DNA from: Candidatus Deianiraea vastatrix
Lineage (GTDB): Bacteria; Pseudomonadota; Alphaproteobacteria; Rickettsiales; Deianiraeaceae
Assembly: GCF_007993655.1 (NCBI RefSeq)
Contig: NZ_CP029077.1
Location: 614,744-678,743 of the forward strand
DNA: 64,000 nt
Direction: 5' to 3'
Shown: piece by piece, positions 1 to 64,000 of the stretch
Layout of the letters: each line of letters starts with the position of its first letter
Position numbering within the stretch: the first letter of the stretch is position 1
Program-made: the position numbers and the translations under genes
The notes under the pieces: generated by a model
What the model was told of the DNA's origin: nothing
What the model saw: only the letters and a program-made list of their open reading frames with translations
Database searches by the model: none

Positions 1-635
1 GAAATCACTTCCCTTTCCTCATTTTCGCCAATTTCGTATTTTGCAAGCTCCTCTTCAAGTTCCTCAAGCTCATTAATCTCCTTTTCGCATTTTGCAAGAT
101 TTTCACGCTTTTCAAGCAAAATCGCTAGCTTTTCCTTATAATTTTGGCTTAATTGCTTAATATTTTTAAACATTTCAGGATTTTGAATATATTTATCTAA
201 AATTCCAATATGACACGCAGGAGACAAAACATCAAGCTGAGACATTTGCCCATGAATTTCAATTAAATCAGTTGTTAAATCACGTATGAAAGATACGCTC
301 GATGGCATGTCGTTTATGAAAATCTTACTGCCTGAGTCTTTATTAATAACTTTTTTTATAACCAAAATACCGCTTACATCATAGCCAAATTCTTCAAGTT
401 TCGCAAGCATATCCTTGTTTTTTGATATATCAAACTCTGCCCAAATAACCCCGCGTGTTGCACCATTTCTAATAACATTTTGGCTTGCTCTATCCCCTAC
501 TATAATATTTATACTGTCTAAAATAACAGACTTTCCAGATCCGCTATCGCCTGTAATTGAAGTCATTCCAGGTGCAAAATTAATCTCAGCCCTTTCAATT
601 AACACAATGTTTTCAATATACAAAGCTCTAAGCAT
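1..635 (-). CDS. recN: DNA repair protein RecN (5' part, runs off the left edge)
   Basis: Amino-terminal 211 codons of RecN, the SMC-like ATPase that helps RecA-dependent repair of double-strand breaks. Reading leftward from the ATG at 635, the protein opens MLRALYIENIVL and has a Walker A motif GDSGSGKS at residues 29-36, then the nucleotide-binding lobe, and becomes rich in Glu and Lys (ELEELEEELAKYE) where the coiled-coil arm should start at the window edge. The Walker B lobe lies outside. A -35/-10 pair sits 27-54 bases upstream of the ATG. No stop interrupts the visible part. The identification rests on the N-terminus and P-loop, which are typical of the family. Confidence 0.9.
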   Translation of the reverse strand, partial: MLRALYIENIVLIERAEINFAPGMTSITGDSGSGKSVILDSINIIVGDRASQNVIRNGATRGVIWAEFDISKNKDMLAKLEEFGYDVSGILVIKKVINKDSGSKIFINDMPSSVSFIRDLTTDLIEIHGQMSQLDVLSPACHIGILDKYIQNPEMFKNIKQLSQNYKEKLAILLEKRENLAKCEKEINELEELEEELAKYEIGENEEREVI

Positions 636-661
636 TTGCAAATAAATAAAGAATCTTCACA

Positions 662-689
662 ACAATAGAAGTATTATTTTTATATTCAA
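662..689 (-). promoter_or_regulatory. Predicted promoter of recN
   Basis: Reading the minus strand, TTGAAT (689-684) and TATTGT (667-662) are separated by 16 bases, with a C before the -35. The start point would fall near 655, about 20 bases before the recN ATG at 635. Confidence 0.45.
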
Positions 690-720
690 GTCTTTTTAAT
701 AAGAAAAAAGATTAGTGCAA

Positions 721-1284
721 TTAAGCCCTTTCACGATACTGTCTACTTTCTATATTTACAATAATTAGCTCACCTTCTTTAATGAAAGATGGAACCTGTA
801 TTGTGATTCCATTATTTAACTTCGCCGGTTTTGAAACATTTGTTACAGTTGCTCCTTTAATTTCAGGATCAGTTTCAATAACTTTTAATTTAATATTTTC
901 AGGTAAAACAATTCCAACAAAAGCATCATCAATCAACTCTATTTTAACCTTAAGATCGTCGATTAAAAATACATGATCATCGCCGATGTCAGATAAATTT
1001 AACTCAAGCTCTTCGTATGTATCCATTCTTAAAAACAAAGCACTATCGCCGTTAATATAAGAAAATTGCGCATCAACTGTTTCTAAAATCAATCTGTCAA
1101 CTTTATCTTCAGAGCGAAATCTTTCGTTTAATTTTGAATTAGTCTTTATATTTTTTAACTCGGCTTGAATAAACGCCCCACCCTTTCCAGGCTTAACATG
1201 TTCAGTAGAAACCACCTTCCACATTCCGTTATTGTGATTTATAATAAATCCTTTTTTTAATTCATTTGCAGATATATTTGCCAT
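721..1284 (-). CDS. efp: Elongation factor P
   Basis: EF-P (187 aa, the usual length) binds between the P and E sites of the ribosome and relieves stalling at consecutive prolines. The N-terminal KOW-like domain carries the loop KPGKGGAF, whose tip is Lys34, the residue that is beta-lysylated in EpmA-type bacteria; the two following OB domains are complete to the end SRQYRERA. Lys34 suggests an EpmA/EpmB-type modification, but those genes are not in this window. The ATG at 1284 is preceded by an AT-rich leader without a Shine-Dalgarno sequence; a CTTGACT element lies about 45 bases upstream, without a convincing -10 at normal spacing. Confidence 0.95.
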   Translation of the reverse strand: MANISANELKKGFIINHNNGMWKVVSTEHVKPGKGGAFIQAELKNIKTNSKLNERFRSEDKVDRLILETVDAQFSYINGDSALFLRMDTYEELELNLSDIGDDHVFLIDDLKVKIELIDDAFVGIVLPENIKLKVIETDPEIKGATVTNVSKPAKLNNGITIQVPSFIKEGELIIVNIESRQYRERA

Positions 1285-1351
1285 GTTTAAAGTATCAATT
1301 ATTACAGAAAATTAATATTTCTTTTTAAAAGTCAAGTAAATATTTTTATCT

Positions 1352-4300
1352 CTACCCTGCATTCTTGATTTTTTCCAAAAGGCTTTTTTTCTTTTCCTTG
1401 CCGTGAATTTCAGGCGTGTGCAAAATTAAGCAACAAGGAGTTAGGAAAAGCGTAAAAATCGTTGCAACTAAAAGCCCTCCACCAATAGTTGTTGAAAGCT
1501 GCTCCCACCACTGCCCACCTGGTGAATTATATACAATTTTCATATCAAAAAAATCAACAGAGAAATTAAAAATCATAGGGATTAAGCCCATAATCGTTGT
1601 TGCAGACGTCATTAAAATCGGGCGAAGTCTTTGCGCACATGTTCTTAAAATTGCCGAACGAATATCAAGACCTTGCTTCATGAAAACTTGATAAGTATCA
1701 ATTAATATAATATTATTACTTACAACAATTCCGGCAAGAGATATAACACCAAGCCCACACATTACTATTCCAAAGGAATCCCCTGTTGCAACAAGCCCTA
1801 AAAGAACACCCATAATTGACAAAATAACCGCAGACATCACAATTAAAGCATAGTAAATGTAGCCGAATTGCCCAATTAATATAGCAATTTTTAGGAAAAT
1901 AGCAGTTCCAAAAGCCTTCATTAAAAACGCACCTGTTTCCTTCTTATCGCCCTCTTCTCCTGCAAATCTAATTATAACATCTTTGTCAAAATTCTGAGTT
2001 TTTATCCAAGAATCAATCTGAGCAACTTTTGACGGAACATTAATTCCACTTTGAACATTTGACGATATTACAATTGATATATTACCATCAATTTTCTTAA
2101 TAATTGAAAGGTCTTTTTTCAAAGAAACATTTGCTACACTTCCAAGCCTTACAATATTTTTACCAACATAAAGTGGCATTTCAGATAATGCGTCAATAGT
2201 GCAATATTTTGGAGGAAATTTCAGCACAACGTCAACAGAGTCATCTGCGTAATCCGGTCTAAATTGAGTAATGATAAGCCCATTGGTGCACATTTGTAAA
2301 AATCCAGAAAGTGTATTTGCATCAACGCCATATCGCATTGCAACAGATTTTTTAAAGTCTATATCAATTTTAAATTTATCAGATGGCAGAGAGCTTCCAA
2401 GGTCTTTAATTTCCTTGTCTTTATCCATGAAATCATAAATTTTATCAAAAACACCATTTAATTTATCTTGATATTCAGACATTATTTCAACTTGAATGCT
2501 TTTTTCACCAGATCTTGGGCCGGGTCTTTCCTGTAAAACTTCAAGCATACCACCTGAGTAATTTTCAAGATTTTTCATTATATCCTCAGATATTTTATCA
2601 GACGATCTACGCTTATTCCAGTCAGTAAGCTCAATATCTATAACGCCCGCTACATCATCGGCATAATTGCCTGCCTGATTTCCGGAATTTCCAAAAACCT
2701 TAGTGTATAAAATCTTAATTTCACTTGATAGCGGCGCAAGTTTTTCTTCAATTTGCTTCATCATTGATATTTTTTGATCGATATTAACATTGCCGCCAGA
2801 ATGCAACACAACTTGAATATTATTTGCATCAACTATCGGGAAAAATTGCACCCCCTTGCCTATAGTCTTGTACACAAAAACAGATCCAAAAAACGCCATT
2901 ATTATAATAAAAATGAACTTCTTTGGAAAGTTTAAAACGCTATTTAGTAAATTAATATAACTACCAGTCAAGCCAGTCAGAGCCAAAACATCGCCATGCT
3001 CAGATTTCTCAACAAATTCCTCATCTTTTTTATGCCTTGCCTCGTCTTCTTTAGTAAGCGAGCCAAACATATAGCCCAAAACAGGAACAAAAATCAATGC
3101 AGAAAGTATAGAAGCTGTTAAAACTGCAACAATTGTAATTGGAATGAATTTCATGAACTGCCCTATAATTCCAGGCCAAAACAACAATGGTAAATATACT
3201 ATAATTATCCCAACTGTTGCAGAAAGAACGGGAACTGCCATTCTACCTGATGCTTTTGGATATGCAACATCGTGTTTTTCACCCTTGGACATTAGTCTAT
3301 CTGCATACTCAGCAACTATTACAGATGCATCAACTATCATTCCAGATGCCAAAATTAAAGCAAAAAGAACAACCATGTTTAATGTGTACCCAAGGAAATC
3401 TATAGCAAGAATGCCAATAAAAAACGAAATTGGAACAGAAGTTGCAACAATTAATCCTTGTTTTTTACCAATTTGACTAATTACAACAAGTGCAACTAAA
3501 ATAACAGCAAATATAACATTATTTCCAAGATCTGACAAAGATTCTTCAATTTTCTTCGACGAATCTCGCGAATATTCAATCGAAATATCAGATGGAATCG
3601 CTCCACCCTCAATTTCCTTGGCTATAATTTCCTTAACAGTCTCTATTGTCTCTATAATATTTGACCCATAACGCTTTGAAACCTCAAGCACTATAGCAGA
3701 TTTTCCGTTCATAAATGCCGCATTTGGACTATCAACATAAGTTTGCTTAATAACACCCAGATCTCCAACCTTTACAACATCATTTTTCCTAGCTATTATC
3801 GGCAATTCTTCAATATCTTTATTCGTCTTTGGAAGGGATGAATCTGAATCTAAAACACTTGACGATAGATTGAAATTCATATAACCACCCGAAACCAGCT
3901 TATTATTTGCTTTAACCGCAGCAGATACCTCAAATGGCGAAACATGATGACGCTCAAAAGCATAAGGTTTTGCTATAATTTCAAGTAAATCATCTTTATC
4001 CCCAACCATACTGACCTCAAGAACATTTGGAACCATCTCTATTCTTTTTTTCAAAAAGCGTCCAAATTTTATCATTTGCGCCTCGCTGTAATTACCATAC
4101 ATCCCAACGTATAAAACAGGGAATTTACTAAAATCTATTTCCTTTATAATCGGCTCTTCAATCTCCGCTGGAAGCTCACTTCTTACCTCGTCAATTTTGT
4201 CTTTAATTCGGCTTTTTGCTTCAGTTACATCAAAACCGGCATCAAATTCAACAGAAACAGAAGCATATCCATTTACCGCGCGCGAACTAATTTTTTTAAC

Positions 4301-4525
4301 ATTTGCAACGCCTTTTAATTTTTTTTCAATTGGCCGAAGTATTAATCTTTCAGCGTCAGAGGCAGAAATACCACGCATTATAACAGATGTATATATAAGT
4401 GGAACTTTTACATCTGGATTTTGTTCTTTTGGAATGTTATAAAATGTAAGAGACCCTATAAATAGTAAAAACAAAATTAATATAAATATAAGCTTTGATT
4501 GCTTTGTAATTTTCTCGAAAAACAC
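1352..4525 (-). CDS. RND-family efflux permease (AcrB/HAE1-like)
   Basis: Inner-membrane proton-driven pump of 1057 residues, the usual RND length. It has an N-terminal membrane helix (about residues 12-30), a large periplasmic loop, a bundle of helices at about 340-500, a second periplasmic loop and a final bundle at about 880-1035, the expected duplicated RND plan. In the helix that relays protons, the usual Asp-Asp pair is reduced to one Asp (GMIVDASVIVAEY), and the later helix has VVSNNIILID where multidrug pumps such as AcrB have a lysine. The proton path therefore differs from AcrB; substrate is unknown. No membrane-fusion or outer-membrane partner lies in the window. It reads away from rpsA. 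Confidence 0.88.
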   Translation of the reverse strand: MFFEKITKQSKLIFILILFLLFIGSLTFYNIPKEQNPDVKVPLIYTSVIMRGISASDAERLILRPIEKKLKGVANVKKISSRAVNGYASVSVEFDAGFDVTEAKSRIKDKIDEVRSELPAEIEEPIIKEIDFSKFPVLYVGMYGNYSEAQMIKFGRFLKKRIEMVPNVLEVSMVGDKDDLLEIIAKPYAFERHHVSPFEVSAAVKANNKLVSGGYMNFNLSSSVLDSDSSLPKTNKDIEELPIIARKNDVVKVGDLGVIKQTYVDSPNAAFMNGKSAIVLEVSKRYGSNIIETIETVKEIIAKEIEGGAIPSDISIEYSRDSSKKIEESLSDLGNNVIFAVILVALVVISQIGKKQGLIVATSVPISFFIGILAIDFLGYTLNMVVLFALILASGMIVDASVIVAEYADRLMSKGEKHDVAYPKASGRMAVPVLSATVGIIIVYLPLLFWPGIIGQFMKFIPITIVAVLTASILSALIFVPVLGYMFGSLTKEDEARHKKDEEFVEKSEHGDVLALTGLTGSYINLLNSVLNFPKKFIFIIIMAFFGSVFVYKTIGKGVQFFPIVDANNIQVVLHSGGNVNIDQKISMMKQIEEKLAPLSSEIKILYTKVFGNSGNQAGNYADDVAGVIDIELTDWNKRRSSDKISEDIMKNLENYSGGMLEVLQERPGPRSGEKSIQVEIMSEYQDKLNGVFDKIYDFMDKDKEIKDLGSSLPSDKFKIDIDFKKSVAMRYGVDANTLSGFLQMCTNGLIITQFRPDYADDSVDVVLKFPPKYCTIDALSEMPLYVGKNIVRLGSVANVSLKKDLSIIKKIDGNISIVISSNVQSGINVPSKVAQIDSWIKTQNFDKDVIIRFAGEEGDKKETGAFLMKAFGTAIFLKIAILIGQFGYIYYALIVMSAVILSIMGVLLGLVATGDSFGIVMCGLGVISLAGIVVSNNIILIDTYQVFMKQGLDIRSAILRTCAQRLRPILMTSATTIMGLIPMIFNFSVDFFDMKIVYNSPGGQWWEQLSTTIGGGLLVATIFTLFLTPCCLILHTPEIHGKEKKKSLLEKIKNAG

Positions 4526-4598
4526 TTTAATAATAAGTCAATTAATCTGATGTAATTCAAATGAAAAATAAAAAACAAGAAAAAAATTAAAAAAAAAC

Positions 4599-4626
4599 TT
4601 GACTAAAATAATATTATGTTTATGAA
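4599..4626 (+). promoter_or_regulatory. Predicted promoter of rpsA
   Basis: CTTGACT (-35 TTGACT, 4599-4604) and TATGAA (4621-4626) are 16 bases apart. The start point would be near 4633, leaving a leader of about 26 bases before the rpsA ATG at 4659. The -10 is imperfect. Confidence 0.4.
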
Positions 4627-4658
4627 GCGTTAGATTGGATGATTTTTTTAGTTAAAAA

Positions 4659-6398
4659 ATGACAGAAAATGTAGATAATAAAAGCACAGAACAAAAATTG
4701 AGTGTTTCTAAAGATGAAACTGTTCGCCTTCTTCCAGATTACTCAAGTATGCAAGATGATGAATTTTTTGCAATACTAAATAACAGCCTAGCTGAATCTA
4801 ATATAGATAAATTACGCAGGGTTGTTAAGTCAAAAATTATTGAAGTAAATAATGAAAAAGACTATATTATGGTTGACTCTGGTTTAAAATCAGAAGGTAT
4901 AATATCAACAAAAGAGTTTTTTAGATCTCAAGATAAAACACAAATATTTGAAGGTAACGAAATAGAAACTTATATTTCCTCACTAGACCATTGCGGAAAA
5001 GTTGTTGTCAGTAGAGAAAAGGCAATTAGAGAGGAGTCTTGGAATAAAATCGTAGAAGCTCATAAGTCTGGTGAGCCTGTAGAAGCACTTGTGTTTGCAA
5101 AAACAAGAAGTGGCTTTGTTGTAGATATTGATGCAGTAATATGCTTTTTACCAGGTAGCCAAGTTGATTCTGAAGTTTTCTTCGAAGGTAACTCTATACT
5201 TGGAACAAGACAAAAGGTTATGATAATACACCTTGATACAAAGCTTAGAAATGTTGTTGTATCAAGAAAAGCTGTGAAAGATTTATCAAGAAAAGAATTT
5301 AGAAATGCATTTCTTGACAAGGTTCAAGAAGGAGATATTGTTGAAGGTGTTGTAAAAAACATTACACCTTACGGAGCATTTGTAAATCTTGGAGACATAG
5401 ATGGACTTCTTCATGTTACAGATATATCATGGGAAAAAATTGGACACCCGGCTGAAGTTTTAAAAATAGGTCAAAAACTTAAGGTAAAAATACTGAAATT
5501 CTCAAGAGCAGAAGAAAAAATATCACTTGGAATAAAGCAATTACAGGATAATCCTTGGAATAACTTTGGCACCAAATATCAAATTGGTAACAAAGTTAAG
5601 GGAAAAATTGTTAATATCACAAACTATGGTATATTTATAGGCCTTGAAGAAAAAATCGATGGTCTTGTTCATATGTCAGAATTAAGCTGGAAAAATGATG
5701 CTGCAAAAAAGCTAAAAGAAGAGTATAAACTTGGTCAAGAGGTTGAAGCTGTTATACTTGACATAAATATAGATAAACACAGAATAAGCCTTGGAATAAA
5801 GCAACTTACAGACAGCCCGTGGGTAAGTTTTATCTCATCTTACAAATCTGGAGATGTTATAGTTGGAAAAATAACAAATATAATTGACTTCGGTATATTT
5901 GTATCATTAAATGAACAAATAGATGGACTAGTTAATGTAAACGATATTTGTTATGGAATTGACGGCTACGTTCCATCAAAATACAAAATTGGTGATGAAA
6001 TTAAAGCAATGTACATAGAAGGCAACATAGAAACTCAGAGAGTTCGCCTTGGAATTAAGCAGTTTTTTGACGATAAAATAGAAAATAATAAAGCTTCTTT
6101 GGTTCAAGGAAAACCTGTCGACTGTAATGTTTGCGAAATAAGACACGATGGATTGATTGTTTCAGTTCTTGACGGTGCAATTTTCTCTTTTATTAAAAAA
6201 TCTGAGGCAGGTGATATGTTTAATAATGCTCAAATTGGTGATAAAACCAAGGCTACAATAGTATCATACAATGATTTGAATAAAAAAGTTACACTTTCGA
6301 TCAAAGATTACGAATCCAACGCAGTCTACGGCTCTCAAAGTCAACAATCGTCTACAATTGGAGATATTATTGACAATCTTGATTCTGGAAAAAAATAA
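4659..6398 (+). CDS. rpsA: 30S ribosomal protein S1
   Basis: S1 binds single-stranded leader RNA and brings it to the 30S subunit. The 579-residue protein has six OB-fold S1 repeats. The last four are clear at about residues 225-295, 309-380, 397-467 and 483-553; the first two are the degenerate ribosome-binding pair typical of S1. Motifs such as ITPYGAFVNLG and ITNYGIFIGL mark the repeats, and IKQL(x)DNPW / IKQLTDSPW close repeats 3 and 4. S1 matters here because almost no gene in the window has a Shine-Dalgarno sequence. The leader is AT-rich, with GTTAAAAA directly before the ATG. Confidence 0.95.
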   Translation: MTENVDNKSTEQKLSVSKDETVRLLPDYSSMQDDEFFAILNNSLAESNIDKLRRVVKSKIIEVNNEKDYIMVDSGLKSEGIISTKEFFRSQDKTQIFEGNEIETYISSLDHCGKVVVSREKAIREESWNKIVEAHKSGEPVEALVFAKTRSGFVVDIDAVICFLPGSQVDSEVFFEGNSILGTRQKVMIIHLDTKLRNVVVSRKAVKDLSRKEFRNAFLDKVQEGDIVEGVVKNITPYGAFVNLGDIDGLLHVTDISWEKIGHPAEVLKIGQKLKVKILKFSRAEEKISLGIKQLQDNPWNNFGTKYQIGNKVKGKIVNITNYGIFIGLEEKIDGLVHMSELSWKNDAAKKLKEEYKLGQEVEAVILDINIDKHRISLGIKQLTDSPWVSFISSYKSGDVIVGKITNIIDFGIFVSLNEQIDGLVNVNDICYGIDGYVPSKYKIGDEIKAMYIEGNIETQRVRLGIKQFFDDKIENNKASLVQGKPVDCNVCEIRHDGLIVSVLDGAIFSFIKKSEAGDMFNNAQIGDKTKATIVSYNDLNKKVTLSIKDYESNAVYGSQSQQSSTIGDIIDNLDSGKK

Positions 6399-6426
6399 TA
6401 CATCAAGAATGCAAAGAAACTTATCA

Positions 6427-6468
6427 CAAAACCCCAAAGCTAATGTATTTTTTGGTTGCGGGGTTTTG
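6427..6468. terminator. Hairpin between converging rpsA and queD
   Basis: A perfect 9-bp stem, CAAAACCCC (6427-6435) pairing with GGGGTTTTG (6460-6468), stands in the gap between two converging genes. The only T run is the TTTT inside the 3' arm, so it is not a textbook intrinsic terminator, but position and stability suggest it ends transcripts from one or both sides. Confidence 0.5.
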
Positions 6469-6527
6469 AAACATTGAAGCACTAAAAATTTGTCAGTACA
6501 AAAAATTAAATTCATTTTGTCTTTTTA

Positions 6528-6950
6528 TTAATCAACACAGACACTGCAATTTGGCGTCTCATGAAGCTTTATTCTCGTACATATTATACCTTTATTATGA
6601 AATAAAATTGGCACAATGTCATTAAAAATATGACTTGCAATATTCTCTGCCGTTGGATTTTCTTTCATGTAATAAATTTTTTGCTTTGTATGATTTTCAA
6701 CAAAATCACCAAGCTTTCTATCATCTTCGTGTAAAATAGTTGTATGATCAAGATTTTCATCAATCCAAGTACCCAAAATCTGCTTTATAACGCCAAAATC
6801 AATCACTCTACCAATGTCATCTAATTTATCCGCAACGCAAAAAGAAATTTCCATTTTGTATCTATGACCATGGAGAAATCTACACTTGCCTTCGTGACGA
6901 ATAAGTCTATGCCCTGCATCAAATTCTAAAATTCTAGTACAATTTATCAT
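6528..6950 (-). CDS. queD: 6-carboxy-5,6,7,8-tetrahydropterin synthase (QueD/PTPS family)
   Basis: QueD makes 6-carboxytetrahydropterin from dihydroneopterin triphosphate, the second step towards queuosine in tRNA. The 140-residue protein shows the family signatures: FDAGHRL with the first zinc His, CRFLHGH with the catalytic Cys and two more zinc His residues, a DFGVIK segment, LDHTTL-like LDHTTILHE, PTAENIA, and the C-terminal Glu in LHETPNCSV. It stands alone, convergent with rpsA and divergent from the glycan transferase. QueD is favoured over eukaryotic-type PTPS because this is bacterial DNA and the Cys/His spacing fits; no other queuosine gene is in the window. Confidence 0.88.
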   Translation of the reverse strand: MINCTRILEFDAGHRLIRHEGKCRFLHGHRYKMEISFCVADKLDDIGRVIDFGVIKQILGTWIDENLDHTTILHEDDRKLGDFVENHTKQKIYYMKENPTAENIASHIFNDIVPILFHNKGIICTRIKLHETPNCSVCVD

Positions 6951-7005
6951 TTTTTACTTGCAAAAAGTTTTTTTGTTATTACAATATTATAATTTATTAG
7001 TCAAT

Positions 7006-8019
7006 ATGAATTTTTGGATAACCATTTTTTCATTTACATTATCGATAATTTTGCTAATTTCTTATATTGAAATTGGGTGTAAATTTGGCATAACTGATAA
7101 ACCAGATTCAAGGCGAAATCACAAAGGAGAACTGGTCAGAGGTGGTGGAATTGTTCTTATTTTCTCAGCACTTTTCTCAAGTTTGGCATTTTTTTACTAC
7201 ACCAAAGATTCCGACATCAACTCCGCACAATTGTTTCAAATTTTAACTGTTTTTGTATTACTTGGGTCGTCTTTTTTTATAGAAGACATTAAATCTCTTC
7301 GCAGAACACTAAGATTTATTATACAATTTATAGCGGCAGGATTTGGTATAATGATAGCTGGCGATAAAGCTCTAGTCTTTAGTGATATTCCAGATGTAAT
7401 GAATTATTTAATAGTTTTTATAGGCTGGGTTTGGTTTATGAATTTATACAACTTCATGGATGGAATCGATGGAATGACTGCCACAAATACAATATTTTTC
7501 GCACTTGCAACACTATTTATCTCATCATTAACGCCAGTAATGAATAACGATGAAATTGTATTACTTTCTAAGGGATTAATTCCTGGATTTTTGGCATTTT
7601 TAATCTTAAATTGGCATCCATCTAAAGTAATTCTTGGAGATAGTGGTTCAATAGCATTTGGATTTTTATTTGGATATATATTTCTTTCAATGTCTCATTA
7701 TGTTGGAATTTTAATACCAAGTTTAATATGTTCTTACTATTTACTTGATGCAAGTATTACATTAATAATGAGAATAGTAAAAAAAGAAAATATTCTAGAG
7801 CCACATTCTAAACATTTTTTTCAAATTGCACTGCGTAGCGGAGCATTTTCACCTCGTCAAATATGCATTATTATAGCTCTTGCAAATATTGCAATTTTAT
7901 TTATATCTTACATGTTAGTGGTAAAAAATTCAGCATACACAATAGCAATTGCAATATTCCTTGCAACTTTTATACACATCTCACTCCTTGGATACTTTTA
8001 TTTTGTAAAAAAGTCTTGA
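7006..8019 (+). CDS. Undecaprenyl-phosphate sugar-1-phosphate transferase (WecA/MraY family, GT4)
   Basis: Polytopic membrane enzyme (337 aa) of the family that loads a HexNAc-1-phosphate onto undecaprenyl phosphate to start a surface glycan. About ten hydrophobic segments are visible. Family motifs are clear: NFMDGIDGMTA near residue 148 (Asp pair for Mg and substrate), LGDSGSIAFGF near 210, and EPHSKHFFQIA near 265, the counterpart of the RPH loop that recognises the sugar. The shape is WecA/WbpL-like rather than MraY-like. I start at ATG 7006: a longer TTG-initiated frame from 6958 would overlap a TATAAT box at 6988-6993. With rfbC, kdsD, lpxK and lptD here it fits lipopolysaccharide or O-glycan synthesis. 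Confidence 0.8.
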   Translation: MNFWITIFSFTLSIILLISYIEIGCKFGITDKPDSRRNHKGELVRGGGIVLIFSALFSSLAFFYYTKDSDINSAQLFQILTVFVLLGSSFFIEDIKSLRRTLRFIIQFIAAGFGIMIAGDKALVFSDIPDVMNYLIVFIGWVWFMNLYNFMDGIDGMTATNTIFFALATLFISSLTPVMNNDEIVLLSKGLIPGFLAFLILNWHPSKVILGDSGSIAFGFLFGYIFLSMSHYVGILIPSLICSYYLLDASITLIMRIVKKENILEPHSKHFFQIALRSGAFSPRQICIIIALANIAILFISYMLVVKNSAYTIAIAIFLATFIHISLLGYFYFVKKS

Positions 8020-8044
8020 CAATTCACTAAAAATATAGTATAAT
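8016..8044 (+). promoter_or_regulatory. Consensus sigma-70 promoter
   Basis: A perfect TTGACA (8016-8021), 17-base spacer and perfect TATAAT (8039-8044), placed just after the glycan-transferase stop and 19 bases before the ATG at 8063. It is the closest match to consensus in the window. Confidence 0.75.
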
Positions 8045-8062
8045 ATAAAAATTATTGTACTT

Positions 8063-8566
8063 ATGTTACTTTATTACTTTTGCGATACGATAAATTTTAT
8101 AGCAATAATAATAATGCTATTGGTCTTTTGTTCGGCTTGCGATACAGATAATGCAAAAGGTCTTCACCAAAGTGCAAAAATTAACATATACATCGCAATA
8201 ATATCATCGGCGTTACACTTGTATAATTATTATTACATCAAAAAAATTACACTTGCATCTTTAATAAAATTGTCACTTTCAATAGCAATTTCTGCAGCAG
8301 TTTTCTCAGTTATTATTGAAATTTTAGCAATATACTTAATAGATGAAGATTGCAAAAGTACGAAAGTTGTAAAAATTAAAAAAATAATTCATAGTAAAGA
8401 CTCAATTGGAAGAGTTGATAACTACACACAACCAAAAGATAAAAATAATGAGTATATTCCTGATATATTTGATTCAATTACTTCCGATATAATGTATTTT
8501 TCTGCCAAAACGCAAAATGACTCTAAAATTCTTGATAGCATAGGAAATAAAATTGGAAAGAAATAA
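8063..8566 (+). CDS. Unknown membrane protein
   Basis: A 167-residue protein that I do not recognise. It has three hydrophobic segments (about residues 5-25, 40-57 and 66-93) followed by a polar, Lys/Asp-rich tail of about 70 residues (DEDCKSTKVVKIKKI onward), probably cytoplasmic or periplasmic depending on topology. The first segment ends in LVFCSACD, which looks somewhat like a lipobox, but the later helices argue for an integral membrane protein. The gene is driven by a perfect-consensus promoter immediately upstream, so it is probably well expressed. It is convergent with the duplicated membrane protein pair. Confidence 0.6.
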   Translation: MLLYYFCDTINFIAIIIMLLVFCSACDTDNAKGLHQSAKINIYIAIISSALHLYNYYYIKKITLASLIKLSLSIAISAAVFSVIIEILAIYLIDEDCKSTKVVKIKKIIHSKDSIGRVDNYTQPKDKNNEYIPDIFDSITSDIMYFSAKTQNDSKILDSIGNKIGKK

Positions 8567-8571
8567 AATTG

Positions 8572-9327
8572 TTAATCAATATCAATTTTATACTTTCTAA
8601 TTAAATCCCAATAAAATCCATTATCAAAAAGTATTAGCTGCCTCAAAGTTAATTTTTTAAAAATTAAATAGCGCTCTTCTTTTTCCAAAAGATTGTAACC
8701 ACCATGCTTACTATTTGTCTCTATAAACATATAATAATAACCTTTTTGCTTAATAACCCAAAAAACAACACTATCTTTTGAGTCAAAATTTTCATCATTA
8801 ATATCAATAATATTATTCCATTTTGCCAAATTTGCAATATACGTATTATAATTTACACAATCATTTTTATTACTATATATCATATAATAATTAAAATTTG
8901 CACTTTGAAGCAATTTATTCATTACATCATATTCGTATAAATAAGCCTCATATCTTCTTTCTTGATCGCATGGAATATACTCCTTTGTATTAAACATTAA
9001 GTCGTTTTTATCACTTCCATTCATTCTCATCGGAGTATTAGGGCATCTCTTTAGCGATACGGCAAAAATCTTTACATCTTTATTATTTGCAAAATTCATC
9101 ATCAAGTCTTGACTATCTAGGTATATTTGCTGTGCATCAAACGGACATTCTTTGTCTTTTGGTATCCTATAATGCCCACTTTCCATAACATTTCTTAATA
9201 ATGGCTTTGCTAATTTGTGTATCTTTCTATCAAAAAACCAATTAGTACGATATAAATATAAAAAAACTATTGAAACAAAAATTAGTAAAAATACTAAAAA
9301 TTTCTTTAATGTAATCTTAATTAGCAT
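8572..9327 (-). CDS. Unknown single-pass membrane protein, copy 1 of a duplicated pair
   Basis: 251 residues, family unknown. A single N-terminal membrane helix (about residues 9-26) is followed by YRTNWFFDRKI and a soluble, probably periplasmic, domain with scattered Cys residues and many Tyr/Asn. The first 60 residues are nearly the same as the C-terminal section of the next gene upstream (9335-10477, from its Met129), while the rest keeps only the general pattern: a Cys-Pro-x-Thr segment, a FWVIK/FWIVK strand, an ETN motif, and a shared tail of the form LTLxxLxxxDNGxYWxLIxxY. The pair arose by tandem duplication followed by rapid divergence outside the anchor. Seven bases separate the two genes, so they are probably co-transcribed. 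Confidence 0.6.
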   Translation of the reverse strand: MLIKITLKKFLVFLLIFVSIVFLYLYRTNWFFDRKIHKLAKPLLRNVMESGHYRIPKDKECPFDAQQIYLDSQDLMMNFANNKDVKIFAVSLKRCPNTPMRMNGSDKNDLMFNTKEYIPCDQERRYEAYLYEYDVMNKLLQSANFNYYMIYSNKNDCVNYNTYIANLAKWNNIIDINDENFDSKDSVVFWVIKQKGYYYMFIETNSKHGGYNLLEKEERYLIFKKLTLRQLILFDNGFYWDLIRKYKIDID

Positions 9328-9334
9328 AGTTTAA

Positions 9335-10477
9335 TTAATCAATATTAATATTATACTCTTTAATTAATTTCCAATAGCTGCCGTTGTCGTAGTGCTTTAG
9401 GTCATTAAGTGTTAGTTTTTGAAAAATTATATATGAATCTTTCGCAACATTTGCACCATGAGCTTGCATTCCATTTGTCTCAGAAACAAGATAATAGTAA
9501 TTTCCATTTTTGACTATCCAAAAACTACCTCGTGCAATCTTTTCATCTGAATGATTGATGTTAAATATCTGATTTGGATATTTTTTAATATTGTCATTTA
9601 ATATATTATGATTTAAACATTTAGAATTGTGATACAATGTATAAAACTTAAATTCACTATCATTTTTCAATAAATCTTGAATAAAATGGTAAGATTTATT
9701 ATACTCTAAATAATACCTATCTATATCGCAATTAAGATTTTTTTGATGAAAAAATAAAGGCTTATCAATAGCATCATCTCCAGTCATTCTTAATTGCGTC
9801 GATGGACATTCACTATGCCCAACCCTTGTAATCTTCAATAAATGCTTTTCCTTTATAAGAGTTAATAAAACATCAATAAGATCGCTACTAATTATTACCG
9901 TTTGCGGCTGACAACGATGAATTTCCGGTATCCTATAATGCCCACTTTCCATAACACTTCTTAATAATGGCTTGGCTAACTTGTATATTTTCCTATCAAA
10001 AAACCAATTCGTCCTATATAAATATACCCAAATCGCCGTAATACACACTAGTAAAAATACTAAAAATCCCTTTAGCGTAATTCTAATTAACATAATTTTT
10101 AACTTCAAATTTACTAAACTAAGATTATACTTTATTTTATTTTGCAAGTTTTTTCTGAAAATTGAAAAACTACTAACACGCTTAATACCCAATTTACCCG
10201 CATACAACCTATCTAAATCAAGTAATACCCTTTTTACCTCCTTGTAATATACCCTGCCCTTCTCGTTTAAAACAAGCTTGTTTTTCACCCTATCGAACAA
10301 TAAAAACCCTAAATCAGTCTCCAAAGATGATATCTGTTTTGATATAGTTGTCGCAGAAATACAATTCCTGGTTGCCGCATCGTTCACAGAATTGCCACAT
10401 TCTACAGTTGCGCAAAATCCCTTTAATGAATTTTCAACCTGCATACTAAATATAAAATCTATAGCATTGAAGGACAA
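9335..10477 (-). CDS. LysR-type HTH region joined in frame to membrane-anchored copy 2 of the pair
   Basis: 380-residue open frame with two unlike parts. Residues 15-100 form a LysR-type winged helix-turn-helix: SVNDAATRNCISATTISKQ is the HTH, then LETDLGFLLFDR and the wing VLNEKGRVYYKE. The usual effector-binding domain is missing. After a 30-residue linker, Met129 begins a protein almost identical at its N-terminus to the neighbouring 251-residue copy (membrane helix about 137-154, YRTNWFFDRKI, soluble domain). It could be a membrane-tethered regulator, or a broken lysR running by chance into a gene that really starts at ATG 10093. A TATAAT box at 10129-10124, just upstream of that ATG, favours the second view. 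Confidence 0.55.
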   Translation of the reverse strand: MSFNAIDFIFSMQVENSLKGFCATVECGNSVNDAATRNCISATTISKQISSLETDLGFLLFDRVKNKLVLNEKGRVYYKEVKRVLLDLDRLYAGKLGIKRVSSFSIFRKNLQNKIKYNLSLVNLKLKIMLIRITLKGFLVFLLVCITAIWVYLYRTNWFFDRKIYKLAKPLLRSVMESGHYRIPEIHRCQPQTVIISSDLIDVLLTLIKEKHLLKITRVGHSECPSTQLRMTGDDAIDKPLFFHQKNLNCDIDRYYLEYNKSYHFIQDLLKNDSEFKFYTLYHNSKCLNHNILNDNIKKYPNQIFNINHSDEKIARGSFWIVKNGNYYYLVSETNGMQAHGANVAKDSYIIFQKLTLNDLKHYDNGSYWKLIKEYNINID

Positions 10478-10627
10478 GATTATAGATATAGTGAGGATGA
10501 TGGCTTACTAGGAAAGGATTTTTCATAATGTAAAAATATTAAAAACAATTAAAATAATATTCATTTTTAAAAAACATTTGACAAATAAAATTTTTCTTAC
10601 AGAAATTCAACAGCTTTTGTTATTAAC

Positions 10628-12037
10628 GTGGAATTTGATCTTGTTGTAATTGGCGCAGGGCCAGGTGGTTATGTTGCTGCAATTCGTGCTGCTCAGCTTG
10701 GGCTTAAAACTGCAATAATTGAGCGTGAAAATCTCGGTGGAATATGTCTAAATTGGGGGTGCATTCCAACTAAAGCCTTGCTTCGCTCGGCTGAAGTTTT
10801 TCATCTTGCAAAACATGGTGAAGATTTTGGTGTAAATACAGGAAATGTAAAAGCTGATCTTGAAAAAATGGTCGCAAGATCCAGAGGTGTTTCGAAAACT
10901 TTATCCGGCGGAATAGCAGGTCTTATGCGTAAAAACAAAATAGAGGCAATAAATGGCTTTGCAAGCCTTATTTCTAAAAACGAAATTGAGGTAAAAAGTG
11001 ATACAGAAACTAAGAAAATTAATGCAAAATATATAATTTTGGCAACAGGCGCGCGCGCAAGACATCTTGCCGGATTTGAGCCAGATGGCGATAGAATATG
11101 GACTTATCGCGAGGCTTTAACACCTAAATTTGAACCAAAAACCTTAGCCGTAGTTGGAAGTGGTGCAATTGGCTCGGAATTTGCCTATTTTTACAATACA
11201 ATAGGCGTAAAAGTCACTCTTCTTGAAGTTGCAAATAGAATATTACCGGCAGAAGATGCAGAGGTTTCAGAATTGGTCAAAAAATCATTTGAAAAAGAAG
11301 GAATGACGGTAAATACCAGCGTTAAAATAAACTCTATCACAAAAGAAAGGAAGTGTGTAAATCTTCATTTTGAACTTGATGGGAAGGTAAAAAATGAAAC
11401 CTTTGATGCAGTAATTATGGCAGTTGGCGTAGTGCCAAATACTGAAAATATCGGGCTTGAAAAAGCTGGCGTTGCAAAAGATGAGAAAAATCTTGTAAAA
11501 GTCGATAAATTTTTACAAACAAATATCGATAATATCTACGCAATTGGCGATATAGTTCAAGGACCATGGCTTGCTCATAAAGCATCACATGAAGGCGTTA
11601 TAGCTGCTGAGAAAATCGCGGAAAAAATGAAAAAATTTGATGCAAAACACACGCACCCAATAATTCGCGAAAACATCCCTGGATGCACATATTGCCATCC
11701 TCAAATTGCAAGCATAGGCTTTACGGAAGAAAAAGCGCGCGAAAAATATAAAACAATAAAAGTTGGAAAATTTCCCCTTATGGCAAATGGAAAATCCGTT
11801 GCTCTTGGCGATACAAATGGCTTTATAAAAATCATTTTCGATGAAAAGACAGGTGAAATTTTAGGCTGTCATATGGTTGGTCCAGAAGTTACCGAAATGA
11901 TTCAAGGCATAGGAATTGCAAAACAAGCCGAACTTACGGAAGAAGATTTAATGCACACAATTTTTGCTCATCCAACAGTTAGCGAGTCAATTCACGAAGC
12001 AGTTTTATCTGCATTTGGGAAGGCTTTGCATTTTTAA
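10628..12037 (+). CDS. lpd: Dihydrolipoyl dehydrogenase (E3)
   Basis: FAD flavoenzyme that reoxidises the lipoyl groups of pyruvate or 2-oxoglutarate dehydrogenase, passing electrons to NAD. Standard length (469 aa). The FAD Rossmann motif GAGPGG is at residues 9-14, the redox disulfide lies in GGICLNWGCIPTKALL, the NAD-binding GSGAIGSEFAY follows near 177, the second FAD motif YAIGD near 303, and the active-site His-Glu pair is in AHPTVSESIHEAV near the end. The start is a GTG at 10628, the codon that gives the family's normal N-terminus. Alone in its neighbourhood, without E1/E2 genes. The family is clear; which complex it serves cannot be told here. Confidence 0.95.
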   Translation: MEFDLVVIGAGPGGYVAAIRAAQLGLKTAIIERENLGGICLNWGCIPTKALLRSAEVFHLAKHGEDFGVNTGNVKADLEKMVARSRGVSKTLSGGIAGLMRKNKIEAINGFASLISKNEIEVKSDTETKKINAKYIILATGARARHLAGFEPDGDRIWTYREALTPKFEPKTLAVVGSGAIGSEFAYFYNTIGVKVTLLEVANRILPAEDAEVSELVKKSFEKEGMTVNTSVKINSITKERKCVNLHFELDGKVKNETFDAVIMAVGVVPNTENIGLEKAGVAKDEKNLVKVDKFLQTNIDNIYAIGDIVQGPWLAHKASHEGVIAAEKIAEKMKKFDAKHTHPIIRENIPGCTYCHPQIASIGFTEEKAREKYKTIKVGKFPLMANGKSVALGDTNGFIKIIFDEKTGEILGCHMVGPEVTEMIQGIGIAKQAELTEEDLMHTIFAHPTVSESIHEAVLSAFGKALHF

Positions 12038-12223
12038 TAAAATCGTATTTTTAAGATCTTATATTTTTGTTGACTATATCCATTTATCATGAAACTTCTG
12101 TAAGATAAAGAAGCAAATACATCAATATAGCTAAGCCTAGTTTCGTAGGAATTAATACCCAGTAAGTAAAAACCAGAAATTGGTACAAATTATTTGAGTG
12201 TAGAAATAATTTTGTGATATAAA

Positions 12224-12880
12224 TTATTTTTGATAATTAAACTTATCAACCGCATTTTTAAGTGCTTTATCACCATCGTGAATAACGCCTTCAATTGCAA
12301 TAACTTCGATATTTTTTACACCAAGGAAACTAAATACAGTTTTTAAATACGAGTCATTATGATTCATTAATTTCATATCATTATTCTCAGAATAAATTCC
12401 GCCACTAGAAGTAACAACTATAACTTTTTTAGTGTTAAGCAATCCAACAGGTTTTCCATTTTCATATTTAAAAGTCACTCCAGCTCTAACTATATGATCA
12501 ATGTAGGCTTTAAGAGATGATGGAACAGAAAAATTAATCATAGGAGATGCAATAATTGCAATATCTGACGAGTTTAATTGTAAAATTAAATCATCTGAAA
12601 GCTTTATTTTATTTTTTATTTTTTTGTCATGTTTGTCTTTTGGAGTATAAAACGCTGCAATTTCTTCAGATGTTAAATGAGGAATTGGATTTTTTGCAAG
12701 ATCCCTTATGGAAATATTAACATTGTTTTCTTTTGCTTTAATTTTCTCAATAATTTGATTTACCGCTCTTTTTGTAAATGAATCTTTTTCGCTATTTAAG
12801 CTTGAATTAATAACCAAAATATTCGTTGCAAAGGCATTAGATGCTGTAAAAAGAAAGAAAAGAAGAGCAAAAATTTTCAT
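12224..12880 (-). CDS. AzoR-type NAD(P)H:quinone/azo oxidoreductase with a signal peptide
   Basis: Flavodoxin-fold FMN oxidoreductase of the AzoR family (218 aa). Matching signatures are NILVINSSL at the FMN phosphate loop, SPMINFSVPSSLKAYIDHI and RAGVTFKYENGKPVGLL, and the TSSGGIYS strand. What is odd is the N-terminus: Lys, a hydrophobic run and FTASNAFA form a typical Sec signal peptide with cleavage after Ala before TNILV, exactly where cytoplasmic AzoR proteins begin. The mature enzyme would therefore be periplasmic, where it would need FMN and reductant from elsewhere. I take the second ATG (12880) as start; the first is two codons earlier (12886). It faces trpS across a shared 60-base divergent region. 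Confidence 0.8.
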   Translation of the reverse strand: MKIFALLFFLFTASNAFATNILVINSSLNSEKDSFTKRAVNQIIEKIKAKENNVNISIRDLAKNPIPHLTSEEIAAFYTPKDKHDKKIKNKIKLSDDLILQLNSSDIAIIASPMINFSVPSSLKAYIDHIVRAGVTFKYENGKPVGLLNTKKVIVVTSSGGIYSENNDMKLMNHNDSYLKTVFSFLGVKNIEVIAIEGVIHDGDKALKNAVDKFNYQK

Positions 12881-12920
12881 ATACAAATAGATGTTTTTTA
12901 GAGGGTATATATATAATTTT

Positions 12921-12949
12921 AATAATCAAGTTTTATTTTCTTGATTATT
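12921..12949. repeat. Inverted repeat between divergent azoreductase-like gene and trpS
   Basis: AATAATCAAG (12921-12930) and its exact complement CTTGATTATT (12940-12949), nine bases apart. Each arm contains a CTTGATT that can serve as a -35 for the gene on its side, so the palindrome may simply be two back-to-back promoters; it could also be an operator. Confidence 0.4.
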
Positions 12950-12988
12950 AATTTTTCTAAATTAACTTGGTATAAATATTGGAATTTT

Positions 12989-14389
12989 ATGTCAAAAACA
13001 GTCATTTCCGGCATGCAGCCTAGTGGAATTTTACATCTTGGAAACTACATTGGTGCTATTTTAAATTGGAAGTCTGTAATTGCAAAAAACCCAGACTGGG
13101 ACTACTATTTTATGGCAGTTGACCTGCATAGTTTAACATCTTTAAAAGATGGCGAAAAATTACGCAGTAATATAATTGATGCGGCAATTTGCTATTGCGC
13201 CTCTGGAATTGACTTTTCACGCGACAATATATCGATTTTTCAGCAGTCAAAAAACAAAAATCATGCCGAACTTGGCTGGATTTTACAGACAATAACACCA
13301 ATTGGCTGGCTTGAGCGCATGACCCAGTTTAAAGACAAAAAAGCCATGATAAACACTAAGCTTTTAGGCATTTCAAAGGCTATGCAAAGCTTGCAGCGTG
13401 AATGCGAAGATTACATAACTTCAAGGCTTGAGGAGGTTTTTGATATACGCTCAAATACTGCAAAAATCCGTGCAAATATCGGGGAAATTGTGCAAAGTAA
13501 TACCTATCAATTTTCGGATCTTTTTAGAACTGCTGAGGAAATTTTTGCAGAAAAACTTGGAATTAGTGACTTTAATCAGCAAAAACATGGTGATTTTATG
13601 CGTGAAATAGCCAAACATTGCAGCGAAAAAGCACGCGAGTATAAAATGCTTGATTTTGAAAAACAGCAAGAACAAAGTGCCTCTAGCGAAAATATAAACA
13701 CTGGACTTTTTACATATCCAGCCCTAATGGCGGCCGATATTCTCTTATATGATGCTGATTTTGTGCCAGTTGGGGATGACCAAAAACAGCATATTGAATT
13801 TACGCGCGACATCGCAAATCGCTTTAACAATCTTTACGCAAATGGAGCAAAAAAGTCCGATATAATGGGCAAAATTGCTCAGCAAATTCGTGGAAATGCT
13901 GACGGTGAAAACTGCCTTAAACTGCCAGAGGCGATAATCATGGAGGGCTCGCGAATTATGTCTCTTACTGACGGCACGAAGAAAATGAGTAAGTCAGATC
14001 CGTCGGATGCATCGCGGATTTTGCTTACTGACACAAACGATGAAATTGCGAAAAAAATCTCTCGTGCAAAGACAGATTCAATTCGTGGGGTGTATTACGA
14101 CATTGAAAATCGCCCAGATATATCGAATTTAATTCAGATTTTGGCGTCAACTACTAAAAAAAGCCGCGAGGAAATTGAAATTGACTGCAAAGATTTTACA
14201 ACAAAACAGTTTAAAGATACCATTACCGATGCGTTAATTAGCGAGATTTCGCCAATTCGCGAAAACATTGAAAAAATGCGTCAGGACAAAGGGGAAATTG
14301 TAAAAATTCTTCAAAAAGGGGTCAAAAAATCAATAGAAAAAAGCGAAATCGTTATGGAAAAAGTGCGGAAGTTGGTTGGGGTTGATTAG
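12989..14389 (+). CDS. trpS: Tryptophanyl-tRNA synthetase with a large internal insertion
   Basis: Class I synthetase charging tRNA-Trp. From ATG 12989 it reads MSKTVISGMQPSG, then the HLGN form of the HIGH motif, GLFTYPALMAADILLY, VPVGDDQKQH and the KMSKS loop (KKMSKSDPSD). At 466 residues it is about 130 longer than normal TrpRS (about 330). The excess lies in one place: after MTQFKDK (residues 111-117) and before the GLFTYP segment (about 238) there are about 119 extra, mostly helical and charged residues with no similarity I can recognise. All catalytic motifs flanking it are intact, so the enzyme should be active. A longer frame from TTG 12941 starts inside the inverted repeat and is rejected. 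Confidence 0.92.
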   Translation: MSKTVISGMQPSGILHLGNYIGAILNWKSVIAKNPDWDYYFMAVDLHSLTSLKDGEKLRSNIIDAAICYCASGIDFSRDNISIFQQSKNKNHAELGWILQTITPIGWLERMTQFKDKKAMINTKLLGISKAMQSLQRECEDYITSRLEEVFDIRSNTAKIRANIGEIVQSNTYQFSDLFRTAEEIFAEKLGISDFNQQKHGDFMREIAKHCSEKAREYKMLDFEKQQEQSASSENINTGLFTYPALMAADILLYDADFVPVGDDQKQHIEFTRDIANRFNNLYANGAKKSDIMGKIAQQIRGNADGENCLKLPEAIIMEGSRIMSLTDGTKKMSKSDPSDASRILLTDTNDEIAKKISRAKTDSIRGVYYDIENRPDISNLIQILASTTKKSREEIEIDCKDFTTKQFKDTITDALISEISPIRENIEKMRQDKGEIVKILQKGVKKSIEKSEIVMEKVRKLVGVD

Positions 14390-14393
14390 ATGT

Positions 14394-14834
14394 ATGAGTA
14401 ATAATATTCCACCAGAAGATAAAGATTTTATTCGCAGAGTTAATATTCCACCAGAAGATAAAGCGTTTATTCGCAGATCTATAATGCAACATTTGGCAAA
14501 TAAAACAGAAGCAAGTCATGCCATTTCTGATTTTGTTGAGTCAATTTTCAAGATAATTATCATTATTCCACAATTTACTATAACATTTTTAATTTTGTCA
14601 ATTTTTATAGTTGCAGATTGGAAGATTTTTAAAATATTATTTGAGCTTGAAAGTGATTTTAATAAACTGTCTATCATAATGAATGATGGTAATTCAAGGT
14701 ATATAATTGCATTTCTGATATTGCAATTATTTTTATTTTCCACAAGATTTGGTGTAAAATCTACAATGCAATTACTTGATAAAATTAAATCTATTTTTTC
14801 CAAAAACAAAATCACTTCCCCAAAACAGCAATGA
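14394..14834 (+). CDS. Unknown membrane protein with a tandem N-terminal repeat
   Basis: 146-residue protein of unknown family. It opens with a perfect-period tandem repeat of 13 residues (NIPPEDKDFIRRV, then NIPPEDKAFIRRS), continues as a polar helix, and has two hydrophobic segments (about residues 48-71 and 103-121), ending in a Lys-rich tail. The starts at 14376 (TTG, inside trpS) and 14390 (immediate stop) are rejected in favour of ATG 14394, five bases after the trpS stop, which suggests co-transcription with trpS. No function can be given. Its last 23 bases overlap a probable small relic on the opposite strand. Confidence 0.55.
   Translation: MSNNIPPEDKDFIRRVNIPPEDKAFIRRSIMQHLANKTEASHAISDFVESIFKIIIIIPQFTITFLILSIFIVADWKIFKILFELESDFNKLSIIMNDGNSRYIIAFLILQLFLFSTRFGVKSTMQLLDKIKSIFSKNKITSPKQQ
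14403..14480 (+). repeat. Two-unit 39-bp tandem repeat in the coding sequence
   Basis: Two adjacent 39-base units (14403-14441 and 14442-14480) encode near-identical 13-residue peptides NIPPEDK(D/A)FIRR(V/S). Differences are few, so the duplication is recent or kept homogeneous. Confidence 0.8.
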
Positions 14835-15011
14835 TTATCGTTGTTGCAAAACCGACAATTACGCCAAATTGTATATTTAGTTTTAAAGATCAAGGTTCTA
14901 TCAATTCACGAAAACACTTTCCATTGCTTCAAGTCTTGTCCATATTTGCTCATCCGTTAGACCTTCATTTTTTAACTTTCTCCATGCATTATGTGCCTGG
15001 GTTATTTTCAT
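14812..15011 (-). pseudogene. Probable relic of a small tail-anchored protein
   Basis: On the minus strand, ATG 15011 begins a 36-codon reading frame (MKITQAHNAWRKLKNEG, then LTDEQIWTRLEAMESVF) that stops abruptly. In the neighbouring frame the helix continues as FRELIEP, a stop, then a hydrophobic helix (about 20 residues ending IIIAVLGK) and a stop at 14812. A single frameshift plus one nonsense change would therefore have split a small helical protein with a C-terminal membrane anchor. A -35/-10 pair lies 21-48 bases upstream of the ATG. It may alternatively be a genuine 36-residue peptide; family unknown. Confidence 0.3.
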
Positions 15012-15031
15012 ATTTATAAAATATTTTTTTT

Positions 15032-15059
15032 ACTATATAGTCGTTTTTTTAAAAGTCAA
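15032..15059 (-). promoter_or_regulatory. Predicted promoter for the small minus-strand relic
   Basis: Minus-strand CTTGACT (-35 TTGACT at 15059-15054), 16-base spacer, TATAGT (15037-15032); start point near 15025, about 14 bases before ATG 15011. Confidence 0.45.
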
Positions 15060-15086
15060 GAACACCACAATCTCACAGCACACACC

Positions 15087-15113
15087 TTGACATTTAATTT
15101 TGCCACTTGTAAT
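15087..15113 (+). promoter_or_regulatory. Predicted promoter for the small membrane protein at 15159
   Basis: TTGACA (15087-15092) and TGTAAT (15108-15113) with a short 15-base spacer, about 45 bases before the ATG at 15159. Confidence 0.4.
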
Positions 15114-15158
15114 GCTGGTTTATGGCGTGTTTTGCATCTTTAAAATTGTGATTGTTTT

Positions 15159-15383
15159 ATGCTCAAGTTTTTGGTAATTTTGCTCTATATTGTGATATTT
15201 TTTGGCTCCGCTGTGTGCCCGTATAGAGACTTGCCAATTATCGTCTTTTATGTTGTGTTTTTTTCAATTGGTGTACTTTGTTTATTATTTAGTTACAGCG
15301 ATGATTTATATGTAAATTTCTTCGATCCAGACAAGCTTTCGCATCAAAAATACCATGTGAAAAAAGATAAAAATAGTAAATAA
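15159..15383 (+). CDS. Small two-helix membrane protein, unknown
   Basis: 74 residues with two hydrophobic segments (about 2-20 and 26-46) and a basic tail ending KYHVKKDKNSK. It follows a promoter-like TTGACA/TGTAAT pair and stops four bases before the converging TPR gene. I do not recognise the family; the size and composition suggest an accessory membrane peptide. Its reality rests on the promoter, the clear membrane pattern and the lack of a better frame in this interval. Confidence 0.45.
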   Translation: MLKFLVILLYIVIFFGSAVCPYRDLPIIVFYVVFFSIGVLCLLFSYSDDLYVNFFDPDKLSHQKYHVKKDKNSK

Positions 15384-15387
15384 AACT

Positions 15388-16314
15388 CTACTTTTTTAGC
15401 TCTTTAGATAAAGTTTCCACATGAGACTTCTCCTCTTTTGTTTTGGCATTTTTCTTTGCATAAACAAAATATTTTTGAAATTTATCCATGTATACGGAAT
15501 TCTTCGTTTCAAGATATAATCGATAGTTTGCAAGAGATATGTTGTAACTTAGCAAGAAATCTGCCTCAATAGATAAATTTCCTATTTTTTCAATAGTAGA
15601 TATTGCTTCATGGTATTTTTTTAACTCAATGTATACACTTGCAAGATTGTTTTTTGCAGTCAAATTACTTGGTGCCATTTTTTCATATTTTTGACAGTAA
15701 TTCAAAGCCTGCGAAAATTCTTTTAATTCTATATAACAAATACATATTCCACCATATAAATCAACAAAAAGTCCATTTGCCATATCTTCTTTATTGTTGA
15801 TATTTTTGCTATTAAATTCATCCCATTCTTTTTTGTCAACCTTGTTAAACTCATTCATTGCAGCAAAGTAATCAATATTTGCATTTTTATACATCTTTAA
15901 TTTTTGATAAATACCTGCGCGCTGAGCAAGAATCGAGCCACTAAATATTTTATTTTTTTTATCATCCAAATTTATCGCTGTTGACAAATCTGCCAAAACC
16001 TGATTATATTTGTCTGTATACAAATACAAAGTCGCCCTATTTACATAGTAGTAAAAATTTTTCGGATTAGCTTCTATTGCTTTATTTATTGAATCTATGG
16101 CGCAGGATTGATTGTTATGGGATGCGCAAATTGCAGATTTTAAAGCATAAAGTCTATCATCTTTGTTTGATTTTTTAATCATTTCATCGATACAATTCAT
16201 TGATTTTACCTCATCTCTCTCTTGAATATATTGAATACATTGCCTTATATCAAATGATAAACAATTGGAAATTTCTGCAAAAAATATCAGCAGAAATAAA
16301 ACACAAAACTTCAT
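15388..16314 (-). CDS. Exported TPR-repeat protein
   Basis: 308 residues from ATG 16314, which gives a clean Sec signal peptide (MKFCVLFLLIFFAEISNC) with a cysteine at the end that could also act as a weak lipobox; a frame extending to 16347 adds 11 residues before the signal and is rejected. The mature part is built of helix pairs with TPR-like spacing: ALKSAICASHNNQSCAIDSI, INKAIEANPKNFYYYVNRAT, LYTDKYNQVLADLSTAINL, and two more near the C-terminus (ALNYCQKYEKMAPSNLTAKN, YHEAISTIEKI). TPR arrays hold protein partners, here probably in the periplasm; the partner is unknown. Convergent with the small membrane protein. Confidence 0.7.
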   Translation of the reverse strand: MKFCVLFLLIFFAEISNCLSFDIRQCIQYIQERDEVKSMNCIDEMIKKSNKDDRLYALKSAICASHNNQSCAIDSINKAIEANPKNFYYYVNRATLYLYTDKYNQVLADLSTAINLDDKKNKIFSGSILAQRAGIYQKLKMYKNANIDYFAAMNEFNKVDKKEWDEFNSKNINNKEDMANGLFVDLYGGICICYIELKEFSQALNYCQKYEKMAPSNLTAKNNLASVYIELKKYHEAISTIEKIGNLSIEADFLLSYNISLANYRLYLETKNSVYMDKFQKYFVYAKKNAKTKEEKSHVETLSKELKK

Positions 16315-16455
16315 AATTCTTAACATATTAGTATATAAAAACAACAATTTTTTTTATATGCAAGTTTTATTTTAAGAAAAAAAATAAAAAAAAGCTTGAC
16401 TATAAAAAAAGTATAGTAAAGGCTAGTTCCAAAGTATAAGCGTTATATTGTTGAA

Positions 16456-16839
16456 ATGCCTACTATTAATCAAATTGTTAGAAAAGGAAGATCTTCTAAA
16501 CCTTGGAAAAGTAAGTCTCCTGCACTTACAGGTGCACCTCAGAAAAGAGGAGTATGTGTTAAAGTGTACACAACTACACCAAAAAAACCAAATTCAGCCT
16601 TACGTAAAGTTGCCAGAGTTAGACTTTCAAATGGATTTGAAGTTATAGCTTACATCGGTGGCGAAGGTCATAACCTTCAAGAACACTCTGTTGTATTAAT
16701 GCGTGGAGGTAGAGTAAAAGATTTACCGGGTGTTCGTTATCACATCGTAAGAGGAGCGCTTGATACCGCTGGTGTGAAAGATAGAAAATGTGGAAGGTCA
16801 AAATATGGAGCAAAAATGCCAAAAAAGGATAAAAAATAA
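16456..16839 (+). CDS. rpsL: 30S ribosomal protein S12
   Basis: S12 (127 aa) sits at the decoding centre. Sequence is strongly conserved: [12 protein letters not shown], the [16 protein letters not shown] loop with the lysine whose mutation gives streptomycin resistance, [10 protein letters not shown] and the second resistance loop [13 protein letters not shown]. First gene of a seven-gene ribosomal block. A CTTGACT at 16395-16401 and a TATAGT at 16412-16417 lie upstream, but with only 10 bases between them, so the promoter is uncertain. No Shine-Dalgarno sequence precedes the ATG. Confidence 0.98.
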
Positions 16840-16858
16840 TATGTTGTAATATATCTAT

Positions 16859-17374
16859 ATGAATCTCAATAGAAAAATAAAACCTGACTTTATTTATAAC
16901 AGCCAACTTGTTGCAAGAATAATTAACAAAATTATGTTAAATGGTAACAAATCTATCGCTGAGAAAATATTTTACTCAGCATTCTCAAAGATTTTAGATG
17001 ATGTTAAATCTGATTCTCAGCAATTTCATCTTGATGGCTTGGAGGAAAATGATAGAAATTCTCCTGTTAAAGTACTAGAGTTCATTTTGTCAAAAATAAC
17101 ACCAACAGTTGAATTAAGAAGTAAGCGTGTTGGCGGAAGTAATTACAATATACCATGCCCTGTTGATCAAAAAAGAGGGCTTTCAATTGCAATAAATTGG
17201 CTTATATCCGCTTTTAGGTCAAGAAATGAAAAAACTGCTATTGATAGACTTGTTAAAGAGATGTATGACATATTATCAAACAGAGGAACAGCTGTTAAAA
17301 GTATGTTAGATAATAAGAAAATGGCCGAGGCAAATAAAGCATTTTCTCATCTTTTAAATGGAAAGAAAAAGTAG
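16859..17374 (+). CDS. rpsG: 30S ribosomal protein S7
   Basis: S7 (171 aa) organises the 3' domain of 16S rRNA. Core motifs are present: INKIMLNGNKSIAEKIFY, VELRSKRVGGSNYNIP, ISAFRSRNEKTAIDRL and MAEANKAFSHL. It is about 15 residues longer than the usual S7, most of it in the segment around residues 45-65. Nineteen bases after rpsL. In most bacteria fusA and tuf follow; here L35 does, so the str operon is cut after its second gene. Confidence 0.97.
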   Translation: MNLNRKIKPDFIYNSQLVARIINKIMLNGNKSIAEKIFYSAFSKILDDVKSDSQQFHLDGLEENDRNSPVKVLEFILSKITPTVELRSKRVGGSNYNIPCPVDQKRGLSIAINWLISAFRSRNEKTAIDRLVKEMYDILSNRGTAVKSMLDNKKMAEANKAFSHLLNGKKK

Positions 17375-17432
17375 TTTTTTATTCTTGACTTTTATTTATT
17401 TTTAGTTTTGTTTTTGTAAATATTTTATTTTT

Positions 17433-17768
17433 ATGCCAAGTGTAACAGTAAGAATTCGCAGGAGTTCAAAAGCAACACCAAGGGTTAAAGCTAAAACTGT
17501 GCGCAGTTTTGCAAAAAGATTTTCCGTTTCAGCAAATCGTAATATACTTTCTACTCAAGCTGGAAAAAGACATAATATGAGTCAAAAGTCAAAACGCACA
17601 CTACTTTCACAAAAAGGTAAAACAAATGTAAATAAATCATTATTAAAAACTGTCAGAGCGGCTCTAAAATTAAAATTACCAAGAAAGGCAAATCCATATA
17701 TCAAGAAAAATGACAACTTATTAAATGTTGCTTTGCCAAAAAAAGTATCCAAATTGTTTTGTATTTAG
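17433..17768 (+). CDS. rpmI: 50S ribosomal protein L35, extended at both ends
   Basis: The L35 core is clear in the middle (KTVRSFAKRFSVSANRNI, AGKRHNMSQKSKRT), a small basic protein that binds 23S rRNA. At 111 residues it is far longer than the usual 65 or so: about 20 basic residues precede the core (MPSVTVRIRRSSKATPRVKA) and about 25 follow it, ending KKVSKLFCI. The extension frame runs to three bases before rplT. A CTTGACT element at 17384-17390 suggests that a separate transcript may begin between rpsG and this gene. No Shine-Dalgarno sequence. Confidence 0.85.
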   Translation: MPSVTVRIRRSSKATPRVKAKTVRSFAKRFSVSANRNILSTQAGKRHNMSQKSKRTLLSQKGKTNVNKSLLKTVRAALKLKLPRKANPYIKKNDNLLNVALPKKVSKLFCI

Positions 17769-17771
17769 CAT

Positions 17772-18131
17772 ATGTCAAGATCTAATCATTCACCAGCTTC
17801 AAGGAGAAGGAGAAAAAATATCATTAAAATGGCTTCTGGATTTCGCGGAAGATCCGGTAATTGCTATAGAATGGCAAATAGGAGAGTCGAAAAGGCAATG
17901 CAATACGAATACAGAGATAGAAGAAATAAAAAAAGAGAAATAAGATCACTTTGGATATCAAGAATAAATGCATTTGCCAGAGAAAATGGTTTGAAATATT
18001 CTCTACTTATGAATTTATTGAAAAAAAATAATATTTTGTTAAATAGAAAACAATTATCATTACTTGCTTATGATAAAAATTCTTCTTTATTAAAAAATAT
18101 GTTTACAGAAAATGGTTTGTTTTTAGCTTAA
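17772..18131 (+). CDS. rplT: 50S ribosomal protein L20
   Basis: L20 (119 aa) is needed early in 50S assembly and in many bacteria represses the L35-L20 messenger. Typical features: RSNHSPASRRRRKNIIKMASGFRGR in two blocks, YRDRRNKKREIRSLWISRIN and a C-terminal domain in which ENGLKYSLLMN and LNRKQLSLLAYD align with the family. Three bases after L35, as in the usual rpmI-rplT pair, but infC and pheS are not adjacent. Start ATG 17772 follows TAGCAT directly. Confidence 0.97.
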   Translation: MSRSNHSPASRRRRKNIIKMASGFRGRSGNCYRMANRRVEKAMQYEYRDRRNKKREIRSLWISRINAFARENGLKYSLLMNLLKKNNILLNRKQLSLLAYDKNSSLLKNMFTENGLFLA

Positions 18132-18136
18132 TTACA

Positions 18137-18589
18137 ATGAGTATTATTATAAATAATAAAAAAGATATATTAAATGATGGCGTTAACAATAGTCTTTACG
18201 AACTCGTTCTACTATTTAGATCAAATATAATAAGTAACGATGTCCACAACGACCTTTCATCACTGGTTTCTTTTATATCAATGAGACTTTCAGGCAGTGT
18301 AATATCTCATGAATATTGGGGCTTGAGACCACTGTCATATGAAATATCGGGTAACAAAAAGGCACATTTTTATTTTTTCTCGCTATCTCTAAAGCCATCA
18401 TCTGTGACCAGTATAAAGCAATTTTTAGCAAATAATGCAAACATTATACGTAGCTTAATACTGAAGTCTACTTTTTCAGAGTCAGAACTATTGCAACCTA
18501 CTCAAATGATGAAAAATCTTGCTTCCGATATAGATAAAGAAATGGGTGAAATACATGTTAGTGAGGATTTTAATAAATTTAAAATTTAA
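18137..18589 (+). CDS. rpsF: 30S ribosomal protein S6
   Basis: S6 (150 aa) pairs with S18 in the 30S platform. The ferredoxin-like core begins with YELVLLFRSN, includes GSVISHEYWGLRPLSYEISGNKKAHFYFF (seen here in two blocks: strand with YWGLRPLSYEI, then KKAHFYFFSLSL) and the helix SVTSIKQFLANN. The protein is more divergent and slightly longer than average, with a C-terminal acidic tail. Five bases after L20 and eight before S18, so clearly one operon. Confidence 0.93.
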   Translation: MSIIINNKKDILNDGVNNSLYELVLLFRSNIISNDVHNDLSSLVSFISMRLSGSVISHEYWGLRPLSYEISGNKKAHFYFFSLSLKPSSVTSIKQFLANNANIIRSLILKSTFSESELLQPTQMMKNLASDIDKEMGEIHVSEDFNKFKI

Positions 18590-18597
18590 TTTTTTTT

Positions 18598-18924
18598 ATG
18601 AGTCGACAAATTACAAATAATATAAAAAATAGATCTGGTTCAAATGTTCCTCAAGTGTTCGAAGGAATGTCAAATACAGCAATCAATGTTTCCTCGGTTG
18701 TGCCATTTTCGTCCGTTTTCTCAGGGCAAAATAGAAGATTTGCAAATATATCTACATCTCTTATTCATTATCATAATTACTTTATACTTAAACAAATATT
18801 AACAGATATGTCGAGAAAGATTATGCGCAGAGATCTATCTGGTCTTTCAAGAAGCTCTCAAAGAGAATTGCGTAAACATGTCTTTATCGCTAGATTTCTT
18901 GGTCTTTTACCTTATGTTAAATAA
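18598..18924 (+). CDS. rpsR: 30S ribosomal protein S18 with N-terminal extension
   Basis: S18 binds S6 and the central domain of 16S rRNA. The conserved core occupies the last 60 or so residues: IHYHNYFILKQILTD, KIMRRDLSGLSRSSQRELRK and the signature ARFLGLLPYVK. The 108-residue protein carries about 40 extra N-terminal residues of low complexity (Asn, Ser, Val) that are not typical of the family. The ATG at 18598 follows a run of eight T residues, with no Shine-Dalgarno sequence; an internal start at Met24 would still leave an extension. Confidence 0.92.
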   Translation: MSRQITNNIKNRSGSNVPQVFEGMSNTAINVSSVVPFSSVFSGQNRRFANISTSLIHYHNYFILKQILTDMSRKIMRRDLSGLSRSSQRELRKHVFIARFLGLLPYVK

Positions 18925-18930
18925 TTTTAT

Positions 18931-19440
18931 ATGATTAAAGTTGTATTATTAAAATCTGTAAATCAGCTTGGCTCAGTTGGGAGCGTCGTTCTTGTTAAGC
19001 CAGGTTATGCAAAAAATTATCTTGTACCACAAGGTATAGCGCTTTTTGCAAACAAAGCCATACTTGAAAAAATGGATTTTAACAAAAAGAAATTACTTGA
19101 AGCTGATTCCGTTAACGCCAAAAAGGCTGCACAGATTGCATCTATATCGCAAAATATAATGCTAGATGTATCAAAAAAGACATTCCAAGATGTTAAAATA
19201 CATGGCTCGGTATCAAGCAAAGAAGTTGCTATTTTACTATCTCAAGAAATTAAAAAAATTATAAATCAGCAAGCTTCAGATAAAGATTTGTCAATATCTG
19301 AAAGCGATATTGACTCGTATATATCTCCATCTTCCATAAAGTTTTTCACATCAATTAAAGAGATAGGGGAATACAAAATTTCAGTTACCGTCTACGGTGA
19401 TGTAAAGTTTGACTGCATTGTTAATGTTGTTAAAGAATAA
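18931..19440 (+). CDS. rplI: 50S ribosomal protein L9
   Basis: L9 (169 aa) bridges the L1 stalk region and the neighbouring ribosome. The N-terminal RNA-binding signature is clear: VLLKSVNQLGSVGSVVLVKPGYAKNYLVPQG, given here as LGSVGSVVLVKPGYAKNYL plus VPQGIALFAN. The central helix (about 40-80) and the C-terminal domain follow, ending VYGDVKFDCIVNVVKE. Normal order S6-S18-L9 is kept. Last gene of the block; a two-tier hairpin lies 50 bases downstream. Confidence 0.96.
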   Translation: MIKVVLLKSVNQLGSVGSVVLVKPGYAKNYLVPQGIALFANKAILEKMDFNKKKLLEADSVNAKKAAQIASISQNIMLDVSKKTFQDVKIHGSVSSKEVAILLSQEIKKIINQQASDKDLSISESDIDSYISPSSIKFFTSIKEIGEYKISVTVYGDVKFDCIVNVVKE

Positions 19441-19487
19441 TATAGTTCTTAATTCCTTGTATTGATTTTACTAATATATTTTTTACA

Positions 19488-19530
19488 AGAGTTGTTAGAG
19501 ATAAATGTTTTTTATCTCAATGCAAACTCT
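19488..19530 (+). terminator. Two-tier hairpin downstream of the ribosomal block
   Basis: Inner perfect stem GAGATAAA (19498-19505) with TTTATCTC (19511-19518), loop of five, inside an outer stem AGAGTT (19488-19493) with AACTCT (19525-19530). No T tract follows, so termination is an inference from position between rplI and the converging kdsD. Confidence 0.35.
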
Positions 19531-19580
19531 GCAGGAACAGAAACACGTGACAATTGTTTAAACGATTTCACTCATTAACT

Positions 19581-20525
19581 TTAGCTTAATAAATCATGAA
19601 TATTTACCGCTCCAGAAATTTCACCTTTATCATTTAAAACAACAGTTGATGTTATTTTGTTTTGGGTTAAAAACTGAGCAGTTTCGTTTAAAAACATCTC
19701 AACTGTGACGTACTTAAAATTTTTAGTCATTATGTCTTTTGCATATTTTTTATCATCTGTTTTTTGAGACATAAATCTGCGTAAATCGCCGTCTGTAATT
19801 ATTCCTTTTGGTGATTCAAGAGTTCCGACGGCAGTAAATCCAAGCATTTTTGCGTTCATTTCCAAAATTGTATTATCAATAGTCTCATCTTCACTTACAA
19901 GCGGAATTTTATCACCAGTTCGCATTATATATTTTATCTTTGTCATACTTTTTCCAAGCTTACCACCGGGGTGATAAAGGCGGTATTTTTCGCGATCAAG
20001 ATTATTTTTTATTGCAATTGACGTAGATATAGCGTCGCCAAGTGTTAAAAATGTTGTCATAGAGCTCATCGGTGCATTAATTTGCATAAATCCATCTGGT
20101 AAATTTGGCAAAACCATCGTTATATTTGACTCTTTTGCTAAAAAAGAATTTTCATCCATTGTAATTGAAATAATTGGAACTTTAACGCTTTGGCAGTATT
20201 TTATGATGTCTTGAAGTTCGATTGTATAGCCCGATTTTGAAAGCAAAATTACCGTGTCGTCATTTGAAATTACACCTAAATCGCCGTGACTTGCGTCAGT
20301 TGGTGAAAGAAATATTGCCTGCTTACCAAAAGAACATAGCGTTGCAGCGAATTTCCGTGCAATAAAGCCACTTTTTCCAACTCCGCTAATGATAATTTTA
20401 CCTTTTGTATAATAAATTGCGTCAATAACTTTTTCAAATACTTCACTTTTTACGATTTTATCAAGGCTGGATATACCATTTTTAGCATTTTCCAAAACTT
20501 GTAAAACTTCTTCCAAAAAAATCAT
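19581..20525 (-). CDS. kdsD: Arabinose-5-phosphate isomerase (KdsD/KpsF type)
   Basis: Converts ribulose 5-phosphate to arabinose 5-phosphate, the precursor of Kdo in the lipopolysaccharide inner core. The 314-residue protein has an N-terminal SIS domain (GKIIISGVGKSGFIARKFAA, given as ISGVGKSGFIARKF; SPTDASHGDLG; LLSKSGYTIEL) and two CBS domains at about 200-255 and 260-314 (IMRTGDKIPLVSEDET; DIMTKNFKYVTVE). The HGDLG active-site loop and the YHPGGKLGKS linker are as in characterised KdsD. Divergent from folD. Together with lpxK and lptD it indicates that lipopolysaccharide is made. Confidence 0.92.
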   Translation of the reverse strand: MIFLEEVLQVLENAKNGISSLDKIVKSEVFEKVIDAIYYTKGKIIISGVGKSGFIARKFAATLCSFGKQAIFLSPTDASHGDLGVISNDDTVILLSKSGYTIELQDIIKYCQSVKVPIISITMDENSFLAKESNITMVLPNLPDGFMQINAPMSSMTTFLTLGDAISTSIAIKNNLDREKYRLYHPGGKLGKSMTKIKYIMRTGDKIPLVSEDETIDNTILEMNAKMLGFTAVGTLESPKGIITDGDLRRFMSQKTDDKKYAKDIMTKNFKYVTVEMFLNETAQFLTQNKITSTVVLNDKGEISGAVNIHDLLS

Positions 20526-20553
20526 TGCTTTTATAAAAAAAACATTTTATGAT
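20525..20553 (+). promoter_or_regulatory. Predicted promoter of folD-zapA
   Basis: TTGCTT (20525-20530), 17-base spacer, TATGAT (20548-20553). The start point would be near 20560, downstream of the first possible ATG (20556), which supports ATG 20577 as the folD start. Confidence 0.4.
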
Positions 20554-20576
20554 ATATGTACAGGGAAAAAAATAAA

Positions 20577-21416
20577 ATGAAAGAAAAAAAGATTTTAAAT
20601 GGAAAAGATTTGTCAAAGTCTATCATTGATGCTTTAAAACTTGAAGTAAAAAGCTTGAAAAGGTTGCCAAGTTTGCGCATTATTTTGGTTGGAAATGACA
20701 CTGCAAGTCAAATTTATACTGGCAAAAAAGTGCAAATTGCAAATGAAATTGGAATTGAAGCAAAAATTATAAACTTTCCAGATTCTGTGTCTTTTATTGA
20801 GTTAAAAAGTGAGATTTTGAAAATGAATTTAGATCGAAATATCTCAGGGATTATCGTGCAATTGCCACTTCCAAAACACTTAAACGCTATTGAAATTTGC
20901 AATTTAATTTCGCCAAAAAAAGACATTGATGGGCTTTGCTTTGAAAATGTTGGCAAGCTTGCACTTGGATGTGAGGGTTATTTTCATAAACCATGCACGC
21001 CGTCTGGAATTATGACGCTTCTTGATAGCTATAAAATAAATCTTGAAGGCAAAAAATGCCTAATTTTAAATCGCTCAAATATAGTTGGCAAGCCACTTTT
21101 TCAAATGTTACTTGCGAAAAATGCTTTTGTAAAAATTGCACATAGGAAGGTTTTGGATCCTGAAATTTCAAGCAGTGATGCTATATTTTCCGCAGTTGGC
21201 GTGCCAAATTTTATAAAGCCAGAGATGATAAAAAGTGGATGCGTGTTGATTGATATTGGAATTTCGCGCGATAAAGATGAAAAAATTTGCGGGGATATTG
21301 ACCCAAGATGCGCGGAAATTGCATCGTTCATGACCCCAGTTCCAGGTGGAATAGGACCAATGACAATCGCATCTTTAATGAAAAATTTAGTAAATTGTGT
21401 GAAATATTTTGATTAA
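20577..21416 (+). CDS. folD: Bifunctional methylenetetrahydrofolate dehydrogenase / methenyl-THF cyclohydrolase
   Basis: FolD interconverts 5,10-methylene- and 10-formyl-tetrahydrofolate using NADP. From ATG 20577 it is 279 residues, the family length. Seen: the catalytic Tyr-x-x-x-Lys in SQIYTGKKVQIA, GIIVQLPLPKHL, PKKDIDGL, PCTPSGIM, the nucleotide loop NRSNIVGKPLFQ and the signature PVPGGIGPMTIA near the C-terminus. Three bases separate its stop from zapA, so the two are co-transcribed. The preceding frame (MYREKNK) is excluded because the predicted -10 box leaves no room for it. Confidence 0.95.
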   Translation: MKEKKILNGKDLSKSIIDALKLEVKSLKRLPSLRIILVGNDTASQIYTGKKVQIANEIGIEAKIINFPDSVSFIELKSEILKMNLDRNISGIIVQLPLPKHLNAIEICNLISPKKDIDGLCFENVGKLALGCEGYFHKPCTPSGIMTLLDSYKINLEGKKCLILNRSNIVGKPLFQMLLAKNAFVKIAHRKVLDPEISSSDAIFSAVGVPNFIKPEMIKSGCVLIDIGISRDKDEKICGDIDPRCAEIASFMTPVPGGIGPMTIASLMKNLVNCVKYFD

Positions 21417-21419
21417 TTT

Positions 21420-22475
21420 ATGACAAAAGTTGAAATCGCAGTTGGACAAAGGATTTTTTCACTTGACTGTAAAGATGAGGCGGATGCTGGTGTAATTCGT
21501 GATTTGGCTTCAGTTTTGAACAAAAAAGTCAACGAAGTTTTGCAAGGGATTCGTGGAATTGACAATCAAACCGCTATAGTTTTTACATCACTTTTGCTGC
21601 TTAGTGAAAATAATGAGGCGAAAAAAAGCGATAATTCAAATTTAATGGAGAAAATTGCAAACCTAGAGGCAAAAATAGCTCAATATGAAAGTAAAATTGC
21701 AGAGCTGGAAAATGACAGGGAGAGCAAGGATTTAATCGAAAATCTCACAGCCAAAAATGCCGATTACCAAAAGGAAAATGATGATTTAAAGGGTAATTTA
21801 CAGGCTTTGCAAAGTGAACTTCAAGACGCATCAGCAAATATTGGCATTATCACAAAGCTTGAGGCAGAAATTGCAGATTACAAAAGAGAAAATCTTGAAT
21901 TGCAGAACAATTTTAATGAACTACAAAATCAAGTTTCATCCATGTCCAGTAATAATGAAGTTATCACAGATTTACAGGCAAAAAATACCGATTATCAAAG
22001 AGAAAATGAAGCTTTGCAAAGTAGACTTGAAGTATTATCCAAAAATGATGATATTATTAAAGATTTTGAGACTAAAAATATAGAGCTAAAAGCACAAAAT
22101 CACGAACTGAAGGCAGCTTTAACTGATATGCAAAATGCAGGACAAAGTTCGGACAGACAAAGTGAAATTATCGCAGATTTGAATGCAAAAATTACCGAAT
22201 ATGAAGTAAAATTGGAGGAAGTTTCAAAGAAACTAACGATTGCATCGAATGAATACAATGCACAAATTGATGAATATAAAGAAGAAATAAAGATTTTGCA
22301 AGACAAAATTACACCCCTTGAAAATGAAGACAATGTCGACGAAAGGCACGAAATTGACCTATTTGGCAACAAGGTTGAAAAGCGCGAAATTATACATGTC
22401 AGCCGCGCAACTTTAGAAGATCTGCTTGAAAAAATAGCAAAAATTGAGAAAATTGTTGATGAAAAAGTAATATAA
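21420..22475 (+). CDS. zapA: ZapA-like cell-division protein with a long repetitive coiled coil
   Basis: The first 63 residues match ZapA, the small protein that cross-links FtsZ filaments: VEIAVGQRIFSLDC, a helix with VLNKKVNEVL and the QTAIVFTSLLLLSEN segment. Normal ZapA ends near residue 100-110; this one has 351. Residues 70-290 are a continuous coiled coil made of about five degenerate repeats of 31-40 residues with cores like AKNADYQKENDDL, AEIADYKRENLEL, AKNTDYQRENEAL and TKNIELKAQNHEL. A short C-terminal domain follows (HEIDLFGNKVEKREII, then a final helix). It may be a ZapA-ZapB-like linker in one chain. The ATG follows the folD stop by three bases. Confidence 0.75.
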   Translation: MTKVEIAVGQRIFSLDCKDEADAGVIRDLASVLNKKVNEVLQGIRGIDNQTAIVFTSLLLLSENNEAKKSDNSNLMEKIANLEAKIAQYESKIAELENDRESKDLIENLTAKNADYQKENDDLKGNLQALQSELQDASANIGIITKLEAEIADYKRENLELQNNFNELQNQVSSMSSNNEVITDLQAKNTDYQRENEALQSRLEVLSKNDDIIKDFETKNIELKAQNHELKAALTDMQNAGQSSDRQSEIIADLNAKITEYEVKLEEVSKKLTIASNEYNAQIDEYKEEIKILQDKITPLENEDNVDERHEIDLFGNKVEKREIIHVSRATLEDLLEKIAKIEKIVDEKVI

Positions 22476-22597
22476 TATCTTTAATTATTGATGTAAAACA
22501 TTCTAAATTAATAGACGATACATTTTTGCTAAAAAAATATATCTTTTATTGCAAATTATTTTTTTACCATAACACTTTAGCAACTTCTAATATATTT

Positions 22598-22945
22598 ATG
22601 TCAAAAAGTTATAAAGAAATTACATCGAGTTTATCTAAAAATTTAGGCCAGCTTAGATCTGCAATTCCCGATGTTGCAAAGTGTTTTTCGACTATGGCAA
22701 TGGCAGCTACGCAAGACGCAGTGCTGTCTAAAAAAACAAAGGAACTAATCGCCCTTGCAATCGGAGTTTCGGCAAGATGCGATGGATGCATAGGTTTTCA
22801 CATTAAGACCCTAATTGAACTTGGCGCAACAAGAGAAGAAATCGCCGAAACTATGGGAATGTGTATGTATATGGGCGGCGGTCCGGTTTTTATGTACGCA
22901 GCTGACGCGCTTGCTGCATTTGACGAGCTGTCAAAAAAAGACTAG
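22598..22945 (+). CDS. AhpD/carboxymuconolactone decarboxylase-family protein
   Basis: 115 residues from ATG 22598. The AhpD-like core is complete: KTKELIALAIGVSARCDGCIGFHIKTLIELGATREEIAE, recognised here by the CDGC redox pair, the following His (GFHIKT) and the ELGATREEI helix. Members with CxxC-x3-H reduce peroxiredoxin partners or act as small peroxidases. No ahpC-like partner is adjacent, so the substrate is unknown. A frame that begins at 22526 adds a hydrophobic stretch absent from the family and is rejected. Probably monocistronic. Confidence 0.85.
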   Translation: MSKSYKEITSSLSKNLGQLRSAIPDVAKCFSTMAMAATQDAVLSKKTKELIALAIGVSARCDGCIGFHIKTLIELGATREEIAETMGMCMYMGGGPVFMYAADALAAFDELSKKD

Positions 22946-22961
22946 GATTTTGCTATAGAAT

Positions 22962-23023
22962 TTTGGGTTTTAGGGTGCAAAGCTATGGATAGATTTTATA
23001 TGTTTTTAAACTCAAAACCCAAA
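22962..23023. terminator. Long-loop inverted repeat after the AhpD-like gene
   Basis: TTTGGGTTTT (22962-22971) is exactly complementary to AAAACCCAAA (23014-23023), with 42 bases between. It lies between converging genes. The wide loop and the lack of a T tract make a terminator role only possible. Confidence 0.25.
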
Positions 23024-23061
23024 CTCCAAAAACCATAAAAATATCGATGGATTATACTAAT

Positions 23062-23124
23062 TTAGCTCAAAAACTCCACCTCTTCAAACTCAAGAAGGTT
23101 TAGACTTGGTGCATTTTTTACCGC
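23062..23124 (-). repeat. Second, diverged copy of the mrp 3' end
   Basis: On the minus strand this segment encodes KNAPSLNLLEFEEVEFLS and a stop, against KNTMSDLGFLEFEEVEFLA and a stop at the real mrp end (23175-23240). The copies are offset by 113 bases and share blocks such as TTCAAACTCAAGAA. Upstream of the shared block the similarity ends. It is a duplicated tail with no start of its own. Confidence 0.7.
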
Positions 23125-23174
23125 TTATAACTTGGAGTTCAAAAAAACTAAAACCATCTATTAACTCTAAGCAT

Positions 23175-24107
23175 TTAAGCCAAAAATTCAACTTCTTCAA
23201 ACTCAAGAAAACCAAGATCGGACATAGTATTTTTTGCCGCATCTTTTTGCCCAAAAAGATAGATTTTCTCATCATTTTTAACACTATAGGCCATATTTGT
23301 TACAAGTTTTTGCACCAAAATTCCCATTTTACGAAACATATTGACGCATTTTGTTGTATTTTGAATTGCAACTGCGTCGTTTGTCGTCACGCAAATTACC
23401 CGATCCAGTGGCGCTTTTTGAATAAGGCTAATATGCACATCCCCAGTTCCAGGTGGGGTGTCTATTATTAAATAATCAAGATCTCTCCATGCAACCTCGC
23501 GAAGTAGCTGGGAAATCGCTTTGTTTATCATTGGTCCACGCCAAATTATCGGGTCTTTTTCCTCTATCATAAAGCCAATTGACGCAATTTGCAGTTCATT
23601 TTTCACAAATGGCTTGATTTTACCATTTTCAAACTCACATTTACCACTTATATCAAGCATTTTTGGAATTGATGGCCCGTATATATCAAGGTCGCAAATG
23701 CCAACTTTAAAGCCATCTTTTTGTAATTTTAACGCATGCTTAATCGCGATTGTACTTTTTCCAACACCACCCTTCCCTGAAATCACGCATATCGTATTTT
23801 TAACTCCAGAAATTTTAGTAAACATGCCCGAAATATCGCTTGACTCGCGCATATTAAAAGCATTTACCTTTGGATCTTTAGACTCAATTATACATATCGC
23901 CTTTTGACCATAAATTTCACTTATTCCACATTCAATTTTTCGCTTTATAAAGTATAAATCTGCAGGCTCAGCCGAGCAATTTCCATCTAAAGTAATATAA
24001 ACTGTGTCATTTTTTACAAGTACAGATGTCACAATATTTGAGTGTGCGAGATTTAAAGATGAAAATGGAAGGTATATTTTTTCAAAAACTAATAAATAAC
24101 GTTGCAC
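23175..24107 (-). CDS. mrp: Mrp/ApbC-type P-loop ATPase, iron-sulfur carrier (short C-terminus)
   Basis: MinD-fold ATPase that carries or delivers iron-sulfur clusters. Residues 1-75 correspond to the MIP18/DUF59-like N-terminal part; the ATPase has the deviant Walker A SGKGGVGKST near residue 110, DLDIYGPSIPKML, WRGPMINKAISQL, and the Walker B region LIIDTPPGTGDVH. The Cys-x-x-Cys of E. coli ApbC is absent (NMAYSVKNDEKIYLFG); many alphaproteobacterial Mrp proteins also lack it. More notable, the chain stops at residue 310, soon after FGQKDAAKN, so the last 40-50 residues of the usual fold (fLGxxPL and beyond) are missing. A copy of its tail lies just downstream. Confidence 0.85.
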   Translation of the reverse strand: MQRYLLVFEKIYLPFSSLNLAHSNIVTSVLVKNDTVYITLDGNCSAEPADLYFIKRKIECGISEIYGQKAICIIESKDPKVNAFNMRESSDISGMFTKISGVKNTICVISGKGGVGKSTIAIKHALKLQKDGFKVGICDLDIYGPSIPKMLDISGKCEFENGKIKPFVKNELQIASIGFMIEEKDPIIWRGPMINKAISQLLREVAWRDLDYLIIDTPPGTGDVHISLIQKAPLDRVICVTTNDAVAIQNTTKCVNMFRKMGILVQKLVTNMAYSVKNDEKIYLFGQKDAAKNTMSDLGFLEFEEVEFLA

Positions 24108-24126
24108 TATGTAATAAAATATTTAA

Positions 24127-24154
24127 AATATATAGCATTTTTTCTAAAAGTCAA
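24127..24154 (-). promoter_or_regulatory. Predicted promoter of mrp
   Basis: Minus-strand CTTGACT (TTGACT 24154-24149), 16-base spacer, TATATT (24132-24127), about 20 bases before the mrp ATG at 24107. It indicates a transcript separate from secD. Confidence 0.5.
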
Positions 24155-24168
24155 GATGTGAAATGTTT

Positions 24169-25692
24169 TTACAAAAATGATTTTTCTATGTTTTGATTTT
24201 TGGCTTTTAGGGTAAGGTATGATATTACAATTTTTGTAAAGGAAACGGCTGTAAAAAATGAGAAAATTATACCGATTATAAGCGATACTGCAAAGCCTTT
24301 GATAAAGACACTTCCAAAGAAAAGCAGCATACATGTTGCGATAATCGTTGTAAAATTCGAATCTGTAATTGCTGTAATTGCACCTGAAAATCCATTTTCT
24401 ATAATGGCAGTTTTTGTGATTTTTTGCCTGTCGAATTCGCGCATTTTTTCGTAAATCAAAACATTTGCATCAACTGCCATGGCAAGGGTGAGTAAAAGCC
24501 CAGCAATTCCAGGCATAGTGAGGGTTATATCAAGTATTGCAAAGGTTGAGATGGTTAAAAATAGGTTTAAAAGCAAGCCAAAAGATGCAAGTAGACCCAT
24601 TTTTTTATAGTGAAAAATCATTATAGTTATTATCAAAATAAATCCAGCAAGCATGCTAAAACTTGAGGCGCGAATTGCATTTTTTCCCATACTTGCATCT
24701 ATTACTTTCTCTTCAACTATATTAAATTTTGTAGGCAGAGCACCAGATTTTAGCGATATAACAAGATATTTCATGTCTTCTGGGCTGGAATTTCCCGTAA
24801 TTGAGGCATTTCCAGACAAAATTGGCTCATTAATATTTGGCGCAGAAAGCACTTTGTCATCTAAAACAATTGCAAGTTGACGACCGGTATTAAGTGATGT
24901 AATTTTTGCAAAATCCGCTGCACCTTTTGAGTTAAAATTGATAAAAATACTAGGCTGTATATTGTCAAACGATATTCTTGCATCTGATAAATTTTCGCCA
25001 TTTACGGCAATTTGACGCTCAACAATATAGAATAACTTTTCATCTTTTTGCGACTGCAAAATCTCATACTTGTGTTTATCTATCGGCATTTTTTGGTTGT
25101 CAGTGACGGGGTGAATGGGATTTACAAGATGGAAATTTAATTTTGCAGCCGATGACAAAATTTTCTTTATTCCATCGGTGTTTTTTTCATTTGGAATTTG
25201 CAAAACTATAAGATCTGACTGGCTTTTGTAAAGATTAATTTCTTTAGTTCCAAGTGCGTCGACGCGACTTCGAATAACATCGATAGACTGGTTAATCACT
25301 AGGTCGTATATGTCTTTTGTGCGGTTTTCGTTGAATTTTATAACGCCATTTTCATATATTAAATATGGGTCAATTTTCTTTATTTCATCGATGTTTTTAT
25401 CACCTTTTAGGTCAAATTTTATTCCATTTTTAGAAAAATCACCGTGCAAAATGCCAAAAGTGTCCATTTCAAGGGCTATTTTTTCATATTTTTCCTTCAT
25501 ATAAAGCTCAAGATCCGGTTTAAAAGCGATATGCACGCCGCCAACCAAGTCAAGCCCCAAATTTACGCGTGGAAATGGGATTTTTTGCGTAAAATTAAAG
25601 CCTAAAATTGAAAAAATATTTAGTGTAAATATCAATCCAGTGAGGATAAAAATACTAATTATTGAGTAAAATTTAATTTTTAATATATTCAT
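24169..25692 (-). CDS. secD: Protein translocase subunit SecD
   Basis: SecD with SecF uses the proton gradient to help SecA/SecYEG pull exported proteins across the membrane. 507 residues: one N-terminal helix (about 9-30), the periplasmic P1 domain that begins with the LGLDLVGGVH motif, and five C-terminal helices (about 335-500) with the conserved stretches IPFxSG-like LSGNASITGN, GLLLTLAMAVDANVLIYEK (given as LTLAMAVDANVLIYE) and GFSGAITAITDSNFTT. SecF normally follows as the next gene; here mrp does, behind its own promoter, so secF is elsewhere or lost. Confidence 0.94.
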   Translation of the reverse strand: MNILKIKFYSIISIFILTGLIFTLNIFSILGFNFTQKIPFPRVNLGLDLVGGVHIAFKPDLELYMKEKYEKIALEMDTFGILHGDFSKNGIKFDLKGDKNIDEIKKIDPYLIYENGVIKFNENRTKDIYDLVINQSIDVIRSRVDALGTKEINLYKSQSDLIVLQIPNEKNTDGIKKILSSAAKLNFHLVNPIHPVTDNQKMPIDKHKYEILQSQKDEKLFYIVERQIAVNGENLSDARISFDNIQPSIFINFNSKGAADFAKITSLNTGRQLAIVLDDKVLSAPNINEPILSGNASITGNSSPEDMKYLVISLKSGALPTKFNIVEEKVIDASMGKNAIRASSFSMLAGFILIITIMIFHYKKMGLLASFGLLLNLFLTISTFAILDITLTMPGIAGLLLTLAMAVDANVLIYEKMREFDRQKITKTAIIENGFSGAITAITDSNFTTIIATCMLLFFGSVFIKGFAVSLIIGIIFSFFTAVSFTKIVISYLTLKAKNQNIEKSFL

Positions 25693-25720
25693 AAGTCTAG
25701 GTTTTATCGATATTTATCCA

Positions 25721-25748
25721 TTTATAAACATAAAATATAAAAAGTCAA
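25721..25748 (-). promoter_or_regulatory. Predicted promoter of secD
   Basis: Minus-strand TTGACT (25748-25743), 16-base spacer, TATAAA (25726-25721); start near 25714, about 22 bases before the secD ATG. It lies back to back with the gatA promoter. Confidence 0.5.
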
Positions 25749-25757
25749 ATTAAATTC

Positions 25758-25785
25758 TTGCAAATTAAAAACTTTTGTCTACAAT
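25758..25785 (+). promoter_or_regulatory. Predicted promoter of gatA
   Basis: CTTGCAA (-35 TTGCAA, 25758-25763), 16-base spacer, TACAAT (25780-25785). The start point would be near 25792, so the ATG at 25789 cannot be used and ATG 25807 is the likely gatA start. Confidence 0.5.
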
Positions 25786-25806
25786 TTTATGAAATATGTC
25801 GTAAAA

Positions 25807-27261
25807 ATGAACAATAAAAACAAGACATTATTAGAAGTTTTGGGCGATCTGAGGGCTAAAAAAATTTCTGCACTTGAGCTTACAAAAGACTTTTTGGTAA
25901 AAATTAAAGAGTCAAAATTAAACGCCTTTATCACAATATGCGAGGATTTAGCGATAGAATCTGCGAAAAAATCAGATGAAAAAATAGCGAAAAACGAAGG
26001 TGGAAAGCTTGAAGGCGTGCCTCTTGCGATTAAAGATTTATTTTGCACAAACGGAGTAAAAACAACTGCTGGTTCAAAAATTTTAGAGAATTTCGTTCCA
26101 AATTACGAATCTGATGTAACGCAAAAATTGAAAAATGAAGGATATATAATGCTTGGAAAGACGAATATGGACGAATTTGCCATGGGTTCCACAAATTTGA
26201 CGAGTTATTTTGGCGCGTGTATAAATCCTTGGAAAAGCTCGACCGGTGTTGAAAAAAACCTTGTTCCGGGTGGTTCAAGCGGTGGCTCTGCTGCGGCCGT
26301 TGCAGCTGGACTTTGCCTTGGTGCAACAGGCTCTGACACTGGCGGATCTATAAGGCAGCCAGCCTCTTTTTGTGGAATTGTCGGCGTAAAGCCAAGTTAT
26401 GGAATTTGCTCAAGATATGGCATGGTAGCGTACGCAAGCTCTCTTGATCAAGCTGGCTTTTTTGCCCAAAATGTTGACGACGCCGCATATTTAATGGAGG
26501 TTATAGCTGGTCAAACAGCTAACGACTCAATGATGTACGACGCTGCAAAATATGACTTTACAAGCAATATAAATAGTGAAATTTCCGGCATGACTATTGG
26601 AATTCCAAAGCAATTTCAGTCAGATGCCTTAATGCCGGAGATAGCAAAAAATTGGCAGGATTGCATTGAGTATTTTAAAAAACTCGGCGTTAAAATCCTT
26701 GATATCGAGCTTCCAAATGTTGAAAAATCCATTAATACATATTACATTATAGCACCGTCTGAGGCTTGCTCAAATCTTTCGCGTTACGATGGAATTCGCT
26801 TTGGTTTCGGTTTTGATGAAAAAGTTGAAAACATCGATGAATACTACACAAAAACACGCTCTCTTGGCTTTGGGCAGGAGGTAAAACGCAGAATTATGAC
26901 TGGAAATTACATTTTATCATCAAAAAGATACGATGAATACTACATTAAAGCACTTAAAGTAAGGCGTGTTATTAAGAATGAATTCGACGCAGCTTTTGCA
27001 AAAGTTGACGCAATTTTATGCCCAGCAACGCCAAATGTTGCATTTGGAATAGACGACAAAAATGACGATCCAATCAAGACTTATTTAAATGATATATATA
27101 CAGTTCCGGTAAATCTTGCTGGTCTTCCTGGGATTTCAGTTCCAACCGCTCTTTCAAACGATGGACTTCCAATTGGAATGCAGATAATTTGCCAGCGCAG
27201 AGAAGACGCAAAAATGTATCAAATTGCAAAGTGGCTTGAAAAATTTAGTAATATAACATAA
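25807..27261 (+). CDS. gatA: Aspartyl/glutamyl-tRNA amidotransferase subunit A
   Basis: Glutamine amidase subunit of GatCAB, which turns Asp-tRNA-Asn and Glu-tRNA-Gln into the correct aminoacyl-tRNAs. 484 residues from ATG 25807, the family length. The amidase signature is complete: catalytic Lys in LAIKDLFCTNG, PGGSSGGSAAAVAAG, and the nucleophile Ser in TGSDTGGSIRQPASF. The C-terminal GLPGISVPTALSNDGLPIGMQII stretch (recognised by LPGISVPTA) is typical. gatC and gatB are not adjacent, as in many reduced genomes. Divergent from secD. Confidence 0.96.
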   Translation: MNNKNKTLLEVLGDLRAKKISALELTKDFLVKIKESKLNAFITICEDLAIESAKKSDEKIAKNEGGKLEGVPLAIKDLFCTNGVKTTAGSKILENFVPNYESDVTQKLKNEGYIMLGKTNMDEFAMGSTNLTSYFGACINPWKSSTGVEKNLVPGGSSGGSAAAVAAGLCLGATGSDTGGSIRQPASFCGIVGVKPSYGICSRYGMVAYASSLDQAGFFAQNVDDAAYLMEVIAGQTANDSMMYDAAKYDFTSNINSEISGMTIGIPKQFQSDALMPEIAKNWQDCIEYFKKLGVKILDIELPNVEKSINTYYIIAPSEACSNLSRYDGIRFGFGFDEKVENIDEYYTKTRSLGFGQEVKRRIMTGNYILSSKRYDEYYIKALKVRRVIKNEFDAAFAKVDAILCPATPNVAFGIDDKNDDPIKTYLNDIYTVPVNLAGLPGISVPTALSNDGLPIGMQIICQRREDAKMYQIAKWLEKFSNIT

Positions 27262-27350
27262 TTTCATTAAACTTCCGATCTAAATTAACAAAAAAAAGCA
27301 AACAGATTTAACATAATTGCTATATATTTCAGTGCGATGAATTCTGGTGT

Positions 27351-28664
27351 TTATTTAATAATCCACATAAATGGAGACGTTGCTCCGGTTGTTGTTTTAA
27401 TTTTTCTTACAATTCTTCCAGATAAATCAATCATAACAAGCGTAGTTTTGGAAGATAGAGACTTCTTTTCAACAAAAATAATACCATCTGAATTTGGAAG
27501 CCACATAGGATTTTCAAGCATGTAAGATGAATATAATATTTGCTCATCCGTTCCATCTGGTCGAATTATTCCAATATGAAATATACCATTTCTAAGCTTT
27601 GTAAAACAAATCCAATTGCCATCAGGCGACCAAGATGGCTCAGCATAAATACCATCATTTCCAACAAGCAATTTTGTCATTTGTATTGCCGAAATATCCG
27701 ATACATATAAATTTCTTCTTCCTTCATAATTTGATTCAAAAACCAACATTTGATCATCTGGAGAGGTGCTGCCCGATGTATTTATGGTCTCAGATTTATT
27801 TACTATCGTTGATTCATCACCCTTGGAAGATAATTTAATAATACTACTTCCATCTTCAAGTAAATTTGTCAAAATAAGACAGTTATCATTTTTACAAAGC
27901 GACGGGCTTGATGTATATTTTTTTCCTGATAAACTTGGATAGACCTTGTCGAGAGATATTTTTTCTTGCGTAAAAATATTAACTGCCTTTAAAAATGGCT
28001 CACCTGTTGTCATGTCAATATACATTAATGCATTCTTTTTGCTATCTATAATCGGAGAATTTAAAATTCCACCTTGAAGCAATAATTTTTCACCATAACC
28101 ATCTTGATCTATAATGTAAATACTTTTTTTGGAATTTTTATTTTTCACTACATCACTTGAGCTATAGACAATTTTTGACTGAAAATATCCAATTTTACCA
28201 GTCATTGCAAAGTATGAAATGTCAGTTACTATGTGAGATGTTTTGCGTATATTGTCTTCTTTAAAAGCATATTTTTTTTCCGTTAGAACAGATTCATTTT
28301 TAACATCATATACCCTAACTTCAATCACATATTTATCCGCCTCGCTTGGCATTTGAAATACATTTACATTAATATTATATGCAATTCCATCGTAATTATA
28401 TTTTTTTAGATTCAAAATATTTGCATCCATGGTATAATTTAACAAACCTTTGTATTCCATATCAACAGTAGTTTGTAAATCTTGTGATATTACATCGGTT
28501 ACACTATTTAAAATTTTCTCAAGTTTCGTATTTTGCTCTTGCCCAATTGTAGATATTGAAACAGGAATTGTATTGCCATAAAGCTTTTCAATATCAATTG
28601 TTTCAAATGCCATGGCTTTGAGTGGCAAAAAAATAACAAGAATAATTAAAAATACAATTTTCAT
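27351..28664 (-). CDS. tolB: Tol-Pal system protein TolB
   Basis: Periplasmic beta-propeller that links Pal and TolA in outer-membrane constriction during division. From ATG 28664 (437 aa) the protein has a Sec signal peptide (MKIVFLIILVIFLPLKAMA) and then the N-terminal domain; the propeller repeats include SPDDQMLVFESNYEGRRNLYV, SWSPDGNWICFTKL (seen as PSWSPDGNW) and PMWLPNSDGIIFVE. A frame starting at 28688 would overlap murC and push the signal inward, so it is rejected. Eight bases separate it from the murC stop (28672), so murC-tolB form one transcript. Other tol genes are not in the window. Confidence 0.9.
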   Translation of the reverse strand: MKIVFLIILVIFLPLKAMAFETIDIEKLYGNTIPVSISTIGQEQNTKLEKILNSVTDVISQDLQTTVDMEYKGLLNYTMDANILNLKKYNYDGIAYNINVNVFQMPSEADKYVIEVRVYDVKNESVLTEKKYAFKEDNIRKTSHIVTDISYFAMTGKIGYFQSKIVYSSSDVVKNKNSKKSIYIIDQDGYGEKLLLQGGILNSPIIDSKKNALMYIDMTTGEPFLKAVNIFTQEKISLDKVYPSLSGKKYTSSPSLCKNDNCLILTNLLEDGSSIIKLSSKGDESTIVNKSETINTSGSTSPDDQMLVFESNYEGRRNLYVSDISAIQMTKLLVGNDGIYAEPSWSPDGNWICFTKLRNGIFHIGIIRPDGTDEQILYSSYMLENPMWLPNSDGIIFVEKKSLSSKTTLVMIDLSGRIVRKIKTTTGATSPFMWIIK

Positions 28665-28671
28665 AATCAAT

Positions 28672-30081
28672 TTAAAACAAAACATCACAAGATGAATAAG
28701 CGAATTTACTTATATCACCGGCGCCCATAAAGATAATTATATCATTTTGAGTTACATTCATAATCCCTAAATTAGCTTTCACATTATCAAGAGCGCAAAT
28801 TCTAATGTCAAGATTTTTATTATTTTTTTGTATTTTTTTCGCTAAATCATCGATTTTAACGCCGTTTTCGTTTGTTTCTCCAGCTGAATAAATTGGGTTT
28901 AGTATAATTTTATCTACGCCATCAAAACACGCAGCAAAATCATCCATTAAATCGTACATTCTTGAATATCTATGTGGTTGAAAAATTACCACAATTTCAC
29001 CACTACGCTTTGATATTTTCATAAAATCTTTAGCACCCTGAATTACCGCCTTAATTTCAGTTGGATGGTGAGCGTAATCATCAATTACTATCGTATTTTC
29101 TACTTTTCCAACCTGTGTAAATCGCCTTTTTACACCGCTAAACAAACTAATTGCCGAGATTATATCTTCAACTTTACAGCCAATATTTTTTGCAATTAAA
29201 AAAGCAGAGCATATATTTAAAAAATTATGCAAGCCAAAAAGCTTTGTTTTTATTGTAAATTTTTCATTATCACAGGATATATCGAAGAAACTATAACCAT
29301 TTTCATACACAATGGATTCTTTAATAATTTGCAAATCCGCCCCATTTTTAAAGCCGTATTTAATGACATTATTGCCGCTTGAAAGCCTTACAAGCCTTTC
29401 ATCATCGCTACAAATTACAGATGTTTTTGAATGATCTAAAAGCACTTTAAAAACTTCCTCAACCTTGTCCATTGTTTTATAGTGGTCCATGTGCTCTCTA
29501 TCAATATTCGTAATTATCGAAAGGTCTGCATTAAAATTAACAAAACTGCCGTCTGATTCATCTGCTTCAACCACGATATATTTGCCTTTTCCAATTTTGT
29601 AGTTTGAATTATATTCATTCATAATTCCCCCCGAAATTATTACAGGATCAATGCCACATTTGTCTAAAATTAAGCCAAGAAGCGAGGTTGTCGTTGTTTT
29701 TCCATGAGAACCTGATACCGCTATGCTTTTATAGCCCTGCATAACAAATCCAAGCGCAATTGACCTGTGAATTATTGGAATTTTCGCCTTTTTTGCAGCA
29801 AGCACCTCTTCGTTTGTATCAAGATTAATCGCAGAGCTATAAACAAGACAAGATACGCCTTGTAGATTAGATTCTTTTTGAGCTGGAAATATTTTTATCC
29901 CAAGATTTCTCATGTTTTGAACCATGTACGACTCCGAGCTATCACTTCCCTGCACTTTTATTCCATTTTGATGCATAACCTGCGCAATTGCAGACATTCC
30001 AATGCCACCAATACCGCAAAAATGAACTATTCCGCTTGAAAAAATTTTTTCATCAATTTTATTGCTATTAATTTTTTTCAT
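28672..30081 (-). CDS. murC: UDP-N-acetylmuramate--L-alanine ligase
   Basis: Adds the first amino acid of the peptidoglycan stem peptide in the cytoplasm. 469 residues with the Mur ligase plan: the N-terminal UDP-binding loop GIGGIGMSAIAQVM, the ATP loop SGSHGKTTTTSLL near residue 120, EADESDGSF, ITNIDREHMDHY, and the C-terminal IDDYAHHPTEIKA and FQPHRYSR motifs. All are intact, so a peptidoglycan precursor pathway is likely active. Divergent from lspA with only 29 bases between the two start codons. Confidence 0.96.
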   Translation of the reverse strand: MKKINSNKIDEKIFSSGIVHFCGIGGIGMSAIAQVMHQNGIKVQGSDSSESYMVQNMRNLGIKIFPAQKESNLQGVSCLVYSSAINLDTNEEVLAAKKAKIPIIHRSIALGFVMQGYKSIAVSGSHGKTTTTSLLGLILDKCGIDPVIISGGIMNEYNSNYKIGKGKYIVVEADESDGSFVNFNADLSIITNIDREHMDHYKTMDKVEEVFKVLLDHSKTSVICSDDERLVRLSSGNNVIKYGFKNGADLQIIKESIVYENGYSFFDISCDNEKFTIKTKLFGLHNFLNICSAFLIAKNIGCKVEDIISAISLFSGVKRRFTQVGKVENTIVIDDYAHHPTEIKAVIQGAKDFMKISKRSGEIVVIFQPHRYSRMYDLMDDFAACFDGVDKIILNPIYSAGETNENGVKIDDLAKKIQKNNKNLDIRICALDNVKANLGIMNVTQNDIIIFMGAGDISKFAYSSCDVLF

Positions 30082-30110
30082 GTTACAAAAGGATTAACTG
30101 TCAACGCATT

Positions 30111-30803
30111 ATGAAAGATATTTTTATTAAAAACAAGGGATTTTTTTTACAATTTTGCATAATTATAACTCTTATTTTAGTTGATCAAATAACAAAAAAA
30201 CTTGCTATTAACTTTTTTCACAATATATGCGACGCCAAAGGAGGTTTAAACTCTTGCTCTTGGCAGTTATTGTCATTTTTTAATTTAACCTTCGTATGTA
30301 ATTATGGTGTAAGTTTTGGCATGCTAAGTAATATATCATATGGAAACATTATACTCTCTATTATCGGAATTTTAATAACAATCTTTTTTATTAAATCCTT
30401 AATTCAGGCAAAGAAAATATCTGATAAAATAGTCATTATTTTAATAATAAGTGGTGCAATAGGAAATTTAATTGATAGAATTTTAAATTCATGTGTTACG
30501 GATTTTATACACTTGCATTACGGAATATATGAATTTCCAGTTTTCAATATCGCAGACTGTTTCGTTTCACTTGGCGCAATTATATGGATATTGAGAAGTT
30601 TTTTTGACTGGAAAGCTAAAAAAACAGCTTATATATTATTAATATTTCTTTCTTTTACGGGATGTAAATGTAAAACAATTGATGAAGTAAAAAAAGAAAG
30701 ATCTGAGACAATAGAAAAAATTAAAAGAAAAAGTGGCGAAAAATACATCATACCACCTGCATTAAATTCTGTTCCAGAAATCAATGAATGCATAAAAGAT
30801 TAA
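30111..30803 (+). CDS. lspA: Lipoprotein signal peptidase (LspA) fused to a lipoprotein-like tail
   Basis: Inner-membrane aspartyl protease that cuts prolipoprotein signal peptides. The LspA part (about residues 1-165) has four helices, LVDQITKKLA (Asp25), CNYGVSFGM, the catalytic Asp122 in IGNLIDRI and Asp149 in FNIADCF. Normal LspA ends there. This frame continues without a stop for about 65 residues: a basic pair, a hydrophobic helix (YILLIFLSF) and TGCK, which resembles a lipobox with Cys185, then a polar tail ending near ALNSVPEINECIKD. In alphaproteobacteria a small lipoprotein gene often follows lspA, so this looks like a fusion of protease and neighbour. There is no internal ATG, only a TTG, that could start a separate lipoprotein. 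Confidence 0.85.
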   Translation: MKDIFIKNKGFFLQFCIIITLILVDQITKKLAINFFHNICDAKGGLNSCSWQLLSFFNLTFVCNYGVSFGMLSNISYGNIILSIIGILITIFFIKSLIQAKKISDKIVIILIISGAIGNLIDRILNSCVTDFIHLHYGIYEFPVFNIADCFVSLGAIIWILRSFFDWKAKKTAYILLIFLSFTGCKCKTIDEVKKERSETIEKIKRKSGEKYIIPPALNSVPEINECIKD

Positions 30804-31125
30804 AATCTAAATTCTCCGATATAAAAAATATTATTTAGCTAAAATATATATTTATTATTTAATTCCACGCAAAGTAAAAAATCATGATTGTGCAACAGTT
30901 TTAAAATTATAATATACAGCAAATTTGGCGCATTGCATAAGAAATTAATAAAAAGAAGTATTCGGCTTAATGGTAATGGAATTTCAGTTTTCGCATCAAA
31001 AAATATCAACAAAGCATTATTTGATTACAAAGTGCATAGAAAATATATATCTTTTTAGATTGTTTTTTTATACATTATATATAAAATACAACAAAAAAAA
31101 CAACATGCAGAAATTTATAAATGAA
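30804..31125. other. Gap between lspA and 5S rRNA
   Basis: About 320 very AT-rich bases without a convincing gene. The only frame of note is 30888-31058 on the plus strand (TTG start, 56 codons, including RSIRLNGNGISVFASKN), which has no recognisable relative and no promoter of the common type. On the minus strand this is the trailer of the rRNA transcript; T-rich runs at 31062-31070 and 31093-31100 (as read on either strand) could contribute to termination, but I see no clear hairpin. Confidence 0.4.
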
Positions 31126-31137
31126 AATTCATCAATA

Positions 31138-31253
31138 AGCTGATCACGACCTACTCTCCCGTGGCAAAAGACCTAGTACCATCGGCACTGACGCGTTTCA
31201 CATTGGAGTTCGGAAAGGGATCCCGTGGTTCCACGTCGTTATAGTGATCAGCT
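31138..31253 (-). rRNA. rrf: 5S ribosomal RNA
   Basis: Minus-strand RNA of about 116 bases. The conserved 5S centre is recognisable (CGAACTC in loop C, CGATGGTACT in the 3' half, GGGAGAGTAGG near the end). The two ends pair (AAGCTGATCAC with GTGATCAGCTT), and complementarity continues outward for about ten more base pairs with one mismatch, a long processing stem. It lies about 80 bases downstream of 23S. Exact ends are estimated from the terminal helix. Confidence 0.9.
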
Positions 31254-31259
31254 TGTTGA

Positions 31260-31285
31260 TGAATATTTTTTAACTGATGAAAATA
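31260..31285 (-). repeat. 3' arm of the 23S precursor processing stalk
   Basis: This 26-base block is the complement (25 of 26) of 34211-34236 in the 23S leader. In the precursor the two would form the long helix that RNase III normally cuts around 23S. Confidence 0.7.
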
Positions 31286-31335
31286 AAAATTATAACAATA
31301 TTTTAGAATTAATTCTACACAAAGAATCAATAATA

Positions 31336-34088
<2,753 letters not shown>

Positions 34089-34210
34089 TATTATTGAATA
34101 AATGCGCAGAATTAATTCCAAAGCATTTAATCACACCTTTTTATAAGTAAAATTAAAACTAAAGTATATTGTTTAAAATTGGTCATATAAAATAATTATA
34201 TGAACACCCT

Positions 34211-34236
34211 TATTTTCATCAGTCAAAAAATATTCA
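34211..34236 (-). repeat. 5' arm of the 23S precursor processing stalk
   Basis: Complementary to 31260-31285 with one mismatch, flanking the 23S gene. It is in the leader between the rRNA promoter and the mature 5' end. Confidence 0.7.
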
Positions 34237-34274
34237 CGATTTAAGTACTTAACCAAAATTGGTAAGCACAAACG

Positions 34275-34303
34275 ATTACAAGCATCAAAAAAATAATTGT
34301 CAA
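34275..34303 (-). promoter_or_regulatory. Promoter of the 23S-5S transcript
   Basis: Minus-strand CTTGACA (TTGACA 34303-34298), 17-base spacer, TGTAAT (34280-34275), followed by a leader of about 180 bases to the mature 23S. It sits directly after the yidD stop, so 23S has its own start, consistent with separation from 16S. Confidence 0.65.
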
Positions 34304-34339
34304 GAAAAAAAATAAAAAAAAGAATATAATATTTTTACA

Positions 34340-34567
34340 CTACCTAAAATCATCGATTTTAATTGACTTTTTTGTAAATAAAGAATTACATTTAAAAATT
34401 CTTTTCACTATCAAAAGCAAACTTTTTAGCAAATTATACTTACGAGAGGTTAAAACTTGTATGGCATACTCAGAGCAAGTTGGAACAAAAATGCAAGATT
34501 TTGGTAAAAATGGAGATATTGTATATTGATACAATTTGACAAAATAAATGAAAATCGATCGTAGCAT
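34340..34567 (-). CDS. yidD: Membrane protein insertion efficiency factor YidD
   Basis: Small membrane-associated protein (75 aa) that assists YidC-dependent insertion. The family core is clear: FVKLYQYTISPFLPKSCIF followed by VPTCSEYAIQVL, with the three conserved Cys positions SC, TC and a later KC (FKCNSLF). The usual Trp/Pro-rich ending is reduced. It normally lies between rnpA and yidC beside rpmH; here it stands alone in front of the 23S promoter and is divergent from the M23 peptidase gene. Confidence 0.85.
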   Translation of the reverse strand: MLRSIFIYFVKLYQYTISPFLPKSCIFVPTCSEYAIQVLTSRKYNLLKSLLLIVKRIFKCNSLFTKKSIKIDDFR

Positions 34568-34633
34568 AAATTAAAAAATATTTCTTGCAAATAAAAACTT
34601 AATTATTTAGTTTATAATATAAAGATATTTGAT

Positions 34634-35998
34634 ATGCAAGTAAAATCGTTATTTTTTAACAAAAATTTTATTACAACGCTAACGAGACTTGTTGCCGTTA
34701 TATGTATTTGGAATTTTTTTGATTCAAATTTATATAACAGAATAAATAAAATATACCTTGCAAGCGATCTTGATTTAATTGTTGATAAAATAGATTATCA
34801 ACATGATTATTATAAAGAGTACGAAAAGATTTATGTGGTATTAGATGAAAATCTTGGAATGCACGAAAATAATGTAGATGATGTAATTAAACTTAAAAAT
34901 GGTCAAAATCTTTCATCTGGATTGCATAATTACGGCATTGACAGCCAAGAAATTAGCGCTATATCAAAAGCATTAGGCTCAAATTTTAATTTAATTAACC
35001 CTGGTCAGGATATATTTATTAACTACGATTACAAGGCAAGATACGTTCCTCATTCAACAAATAATGATATTTATCCAAAGCGACATTATTTCAAAGAAGA
35101 TTACATAGTAAATCATATAGAGGTTAGACTAAATAAGATTGAAAAAAAGATATATCTTCAAAGGCAAAATAATGCTTTTACAACAACCGTAGCACCTCTT
35201 CAAAGTCAGAAACAAACAAGAGTGATAAAAAGCAAGATAAATAATAGCCTTTACTACGATGCAATTCAAAAAGGTGTAACACCTATAGTAATTAATAAAA
35301 TGATAGAGCAATACAGCTATGACATCGACTTTCAAAGAGATATACATAAAGGGGACAGCTTTGAAGTTGTTTTTGAGGAATATTACGACGATAAATCAAG
35401 AAAAGTGAAAGATGGTAAATTGCTATACGCTGGAATAAATGTTCAAGGCAAATGGTATAGAATGTATAGATTTAATGATGAATTTTACAATGAAAAAGGT
35501 CTTGAAATCAAGAAAACATTACTTAAAACCCCAGTGGATGGCGCAAGAATTAGCTCTGGATTTGGCGTAAGACGCCACCCGGTATTAGGATTTACAAGGG
35601 CGCACAAAGGTGTTGATTTTGCGGCTCCAACTGGTACTCCAATTTACGCAGCAGGTGACGGAACAATTACACATTACAGCTGGGGTGGTGGATATGGAAA
35701 TCTGTGCACAATCAAGCACACAAAAGAATATTCAACAAACTACGCACACATGAGTAGATTTGCAAAAGGCGTAAAAATTGGATCTTATGTAAAACAAAGA
35801 CAAGTTATAGGCTACATCGGTACAACCGGGCTTTCAACTGGGCCACATTTACACTTTGAACTTGTAAAAAATGGCGAGAAAATCAATCCAACAAAGCATC
35901 ATATACAGTCAATTCGCACAATTACTGGAAAATCTATGACGGAATTTAAGAATTTCGTTGATCAAATAACGAAAAAAATAGCCCAGAATGGCAATTAA
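34634..35998 (+). CDS. M23-family peptidoglycan endopeptidase
   Basis: Zinc metallopeptidase (454 aa) of the LytM/lysostaphin type that cuts peptidoglycan cross-bridges in the periplasm. An N-terminal membrane anchor or signal (about residues 10-30) is followed by a LysM/OapA-like region with a degenerate SAISKALGSNFNLINPGQ stretch and a catalytic domain from about residue 300: SGFGVRRHPV, the zinc ligands His324 and Asp328 in AHKGVDFAAP, and His405-x-His407 in GPHLHFEL. The catalytic set is complete. A CTTGCAA at 34584-34590 and a TATAAT at 34613-34618 precede it, 22 bases apart. It fits with murC and mreB. Confidence 0.88.
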   Translation: MQVKSLFFNKNFITTLTRLVAVICIWNFFDSNLYNRINKIYLASDLDLIVDKIDYQHDYYKEYEKIYVVLDENLGMHENNVDDVIKLKNGQNLSSGLHNYGIDSQEISAISKALGSNFNLINPGQDIFINYDYKARYVPHSTNNDIYPKRHYFKEDYIVNHIEVRLNKIEKKIYLQRQNNAFTTTVAPLQSQKQTRVIKSKINNSLYYDAIQKGVTPIVINKMIEQYSYDIDFQRDIHKGDSFEVVFEEYYDDKSRKVKDGKLLYAGINVQGKWYRMYRFNDEFYNEKGLEIKKTLLKTPVDGARISSGFGVRRHPVLGFTRAHKGVDFAAPTGTPIYAAGDGTITHYSWGGGYGNLCTIKHTKEYSTNYAHMSRFAKGVKIGSYVKQRQVIGYIGTTGLSTGPHLHFELVKNGEKINPTKHHIQSIRTITGKSMTEFKNFVDQITKKIAQNGN

Positions 35999-36006
35999 AT
36001 AATATA

Positions 36007-39000
36007 TTACGAACCATTTTGAATTAGTGAATATTGTAAATCAAAAATCTCACATCCAAACAACGATATTTGCTCATTTTTCGTAATCGTTAAGTTAACA
36101 CCTTGATAATTATTATAAAACTTCACAACATCTCCATCTTCATTATAAATTTCAATATAAAAACTAGAATATTTCACATAATCTTGCCAAAAATCTATAT
36201 CTCTTATATTTCGTGCCTGCCAAGTTATCAAAATATCTCCATTTCCTTGCTTAAAAAAATCAGTATTTAAAGCAATTTTTGGAAAATTAGTTCTACTAAT
36301 ATTTATCCTAGTCGGCTTTGCATCGGTAATTTGTTGATTATTTGAAACCGCTAAAATGTCAATATCTTTGTATAAATAAGTCATTGGAACGGTAATTTTG
36401 CAAATATTTTCATCAATTAAAACAAAATTTAAACCAGATAAATTCTGCGAGATTTCTGTATCAAACATTCCACGATAAAATGTCGAAATTTCAACTATTT
36501 TATCAGATAAATACTGCACATTTGCAAAGCTAATAATTTCATTTCCAATAATTGCAATATTTTGCCCTCCAAGATTTCCTTCATCAATGCTAGTTAAAAT
36601 ATAGTCGTCGTTTAATACAATTTGTAATTTTGTTTGCCTGTCAATTAAATAAGCCTCTGGAATTTCCGTATTTTCAGGATTTTCAACAATTTTCCCAGTG
36701 CAAGATTGAGAAGTTTGCGTCTTTACAAAAGAATAATCACTTTGCGTCGAAAGTTTTTGATAAATATCGCATGATTTCCAATTTGCAAGCAAGCCATTAA
36801 TGCCGCAAAATAGAGTTATTTGAGAAAAATCTGTATTATCATCCGAGTAGGGTAAATTATACGCATAAACATCGGTATCTCCTGATATTTCAAGAGTGCG
36901 AGCTGTTTCGATTATGTCATTTTCAACTCTTTGAAGCGGCATTTCAAGATTTACACTTGTTGTCGTGAAATCTATGTAATTTTTACCCATGTTAAATGAT
37001 ATTTCTGTAATTTTTCGAAATGAATTATCAATTTCAATAACATCGCCAATATGTAAATTGCTATATTTCATAGGCAGGGAAATAATATAATCATCTTTTT
37101 GCGCTATAATATTTTGTAAAATCTTCCCAGCAATCATTTGTGCATTTGAAAAACTCATTGCAATTGGCACTTTTATCGTCATTTTTTGAGTATTATCATT
37201 TTGAACAATTGCCGTATTTATCTTAAAATCACTTGAGTCAATAAATAACATTTCAATTTTACTTGGAAGCAAAGCCTGGCTATTTATTGTTAAAAACTGG
37301 GCAATTTCTGTTTGATTTTTCGCTATTATATCAGATTTATCAACCAAAATTGGTAAAAGATTTGTATTTTTTGAAAATTTCAGCTTGCCATTTAAATGAA
37401 ATATGTTAAAATCATAGATTTCAGCGAACATTTTAAGTATGTTAAATGCAGTTGAACTTTGATTTAAAACAAAGCCATCAAAATATTCATCTAGGTTTTC
37501 AATTTCAAAATCCTTCTCATCCATGCCAATTTTTTCACAAAAATCCGATATAATATTTGTGATTTGATTAAAGGAAATCTTGCCATTTAGCCAATGCCCA
37601 TAACGCCAAGAGGCGTGATCTGACCAAAGATTGGAAAAGGCTGGAAAAAACGGATAAGGACGCGCATCGTATGCCCAAATAAATTTCTGCTCGATAAAAC
37701 TTTTACCACCCCAAAACTCTTCAAAGGCAAGAATCGCGGCGTTTTGCGCTTTAAAATCAACTATTCCTTGAGATAAATGCGGAAAACCGGAATCTTGACT
37801 ATCTGGGCTATAAAACACATTTGGCTCATTTGTGCAGCAATCAACGGATGGAAAGCCATATTCGCAAAACCAAATTTTCTTCATTTTTGGCTGCCATAAA
37901 GTTTTTTTTCCATCAGGATTTGTGTGAAAATTGTTCCAAAAATACTCAAGATTTTTCCATGCATACTGGGGTGAAAGTGGCTTTGGATTTAACTTATTTT
38001 CGCTATCTTCATAATAAAAATCATAACCCTCGCCGCTTTCATATCCATGTTTTAAAGCGGAAATATCATACACAGATTGACCGCTGTTTGTGCAAGGAAA
38101 ATAACAGTCAATACCAATTGCGTCAATTGCGCTATTTGCCCATAATTTATCCATGTTAAACCAGCCCGAGTCGCTATGATGATATTCGCTCCAGTCTGCT
38201 GCATATATAACCTTTACAGAACTTCCAAGAATAGATTTTACATCATTTGCCAAAAGACAAAGCTCGTCGACAGCTGGGAAATTGCCCTTTCCATCAGTAA
38301 TTTTTGTAATTCCAATTAATTCAGATCCAATTATAAAAGCATCGACTTTTCCCTTGACTAAATTTGCATAATGCATTATAAAATCACGATAACCGCGAGA
38401 TTTATGAAAAAAATTTGCGACATTTGAAATATTGCCTGTAATCTTCCCACGCCACGGCTTACCATCTGCATCGACCATTAAAAATGGGTAAAAACAAACC
38501 TTTACACCTTTGCTTTTAACATAGTCTATATAGCGTAAAATTGAGCCATCAGAAGGCGTTCCACCGTATCTCACACTTCCACTGGCATCCACGCCAACCA
38601 TTTGAGCGCTACTACGATTAAACCCGGCAACACCCCATTCATCAGGTGTTGTTTTTCCATTTTTATACTCAACTTTTGGCAATATTTCACATGACGCAAT
38701 ATCAAGACTTGATCCAAACCAAGAGCAAATTACGGATGCCCACTTTAAATTTGGGATCTCTTTTTGCATTTTTTCAAATGATGCAACTGCATCTGAATTT
38801 GATGTATTATTATTGTGATTAATGCTTGCACCTTTGGAATATCCAATAATCATGCCAAAATTGTTATACACAGCGTCCATTTTATATTGAATTTGCGTAT
38901 CGTATGCAAATTCGCCGCAGCCAGGTATTATGCAAACGCCAGAAATTACACTATTTGCTGTTTTTGACTCCTTGTTGCAAGTTACATCAAATGTAAAATT

Positions 39001-39567
39001 TGGCACACGGCCGTTATAGTCGTTTAAAGAAAAATTGTGAATTACAACATAACATAAATCACGAAAAGCTGGCGTATTTTCATCCCCTTCATAGCTTTGA
39101 ATGACAGAATTTGGCATTTGATCTTGCGTGCCTAAATACTGCATTAAATTAAGCTTTGTTTTATCAAGCAAAACCTCGTCTGCATATATGTTATCAATTG
39201 AATTTACAACACCTTTACAAATTGCAATAGCAAGAGAAATTGAGTAGTTCGTACTTGTTTGCCCACCTTGTGTATTCCCAAATTTATCTCTTTTGACAGC
39301 CGTTTGCGTTACCTCTTTTTTAATCCCAGATGTCCAAATAATATTTCCAGAAGTTCTGATTTTCCCGTATATCTCAGGAATTATACGCCCAAATGTTGAT
39401 GTTTGAAGCGTAACATCGCGAATTTCAAGGTTGTATTTATACTTTTCGCCATCACCATTTACAATCGAATCTACAATAGATGTAAGCTCTGGTGGAAAGC
39501 CAAATCCAAGACTGGTGCTAAGAGTTCCTGTAATTGACGCAACTGATGAATTTCCTGATATTGCCAT
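36007..39567 (-). CDS. Gene-transfer-agent tail/host-specificity protein with TIM-barrel domain
   Basis: 1186-residue protein matching the large baseplate protein (gp15, the TIM-barrel tail protein) of alphaproteobacterial gene transfer agents. After an N-terminal phage-tail-like domain (about 40-200) comes the glycosidase-like TIM barrel with FIIGSELIGITKI, VIYAADWSEYHH, AIDAIGIDCYFP and IWFCEYGFPSVD, followed by a phage-tail_3-type region (about 680-900) and C-terminal beta domains. The frame is intact. No other gene-transfer-agent gene is nearby; in Rickettsiales such genes are often dispersed. Whether it still makes particles cannot be judged from one gene. Confidence 0.88.
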   Translation of the reverse strand: MAISGNSSVASITGTLSTSLGFGFPPELTSIVDSIVNGDGEKYKYNLEIRDVTLQTSTFGRIIPEIYGKIRTSGNIIWTSGIKKEVTQTAVKRDKFGNTQGGQTSTNYSISLAIAICKGVVNSIDNIYADEVLLDKTKLNLMQYLGTQDQMPNSVIQSYEGDENTPAFRDLCYVVIHNFSLNDYNGRVPNFTFDVTCNKESKTANSVISGVCIIPGCGEFAYDTQIQYKMDAVYNNFGMIIGYSKGASINHNNNTSNSDAVASFEKMQKEIPNLKWASVICSWFGSSLDIASCEILPKVEYKNGKTTPDEWGVAGFNRSSAQMVGVDASGSVRYGGTPSDGSILRYIDYVKSKGVKVCFYPFLMVDADGKPWRGKITGNISNVANFFHKSRGYRDFIMHYANLVKGKVDAFIIGSELIGITKITDGKGNFPAVDELCLLANDVKSILGSSVKVIYAADWSEYHHSDSGWFNMDKLWANSAIDAIGIDCYFPCTNSGQSVYDISALKHGYESGEGYDFYYEDSENKLNPKPLSPQYAWKNLEYFWNNFHTNPDGKKTLWQPKMKKIWFCEYGFPSVDCCTNEPNVFYSPDSQDSGFPHLSQGIVDFKAQNAAILAFEEFWGGKSFIEQKFIWAYDARPYPFFPAFSNLWSDHASWRYGHWLNGKISFNQITNIISDFCEKIGMDEKDFEIENLDEYFDGFVLNQSSTAFNILKMFAEIYDFNIFHLNGKLKFSKNTNLLPILVDKSDIIAKNQTEIAQFLTINSQALLPSKIEMLFIDSSDFKINTAIVQNDNTQKMTIKVPIAMSFSNAQMIAGKILQNIIAQKDDYIISLPMKYSNLHIGDVIEIDNSFRKITEISFNMGKNYIDFTTTSVNLEMPLQRVENDIIETARTLEISGDTDVYAYNLPYSDDNTDFSQITLFCGINGLLANWKSCDIYQKLSTQSDYSFVKTQTSQSCTGKIVENPENTEIPEAYLIDRQTKLQIVLNDDYILTSIDEGNLGGQNIAIIGNEIISFANVQYLSDKIVEISTFYRGMFDTEISQNLSGLNFVLIDENICKITVPMTYLYKDIDILAVSNNQQITDAKPTRINISRTNFPKIALNTDFFKQGNGDILITWQARNIRDIDFWQDYVKYSSFYIEIYNEDGDVVKFYNNYQGVNLTITKNEQISLFGCEIFDLQYSLIQNGS

Positions 39568-39740
39568 GTAAAAAATAAATTTTCTACACGCAATATCGTT
39601 TATTTTTTTTCTGGAAGCAAAAATAGTAAAATATCAAGCAAATTTACACCATGCTGTAACATAAATTTCATTCAAAAACTCAATATTAAAAAATCTATTG
39701 TCTACATAGTAAATTTAAAAAATGATTTGATTATTTTTTC

Positions 39741-39768
39741 TTGCAAATAATATATCTTGTTTTAACCT
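39741..39768 (+). promoter_or_regulatory. Predicted promoter of ppa-lptD-tsaD
   Basis: CTTGCAA (TTGCAA 39741-39746), 16-base spacer, TAACCT (39763-39768). Start near 39775 supports ATG 39792 for ppa and excludes the TTG at 39741. Confidence 0.4.
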
Positions 39769-39791
39769 CGGTATTAATTAATGTTTTTGAT

Positions 39792-40313
39792 ATGTTCTTA
39801 GATAAAATTAAAGCTGGAGAAAAAGTTCCAGACGAAGTAAATGTAATTATCGAAGTTGCAGCCGGCTCTGCGCCAGTGAAATACGAATTTGATAAAGATT
39901 CTGGTGCTATTTTTGTTGACAGATTTATTCAAACTCCAATGTTTTACCCTGCAAATTATGGCTTTATTCCTCACACTTTGGCAGATGATGGCGACCCAGT
40001 TGATGTTATGGTTATAACTCGCTATCCACTTGCAGTCGGCTGCGTCATTCCCGTTCGCCCAATTGGACTTTTATACATGGAAGACGAAAGCGGTAAGGAT
40101 GAAAAAATCATCGCAGTTCCTAAAGCCAAGTCTGATCCATACTACAAAGATATAAACGAGCTTGCCGACCTTCCTGAAACTTTTGTAAATCAAATTAAGC
40201 ATTTTTTTGAAAGATATAAAGACCTAGACGCAGGTAAATGGGTTAAAATTTCTGGCTTTGGAACAAGTAAAGATGCAAAGGAAATAATTTCAAAATTCAT
40301 TTTAAATAAATAA
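39792..40313 (+). CDS. ppa: Inorganic pyrophosphatase (family I)
   Basis: Hydrolyses pyrophosphate, pulling biosynthetic reactions forward. 173 residues from ATG 39792. Conserved active-site stretches: VNVIIEVAAGS, KYEFDKDSGAIFVDR, YPANYGFIPHTLADDGDPVDVMV with the Asp cluster (read here as GDPVDVM), and KIIAVPKAKSDP. A longer frame from TTG 39741 adds a hydrophobic stretch that the family lacks. The stop lies 14 bases before lptD, so ppa, lptD and tsaD appear to be one transcript. Confidence 0.95.
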   Translation: MFLDKIKAGEKVPDEVNVIIEVAAGSAPVKYEFDKDSGAIFVDRFIQTPMFYPANYGFIPHTLADDGDPVDVMVITRYPLAVGCVIPVRPIGLLYMEDESGKDEKIIAVPKAKSDPYYKDINELADLPETFVNQIKHFFERYKDLDAGKWVKISGFGTSKDAKEIISKFILNK

Positions 40314-40327
40314 TTTTGTAAGTTTTA

Positions 40328-42880
40328 ATGCGGATATTTACGGCTTTATTTGCGATTGCTTTCTCTTTCGTCATGCCCAAATATTCGCATGCTTTTTTAC
40401 AACCAACGCCGCGAAAAGAAAAAGTGAAAAAAGACGATATATCACTTTCCCTGCTTGATGGAAAGCAAATGTTGCTTTTTGCAAACTCGCTATCATCAAC
40501 AGATGGCGATAATATCGAATCTCAAGGCAATGTTTTCGGTGTCACAAACTTCGGAATTTTTTCATCCGACAAGCTTCATGCTCGAAAATCTAAAAGCATT
40601 TTTCAAATTCAAGATAATGTCAGAATGAGAACAAATGACGGCATTGTACTTTATGCAAAGCAATTTGAAAAAGATGGCGATGTAATCAATATAAATGAAT
40701 CACAGGCATTTCTTTACGATAATAGTACAATTTTATCCAAAAAAATCAATAAAATATCAGATTCTATATACGAAATAGATAATATGACATTCTCAGCCTG
40801 TGAATTAAATGGATCGTATGAAGTTGAAGATGAAAGACTTAGATGTTCAAAAGACTATAAAGATAGCCAAAATATCTTATCACCGGTAAATCTAAATACA
40901 ATTCAAAATGATAATACATACGAAAATGTAAAAAAACAATACGACCTACTGCCGTGGAGCATTACTGCAGATAAAGTAAGGCTTGATACCGATACACAAT
41001 ACATGACGGCTAAAAATTTAAAAGTGAATGTTTTTTCAATGCCAGTATTTAAAATTAACCAATATACTCAGAAAATTGACGGCAGTGCACGCTCTGGATT
41101 TCTCCCACCTAGCTTGGTATTTCTTGGATCTCGCCAAATTGGACTTAGCATTCCATATTATCTGAGATTAAAAAATAATATAGATTTAAAACTTACACCA
41201 ACCTTTTATCAAAATTTAAATGGAATAACTGGTAAAGAACTCCCCGCCGGCTCAACATCAACAATGGATGCACAAAGACTTCGTGCAAATACGCTTGATA
41301 TACAATATAGACATTTGTTTTACGAAGAAGATGAAGAAAATAATATCGAAGAAGGTAAATTAACAATCGATACACTGGTTACAGATAAAACAGGTCTAAT
41401 TTCATCAACAACAAGACAATATGAAAAAGACATAAACAACAATATTCTATATGGCAATAGATGGCATATAGACTCAGAGCTGAAGCTTGGCATTACAAAT
41501 AATACATACATTAAAGGTGAACTAAAAAAATCATCAGATCCAAATATACTACCAATTTATAGATTAAAATATGATTTTTACGCAAGAAATTACCTTGGTA
41601 TATACAATTCGACAAAAGATTATCACAATGTTGCAGAAATAATACGATTTGATCCACTTCTAATCTACACGCCAAGTGCAACAAGACCAATAGTAATGCC
41701 ACATTTACGATCTGTCTTTGAAAAACAAATTGACAATATCATAGGCGGCAGAGTGCTTATAGATCAAAGATATGTAGACCTAAAGCGTACATCTGGCTAT
41801 AGTAGCAAAATTTACAATGCCGAACTTGGATATACAATTCCAATAAGAACTCAAAATGGTGCTTATTTTAATCTTTTTGCAAGCTCAAAATTTGACCATC
41901 AACGCAGCACATTTAAAGACTACTCATCACCAAATGACGGCTATATATCAAGCTTTTCCAATACCCAAAATGTAAATATATACAACATGCAAGAAAGTAG
42001 AATGATATACAACCCAATGCTTAACGCGCAAACATCTAATTTTTCTCAAAATCGTAAATACTACAATCTAAACCTCGATTTCTCAAAACCATTCTTCACT
42101 GGACTTGGTAACCTTGGACAATTTATTATCGAACCTCGTGTTAAATACAAGCAATCTCCATATATGAACACAGCATCTATGATTTTAGAAGATAGCCTTG
42201 GAACGCAGCTTCAATACACAAATCTCTTTGCAAGCAATCTAAGTGATGGATATGGTATTATAGATAGCGGTAAAAGATTATCATACGGCGTTGACGCATA
42301 TACAAGATTTGGCAAAACTGACATAAATGCATTGATTAGCGCCGGCGTTGTAAATTACATTGGTAGACCAAATGAATTTTATTACGAATATAATGGCGGA
42401 TTAACTCGCAATATGTCAGATTATGTTGGTGTTGTAAAAATATATAATAAATTTTTCTCACTAACCCATGATTACAGGGTAAATTCTAGAAACGACTTCA
42501 CATTAATATCTGGCATTGCAAGACCAAGATTTCAAAATACAACAATATCAATAACAAAACTTGGCGGCTTTGACGCAAGTATGTCTTATAATAAATCCTC
42601 TCTTATGCCATACGGAACTTTGGGCACAATGACAGCTATTTCACCACAAATAAGCTATACCTTTAAAAATAATTTGTCAATAGGTCTACGAGGCATTAGA
42701 TTGATAAACTCGCAAGATGGATTAAATAATACAGACATGTGGCTATCGCAAAGTCTTTCAATCTTAAAACAAACAAACTGTATAACGTACGGATTACTTT
42801 ACACCCAAATGAATTACAATATTCCAGGTGTATCAACAAGACCTGTTGTTAAATTTAGTTACGCTATTACCGGTATATGA
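40328..42880 (+). CDS. lptD: LPS-assembly outer-membrane protein LptD
   Basis: Outer-membrane barrel that with LptE inserts lipopolysaccharide into the outer leaflet. 850 residues: signal peptide (MRIFTALFAIAFSFVMPKYSHA), an OstA/LptA-like beta-jellyroll at about 45-190 (NSLSSTDGDNIESQGNVFG and SKSIFQIQDNVRMRTNDG, given in part), then a long alternating beta-barrel region with SGFLPPSLVFLG near 255 and an aromatic C-terminal strand. Four Cys residues are present (about 159, 170, and near the C-terminus), suitable for disulfides. Its presence with lpxK and kdsD supports real lipopolysaccharide export. It overlaps tsaD by four bases (ATGA). Confidence 0.88.
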   Translation: MRIFTALFAIAFSFVMPKYSHAFLQPTPRKEKVKKDDISLSLLDGKQMLLFANSLSSTDGDNIESQGNVFGVTNFGIFSSDKLHARKSKSIFQIQDNVRMRTNDGIVLYAKQFEKDGDVININESQAFLYDNSTILSKKINKISDSIYEIDNMTFSACELNGSYEVEDERLRCSKDYKDSQNILSPVNLNTIQNDNTYENVKKQYDLLPWSITADKVRLDTDTQYMTAKNLKVNVFSMPVFKINQYTQKIDGSARSGFLPPSLVFLGSRQIGLSIPYYLRLKNNIDLKLTPTFYQNLNGITGKELPAGSTSTMDAQRLRANTLDIQYRHLFYEEDEENNIEEGKLTIDTLVTDKTGLISSTTRQYEKDINNNILYGNRWHIDSELKLGITNNTYIKGELKKSSDPNILPIYRLKYDFYARNYLGIYNSTKDYHNVAEIIRFDPLLIYTPSATRPIVMPHLRSVFEKQIDNIIGGRVLIDQRYVDLKRTSGYSSKIYNAELGYTIPIRTQNGAYFNLFASSKFDHQRSTFKDYSSPNDGYISSFSNTQNVNIYNMQESRMIYNPMLNAQTSNFSQNRKYYNLNLDFSKPFFTGLGNLGQFIIEPRVKYKQSPYMNTASMILEDSLGTQLQYTNLFASNLSDGYGIIDSGKRLSYGVDAYTRFGKTDINALISAGVVNYIGRPNEFYYEYNGGLTRNMSDYVGVVKIYNKFFSLTHDYRVNSRNDFTLISGIARPRFQNTTISITKLGGFDASMSYNKSSLMPYGTLGTMTAISPQISYTFKNNLSIGLRGIRLINSQDGLNNTDMWLSQSLSILKQTNCITYGLLYTQMNYNIPGVSTRPVVKFSYAITGI

Positions 42881-43905
42881 TTTCTCCACTTATTCTTGCA
42901 ATTGAATCCTCATGCGATGATAGCTGTATTTCGGTTGTTTCAAGTGATTTTGAGATAATTTACGAAAAAAGCATAAGCCAAATCGATGTGCATAAAAATT
43001 ATGGTGGCGTTGTTCCTGAGCTTGCGTCAAGATGTCATCTTGAATATTTGCAAATGATTTTACAAGACCTTGAAAAAAACATAAAAATCTCCGATATAAA
43101 CGCAGTTTGTGCAACATTTGCCCCAGGTTTAATAGGCGGACTATTAACTGGCATAATGATTGCAAAAGGCATTTGCCATGCCAGTGGTATAAAATTTATA
43201 CCAATTCATCACCTTGAAGGACACCTTGAAAGCGTCAACATCGGCAAGACATCACATGTAAAATATCCAAACCTAACCCTGCTTGTATCTGGCGGGCATT
43301 GCCAGTTCGTTTTGTCAGAAAGCTTCGGTAAATACAGGGTTTTGGGAAAGACGATAGACGATTCAGTTGGAGAGGCGTTTGATAAAAGTGCAAAAATGCT
43401 AGGGCTTTCCTATCCGGGCGGTCCAATTATTGAAAAACTTGCTCAAAACGGTCGAAATATAGCGGAAATTGGCAAACCAATGAGCGATAATAGCCTTAAT
43501 TTTTCATTTTCAGGCTTTAAAACCAATGTGCTAAACTATATCCAGAAAAATCCCGAGACACTTGCAAATAGTCAGCATTTATCAGATGTTTGCTTTACCG
43601 TGCAAGACAGAATTTGCGCAAATCTTGAGCTTAAAACTCAGCTTGCAATTGACGAAGTGAAAAAAATATGCCCAGAAATTAAAGATTTTACAATGTGCGG
43701 CGGCGTTTCGGCAAATCGCAAAATTATATCAAAAATGCAGGATTTATGTAGTAAAAACAATCTCACTCTTCACTTTCCAAGTTTAAAATATGCAACAGAT
43801 AATGCAACAATGATAGCTTTTGCCGGCGTAAAAAGATATAATCTTGGAGTGTTTCAGGGCCTTGACATTTCGCCAAAAAGCAGAATATCAATTGAAAATA
43901 TATAA
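42877..43905 (+). CDS. tsaD: tRNA N6-adenosine threonylcarbamoyltransferase TsaD
   Basis: Transfers threonylcarbamoyl to A37 of ANN-reading tRNAs, with TsaB and TsaE. 342 residues, family length. Signatures: LAIESSCDDSCISVV, GGVVPELASRCH, FAPGLIGGLLTG, the metal-binding HHLEGH, LLVSGGHCQFV, DDSVGEAFDKSAK and GGPIIEKLA, FSFSGFKT, and MCGGVSANRKI. The usual Ala-Arg-Ala-His is Ser-Arg-Cys-His here. The ATG overlaps the lptD stop (ATGA), which implies translational coupling. Confidence 0.96.
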   Translation: MISPLILAIESSCDDSCISVVSSDFEIIYEKSISQIDVHKNYGGVVPELASRCHLEYLQMILQDLEKNIKISDINAVCATFAPGLIGGLLTGIMIAKGICHASGIKFIPIHHLEGHLESVNIGKTSHVKYPNLTLLVSGGHCQFVLSESFGKYRVLGKTIDDSVGEAFDKSAKMLGLSYPGGPIIEKLAQNGRNIAEIGKPMSDNSLNFSFSGFKTNVLNYIQKNPETLANSQHLSDVCFTVQDRICANLELKTQLAIDEVKKICPEIKDFTMCGGVSANRKIISKMQDLCSKNNLTLHFPSLKYATDNATMIAFAGVKRYNLGVFQGLDISPKSRISIENI

Positions 43906-43907
43906 AA

Positions 43908-44477
43908 TCAAACTTCTATACTAGCATAAATTTCAGATATCTTGTCACTTTTGCAAAAATCCTCAAAATTCTGAGATAAAGTGTCCCTTTCCGATGTAAT
44001 TTCGTTCTCCACTTTCCAGTCTATACCACATGTTTTCGGATTTACACTATACTCCCCAGCTTTACTATAAACCCCAGTCGTTTTATACAAAACCATCGCA
44101 TCCGCGCCGGATGTTACGGAAAATCCATGTAAAAAACCATGCGGAATAAGTAATGCGTTATTTTTTTCCATCGAAAGATGGATTCCAAAATACTTACCAA
44201 AGGTTGGAGAATTTTTTCTTATATCCAAAGCTACATCGTATATTTCTCCGGAAATGCAACGCACGAATTTAGTTTGATTTGGTAAAATTTGCCCATGCAT
44301 TCCACGAATAACACCAGATTTTGAAACCGAAATGTTGTCTTGAACAAATGTTAAATTTATCCCATTTTGTGCAAAAGTATTAATATTATAGCTTTCCATA
44401 AAAAAGCCTCTTTCGTCGGGAAATTTGTTAAATTCACAAACTAAAAGACCTTCAAAGTCAGTTTTAATGCATTTCAT
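43908..44477 (-). CDS. rfbC: dTDP-4-dehydrorhamnose 3,5-epimerase family protein
   Basis: RmlC/RfbC cupin (189 aa) that epimerises dTDP-4-keto-6-deoxyglucose towards dTDP-rhamnose for surface glycans. Family motifs: DERGFFMESY, VQDNISVSKSGVIRGMHGQ with the catalytic His, GEIYDVALDIRKNSPTFGKY (given as IYDVALDIRKNSPTF), IPHGFLHGFSV and LYKTTGVY. I choose ATG 44477 because GGAGGTGATT, a near-perfect Shine-Dalgarno sequence, lies 10 bases before it inside the end of hslV; a TTG 12 bases earlier is rejected. rfbA, B and D are not in the window, so another sugar pathway is possible. Confidence 0.88.
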   Translation of the reverse strand: MKCIKTDFEGLLVCEFNKFPDERGFFMESYNINTFAQNGINLTFVQDNISVSKSGVIRGMHGQILPNQTKFVRCISGEIYDVALDIRKNSPTFGKYFGIHLSMEKNNALLIPHGFLHGFSVTSGADAMVLYKTTGVYSKAGEYSVNPKTCGIDWKVENEITSERDTLSQNFEDFCKSDKISEIYASIEV

Positions 44478-44481
44478 ACCA

Positions 44482-45030
44482 CTATTCAATCACCTCCGAG
44501 CTAATGTTGTTATTTGTATATACACAGATTTGACCTGCGATTTCAAGACTTTTTCTTGCTATCTCTAAGGCGTTTAATTTTGAATCCGTTTGAAGCAAAG
44601 CAAGCGCCGCAGAATATGCAAAATTTCCACCAGATCCAATTGCTACAACGTCATTTTCCGGCTCAACAACGTCACCATTTCCAGCAACAATAAACATACT
44701 ATCCTTATCAGCTACAATCATCATTGCATCAAGTTCGCGCAAAACCTTGTCTCCACGCCAGTTTTTTGAAAGCTCAACACAAGATTGTAACAATTTTCCA
44801 TCGTGTTTTTCAAGCTCAGCTTCAAGTTTTGAAACAAGTGTAATTCCATCTGTCGCACCGCCGGCAAAACCAACTAAAACCTTCCCATCACGCAATTTTC
44901 TGAGCTTTTTTGCATTATTTTTCATGATTACAGACTTTCCAAAAGTAACCTGTCCATCGCCTGCAATGGCAGTCATTTTCCCCTTTCTAACACAACAAAT
45001 AGTTGTTGCACAAATGTCTTTAGCGCTCAT
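44482..45030 (-). CDS. hslV: ATP-dependent protease subunit HslV
   Basis: Proteasome-like peptidase of the HslUV complex. 182 residues; the nucleophile Thr follows a short propeptide (MSAKDICA, then TTICCV). Other signatures are [22 protein letters not shown] (as [14 protein letters not shown]), [27 protein letters not shown], and [14 protein letters not shown]. The ATPase partner hslU usually follows directly; here rfbC does, with its Shine-Dalgarno sequence embedded in the last hslV codons. A predicted promoter lies just upstream. Confidence 0.94.
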
Positions 45031-45048
45031 AAAATATCACTTTTTTTA

Positions 45049-45076
45049 ATTAAAACACCATTTTTATTATATGCAA
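45049..45076 (-). promoter_or_regulatory. Predicted promoter of hslV-rfbC
   Basis: Minus-strand CTTGCAT (TTGCAT 45076-45071), 16-base spacer, TTTAAT (45054-45049), about 19 bases before the hslV ATG. Confidence 0.4.
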
Positions 45077-45102
45077 GTTTTTTGTTTTATATCATTAAAA
45101 AT

Positions 45103-45447
45103 CTACTCTTTGGAATCTGAATTATCATCTTTGTTTTTCAAAAATTGATATCCATACATTCTCGATGCAGACTCCGATATTGCATTTGTACCTATAGGTG
45201 ATGTAATGTATGTTATAATTATAATAAAAAGGATTTTAAAAAAAGCATCATAATTGCCTCGTGTAATAAAAATTATACCACAACCAAGTATTATCAATGG
45301 CATTCCAGCTAAATCTGCAACTCCACCAACATGCATCATCTTAAATGGATCGCGAAATTTCACAAATCCAGCAATCGAACTAAGAACAAAAAGACAGCCA
45401 AGCCCAATTAAAATGTTACCCAAAATATATATAAAACTTATAACCAT
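45103..45447 (-). CDS. MnhG/PhaG-like subunit of a cation/proton antiporter
   Basis: 114 residues, three hydrophobic segments, with the MnhG pattern: LFVLSSIAGFVKFRDPFKMMHVGG, seen as the conserved FRDPFKMMH segment, then DLAGMPLIILGCGII and a final helix ending YITSPIGTNAISESA. MnhG is the small G subunit of multi-subunit Na+/H+ (Mrp) antiporters. Subunits A-F are not in the window; in Rickettsiales such subunits may be scattered, so they may lie elsewhere. Eight bases downstream of the MetW-like gene, so probably in the same transcript as the glutamate dehydrogenase. Confidence 0.75.
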   Translation of the reverse strand: MVISFIYILGNILIGLGCLFVLSSIAGFVKFRDPFKMMHVGGVADLAGMPLIILGCGIIFITRGNYDAFFKILFIIIITYITSPIGTNAISESASRMYGYQFLKNKDDNSDSKE

Positions 45448-45455
45448 AAAATAAA

Positions 45456-46118
45456 TTAAAATTTATTTAATACAAAAACAGCTTCATCTATATGTAAATT
45501 TGGCATCATTGTTGACCCGCCAAATATATTTAAAATCTTTCCCTTTCTATTTAAATAAAAGCCATATTTCACAAAAATATGCTCTTTATCACACATTCGA
45601 AGAAAATCATTAATACTAAATGGACTATAAATATTAGAGTCAAATCTATTTTTTTCATCAATGTCTAAAAATTGATAACTACCTGTTAACATAAAATGAA
45701 ATCTCCTCTTCAGCGTTGCATAATTTTGAATAACGCACACAACATTTTCAGACAATTTAAATGCACTTAAAAGAAATTGAACAGGATTTATTGTATATTC
45801 AATACATGAGTCAATAACAACAAGATCGCATGTACTGCCTTGATATTTTAACAAGGTTTCGTTTATCTCTATTGTCATTTTATCAATTAATGAATCATTT
45901 TGTATTTTATGTCCAATTTGTAAATTTATAACCTTTTTATCCCTTTCTTTTGCTGCCTGAATTACACTTTCTCTTAAATTTACGCTAATAATATTTTTGC
46001 AATTCATTAAAGATGAATCATATGTTAAAATAATATCGTTATAAAAGGCCATTACAGAATCTGAAAGATGGTAACGCGATTTTAAGATTTTCTCCGATAT
46101 ATTATGTATTATTTTCAT
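45456..46118 (-). CDS. MetW-like methyltransferase-fold protein, divergent
   Basis: 220 residues. The middle and end resemble MetW, a SAM-methyltransferase-fold partner of MetX: DLVVIDSCIEYTINPVQFLL sits where MetW has its TLQ helix, and RRFHFMLTGSYQFLD, then NIYSPFSINDFLRMCDKEHIFV correspond to the MetW stretch ending in the DF..LC helix. The N-terminal glycine-rich SAM loop (DLGCG) is not present: the region reads NIISVNLRESV. It may be a decayed or redirected homologue. It starts by a four-base ATGA overlap with the glutamate dehydrogenase stop. A general class I methyltransferase relative is the safer reading. Confidence 0.5.
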   Translation of the reverse strand: MKIIHNISEKILKSRYHLSDSVMAFYNDIILTYDSSLMNCKNIISVNLRESVIQAAKERDKKVINLQIGHKIQNDSLIDKMTIEINETLLKYQGSTCDLVVIDSCIEYTINPVQFLLSAFKLSENVVCVIQNYATLKRRFHFMLTGSYQFLDIDEKNRFDSNIYSPFSINDFLRMCDKEHIFVKYGFYLNRKGKILNIFGGSTMMPNLHIDEAVFVLNKF

Positions 46119-48796
46119 AAATTAAGAGCGTTAATTTTATCCAAAATTGCCTCAAGTTGCAAGTTATCAGTTGACGCCTGGCTTGCAATTAAGTCGCAAA
46201 TTTCCTTATATTTTTCAACTTTTTCACCCGTTTTAATCGATTTTACAACAAATTGCATTAGTCTGGATGCTATAATCGAAGCGGTTTTAAGCTCAGTCGT
46301 TCCATTTGAAACCTCAGCAAATATCTTTGAAATTGCAGATTTATATCCAAGATTATCCGAGACTTTTTTAGCAATTTCGCACGTTTGTTGATAATTTTTC
46401 TCAAATGAGTCCATGCAAATTGAAATTATATCAGCAGACTTTAAGACCTTTAAACCAGCGGTATACTGTGAGTCAAAACAGCACGATTTTTTAACGTCAG
46501 AGCAACAGGAGCCCTTTAAAATCTTGAAGAATTGATCGATAATTTGCTTTAAATTATGGATATTTTCCTCTATTGTTTTGTCAAAATTCACATGAGAAGA
46601 AATTGCAATTGAGGCAAATAAAGCGGCGTCTTGAAGTTTTTTTATTGCGCGGGCTTGATTTGCAAATTCTATCACTCCGTCTTCTTTGCAAAGCATTTCA
46701 AAAAGTGCCTTTATACCAAATATTTCCTGAGTTATGGAGTATAATTTTACAGCGTCCCCAACTTTTAAATCAAGCATTTGGCGAAGCTTGTAGAAATAGG
46801 AAATTCCACAAATATTGACAATTTCACCAGCAACTTCGGTTGCAATTATGTTTTTTGCAAGGCTGTGATTAAAAATGCCGTGTAAATACATATCTTCCTG
46901 CATTTGTCTTGGGAAATATTCAAGTAGGTGATTTGTTTTAAAGTAGTTATCACGCAAAAGATCGGATTCTAAAATGATATTTTTAAGATATATCTTCGCA
47001 TTACTGAGCATTACGCAAATTTGCGTTCTTGAAATGGCTTTTTTTGCGATAGCAAGTGATAAAAACTCCTCTTCACTTGGCATTTGGTGCATTTTTCTGT
47101 CTAAAACCTTCGCAATTTCCATTTGCGATGCAATTTTTGCAAAAATAGCTGTCTCATTTTGCGCAAAAGTTTCGGTGACACCTATTAATTTTGATTGCAA
47201 GTAGTTATTTTTAAGAACAAGAGCTGCAACATTACCAGTCATGTCAAATAGCAGTTTTTCTCTGCCTTTATCAGAGATTTTCACGACAGAAAGTGCGATT
47301 TTAATGTTTACTTCACGATCTGAGCATGTAACGCCTGCGGAATTGTCAATTGCGTCCATATTGACTTTAACCCCAGATTTCACAAGTTCCATGCGTCCAA
47401 GCTGAGTTATTCCAACATTTCCGCCTTCTGCTATAACTTTGAATCTTGCTTCATTTCCGTTTATTCTAATTGTATCGTTAAATTTATCTTTTACATCCTC
47501 ATTTTTTTCACATTCCGCCTTTATAAAAGTTCCTATGCCACCGTTGAATAATAGGTCAATTTTAGCCCTTAAAATATACCCAATTAACGCTTCTGGATTG
47601 AGTTTTTTGACACTTTTTGGAATATCAAAAGATGCTCTAATTTGTTCATTTATCTCAATATCACTGCCAAATCTGTCAAAAACACCGCCACCTTGACTTA
47701 TAATTGACTTATCAAAATCACTCCATTTTAACTGCGGATTTTCAAATAATCTCCTTCTTTCAAGGGCTGTTTTTTCAATGTCTGGATTTGGGTCTATAAA
47801 AATGTGCATGTGATTAAAAGCCGCCATCAGTTTTAGCTTTTTAAAGAGCAACATCCCGTTTCCAAATACATCACCCGACATATCGCCTATTCCAACTGCA
47901 GATATTTCAGTATTTTCCGCGTCAATTCCAAGCTCATAAAAGCTAGATTTTGCGCAAATATAAGCTCCGCGAGATGTAATTCCCATTTTTTTATGGTCAT
48001 ATCCAAGGCTGCCGCCCGATGCAAAAGCGTCTCCTAGCCAGAAATTATAGCGTTTTGAAATCGAATTTGCAAGATCGGAAAAAGTTGCTGTTCCCTTGTC
48101 CGCCGCCGCGACTATATATGTATCATTTTCGTCGTATATAACTGTGTTTTTTGGGTTAATAACCCTATCTGCCTCGATGTTGTCAGTAATGTCAAGCAGT
48201 CCACAGACGAATTTTTCATAGCAAGCCTTAACAAAAGCCATGTTTTCAGCCTTGTCTTGCTTTGGTTTTTTGATATAAAAACAAGCCTTTGCGCCAGATG
48301 GAACTATTATTGCGTTTTTACTAATTTGCGCTTTAACAAGCCCTAAAACCTCAGTTCTGTAATCAGCTCTGTCTGACCAGCGAAAACCTCCTCTTGATAT
48401 AGGCTGAGAGCGAAGATGACAGCCTTCAAAATCTTCATTATAAACCATAATTTCCGCATAAGGAATTGGTTTTGGCATGTTTTCTATAAACTCAGGCTTT
48501 AGTTTTATGGCAATATAGTCTTTTTCATCTTGATATAAATTTGTTCTCACAGCTGCATTTAAAATCTGCAAAAAATGCAATAAAATTGGCTCTTTTGTCT
48601 TGGATTTCAGTTTTTCAAGCTCAACTTCCCATTCTTTATTTTTTGTCTTGAATTTTAGCTTAAAAATACTTACAACACTATCTTCAAATCCGCTATTTTT
48701 CCTTATTAAATCAAGTAAATCGCTTTCATTTATGTCTCTATTAATCTGTTTATAATACGCCAAAACGGCGGGGAAAATGTGGTTTTCTTGCGTCAT
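46115..48796 (-). CDS. NAD-specific glutamate dehydrogenase, short form
   Basis: Catalyses oxidative deamination of glutamate to 2-oxoglutarate. The catalytic half of the large NAD-GDH class is clear: HLRSQPISRGGFRWSDRADY, VLGLVKAQISKNAIIVPSGAK (seen as GLVKAQ and VPSGAKACF), SGDVFGNGMLLF, GGNVGITQLGR and NMDAIDNSAGVTCSDREVN. Large-class enzymes are about 1600 residues; this one has 893, lacking most of the N-terminal regulatory part. The ATG at 48796 is chosen because the earlier TTG is part of the -35 box. The gene upstream reads away, so the missing half is not nearby. Followed by the MetW-like gene with ATGA overlap. Confidence 0.88.
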   Translation of the reverse strand: MTQENHIFPAVLAYYKQINRDINESDLLDLIRKNSGFEDSVVSIFKLKFKTKNKEWEVELEKLKSKTKEPILLHFLQILNAAVRTNLYQDEKDYIAIKLKPEFIENMPKPIPYAEIMVYNEDFEGCHLRSQPISRGGFRWSDRADYRTEVLGLVKAQISKNAIIVPSGAKACFYIKKPKQDKAENMAFVKACYEKFVCGLLDITDNIEADRVINPKNTVIYDENDTYIVAAADKGTATFSDLANSISKRYNFWLGDAFASGGSLGYDHKKMGITSRGAYICAKSSFYELGIDAENTEISAVGIGDMSGDVFGNGMLLFKKLKLMAAFNHMHIFIDPNPDIEKTALERRRLFENPQLKWSDFDKSIISQGGGVFDRFGSDIEINEQIRASFDIPKSVKKLNPEALIGYILRAKIDLLFNGGIGTFIKAECEKNEDVKDKFNDTIRINGNEARFKVIAEGGNVGITQLGRMELVKSGVKVNMDAIDNSAGVTCSDREVNIKIALSVVKISDKGREKLLFDMTGNVAALVLKNNYLQSKLIGVTETFAQNETAIFAKIASQMEIAKVLDRKMHQMPSEEEFLSLAIAKKAISRTQICVMLSNAKIYLKNIILESDLLRDNYFKTNHLLEYFPRQMQEDMYLHGIFNHSLAKNIIATEVAGEIVNICGISYFYKLRQMLDLKVGDAVKLYSITQEIFGIKALFEMLCKEDGVIEFANQARAIKKLQDAALFASIAISSHVNFDKTIEENIHNLKQIIDQFFKILKGSCCSDVKKSCCFDSQYTAGLKVLKSADIISICMDSFEKNYQQTCEIAKKVSDNLGYKSAISKIFAEVSNGTTELKTASIIASRLMQFVVKSIKTGEKVEKYKEICDLIASQASTDNLQLEAILDKINALNL

Positions 48797-48816
48797 AACA
48801 AAATAAGTTCTAAACA

Positions 48817-48844
48817 ATAATAAACCAAACAAAATATTTGTCAA
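48817..48844 (-). promoter_or_regulatory. Predicted promoter of the glutamate dehydrogenase operon
   Basis: Minus-strand CTTGACA (TTGACA 48844-48839), 16-base spacer, TATTAT (48822-48817). It places the start point near 48810 and hence the start codon at ATG 48796. Confidence 0.55.
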
Positions 48845-48976
48845 GTAATGTTTATTATAACCATATTTAATTGATATTTTTCACCTTCTTATTCGCAATA
48901 CCTACAGAAAAAAAACTTGCTTCCAGAAAAAAAATAACACAATATAAAAAAACTAATTTTGTTATTTACAACATCT

Positions 48977-49393
48977 ATGAATAAAAAAAAAGATGCAAAA
49001 AAATACTCAGTTAGTACAAGCGATTCTCCACCAAGTGAACCAGGCTTCGTTGATGACATGTTAGTTACAAGATCAGATGTATCTTTATGGAGAGCCGTTG
49101 TAATGCAAGCAATAGTTGACTGCTACACTTTATCAAAACGAACGGAAAATCAAAACGCCAGACTTGAGGCAATAAAATGGATTTCAAGTGGAAATAGGGA
49201 TTTTCTAAAAGTATGTCAATATGCAGATTTAGATCCATATTATGTAATCAAGAAAACAAGGCACGCAATATCAAATCGTGGACAATGGAGAAACGATATA
49301 CACAAAAAAAAGAGACTAAATGAAACAGATCATGGAACATTTGTAAATAAAGTAGAATTTCTAAATAATGAATTATTCAATACTGGCAAATAA
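48977..49393 (+). CDS. Unknown small soluble protein
   Basis: 138 residues from ATG 48977; a frame from 48959 adds six residues. It is soluble and basic, with a Lys-rich start (MNKKKDAKKYS) and a helical core containing SLWRAVVMQAIVDCYTLSK, then ARLEAIKWISSGNRDFLKVC and YADLDPYYVIKK. The pattern of an Ala-x-x-Trp-(I/L) helix followed by DFxxVCxxAxLDPxxV is one I associate with small phage or regulatory proteins with a helix-turn-helix, but I cannot name the family. It stands between the glutamate dehydrogenase promoter and the restriction-modification island. Confidence 0.55.
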   Translation: MNKKKDAKKYSVSTSDSPPSEPGFVDDMLVTRSDVSLWRAVVMQAIVDCYTLSKRTENQNARLEAIKWISSGNRDFLKVCQYADLDPYYVIKKTRHAISNRGQWRNDIHKKKRLNETDHGTFVNKVEFLNNELFNTGK

Positions 49394-49469
49394 AATAAAT
49401 TAAAATAACCTAATTTAACGTAATTTTAATCGCATATTTTAATTTTTATAAATCAATTTCACGATATAT

Positions 49470-50075
49470 TTAGAATTTAAACAATAGTTTTAAAATATTC
49501 GTTCTTGCATAAAACGCCCGCGAAACAGACCCATGCCCCTGCCCTTTTGTTCTTGGCTGGATATAAACACCCATCTTTCCTGTGAGTTTTTCAAAGCCTT
49601 GGTTTATTATTGTGTCTCTTACTGTTTGGTAGTCTTGCTTTATTATGCGAAGCATTTCCTTGTCATCAAGATTAAATTCAATTACATTGTGTAAAATCCT
49701 GCTTTTTTCTTCCTTGCTTTCAAAAATATTCGTACAAATAACCATTTTCCTAAGTTTTGCATAAAGATGACTTTCCTCAAATTCCGTCATTTTGACATTA
49801 AAAGGATCGATCATTGTAATTGCCATAGTTTCTTTTGGCACAATAATGCCATTTTTTAATCTTTTAAGTGGAACTGTTTTTAGTTCCCAAGAGCCAAAAT
49901 TTGGAGACTGAGATGAATTAATCGGAAGACCTAGATATCGCTCAATTACATGACCAAACCAACCCTTGTTAATTTTTCCATCTTTCCAGACAGTTACTTC
50001 ATATTTTTCCGCCATTTGTCTTATGTCGGTGCCTATTAACTGTTTTAATTTTTCAACTGCCTCAGATTTTATCAT
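49470..50075 (-). CDS. MutH/Sau3AI-type DNA endonuclease
   Basis: 201-residue protein with the MutH-family nuclease pattern: KGWFGHVIERYLG (Glu45), then SPNFGSWELKTVPL with Glu64 and Lys66 of the D-x(n)-E-x-K site. The position expected for the first catalytic Asp appears to read Asn59, which may lower activity or may reflect my alignment. Further family features are AITMIDPF and SHLYAKLRKMV. It overlaps the methyltransferase gene by four bases, as in a type II restriction-modification pair, so a restriction enzyme is favoured over a mismatch-repair MutH. Relatives often cut at GATC; specificity here is a guess. Confidence 0.8.
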   Translation of the reverse strand: MIKSEAVEKLKQLIGTDIRQMAEKYEVTVWKDGKINKGWFGHVIERYLGLPINSSQSPNFGSWELKTVPLKRLKNGIIVPKETMAITMIDPFNVKMTEFEESHLYAKLRKMVICTNIFESKEEKSRILHNVIEFNLDDKEMLRIIKQDYQTVRDTIINQGFEKLTGKMGVYIQPRTKGQGHGSVSRAFYARTNILKLLFKF

Positions 50076-50821
50076 ATCAACTTATCCAAATCACAATCAA
50101 AAATTCTCCTTTTCGCAAGCTCTATATAGCCTTCATCCATCTCAATGCCGATAAATTGCCTTTTGTGTTTTATAGCTGCAACGCCAGTTGTTCCACTGCC
50201 CATAAATGGATCTAAAATAACATCACCTTCTTTACTTGATGCAAGAATTATTCTTTCCAAAAGCTCTAGTGGTTTTTGTGTTGGATGTTTTCCGTGTGTT
50301 TTTTCGCTATTTTTTGGCGGTAAAATCGACCAAACTGTTTTCATTTGCTTGCCACCATTAATTTTTCGCATTTCGTCGTAATTAAAATAATGTTTAGACT
50401 TTTCATTTTTTGCCGCCCATATTATAGTTTCTGTTGAGTGTGTGAAATATCTGCAACTTAAATTTGGTGGTGGATTTGGCTTTTCCCACGATATATCATT
50501 TAAAATCTTAAAACCAAGCTCTTGCATTGCAAAACCAATTGAAAATATTACATGATGCGTTCCGCTTACCCAGAAAGTTCCGTCTTTTTTCAAAATCCTT
50601 TGACACTCTTTAAGCCATTTTTTGTTAAATTCATGATTTTCATTTACACCCATGGACTTATCCCATTTTCCTTTATTTACACTAACAGCTACACCACTTT
50701 GACAGGTAATTCCGCCATTTGACAAGAAATATGGTGGATCGGCAAAAATAACATCAACACTAAAATCTGGTATTTTTGTCATCTCTTCTATGCAATTTCC
50801 ATTTATAATATTACATTTCAT
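50072..50821 (-). CDS. Type II DNA methyltransferase (amino-methylating, beta class)
   Basis: 249 residues with motif order IV then I, the beta-class plan. Motif IV DPPYFLSNGG is at about residues 31-40; the target region lies in the middle (WEKPNPPPNLSCRYF and STETIIWAAKN); the SAM site is near the C-terminus in HPTQKPLELLERII and DPFMGSGTTGVAAIK, and IGIEMDEGYIELAKRR closes the fold. DPPY suggests methylation of adenine N6 (or cytosine N4). Together with the MutH-like nuclease it forms a compact restriction-modification unit; DpnA-type enzymes for GATC are the nearest in look. It starts inside the end of the rhuM remnant. Confidence 0.88.
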   Translation of the reverse strand: MKCNIINGNCIEEMTKIPDFSVDVIFADPPYFLSNGGITCQSGVAVSVNKGKWDKSMGVNENHEFNKKWLKECQRILKKDGTFWVSGTHHVIFSIGFAMQELGFKILNDISWEKPNPPPNLSCRYFTHSTETIIWAAKNEKSKHYFNYDEMRKINGGKQMKTVWSILPPKNSEKTHGKHPTQKPLELLERIILASSKEGDVILDPFMGSGTTGVAAIKHKRQFIGIEMDEGYIELAKRRIFDCDLDKLI

Positions 50822-51167
50822 AATTAAAACAAATTATCCATTCTTTTAAAATTTTCGTCGCCCAAATTCTAAACTGAGTTGCTTTAGTGGAATTCACCCT
50901 ATATCCAACAGCAATAATCATATCAAGGTTGTAGTGTTTTATTGGTTGATTTGAGACATTTCGGAATTCCCGAAAAGTCTCATCTGGTACTAATTCGTTT
51001 TCCCTGTAAATATTTGATATATGCTCAGATATGCTACTTATAGATTTATCAAAAATAGTTGCAATTTGCTCCTGCGTTGCCCAAATTGTTTCAAAATCGC
51101 TAGATTTCAAATCAACCCTTGTCCCATTTTTACCTTGATAAATTATTATATTCATTTCATTTGTCAT
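50811..51167 (-). pseudogene. N-terminal remnant of a RhuM-family protein
   Basis: 118 residues matching the beginning of RhuM (virulence RhuM family): IIIYQGKNGTRVDL, TIWATQEQIATIFDKS, ISEHISNIYRENEL, REFRNVSNQPIKHYNLDMIIAVGYRVNS (in parts) and RIWATKILKEWII. Intact RhuM proteins run to about 330 residues; here the frame ends six residues after KEWII, inside the start of the methyltransferase gene. The C-terminal two thirds are gone, probably lost when the restriction-modification pair was inserted. Twelve bases after the topA stop. RhuM function is unknown; it is common in mobile regions. Confidence 0.7.
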
Positions 51168-51179
51168 AAATTTAAAAAA

Positions 51180-53678
51180 CTACCCATTATCAATCGCATT
51201 TATAGCATCTTCAAGGGTTGCGTCTTCTGCGTTTTCAATGCCTTTGATAGTGTAGAATTTTTTCATGTAAAGGGCGTATACTCCATAGCGGCTTTTGCCA
51301 ACTAAGATTTGCTTTTTTGTCTTTGGATGCTCGCCAAGTTCCCTGGTTTTCTTCTCCCTCGTCGTGCCATCTGCTTTTGCAAAGCGTGATTTTTTCTCAG
51401 GCTTGTTTTGAATTATATGAATTGCTTCTTTTTGGGTTAGAGTCGCAGTTTTTTCCTTTTCCACAATTGAAATATATTCGCCATTATAAAGCACATATGG
51501 ACCAAATTTCCCTATTCCAATTGAAATTGGCTTGTCTTCAAACTTTCCTATAACCTTTGGCAGTGAAAGTAAAAATAAGGCATTTTCAAGGCTTACCTCT
51601 GGAATAAAAGCAGGAATTGACGCACGCTTTGCTTTGCCATCTTGAATTGCCTCAAAATAAGGACCAAATTTACCAGTTTTGTAGAAAATCTCATTGCCTT
51701 TTTCATCTTTTCCAACCAAAGTTCCAGACGCAGCCGAAGGTTTTTGCTCACCATCTTCCGTAATCACCATTCCAGCTATGTATTTATCAATCGAATTGTT
51801 TTGATCGCAATCAAGACATTTGACGTAAACCCCAAATTTCCCTGTTTTTATATCGATATTCTTGCTTTTACAATGAAGGCATTGCTTTTCATCTGCATGC
51901 GTGCCGGAAAACATATATTCCTGCATAAATTTTGCTATTTCACTTGAAATAATTGATGGATCTTTTTCCATAGAATCGGCAACTTTTGCATCAAATTCAT
52001 CCCAGAAATTCCTCAAAAACTTCAATTTCTCAAGCTTTCCATCTGAAATTATATCAAGCTCTTCTTCAAGGCCGGCTGTGAACTCATACTCAACATATTT
52101 TGTAAAAAATCCCTTTAAAAAGCTAGTGACAACCACGCCTTTTAAATCAGGAACAAACTGACGCTTATCAATATGAACATACTCCCTGTCTTGTAAAGTC
52201 TTGATTATTGTTGCATAAGTCGACGGGCGACCAATGCCAAGTTCTTCAAGATCTTTTACCAAACTTGCCTCGGTATATCTTGGTTTTGCTGCTGTAAAAT
52301 GCTGTTTTTTCTCAATTGGCATAAGGATATTTACCTCGTCCCCAATTTTAATATCAGGAAGTAAGCTGCCGTCACCATCTTCATCAATTTGCACAGAGTA
52401 AGCCTTTAAAAAGCCATCAAATTTCAGCACATTTCCATTTGCACGAAGCATAACTTTATCTGCTTTATCGCTTAAATCTATAGACTGGCGAAGGAAAATT
52501 GCCTCACTCATTTGACATGCAAGAGTTCTTTTCCAAATTAATTCATAAAGCTTTAGCTCATCAGAACTTAAATATTTTCCAATTTTTTCAGGCGAAAGAC
52601 TAATGTCAGTTGGGCGAATTGCCTCATGCGCTTCCTGTGCATTTTTCGTTTTTGTTTTATAAATCCTAGGGCTTTTTGGTAAATATTTATCACCAAACTG
52701 GGATACAATATACTCACGAATTGACTCTACTGCGTCTTTTGAAAGAGTTGTTCCATCTGTTCTCATATAGGTAATTAACCCACGAGTGCCTGAGCCAATT
52801 TCTATACCTTCGTATAATTTCTGCGCTGTTTTCATGGTTCGATCTGTTGAAAAACCAAGTTTATTTGAAGCATCTTGCTGAAGAGATGCAGTATTAAACG
52901 GCGCAAATGGGTTGCGTTTTGCATCTTTTGACTCAATTTCACGAGCAATTAATGTTTTCGCATTTTCAAGATATTCTTGTATTTTACTTGCATCTTTCTC
53001 ATTTTTTGGGAAAGCATTTGAAAGCTTCTTTCCTTCAAAACTTATAACTTTTGACAAAAATTCCTCATTGTTAGCACTATTTAGCGTTGCCTGCAGGGAC
53101 CAATATTCACTTGGAACAAAAGCTCTAATTTCCTTTTCACGCTCAACAATTAAGCGAAGCGCAACGGACTGCACACGCCCTGCTGACCTGCTTCCCGGTA
53201 GCTTTTTCCAAAGTACAGGTGATAAATGAAACCCAACAAGATAGTCAAGCGAAAGCCTTGCTTGCTGCGCATCAACCAAGTGATAGTCTATATCACGCGC
53301 ATTTTTTATCCCATCTTTTACAGCTTTTTCGGTAATTTCAGTAAAAGTTGCCCGTTTTATCTCGGTTTTTAGCTTCTTTTCACGCAAAATTTCAGCCAAA
53401 TTCCATGCAATTGCCTCCCCTTCACGATCCTGATCCGATGCCATATATACAATCTCAGCTTCCTTTGCGGCTTTAACTATTGCCGTCACATGCTTTTGTG
53501 ATGTATCCTTAATTTGGTAATTCATCTTAAAATTACTTTTTGGCTCAACAGATCCATTTTGCGACGGTAGATCTCTTACATGTCCAAATGACGCAAGAAC
53601 GGCGTAATCAGACCCAAGATATTTCGTAATAGTCTTAGATTTTGCAGGAGACTCAACTATAACAAGCTTTTTAGCCAC
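51180..53678 (-). CDS. topA: DNA topoisomerase I
   Basis: Type IA topoisomerase that relaxes negative supercoils. 832 residues from GTG 53678 (KKLVIVESPAKSKTI). TOPRIM domain with ASDQDREGEAIAWNL, the active-site Tyr in GLITYMRTDGTTLS, EAHEAIRPTD, GIGRPSTYATIIKTLQ, then one C-terminal zinc ribbon with four Cys (CLHCKSKN, CLDCDQ) and several degenerate repeats of the GKFGPYV form. The upstream ATG at 53747 is excluded, since the promoter lies between it and the GTG. Head of a group with the rhuM remnant and restriction-modification genes downstream. Confidence 0.96.
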   Translation of the reverse strand: MAKKLVIVESPAKSKTITKYLGSDYAVLASFGHVRDLPSQNGSVEPKSNFKMNYQIKDTSQKHVTAIVKAAKEAEIVYMASDQDREGEAIAWNLAEILREKKLKTEIKRATFTEITEKAVKDGIKNARDIDYHLVDAQQARLSLDYLVGFHLSPVLWKKLPGSRSAGRVQSVALRLIVEREKEIRAFVPSEYWSLQATLNSANNEEFLSKVISFEGKKLSNAFPKNEKDASKIQEYLENAKTLIAREIESKDAKRNPFAPFNTASLQQDASNKLGFSTDRTMKTAQKLYEGIEIGSGTRGLITYMRTDGTTLSKDAVESIREYIVSQFGDKYLPKSPRIYKTKTKNAQEAHEAIRPTDISLSPEKIGKYLSSDELKLYELIWKRTLACQMSEAIFLRQSIDLSDKADKVMLRANGNVLKFDGFLKAYSVQIDEDGDGSLLPDIKIGDEVNILMPIEKKQHFTAAKPRYTEASLVKDLEELGIGRPSTYATIIKTLQDREYVHIDKRQFVPDLKGVVVTSFLKGFFTKYVEYEFTAGLEEELDIISDGKLEKLKFLRNFWDEFDAKVADSMEKDPSIISSEIAKFMQEYMFSGTHADEKQCLHCKSKNIDIKTGKFGVYVKCLDCDQNNSIDKYIAGMVITEDGEQKPSAASGTLVGKDEKGNEIFYKTGKFGPYFEAIQDGKAKRASIPAFIPEVSLENALFLLSLPKVIGKFEDKPISIGIGKFGPYVLYNGEYISIVEKEKTATLTQKEAIHIIQNKPEKKSRFAKADGTTREKKTRELGEHPKTKKQILVGKSRYGVYALYMKKFYTIKGIENAEDATLEDAINAIDNG

Positions 53679-53699
53679 GAAAATAACAAAATTCAAAAG

Positions 53700-53727
53700 A
53701 CAATATATATTGAAAAATAAAATGCAA
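53700..53727 (-). promoter_or_regulatory. Predicted promoter of topA
   Basis: Minus-strand CTTGCAT (TTGCAT 53727-53722), 16-base spacer, TATTGT (53705-53700). Start near 53693 decides for GTG 53678 as the topA start. Confidence 0.5.
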
Positions 53728-53756
53728 GAATAATGATACAAATACACCCTACCCCG

Positions 53757-54494
53757 CTATTTAGCTGTAGTTTTCGTTATAGCCGATAAAAATGCTCTTT
53801 CAAGATTTTCATTTCCTTGTTGTTTTTTAAAATTATCGCAAGTTCCATTAAAAATAATTTTTGTATCATTTAAAATTGCTATCTCGTGACATATTTCATC
53901 TATATCTGCAAGTATATGAGAAGAGAAAAATATAGATTTATCGCCATTTTTAACATAATTTTTCATTATTTCTTTCACGGCAATTCTTGCTTTTGGATCA
54001 AGCCCACTCATTGGCTCATCTAAAATCAATAGTGGAGCATTTGATAAAAATGCAGATATCAAACCAAGTTTTTGCCCCATTCCTTTCGAGCACTGCGAAG
54101 TTGGCATATATAAAACCTCTTTATCAAGCTCTATAGCATTGCACATTTGCGATGCCTCATCAATCGAGACTCTTTTTCCAAAAAAACTACAAAATACATC
54201 CAAAAACTCAATTCCAGTTAGATGTTGCGATGGTTGAAATTTTTCAGGAAGATAGCAAAACTTTTGTTTTACAGCAAAGTCATCACAATCAATGCCATCT
54301 ACAAAAATCTCACCTTCATCTATATCTAAAAGCCCGATAATCATTTTAATCATGGTTGTTTTACCAATCCCGTTTAAACCAACTAGGCCAAATATTTGAC
54401 CATTTTTAATTTCAAGGCTATTTTTGTCCAGAACCACTTTTTCCCCATTGTAAAATGATTTTGACAAATCTCGAATTGATAATATATTAGTCAT
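53757..54494 (-). CDS. ABC transporter ATP-binding protein (ABC-2 exporter type)
   Basis: 245-residue nucleotide-binding subunit. Walker A GLNGIGKTTM near residue 38, the Q-loop in CYLPEKFQP, a signature segment TSQCSKGMGQKLGL in place of LSGGQ (the SKGM form is usual for ABC-2/NatA-type exporters), Walker B LLILDEPMSGLDP and the H-loop SSHIL. No permease gene is adjacent, so the substrate is unknown. Three bases follow mreB, whose transcript probably includes it. Confidence 0.9.
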   Translation of the reverse strand: MTNILSIRDLSKSFYNGEKVVLDKNSLEIKNGQIFGLVGLNGIGKTTMIKMIIGLLDIDEGEIFVDGIDCDDFAVKQKFCYLPEKFQPSQHLTGIEFLDVFCSFFGKRVSIDEASQMCNAIELDKEVLYMPTSQCSKGMGQKLGLISAFLSNAPLLILDEPMSGLDPKARIAVKEIMKNYVKNGDKSIFFSSHILADIDEICHEIAILNDTKIIFNGTCDNFKKQQGNENLERAFLSAITKTTAK

Positions 54495-54497
54495 AGA

Positions 54498-55550
54498 TTA
54501 AAACTGCTTAAATAACACGTTAGAGTATAAATTGAAATTGTCAAGTATTTTTCCAAGCCCTTTTGCAACACATAGTAACGGAGTTTGTGCAAGGAAAACC
54601 GGACAATCTATAATATCTGATAAAACCTTGTCAAGATTTCTAATTTGCGATGAGCCACCTGTTAAAATAATACCTCTTTCGTGTATATCAGACGATAATT
54701 CCGGCGGAACTGAGTCAAGAACATCTTTCACAGCACGAACAAGCTCTACAATTAAATCAGATATAGCAATTGTTATATCTTCTTCCCTAATCTCAATTGA
54801 TTTTGGTATTCCAGTTGCTATATCTCTACCAGTAATTGTAATAGATCTCTCAGGTTCATTCTTTGAAACATATGCAGATCCAATTTTCTCTTTTGTCATT
54901 TCGGCAGTTGATAACCCTATAAGTAAATTAAATTTAGTTTTTACATATTTGATTATTGCATCGGTAAATTTATCTCCGGCAATTTTTAATGACTTACCAG
55001 TGACTATTCCACTTAGCGATATTACGGCTATTTCAGATGTTCCACCGCCAATATCAATTACCATCGACCCAGAGTGGTCGCCGATTGGAAGATTTGCACC
55101 AATTGCAGCAACTATAGGCTCAAAAACTAAAAAAACATCCTTTGCTCCAGCCTTTAAAGCAGCCTCCTGCAAGGCAATTCTCTCAGTTATTGTTGAATCA
55201 TACGGCACGCATATTACAAGATTTGGGCGTGTTAATTTCCATCCACCCATCACTTCAGATACAAAGTAGCGAATCATTTCTTCTACAACATAAAAATCTG
55301 CAATTGCGCCATCTTTCATTGGCCTAACTATCTTAATATTTGCAGGAGACCTTCCTATCATTGACTTTGCAACATCGCCAAATAAATAGGGAACGCTGGA
55401 TCCGCCATTATTTAAAAGTGCGACAGTAGATGGCTGATTTAACTTAATTCCCGATCCCTTTTCATATATTACAACATTTGCCGTACCAAGATCTATACCC
55501 AAATCTTTAGCTAAAAAGCCATTAATTTTTGTTAAAACTTTATTAAACAT
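54498..55550 (-). CDS. mreB: Rod-shape-determining protein MreB
   Basis: Bacterial actin that directs lateral wall synthesis. 350 residues with the actin-fold ATP motifs: DLGIDLGTANVVIYEKG (phosphate 1), IDIGGGTSEIAVISLSG (phosphate 2, as VIDIGGGTSEIAV), GIILTGGSSQIRNLD (adenosine loop) and the connecting SPANIKIVRPMKDGAIAD. The start gives an N-terminal amphipathic helix (MFNKVLTKINGFL). mreC/mreD are not adjacent; lpxK lies upstream and an ABC ATPase downstream. Its presence with murC and the M23 peptidase suggests a rod-shaped, walled cell. Confidence 0.96.
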   Translation of the reverse strand: MFNKVLTKINGFLAKDLGIDLGTANVVIYEKGSGIKLNQPSTVALLNNGGSSVPYLFGDVAKSMIGRSPANIKIVRPMKDGAIADFYVVEEMIRYFVSEVMGGWKLTRPNLVICVPYDSTITERIALQEAALKAGAKDVFLVFEPIVAAIGANLPIGDHSGSMVIDIGGGTSEIAVISLSGIVTGKSLKIAGDKFTDAIIKYVKTKFNLLIGLSTAEMTKEKIGSAYVSKNEPERSITITGRDIATGIPKSIEIREEDITIAISDLIVELVRAVKDVLDSVPPELSSDIHERGIILTGGSSQIRNLDKVLSDIIDCPVFLAQTPLLCVAKGLGKILDNFNLYSNVLFKQF

Positions 55551-55583
55551 TTACATTTATCAAACAATCAAACATAAAATATC

Positions 55584-56621
55584 TTATGAAATTATCTTTT
55601 TCACTTCAATATCAAAACTCTCTATAACATGAAAAATTTTAAATTCAACAAAGTATTTACGAAATTTTTCAGAAATTTTTACAAAATCTTTAGAAGTCGT
55701 GATAATTCCTTGACATTTCATGGTTTTTTGAATGTCAATTAATTTCTCAAAATCACTTTCTTTATACGCAAAATGGTCAGCAAAACTTATTTTCTTTACA
55801 ATTTTAATGTTATTTTTCTCAAGATATGAAAAAAATTTTTCGTTAATTCCAAGACCAGAAAAAGCAATGTAATCTCCATTTGCTATTTTATTTTTATGTA
55901 ATATTTTTGAAAAAAATACACTTTTTGGCTGTAATATGCTTTCAATTGAAGCAGATCTTTTGTTATAAAAGGAATTTGTATATATTATATAGTCAATTTT
56001 TTTGCTATATAAAAAATATGGACATCTTTTTGGTCCAGATGGCACAATTTGCCCGTTGCCATCGAGGTATTTCTCGTCAAAAAGAGCTATTGTAATGTCT
56101 TTTTTAAAGCGATTATCATGTAGCCCGTCATCCATTATTATGTAGTCATAATTTTTAGCCTCATTTGATAACAAAAACTCGATTCTATCACGAAAAATAT
56201 ATGTATCAGCAACTTCTGCAAGCAGTATCGGCTCGTCTCCATATTTTTCATAATCATCCGTCAAAAAGCCTTTGGCAATCGATAAATTGTCTATACTCTT
56301 CCTTCCATATCCTTTGGTAAGATAACAAAATTTACATCCTGCATCGTTTAAAATTCTGCCGATTGAAAGGCATATTTCCGTCTTTCCACTGCCACCTAAA
56401 GTCAAATTTCCAACGCATATAATTTTTGCGTTAATATCTAGCGTTTTACTGCAAAAAAAACGCTTATAATAATACAAAATTATATAAATTAGGCTATATA
56501 AAATCGATAGCGGCATTAATGCTATGGAAATTGTGCCAATATTTTTGTAAAAAAACTCAGGTGTTTTCAAGATTTTATAAACTATTTGAGATATTATATA
56601 TAACAAAAAATAAAAATCCAT
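55584..56621 (-). CDS. lpxK: Tetraacyldisaccharide 4'-kinase
   Basis: Membrane-bound P-loop kinase that phosphorylates the lipid A disaccharide at the 4' position. 345 residues: N-terminal membrane helix (about 36-55), the P-loop VGNLTLGGSGKTE near residue 70, YGRKSIDN, GDEPILLAEVA, DYIIMDDGLHDNRFKKDI and FSGLGINEKFF, as in the family. Lipid A synthesis is therefore probably complete. 33 bases before the mreB start, so likely co-transcribed with mreB and the ABC ATPase. Confidence 0.92.
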   Translation of the reverse strand: MDFYFLLYIISQIVYKILKTPEFFYKNIGTISIALMPLSILYSLIYIILYYYKRFFCSKTLDINAKIICVGNLTLGGSGKTEICLSIGRILNDAGCKFCYLTKGYGRKSIDNLSIAKGFLTDDYEKYGDEPILLAEVADTYIFRDRIEFLLSNEAKNYDYIIMDDGLHDNRFKKDITIALFDEKYLDGNGQIVPSGPKRCPYFLYSKKIDYIIYTNSFYNKRSASIESILQPKSVFFSKILHKNKIANGDYIAFSGLGINEKFFSYLEKNNIKIVKKISFADHFAYKESDFEKLIDIQKTMKCQGIITTSKDFVKISEKFRKYFVEFKIFHVIESFDIEVKKIIS

Positions 56622-56628
56622 TTTTTTC

Positions 56629-56656
56629 TTGCTTTTTATTTTCTAATTTTTAAAAT
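56629..56656 (+). promoter_or_regulatory. Predicted promoter of the CsgG-like lipoprotein gene
   Basis: CTTGCTT (TTGCTT 56629-56634), 16-base spacer, TAAAAT (56651-56656), about 22 bases before ATG 56679. Confidence 0.45.
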
Positions 56657-56678
56657 TGGGAGCAATGAGATTATTAAA

Positions 56679-57674
56679 ATGAAAAAATTACTTGTTTTAT
56701 CTATACTTTTTACAGTTTGCGGCTGCACATCTTATAAAATTAAAAATTTCGAGCAATACAAAACAGTTAAAACTTCATCATCTGATGCCTCAAATCCTGT
56801 ATCTAAGAAAAAGTCAATTATAGTAATTCCATTTGATGAATCTGGCGAATATTCATCCAAAAATCAAGTTGGACAAACACTTTCAAATCTCATTGAAAAG
56901 GCTCTTGTGGAAAATAAATATGCCAAAGTTGAAGATAGAAAATTAATAGAAAAATTGAAAGATGAAATTAAATTGCACGAAATGAATAGCTCAACAACAT
57001 CATTTACCGGACCTCAAATTGCAGATTATGCAATTACCGGGAAAATTAATTCTGCAGCTTTTTCTCAATCAACATCAACAAACTGGGCTGGAGTTATGGC
57101 AAGGGTTGCAAATGACGGAAAGGGAAATGACCCACTTTCACTTCCGACAAGCGTTGTGAACGTAGATGCATCAATTAAAATAGTTGAATTACCAAGCTTG
57201 CAACCCGTTAAAGAGCTGTATTGCAACACCAAAGCCGAAAGAAAAGTCCCAAGTGGAACTTATGCCGCTATGACAAACGATGGAATTGCTATGAAAAGAG
57301 CTATTTTGCGCTGCGTTGATAAAGTTTTACCAGATGTTTTAAATACCATAAAAGTCTACGGAGTTGTTCAAGAAAAAAGAGTCATTAATGGCTCAGCAAT
57401 CTTTAAAATAGATGTTGGATATGAAAATGGATTAAAAATGGGGCAAAAAGTTTCCATTGCACGAATTCAAGATGACAACAAAGAAAAATCAATACCAGTA
57501 AATTCCGTTTATGTATCAGATCAAATCGACGATAAATCAGCTTGGCTTGTTGTAAAAAATGAGCAAGACTTCATGAAAATTAAACAAGGCGATATTGCGT
57601 ACATAAACATGAAATACGAAAGTAGAGCGCAAGGCGGCTTCGCTGATGCAATCGGCCTGGATAGCGATAAATAA
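56679..57674 (+). CDS. CsgG/LpoB-like lipoprotein
   Basis: 331 residues. The signal MKKLLVLSILFTVCGC ends in a lipobox (VCGC), so the mature protein is lipid-anchored. Residues 45-215 look like the CsgG-type alpha/beta domain: IIVIPFDESGEYSSKNQVGQ, LSNLIEKALVEN, VEDRKLIEKLKDE and a YAITGKINSAAFSQS strand; the rest forms a beta-rich C-terminal domain with ENGLKMGQKVSI. CsgG-like lipoproteins form export channels or act as wall-synthase activators. No curli genes are nearby, so a role in envelope upkeep is a guess. A GGGAG lies about 18 bases before the ATG. Confidence 0.75.
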   Translation: MKKLLVLSILFTVCGCTSYKIKNFEQYKTVKTSSSDASNPVSKKKSIIVIPFDESGEYSSKNQVGQTLSNLIEKALVENKYAKVEDRKLIEKLKDEIKLHEMNSSTTSFTGPQIADYAITGKINSAAFSQSTSTNWAGVMARVANDGKGNDPLSLPTSVVNVDASIKIVELPSLQPVKELYCNTKAERKVPSGTYAAMTNDGIAMKRAILRCVDKVLPDVLNTIKVYGVVQEKRVINGSAIFKIDVGYENGLKMGQKVSIARIQDDNKEKSIPVNSVYVSDQIDDKSAWLVVKNEQDFMKIKQGDIAYINMKYESRAQGGFADAIGLDSDK

Positions 57675-57747
57675 TTGACTTTGATAAACAAAAGTACAAT
57701 TTTATCTCATTATTAACCATAAATTTGTTGTATTTTGTAGATTATTC

Positions 57748-57775
57748 TTGACATTTGAAAAAGAATTTTTACCCT
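57748..57775 (+). promoter_or_regulatory. Predicted promoter of aspS
   Basis: CTTGACA (TTGACA 57748-57753), 16-base spacer, TACCCT (57770-57775), about 20 bases before ATG 57795. The -10 keeps only the T1, A2 and T6 positions. Confidence 0.4.
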
Positions 57776-57794
57776 TGTAAAAAAGAATATAAAT

Positions 57795-60050
57795 ATGTCC
57801 ACTGATTACTTAAAATCTGTATATAGAAACTATACTTGTGCGTGTTTGCGTGCAAAGAATGACGGTGAAATCGTGAAACTTGCAGGCTGGGTACACAATA
57901 AACGCGATCATGGCGGGGTTTTATTTATAGATTTGCGTGATAATTACGGCATTACTCAGCTTGTTATTGATGAGCAACTTTGTCCACTTAAAGCTGAAGA
58001 TTTTTCAAAAATATCCACCGAATCTGTAATTTCCGTTACTGGAAAGGTTGTAAAGCGCTCGATGGAAGCATTAAATTCCTCGATTCCAACGGGAGAAATT
58101 GAGGTTTTGCTTGAAAGTGTAAATATCGAAAGTCGCGCGGAAGTTTTGCCATTTCAGGTTAATTCCGATGAGAGCGTTGGTGAAGAAAGTCGCTTAAAAT
58201 ATAGGTTTTTAGACCTTCGTCGTCAAAAATTACACGACTCTATATTGTTTCGTGGCAAGGTTATTAAATTTATTCGCGATAAAATGTGGGATATGGGCTT
58301 TCAAGAGTTTCAAACCCCGATACTTACTGCATCTTCGCCTGAAGGGGCAAGAGATTTCCTTGTTCCATCGCGTATTCATCACGGAAAATTTTATGCTCTT
58401 CCGCAAGCCCCTCAGCAATTTAAACAACTATTAATGGTGTCTGGTTTTGACAGATATTTCCAAATTGCGCCGTGTTTTCGCGATGAAGACGCAAGGGCAG
58501 ATCGCGCACCAGGTGAGTTTTATCAACTTGATGTTGAGATGTCTTTTGTCGAGCAAGATGATGTTTTTGCGCCAATTGAAAAACTTATGTACGATGTTTT
58601 CACGACTTTTGGAAAGAAAAAAATCGCTGAGTTCCCATTTCCACGCATAAAATACAAAGATTCCATGCTAAAATATGGCTCTGATAAACCAGATTTACGT
58701 AATCCAATTGAGAATTTTGATGCAAGTGAGATTTTTGCCGGCTCGAAGTTTAAGGTTTTTGCAGATAGCGTTTCAAAAGGCGAAGTAGTTCGCGCAATTC
58801 CTGTGCCAAATCATAAGCAGGCAACTGAGTTTTTTAAGACTGAAATGCAGGAATTTGCAAAGCAAAACGGCGCGCAATTCGGTATTGCATATTTGATTTT
58901 TGACGGTGGCAGCGTTAAACCTTGCCCAATTCGCAATGCCTATAAAATCACGAAAGATGGCGATGAAATCGACGAAACTGGCTTTAAGGAATTGATCGAA
59001 AAAGTTCGCAAAGCCGGTAATTTCAAAGACGGAGACGCGGTTTTCTTTGCCTGTGGAAAAGAGACTTTTGCAAATAAAATTGCAGGGCTAGTTCGCACTA
59101 AGGTTGCAAAAAAGCTAGGATTAATCGATGATAATATCTTTAAATTCGCTTGGATTGTTGACTTCCCATATTTTGAATACAACGAAGATGAAAAGAAAAT
59201 TGACTTTTCGCACAACCCATTTTCAATGCCGAAGTGCAGTCTTGAGGATTTGATTTTGGCTGATAGGGTAAATATTGTCAAGATTAAACCTTATAAAAAT
59301 CAAGGTTTATGCGTTTATATTGATTCCGAAGAGTTACAGAAATTAAACAAAAATAGCCACGATTATAAGAAAATTGTTGAAAATCTTTCAAATTTTCATG
59401 CAAGATATAATCAATTATTTGACGCTCGTGGTAATAAATCAGATTCTGAATTTTGCTCTGAGATCTTTGGCACGAAAATCGAAATTTTGTCGAACGAACC
59501 TATAAACTTTCACAAATCAACAAAAGAATTGGAGCTTGGCTTTCTGGTTGATAAAATGGATGAAAAAAACGCAAAAATCGCTCAAAAAGCATTAATTGAT
59601 ATAATTTTTGACGGCATAAAAGAGCAAGACCTCTGCAAAATCGAAGCCAGCCAATACGACATAGTGTGCAACGGAATTGAGCTTTCAAGCGGCGCGATAA
59701 GAAATCACAAAGCGGAAATTATGTATAAAGCCTTTGAAATCTGCGGATACGACAAGTCTGTTGTGGATGAAAAATTCGGCGGCATGGTAAACGCATTTAA
59801 ATACGGTGTTCCACCTCATGGCGGCATTGCCCCGGGAATTGACCGCATGATTATGCTTCTTACCGACAGCGAAAACATTCGCGAGGTAATAGCATTCCCG
59901 CTTAACGGCTCTGCGGAAGACTTGATGATGCAAGCGCCATCTGTGCCTTTTGCAAAACAACTTCGCGAACTTGGAATTTACACCGAAGGCGAAATACGCG
60001 AAAAGCTATCTAAAGATGAATGCAAAAAACTTGGGATGAGGGATAAGTAG
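57795..60050 (+). CDS. aspS: Aspartyl-tRNA synthetase (non-discriminating type) with a large insertion
   Basis: Class II synthetase. N-terminal anticodon-binding domain with [19 protein letters not shown] (seen in parts), motif 2 around [16 protein letters not shown], the GAD domain, and motif 3 [13 protein letters not shown]. His39-Gly40 in RDHGG matches non-discriminating bacterial enzymes; discriminating ones such as E. coli have Leu. It therefore probably charges both tRNA-Asp and tRNA-Asn, consistent with gatA. At 751 residues it is about 150 longer than usual (about 590). The excess lies between HNPFSMPK (473-480) and [11 protein letters not shown] (617-627), roughly 120 extra residues of unknown fold in the catalytic domain. 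Flanking motifs are intact. Confidence 0.94.
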
Positions 60051-60076
60051 TTAAAGCGTCAAATTTGGAGTTTGAT

Positions 60077-60095
60077 TTTGCACGAAGCGTGCAAA
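60077..60095. terminator. Hairpin between converging aspS and the nuclease-fold gene
   Basis: A perfect 8-bp stem, TTTGCACG (60077-60084) with CGTGCAAA (60088-60095), and a 3-base loop. No T tract follows on either strand, but the place between two converging genes and the high stability suggest a terminator. Confidence 0.45.
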
Positions 60096-60114
60096 CTTAT
60101 GGCATAGATTTTGT

Positions 60115-60951
60115 TTAAGAGTTGTAATTTTGCTTGCAAATATCAATGATTTTATTGCAAATATCTATGTTTTCAATATGATTTTTTGTAATACGAATTT
60201 CTTGATAGCCAACTAATTCAACTTTGTTATTTTGAAAAAATTGCTTCATTTCATCTGTAAAAATTTTACAGAATTGTAACTTTACAAAACTCTTTTTCGG
60301 ACGAAAGCAGATAAAATTAAATGGAGTGTTATTTAGTGTAATTCCAATATAATTTTTATTATACTTGAGTGCGATATTTTCAGTAATTTCGCTTTTTAAT
60401 TTTACAAAAATCTCATCCATTAATATTAAATTCTCTTTATTACTTTTTTCCTGCCAAAAATTTCTATCAACAACTATAGCGTCTTTATCATCATTTTCAA
60501 ATTGTGGACCAAAAATTGTATTGAAATTTACACCAATTTGACCACTTATATCAAAAGCATTGATTTCTATAATGCTAATAGGAATTTTATGCTGTCTAAA
60601 AAGGTTAATTACATTAAAATATCTGCCAGTTACTTTTTCTGCTATAATAACTGGAAAATGAATTATTGATGGGAACTTTCTTCGTTGATCTTCCCAGTAT
60701 TCAATCGCTCTAATGATATGTGATGTGTCCATTTCGCCAAGTTGGATTTCTACGATATAGCGAATTTCAATGTCTTCGTCTGTGTTATCTGCTAAAATTA
60801 AATCAATTCTGCCAAAATCTGTAATTCGCTCAAAATCTTTGCTCACTAATTTTCCAAAACCTAGTACCGATGGGTCATTTTTAATTATATCCTGCACATT
60901 TATCTCAGAAATTTTTTTATCTTTTAATGATATTGTATTTAAAATCTGCAT
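60115..60951 (-). CDS. Predicted PD-(D/E)XK nuclease-fold protein
   Basis: 278 residues resembling a widespread family of predicted restriction-endonuclease-like proteins. The telling region is INVQDIIKNDPSVLGFG, FGRIDLIL followed by IRYIVEIQLGEMDTSHIIRAIEYWEDQRRKFP (in parts: D of RIDLIL, then E-x-Q in VEIQLG), and IPISIIEINAF. The D...ExQ arrangement fits a PD-(D/E)XK active site. The last 80 residues form a second domain with LNNTPFNFICFRPKK and LVGYQEIRI. Function is unknown; relatives are seen in defence and mobile contexts. It stands alone between aspS and the metE homologue. Confidence 0.6.
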   Translation of the reverse strand: MQILNTISLKDKKISEINVQDIIKNDPSVLGFGKLVSKDFERITDFGRIDLILADNTDEDIEIRYIVEIQLGEMDTSHIIRAIEYWEDQRRKFPSIIHFPVIIAEKVTGRYFNVINLFRQHKIPISIIEINAFDISGQIGVNFNTIFGPQFENDDKDAIVVDRNFWQEKSNKENLILMDEIFVKLKSEITENIALKYNKNYIGITLNNTPFNFICFRPKKSFVKLQFCKIFTDEMKQFFQNNKVELVGYQEIRITKNHIENIDICNKIIDICKQNYNS

Positions 60952-61036
60952 AAAGAAAATAATATATTAATATAATCTTGTATCATTTTTATTAAAGTCA
61001 ATAAAACCAAAACATTTCCGTCCTTTTGGAAGAAAT

Positions 61037-63277
61037 CTAATTATCAAATTTAGACCTTAAAACAAAAACGGCGTCTTTTATATTGAGCATTGTTTTTACA
61101 AAAGAATCGCTGTTTTTTACAAAATTATCATCATACGTGATCCAGAGTTTTTCTATATCAAATGTTCTAATTGCAGTTTTGAGTGTATTTTGCAAGTCTT
61201 TAAGGCTTGGAGTGTATATTGAATTTGGGTCAAAAAGCCCAATTGCAATATCGCCTTGATATTTATACCCAGATAAATTTTTCACCACATCATGCCCCGA
61301 TTTTGATGACTCAAGCAGCAATACATCTATGTCAAGATTGTCAAGGTCGTCAATATATGTAAATATATTTGAATTTGTTATGTATAAATGAACCTGAATT
61401 TCATCTTTAAATTTTGCATAAATATTTTTTATATACACCCCAAGTCCGCTTAAAAGTGGCGTATATTCGGTTATTCTAGTTGGCATGACCTCAAGTATAT
61501 TATGCTCATCAATTTGGATAACCTTCGCACCATGTGATACCGCTAAATTTGCAATTTCCGATATCGCAACAGAAAGTGTTGCTAAATATTCATTTTTATA
61601 TTCATTTTTACAAAGTATATAAGATCTGTGAAATGCAGTAACTGGGCCTATAACACGATATTTTACCGGCTTTTCTGTATTTTCAACTACACTTGAAAGT
61701 AATGAAAACATTTCTGCATTCTTTTCAAAACTAAAATCACCAAATAAAATTGGCGGCTTCTCATATTTGTTGCAGTAGGTTTTAATGAAGCCATCAGTTG
61801 TATTAATAACCTTTCCATTGAGGAAATTTACAAAATAATCAAAATATTCCGAGTCTCTATCATATTCACCAGTTGTAACTATGTCAAATCCCAAATTGTT
61901 TTGCTTTTTTAGTGCATCATTTGCTAAATTTAAAATATTGTGATCGGCATTTTTCTTTTTTTCAGCAACAAAATTTGGCAACATGGCAAGCGGAATAATT
62001 GGAAAATGCGATAAATTCATCTTATTTTTCTGCAAATCTAATCTTTCTTTTCTATCACCCCTAGCATATTTATCTATTTTTTTATCGGTAAAAGATATCT
62101 CTTCCTTTATTTTAGCTAATAATTTCGACCTAGATTTTGCCTCTTTGATAGCATCATTATCACCATTAAGGCAATCTTTTATTAGCACTAATTCTTTTAA
62201 TTTATCCTTTGCTGATGCAAGATATTTACTATATACCTGATCTTTTTTATCAAGCGCTATATTCAAAGGCGATTCAAAAAGCCCAGATGATGTTGCAATA
62301 TGTATTCCACTGCAATAATCAGATACCGTCTTTGCAATTTCTACTGATTTTTCAATATCATTTATAAAAACATTTGACCCATCAACTAGCCCAAGAGATA
62401 TTTCTTTTTCTGTCTTATTTTTAACTATATAATCAATTTGTGACTCGTAATTTGAAAGATTTAAATGCACACAATCAACCGGAAGCGAAAAAATCATATC
62501 AGCATTACTGCCAATATACCCAAATCCGGTTGTCAAAGTTATCTTTATATCACCAATCATACTCGCAATTTTCTCATATGTTGTTTTGTATAAATCTTGA
62601 TAAACGCTTGGTAAATCTGTAGACAAAAATGGTTCATCAATTTGAATCTCTTTTGTTCCTATTCTTCTTAGATTAACAAATATAGCTTTATAAACTTCTA
62701 TTATCTCCGCTAGTGTTCTTTGCGTGTCAATCTCAGTACAATCTTCATCATCAGCATCATAGACCTTGCTAAGCAATATATAGCTAATTGGACCAAGAAT
62801 AACAGGTCTTGGTATTATATTCATTTCCTTTGCCTCAATAAAATGTTGCATTACCTTGTTATCTGAAATTGCAAAATCCGTTACATCCTGCAACTCAGGA
62901 ACCGTATAAAACAACCTAGTATTAAACCACGATCTGCATTCCATTCCAGGAACTTCAAATTTATCCTTCCTATGTCCAACTATAGGTGCAAAATATATAT
63001 CCGACGGAACTTCACCACCTTCCCAATAATATCTATTTGGAATATTGCCTATCATAACGCTCATATCCCATACATTATCATGCCATGTAAAGTCATTTAC
63101 AGGTATTATGTCAATTCCTATATCTTGTTGTAGCTGTAAATTATCTCTTCTTATTTTTCTTCCAATCTTATATAACTCGGTTTCACTAATTTTGCTACTT
63201 AAAAAGTTATTTATTGCATCTATTAATTCCATATTTTCACCTATACATGGAAAGCCTAAAGTGGCAGTTTTAATCAC
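61037..63277 (-). CDS. metE: MetE homologue lacking most zinc ligands
   Basis: Homologue of cobalamin-independent methionine synthase over its full length (746 aa from GTG 63277, which gives MIKTATLGFPCIGEN). Both barrels are recognisable: N-terminal IPVNDFTWHDNVWDMSVMIG, QIDEPFLSTDL; C-terminal YCNKYEKPPILFGDFS, IGPVTAFHRS, VIQIDEHNILE, LLLESSKS and LWITYDDNF. In E. coli MetE zinc is held by His641, Cys643, Glu665 and Cys726; the aligned residues here are Tyr632, Thr634, Glu656 and Asp717. The TTTIGSFPQT segment and the first Arg of the folate loop (FPRIG becomes FPCIG) are also lost. The frame is intact, so it may be a pseudoenzyme with another role rather than debris. The ATG at 63295 is less likely. 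Confidence 0.85.
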   Translation of the reverse strand: MIKTATLGFPCIGENMELIDAINNFLSSKISETELYKIGRKIRRDNLQLQQDIGIDIIPVNDFTWHDNVWDMSVMIGNIPNRYYWEGGEVPSDIYFAPIVGHRKDKFEVPGMECRSWFNTRLFYTVPELQDVTDFAISDNKVMQHFIEAKEMNIIPRPVILGPISYILLSKVYDADDEDCTEIDTQRTLAEIIEVYKAIFVNLRRIGTKEIQIDEPFLSTDLPSVYQDLYKTTYEKIASMIGDIKITLTTGFGYIGSNADMIFSLPVDCVHLNLSNYESQIDYIVKNKTEKEISLGLVDGSNVFINDIEKSVEIAKTVSDYCSGIHIATSSGLFESPLNIALDKKDQVYSKYLASAKDKLKELVLIKDCLNGDNDAIKEAKSRSKLLAKIKEEISFTDKKIDKYARGDRKERLDLQKNKMNLSHFPIIPLAMLPNFVAEKKKNADHNILNLANDALKKQNNLGFDIVTTGEYDRDSEYFDYFVNFLNGKVINTTDGFIKTYCNKYEKPPILFGDFSFEKNAEMFSLLSSVVENTEKPVKYRVIGPVTAFHRSYILCKNEYKNEYLATLSVAISEIANLAVSHGAKVIQIDEHNILEVMPTRITEYTPLLSGLGVYIKNIYAKFKDEIQVHLYITNSNIFTYIDDLDNLDIDVLLLESSKSGHDVVKNLSGYKYQGDIAIGLFDPNSIYTPSLKDLQNTLKTAIRTFDIEKLWITYDDNFVKNSDSFVKTMLNIKDAVFVLRSKFDN

Positions 63278-63420
63278 AAAAATAAAAAACAGCAAAAATT
63301 TTTACCGTAAAAAAATAATAATCAAGAAAAAAATAAAATAATACATTAAAATTCAATAACCCTTATATCAAACTTTGCAAAAAATTCAACCTCTAAGTTA
63401 AAAGTACGCTTGTAACTACA

Positions 63421-64000
63421 TTAATTCATTGTGAAAAAAACCTTCATGTGTACTGGGATTTTTGGCTTTTTTGCAGGCAGATAATCTACGTTCTCAATGC
63501 AAATATTATACGATAAAAGCTGTAATTTTTGCCCTTTTTCATATCGTTTATTGTACTTTTCATCGCCTAAAATCGGTGCGTTAAGCGATAGCGCGTGCAA
63601 GCGAATTTGATGAATTCTGCCCGTAATTGGGCGAAAAATCGCTATTGTTAAAGGTCTTTTATACCCATCGTAGTTGTTACAAAAGACAAACTCGCTCGCC
63701 ATTTCATTTTCCTCATTAATTACCACACTTTCTTTATTAATTGTTGCCAAAACTTCGTATTCGCTAACAGCCAAATCTCCGCCAGTTTCAACATTTTTTG
63801 CAAGGGACTCATTTCCTGCAATTTTTTCAATTCTTGTCGCGATTTTACCGGATTTTTGAGGTAAAATGCCATCTAAAACTGCAATATAGGTCTTTTTTAC
63901 CACTCTTTCGCGGAAAAAACGCGAAAATTTATCTGCAGCCTGCTTTCCTTTTGCAAATATCATTATTCCGCTTGTGTTTTTGTCAAGTCTGTGGACTATT
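63421..64000 (-). CDS. RluA-family 23S rRNA/tRNA pseudouridine synthase (5' part off the right edge)
   Basis: C-terminal 192 codons of a pseudouridine synthase. The frame is open to the window end and shows the catalytic motif HRLDKNTSG (the Asp is the nucleophile) at about 63969-63995, followed by IMIFAKGKQAADKFSRFF, KKTYIAVLDG, and the family's GRIHQIRLHALSLNAPILGD. It ends KVFFTMN at 63421. The N-terminal part, including any S4 domain, lies outside. RluC/RluD types cannot be separated from this half. An internal ATG at 63963 is not the true start, because the catalytic motif lies upstream of it. Confidence 0.93.
   Translation of the reverse strand, partial: IVHRLDKNTSGIMIFAKGKQAADKFSRFFRERVVKKTYIAVLDGILPQKSGKIATRIEKIAGNESLAKNVETGGDLAVSEYEVLATINKESVVINEENEMASEFVFCNNYDGYKRPLTIAIFRPITGRIHQIRLHALSLNAPILGDEKYNKRYEKGQKLQLLSYNICIENVDYLPAKKPKIPVHMKVFFTMN

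Follow-up and report, generated by a model that had tools for sequence, protein, structure and literature searches.

An lspA frame that appears merged with a small BamF-like lipoprotein gene in Candidatus Deianiraea vastatrix

In the structure of S. aureus LspA, the C-terminus of the protease extends into the cytoplasm (PMC6952399). In Caulobacter, bamF lies immediately downstream of lspA, and its product, known as the DUF3035 family, is an alphaproteobacterial outer-membrane lipoprotein of the BAM complex (PMC3359395). Judged from its sequence, the lspA gene studied here appears to have become one frame with its usual downstream neighbor, a small lipoprotein gene. Coordinates are collected in Table 1 and refer to the window, i.e., the whole stretch of 64,000 nucleotides that was analyzed, taken from a genome of 1,205,153 bases in one contig with 32.8% GC. 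The sequence-only reading of this locus had described a complete LspA followed by a lipoprotein-like tail in a single frame, and this description is borne out by profile matches, the lipobox, codon use, and homology to a lipoprotein of G004, the closest relative examined. Its remark that a small lipoprotein gene often follows lspA in alphaproteobacteria likewise agrees with the DUF3035-type neighbors seen in relatives and with the bamF position in Caulobacter (PMC3359395). Proteins of both kinds are known; the new element is that a protease is joined to its own substrate. Our main reading, to which we assign a probability of about 0.6, is that the fusion is real and that its product would be one chain, which receives its lipid from Lgt at Cys185 and is cleaved by LspA in cis or in trans. 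The fusion is known from one assembly, and the genomes used for comparison belong to other genera.

Table 1. Positions in the window of the fused frame, its parts, and the runs and start codon near the junction.
Feature	Positions	Strand	Basis or remark
lspA-lipoprotein fused frame, 230 aa	30111..30803	+	Open frame; single and uninterrupted, 230 codons, ATG 30111 to TAA 30801-30803
LspA (signal peptidase II) core, residues 1-170, with predicted catalytic Asp122 and Asp149	30111..30620	+	Profiles, alignment, model
Putative former n-/h-region of a lipoprotein signal peptide with lipobox (KAKK-TAYILLIFLSFTG), residues 168-184	30612..30662	+	
Predicted mature lipoprotein part, Cys185-Asp230, shortened BamF/DUF3035-like, with IPPxxxxVP motif	30663..30800	+	Homology, profile comparison
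In-frame TTG, the possible internal start (ATG/GTG/TTG) nearest to Cys185	30591..30593	+	Would give MRSFFDWKAKKTAYILLIFLSFTGC
T7 run near the junction	30599..30605	+	With T6, two overlapping genes would result
A7 run at the junction	30618..30624	+	A8 reading would give two overlapping genes, the second with a TTG start

The motifs and the fold indicate that the LspA part is intact, and protease activity on prolipoproteins is predicted for it. The fused protein passes the curated cut-offs of both LspA profiles: PF01252 (Peptidase_A8) covers residues 17-165 at E 4.5e-30 with 105 bits, where 25 are required, and TIGR00077 (lspA) covers residues 5-171 with 101 bits, where 74 are required. In an alignment of 17 sequences, comprising the fused protein and 16 related LspA, residues D122, D149, N119, R123, and N146 are invariant, and the Asp dyad is present in the GNxxDR and FNxAD motifs. 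An AlphaFold model built from this alignment matches the PDB structures 5dir, 6ryp, and 6ryo with E values of 1e-9 to 1e-7 and TM-scores by target length of 0.71-0.80; the structure search with this model gave no other convincing match beyond LspA structures. The protein thus agrees with the LspA family (PF01252; TIGR00077) in its full core, its fold, and every conserved motif, the Asp dyad among them, but it adds a 60-residue C-terminal lipoprotein precursor which is absent from all 16 other aligned sequences. This fused copy is the only LspA in the genome.

Past residue 171, the chain continues with TAYILLIFLSFTG, then Cys185 and 45 mostly polar residues, so that the tail has about 60 residues in total, arranged as KAKK, a short hydrophobic run, the lipobox FTG-C185, and the polar part. 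The PROSITE-type lipobox ILLIFLSFTG-C185 is the sole match of its type in the fused protein, albeit with Phe at position -3, where Leu is the preferred residue; it supplies the Cys for which lipidation is predicted. Over the 46 codons from Cys185, coding-like codon use is found in frame 0 only (+12 bits, a score reached by 0.1% of shuffles), the other two frames scoring +2 and -9 bits with 4 and 7 stops, respectively. The hydrophobic run reaches a 15-residue hydropathy peak of 1.71 against 2.2-3.2 in the four LspA helices and was undetected with a 19-residue window. By this measure, it is short, as in a signal peptide, and would be short for a stable membrane helix.

The origin of the tail can be read from the relatives. 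In G004, which belongs to the same family but to another genus, lspA (174 aa) and a gene for a 57-aa lipoprotein are separate and overlap by ATGA; overlapping genes of this kind in relatives are presumably translationally coupled. A family search with the G004 lipoprotein finds the fused tail (42% identity, E 1.3e-7), and the mature parts of the two reach a score of 88, a value attained by none of 5000 shuffles (mean 24.2, sd 4.8). The tail is therefore homologous to a separate lipoprotein and not a product of chance; chance read-through into it was rejected on this homology together with the coding-like codon use. The lipobox and the mature region, including IPP and VP..EC, are conserved between the tail and the G004 protein, and since the codon use is also coding-like, selection seems still to act. 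The homology to the G004 lipoprotein (L002:2022-2195) covers nearly the whole mature part, in the same length class and at the same position, but the G004 gene is separate, has its own ATG, and overlaps lspA by ATGA, whereas the fused tail has no counterpart of this ATG. Of 30 further lspA loci that were inspected, 13 have a lipoprotein gene directly behind lspA, five of them at exactly -4 bases. Several lspA loci of the same family (e.g., L006, L012, L014, L017, and L022) are without a lipoprotein gene behind lspA. From these comparisons, the fusion most likely arose by joining lspA to its shortened bamF-like neighbor, and the two-gene relatives show where it came from. The sequence-only reading had named relatives with two separate genes as a refutation of the fusion; two such genes do exist in G004, but we read them as its source.

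The same reading had proposed to compare the tail with DUF3035-type lipoproteins, and a link to DUF3035 exists in an indirect form. Direct membership was rejected: the Pfam profile PF11233 gives no match to the tail or to any other part of the host genome. Among the lipoproteins next to lspA, this profile (DUF3035) recognizes five longer ones and, weakly, the short one of G028. The short versions in the host's family stay below the cut-off, with the lipobox and an IPPxxxxVP-like motif kept, and no DUF3035 gene was detected by the Pfam profile anywhere in members of this family. The tail is nevertheless tied to DUF3035 by the G004 lipoprotein, by synteny, and by a moderate profile match (hhalign of the tail family against the DUF3035 neighbors: 73%, E 3.2e-5, 43 columns). 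As for synteny, the tail is fused straight to lspA and so takes the position of the DUF3035-type gene, which neighbors lspA in relatives. With BamF/DUF3035 (PF11233) it shares this gene position, the lipobox, and a PP-containing motif near the mature N-terminus, but its mature part is only 46 residues long, most of DUF3035 is missing from it, its score is too low for the Pfam threshold, and it is joined to LspA. On this evidence, the tail is probably a shortened, homologous BamF-like lipoprotein, and BamF seems to be shrinking and disappearing in the lineage of the host's family. The host genome has a BamD-like protein, and the destination of the tail would be the BAM complex at the outer membrane.

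It is quite improbable, in our estimate, that the tail is an uncleaved extra membrane segment or an inert extension, decaying after the loss of BamF function. Such decay would agree with the very short lipoprotein of 46 residues, with the several family members that have no recognizable lipoprotein behind lspA, and with the AlphaFold model, in which helix 4 extends into the tail as one continuous helix (residues 147-182) without a turn before it. However, the model's tail geometry is given little weight either way because no aligned homolog covered the tail. Against decay stand the lipobox and mature region kept with G004 (42%), the coding-like codon use, and the hydrophobic run, whose length is small for a membrane helix that is to be stable.

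The fusion has a serious rival in an indel error, since the frame would split into two overlapping genes if the junction were read with T6 or A8. With T6, LspA would have 176 aa and the lipoprotein would start at an ATG; with A8, LspA would have 185 aa and the lipoprotein would start at a TTG. Relatives do have two separate genes. The sequence-only reading had already pointed to a possible homopolymer error in a T run near 30600. The T7 run lies there, the A7 run is a second candidate, and an error in either is disfavored by the following check. Sixty stretches of the host genome (1.2 Mb) were compared with the proteins of G028, a genome of the same order. The conserved genes compared, 332 in number, span 317 kb and include 338 homopolymers of at least 7 bases; none showed a frameshift. 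Planted deletions gave this check a sensitivity of 42% with strict and 60% with relaxed settings; zero events at 60% sensitivity correspond to an error below about 1.5% per long run (calculated 95% bound). Moreover, the sequence match to S. aureus LspA reaches residue 171 in the observed frame, so that the junction codons before and after T7 look like LspA C-terminus. That the organism truly has two overlapping genes, and that sequencing or assembly introduced an indel into T7 or A7, is thus decidedly improbable, and at the level of the sequence the fusion is probably real in the DNA, a conclusion we hold with high confidence. An inverted repeat was looked for at the junction between lspA and the tail, and none was found.

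The genes might also be fused in sequence while the lipoprotein is made, additionally or mainly, from the internal in-frame TTG, full-length LspA being merely tailed. We consider this unlikely. The resulting MRSFFDWKAKKTAYILLIFLSFTGC, with 24 residues of signal peptide, is plausible for a lipoprotein and has a PROSITE-type lipobox, but no clear Shine-Dalgarno sequence stands at a usable spacing before this TTG, no ATG or GTG is nearby, and the ATG of the G004 gene is without counterpart.

For the preferred reading, a single real chain, the following course is proposed. The fused lspA and bamF-like gene would be expressed as a single polypeptide, in which the LspA core makes four membrane spans and ends in the cytoplasm at KAKK, where the signal peptide of the native lipoprotein would begin. 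Because the C-terminus of S. aureus LspA extends into the cytoplasm, KAKK would be on the side that fits the positive n-region of a signal peptide. The short hydrophobic run would then insert outward like a signal peptide and bring Cys185 to the periplasmic face, the side on which Lgt acts and which holds the active site of LspA. Lgt, of which the host genome has one full copy, would add diacylglyceryl to Cys185, and the G184-C185 bond would be cut by LspA, either by its own active site or by another copy of the same protein. The products would be a free 46-residue lipoprotein and a normal LspA with a hydrophobic stub of roughly 14 residues. An earlier suggestion that another LspA might do the cutting is ruled out within the host genome: with a single LspA present, any lipobox cleavage of the tail would fall to the same fused protein, in cis or between copies. 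Cleavage would restore free LspA and free lipoprotein, the ancestral outcome, which would explain why the fusion is tolerated. More tentatively, the protein may be a self-processing precursor in which LspA frees itself at its own lipobox after Lgt has acted. The release of lipoprotein would then match LspA molecules one to one, and the active site may be occupied by the tail for as long as lipidation and cleavage have not taken place.

A survey of the order comprised 263 genomes from at least 29 families, mostly small genomes, and among the matches listed no other lspA match passes the tail region without a stop. Unusually long open frames over DUF3035 occur in at least 14 alphaproteobacterial genomes; in none of the 14 listed is lspA in the same frame, the lspA-to-DUF3035 distances modulo 3 being 1 or 2. 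A separate search of genome contigs gave distant lspA only. A literature search, mainly of open-access papers, found no description of an LspA-lipoprotein fusion, and other such fusions may exist elsewhere.

Another in-frame fusion is possible within the window at 9335-10477 (-), where the first 95 or so residues of an ORF resemble a LysR-type DNA-binding region and the remainder is a paralog of the membrane protein at 8572-9327. At 46115-48844 (-), an ORF of 909 aa resembles NAD-glutamate dehydrogenase, an enzyme with a usual length of about 1600 aa, and its N-terminal half seems to be missing. A DNA methylase adjoins a restriction-endonuclease-like ORF with an ATGA overlap at 49470-50821 (-), likely a restriction-modification pair. 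The ORF at 36007-39567 (-), of 1186 aa, resembles a baseplate multidomain protein of phage tails or gene transfer agents and stands alone. The 23S and 5S rRNA genes at 31138-34088 (-) have no adjacent 16S gene, i.e., the rRNA operon is split, as is usual in Rickettsiales.

If real, the locus would be a naturally occurring fusion of an enzyme with its substrate, placed in the essential lipoprotein pathway, and a built-in test of whether LspA can cut in cis. It would also show how a merger of overlapping genes becomes possible if one fused partner is able to split the product again. It further suggests that BamF, a poorly understood family, is still present in a reduced genome as a remnant of 46 residues.
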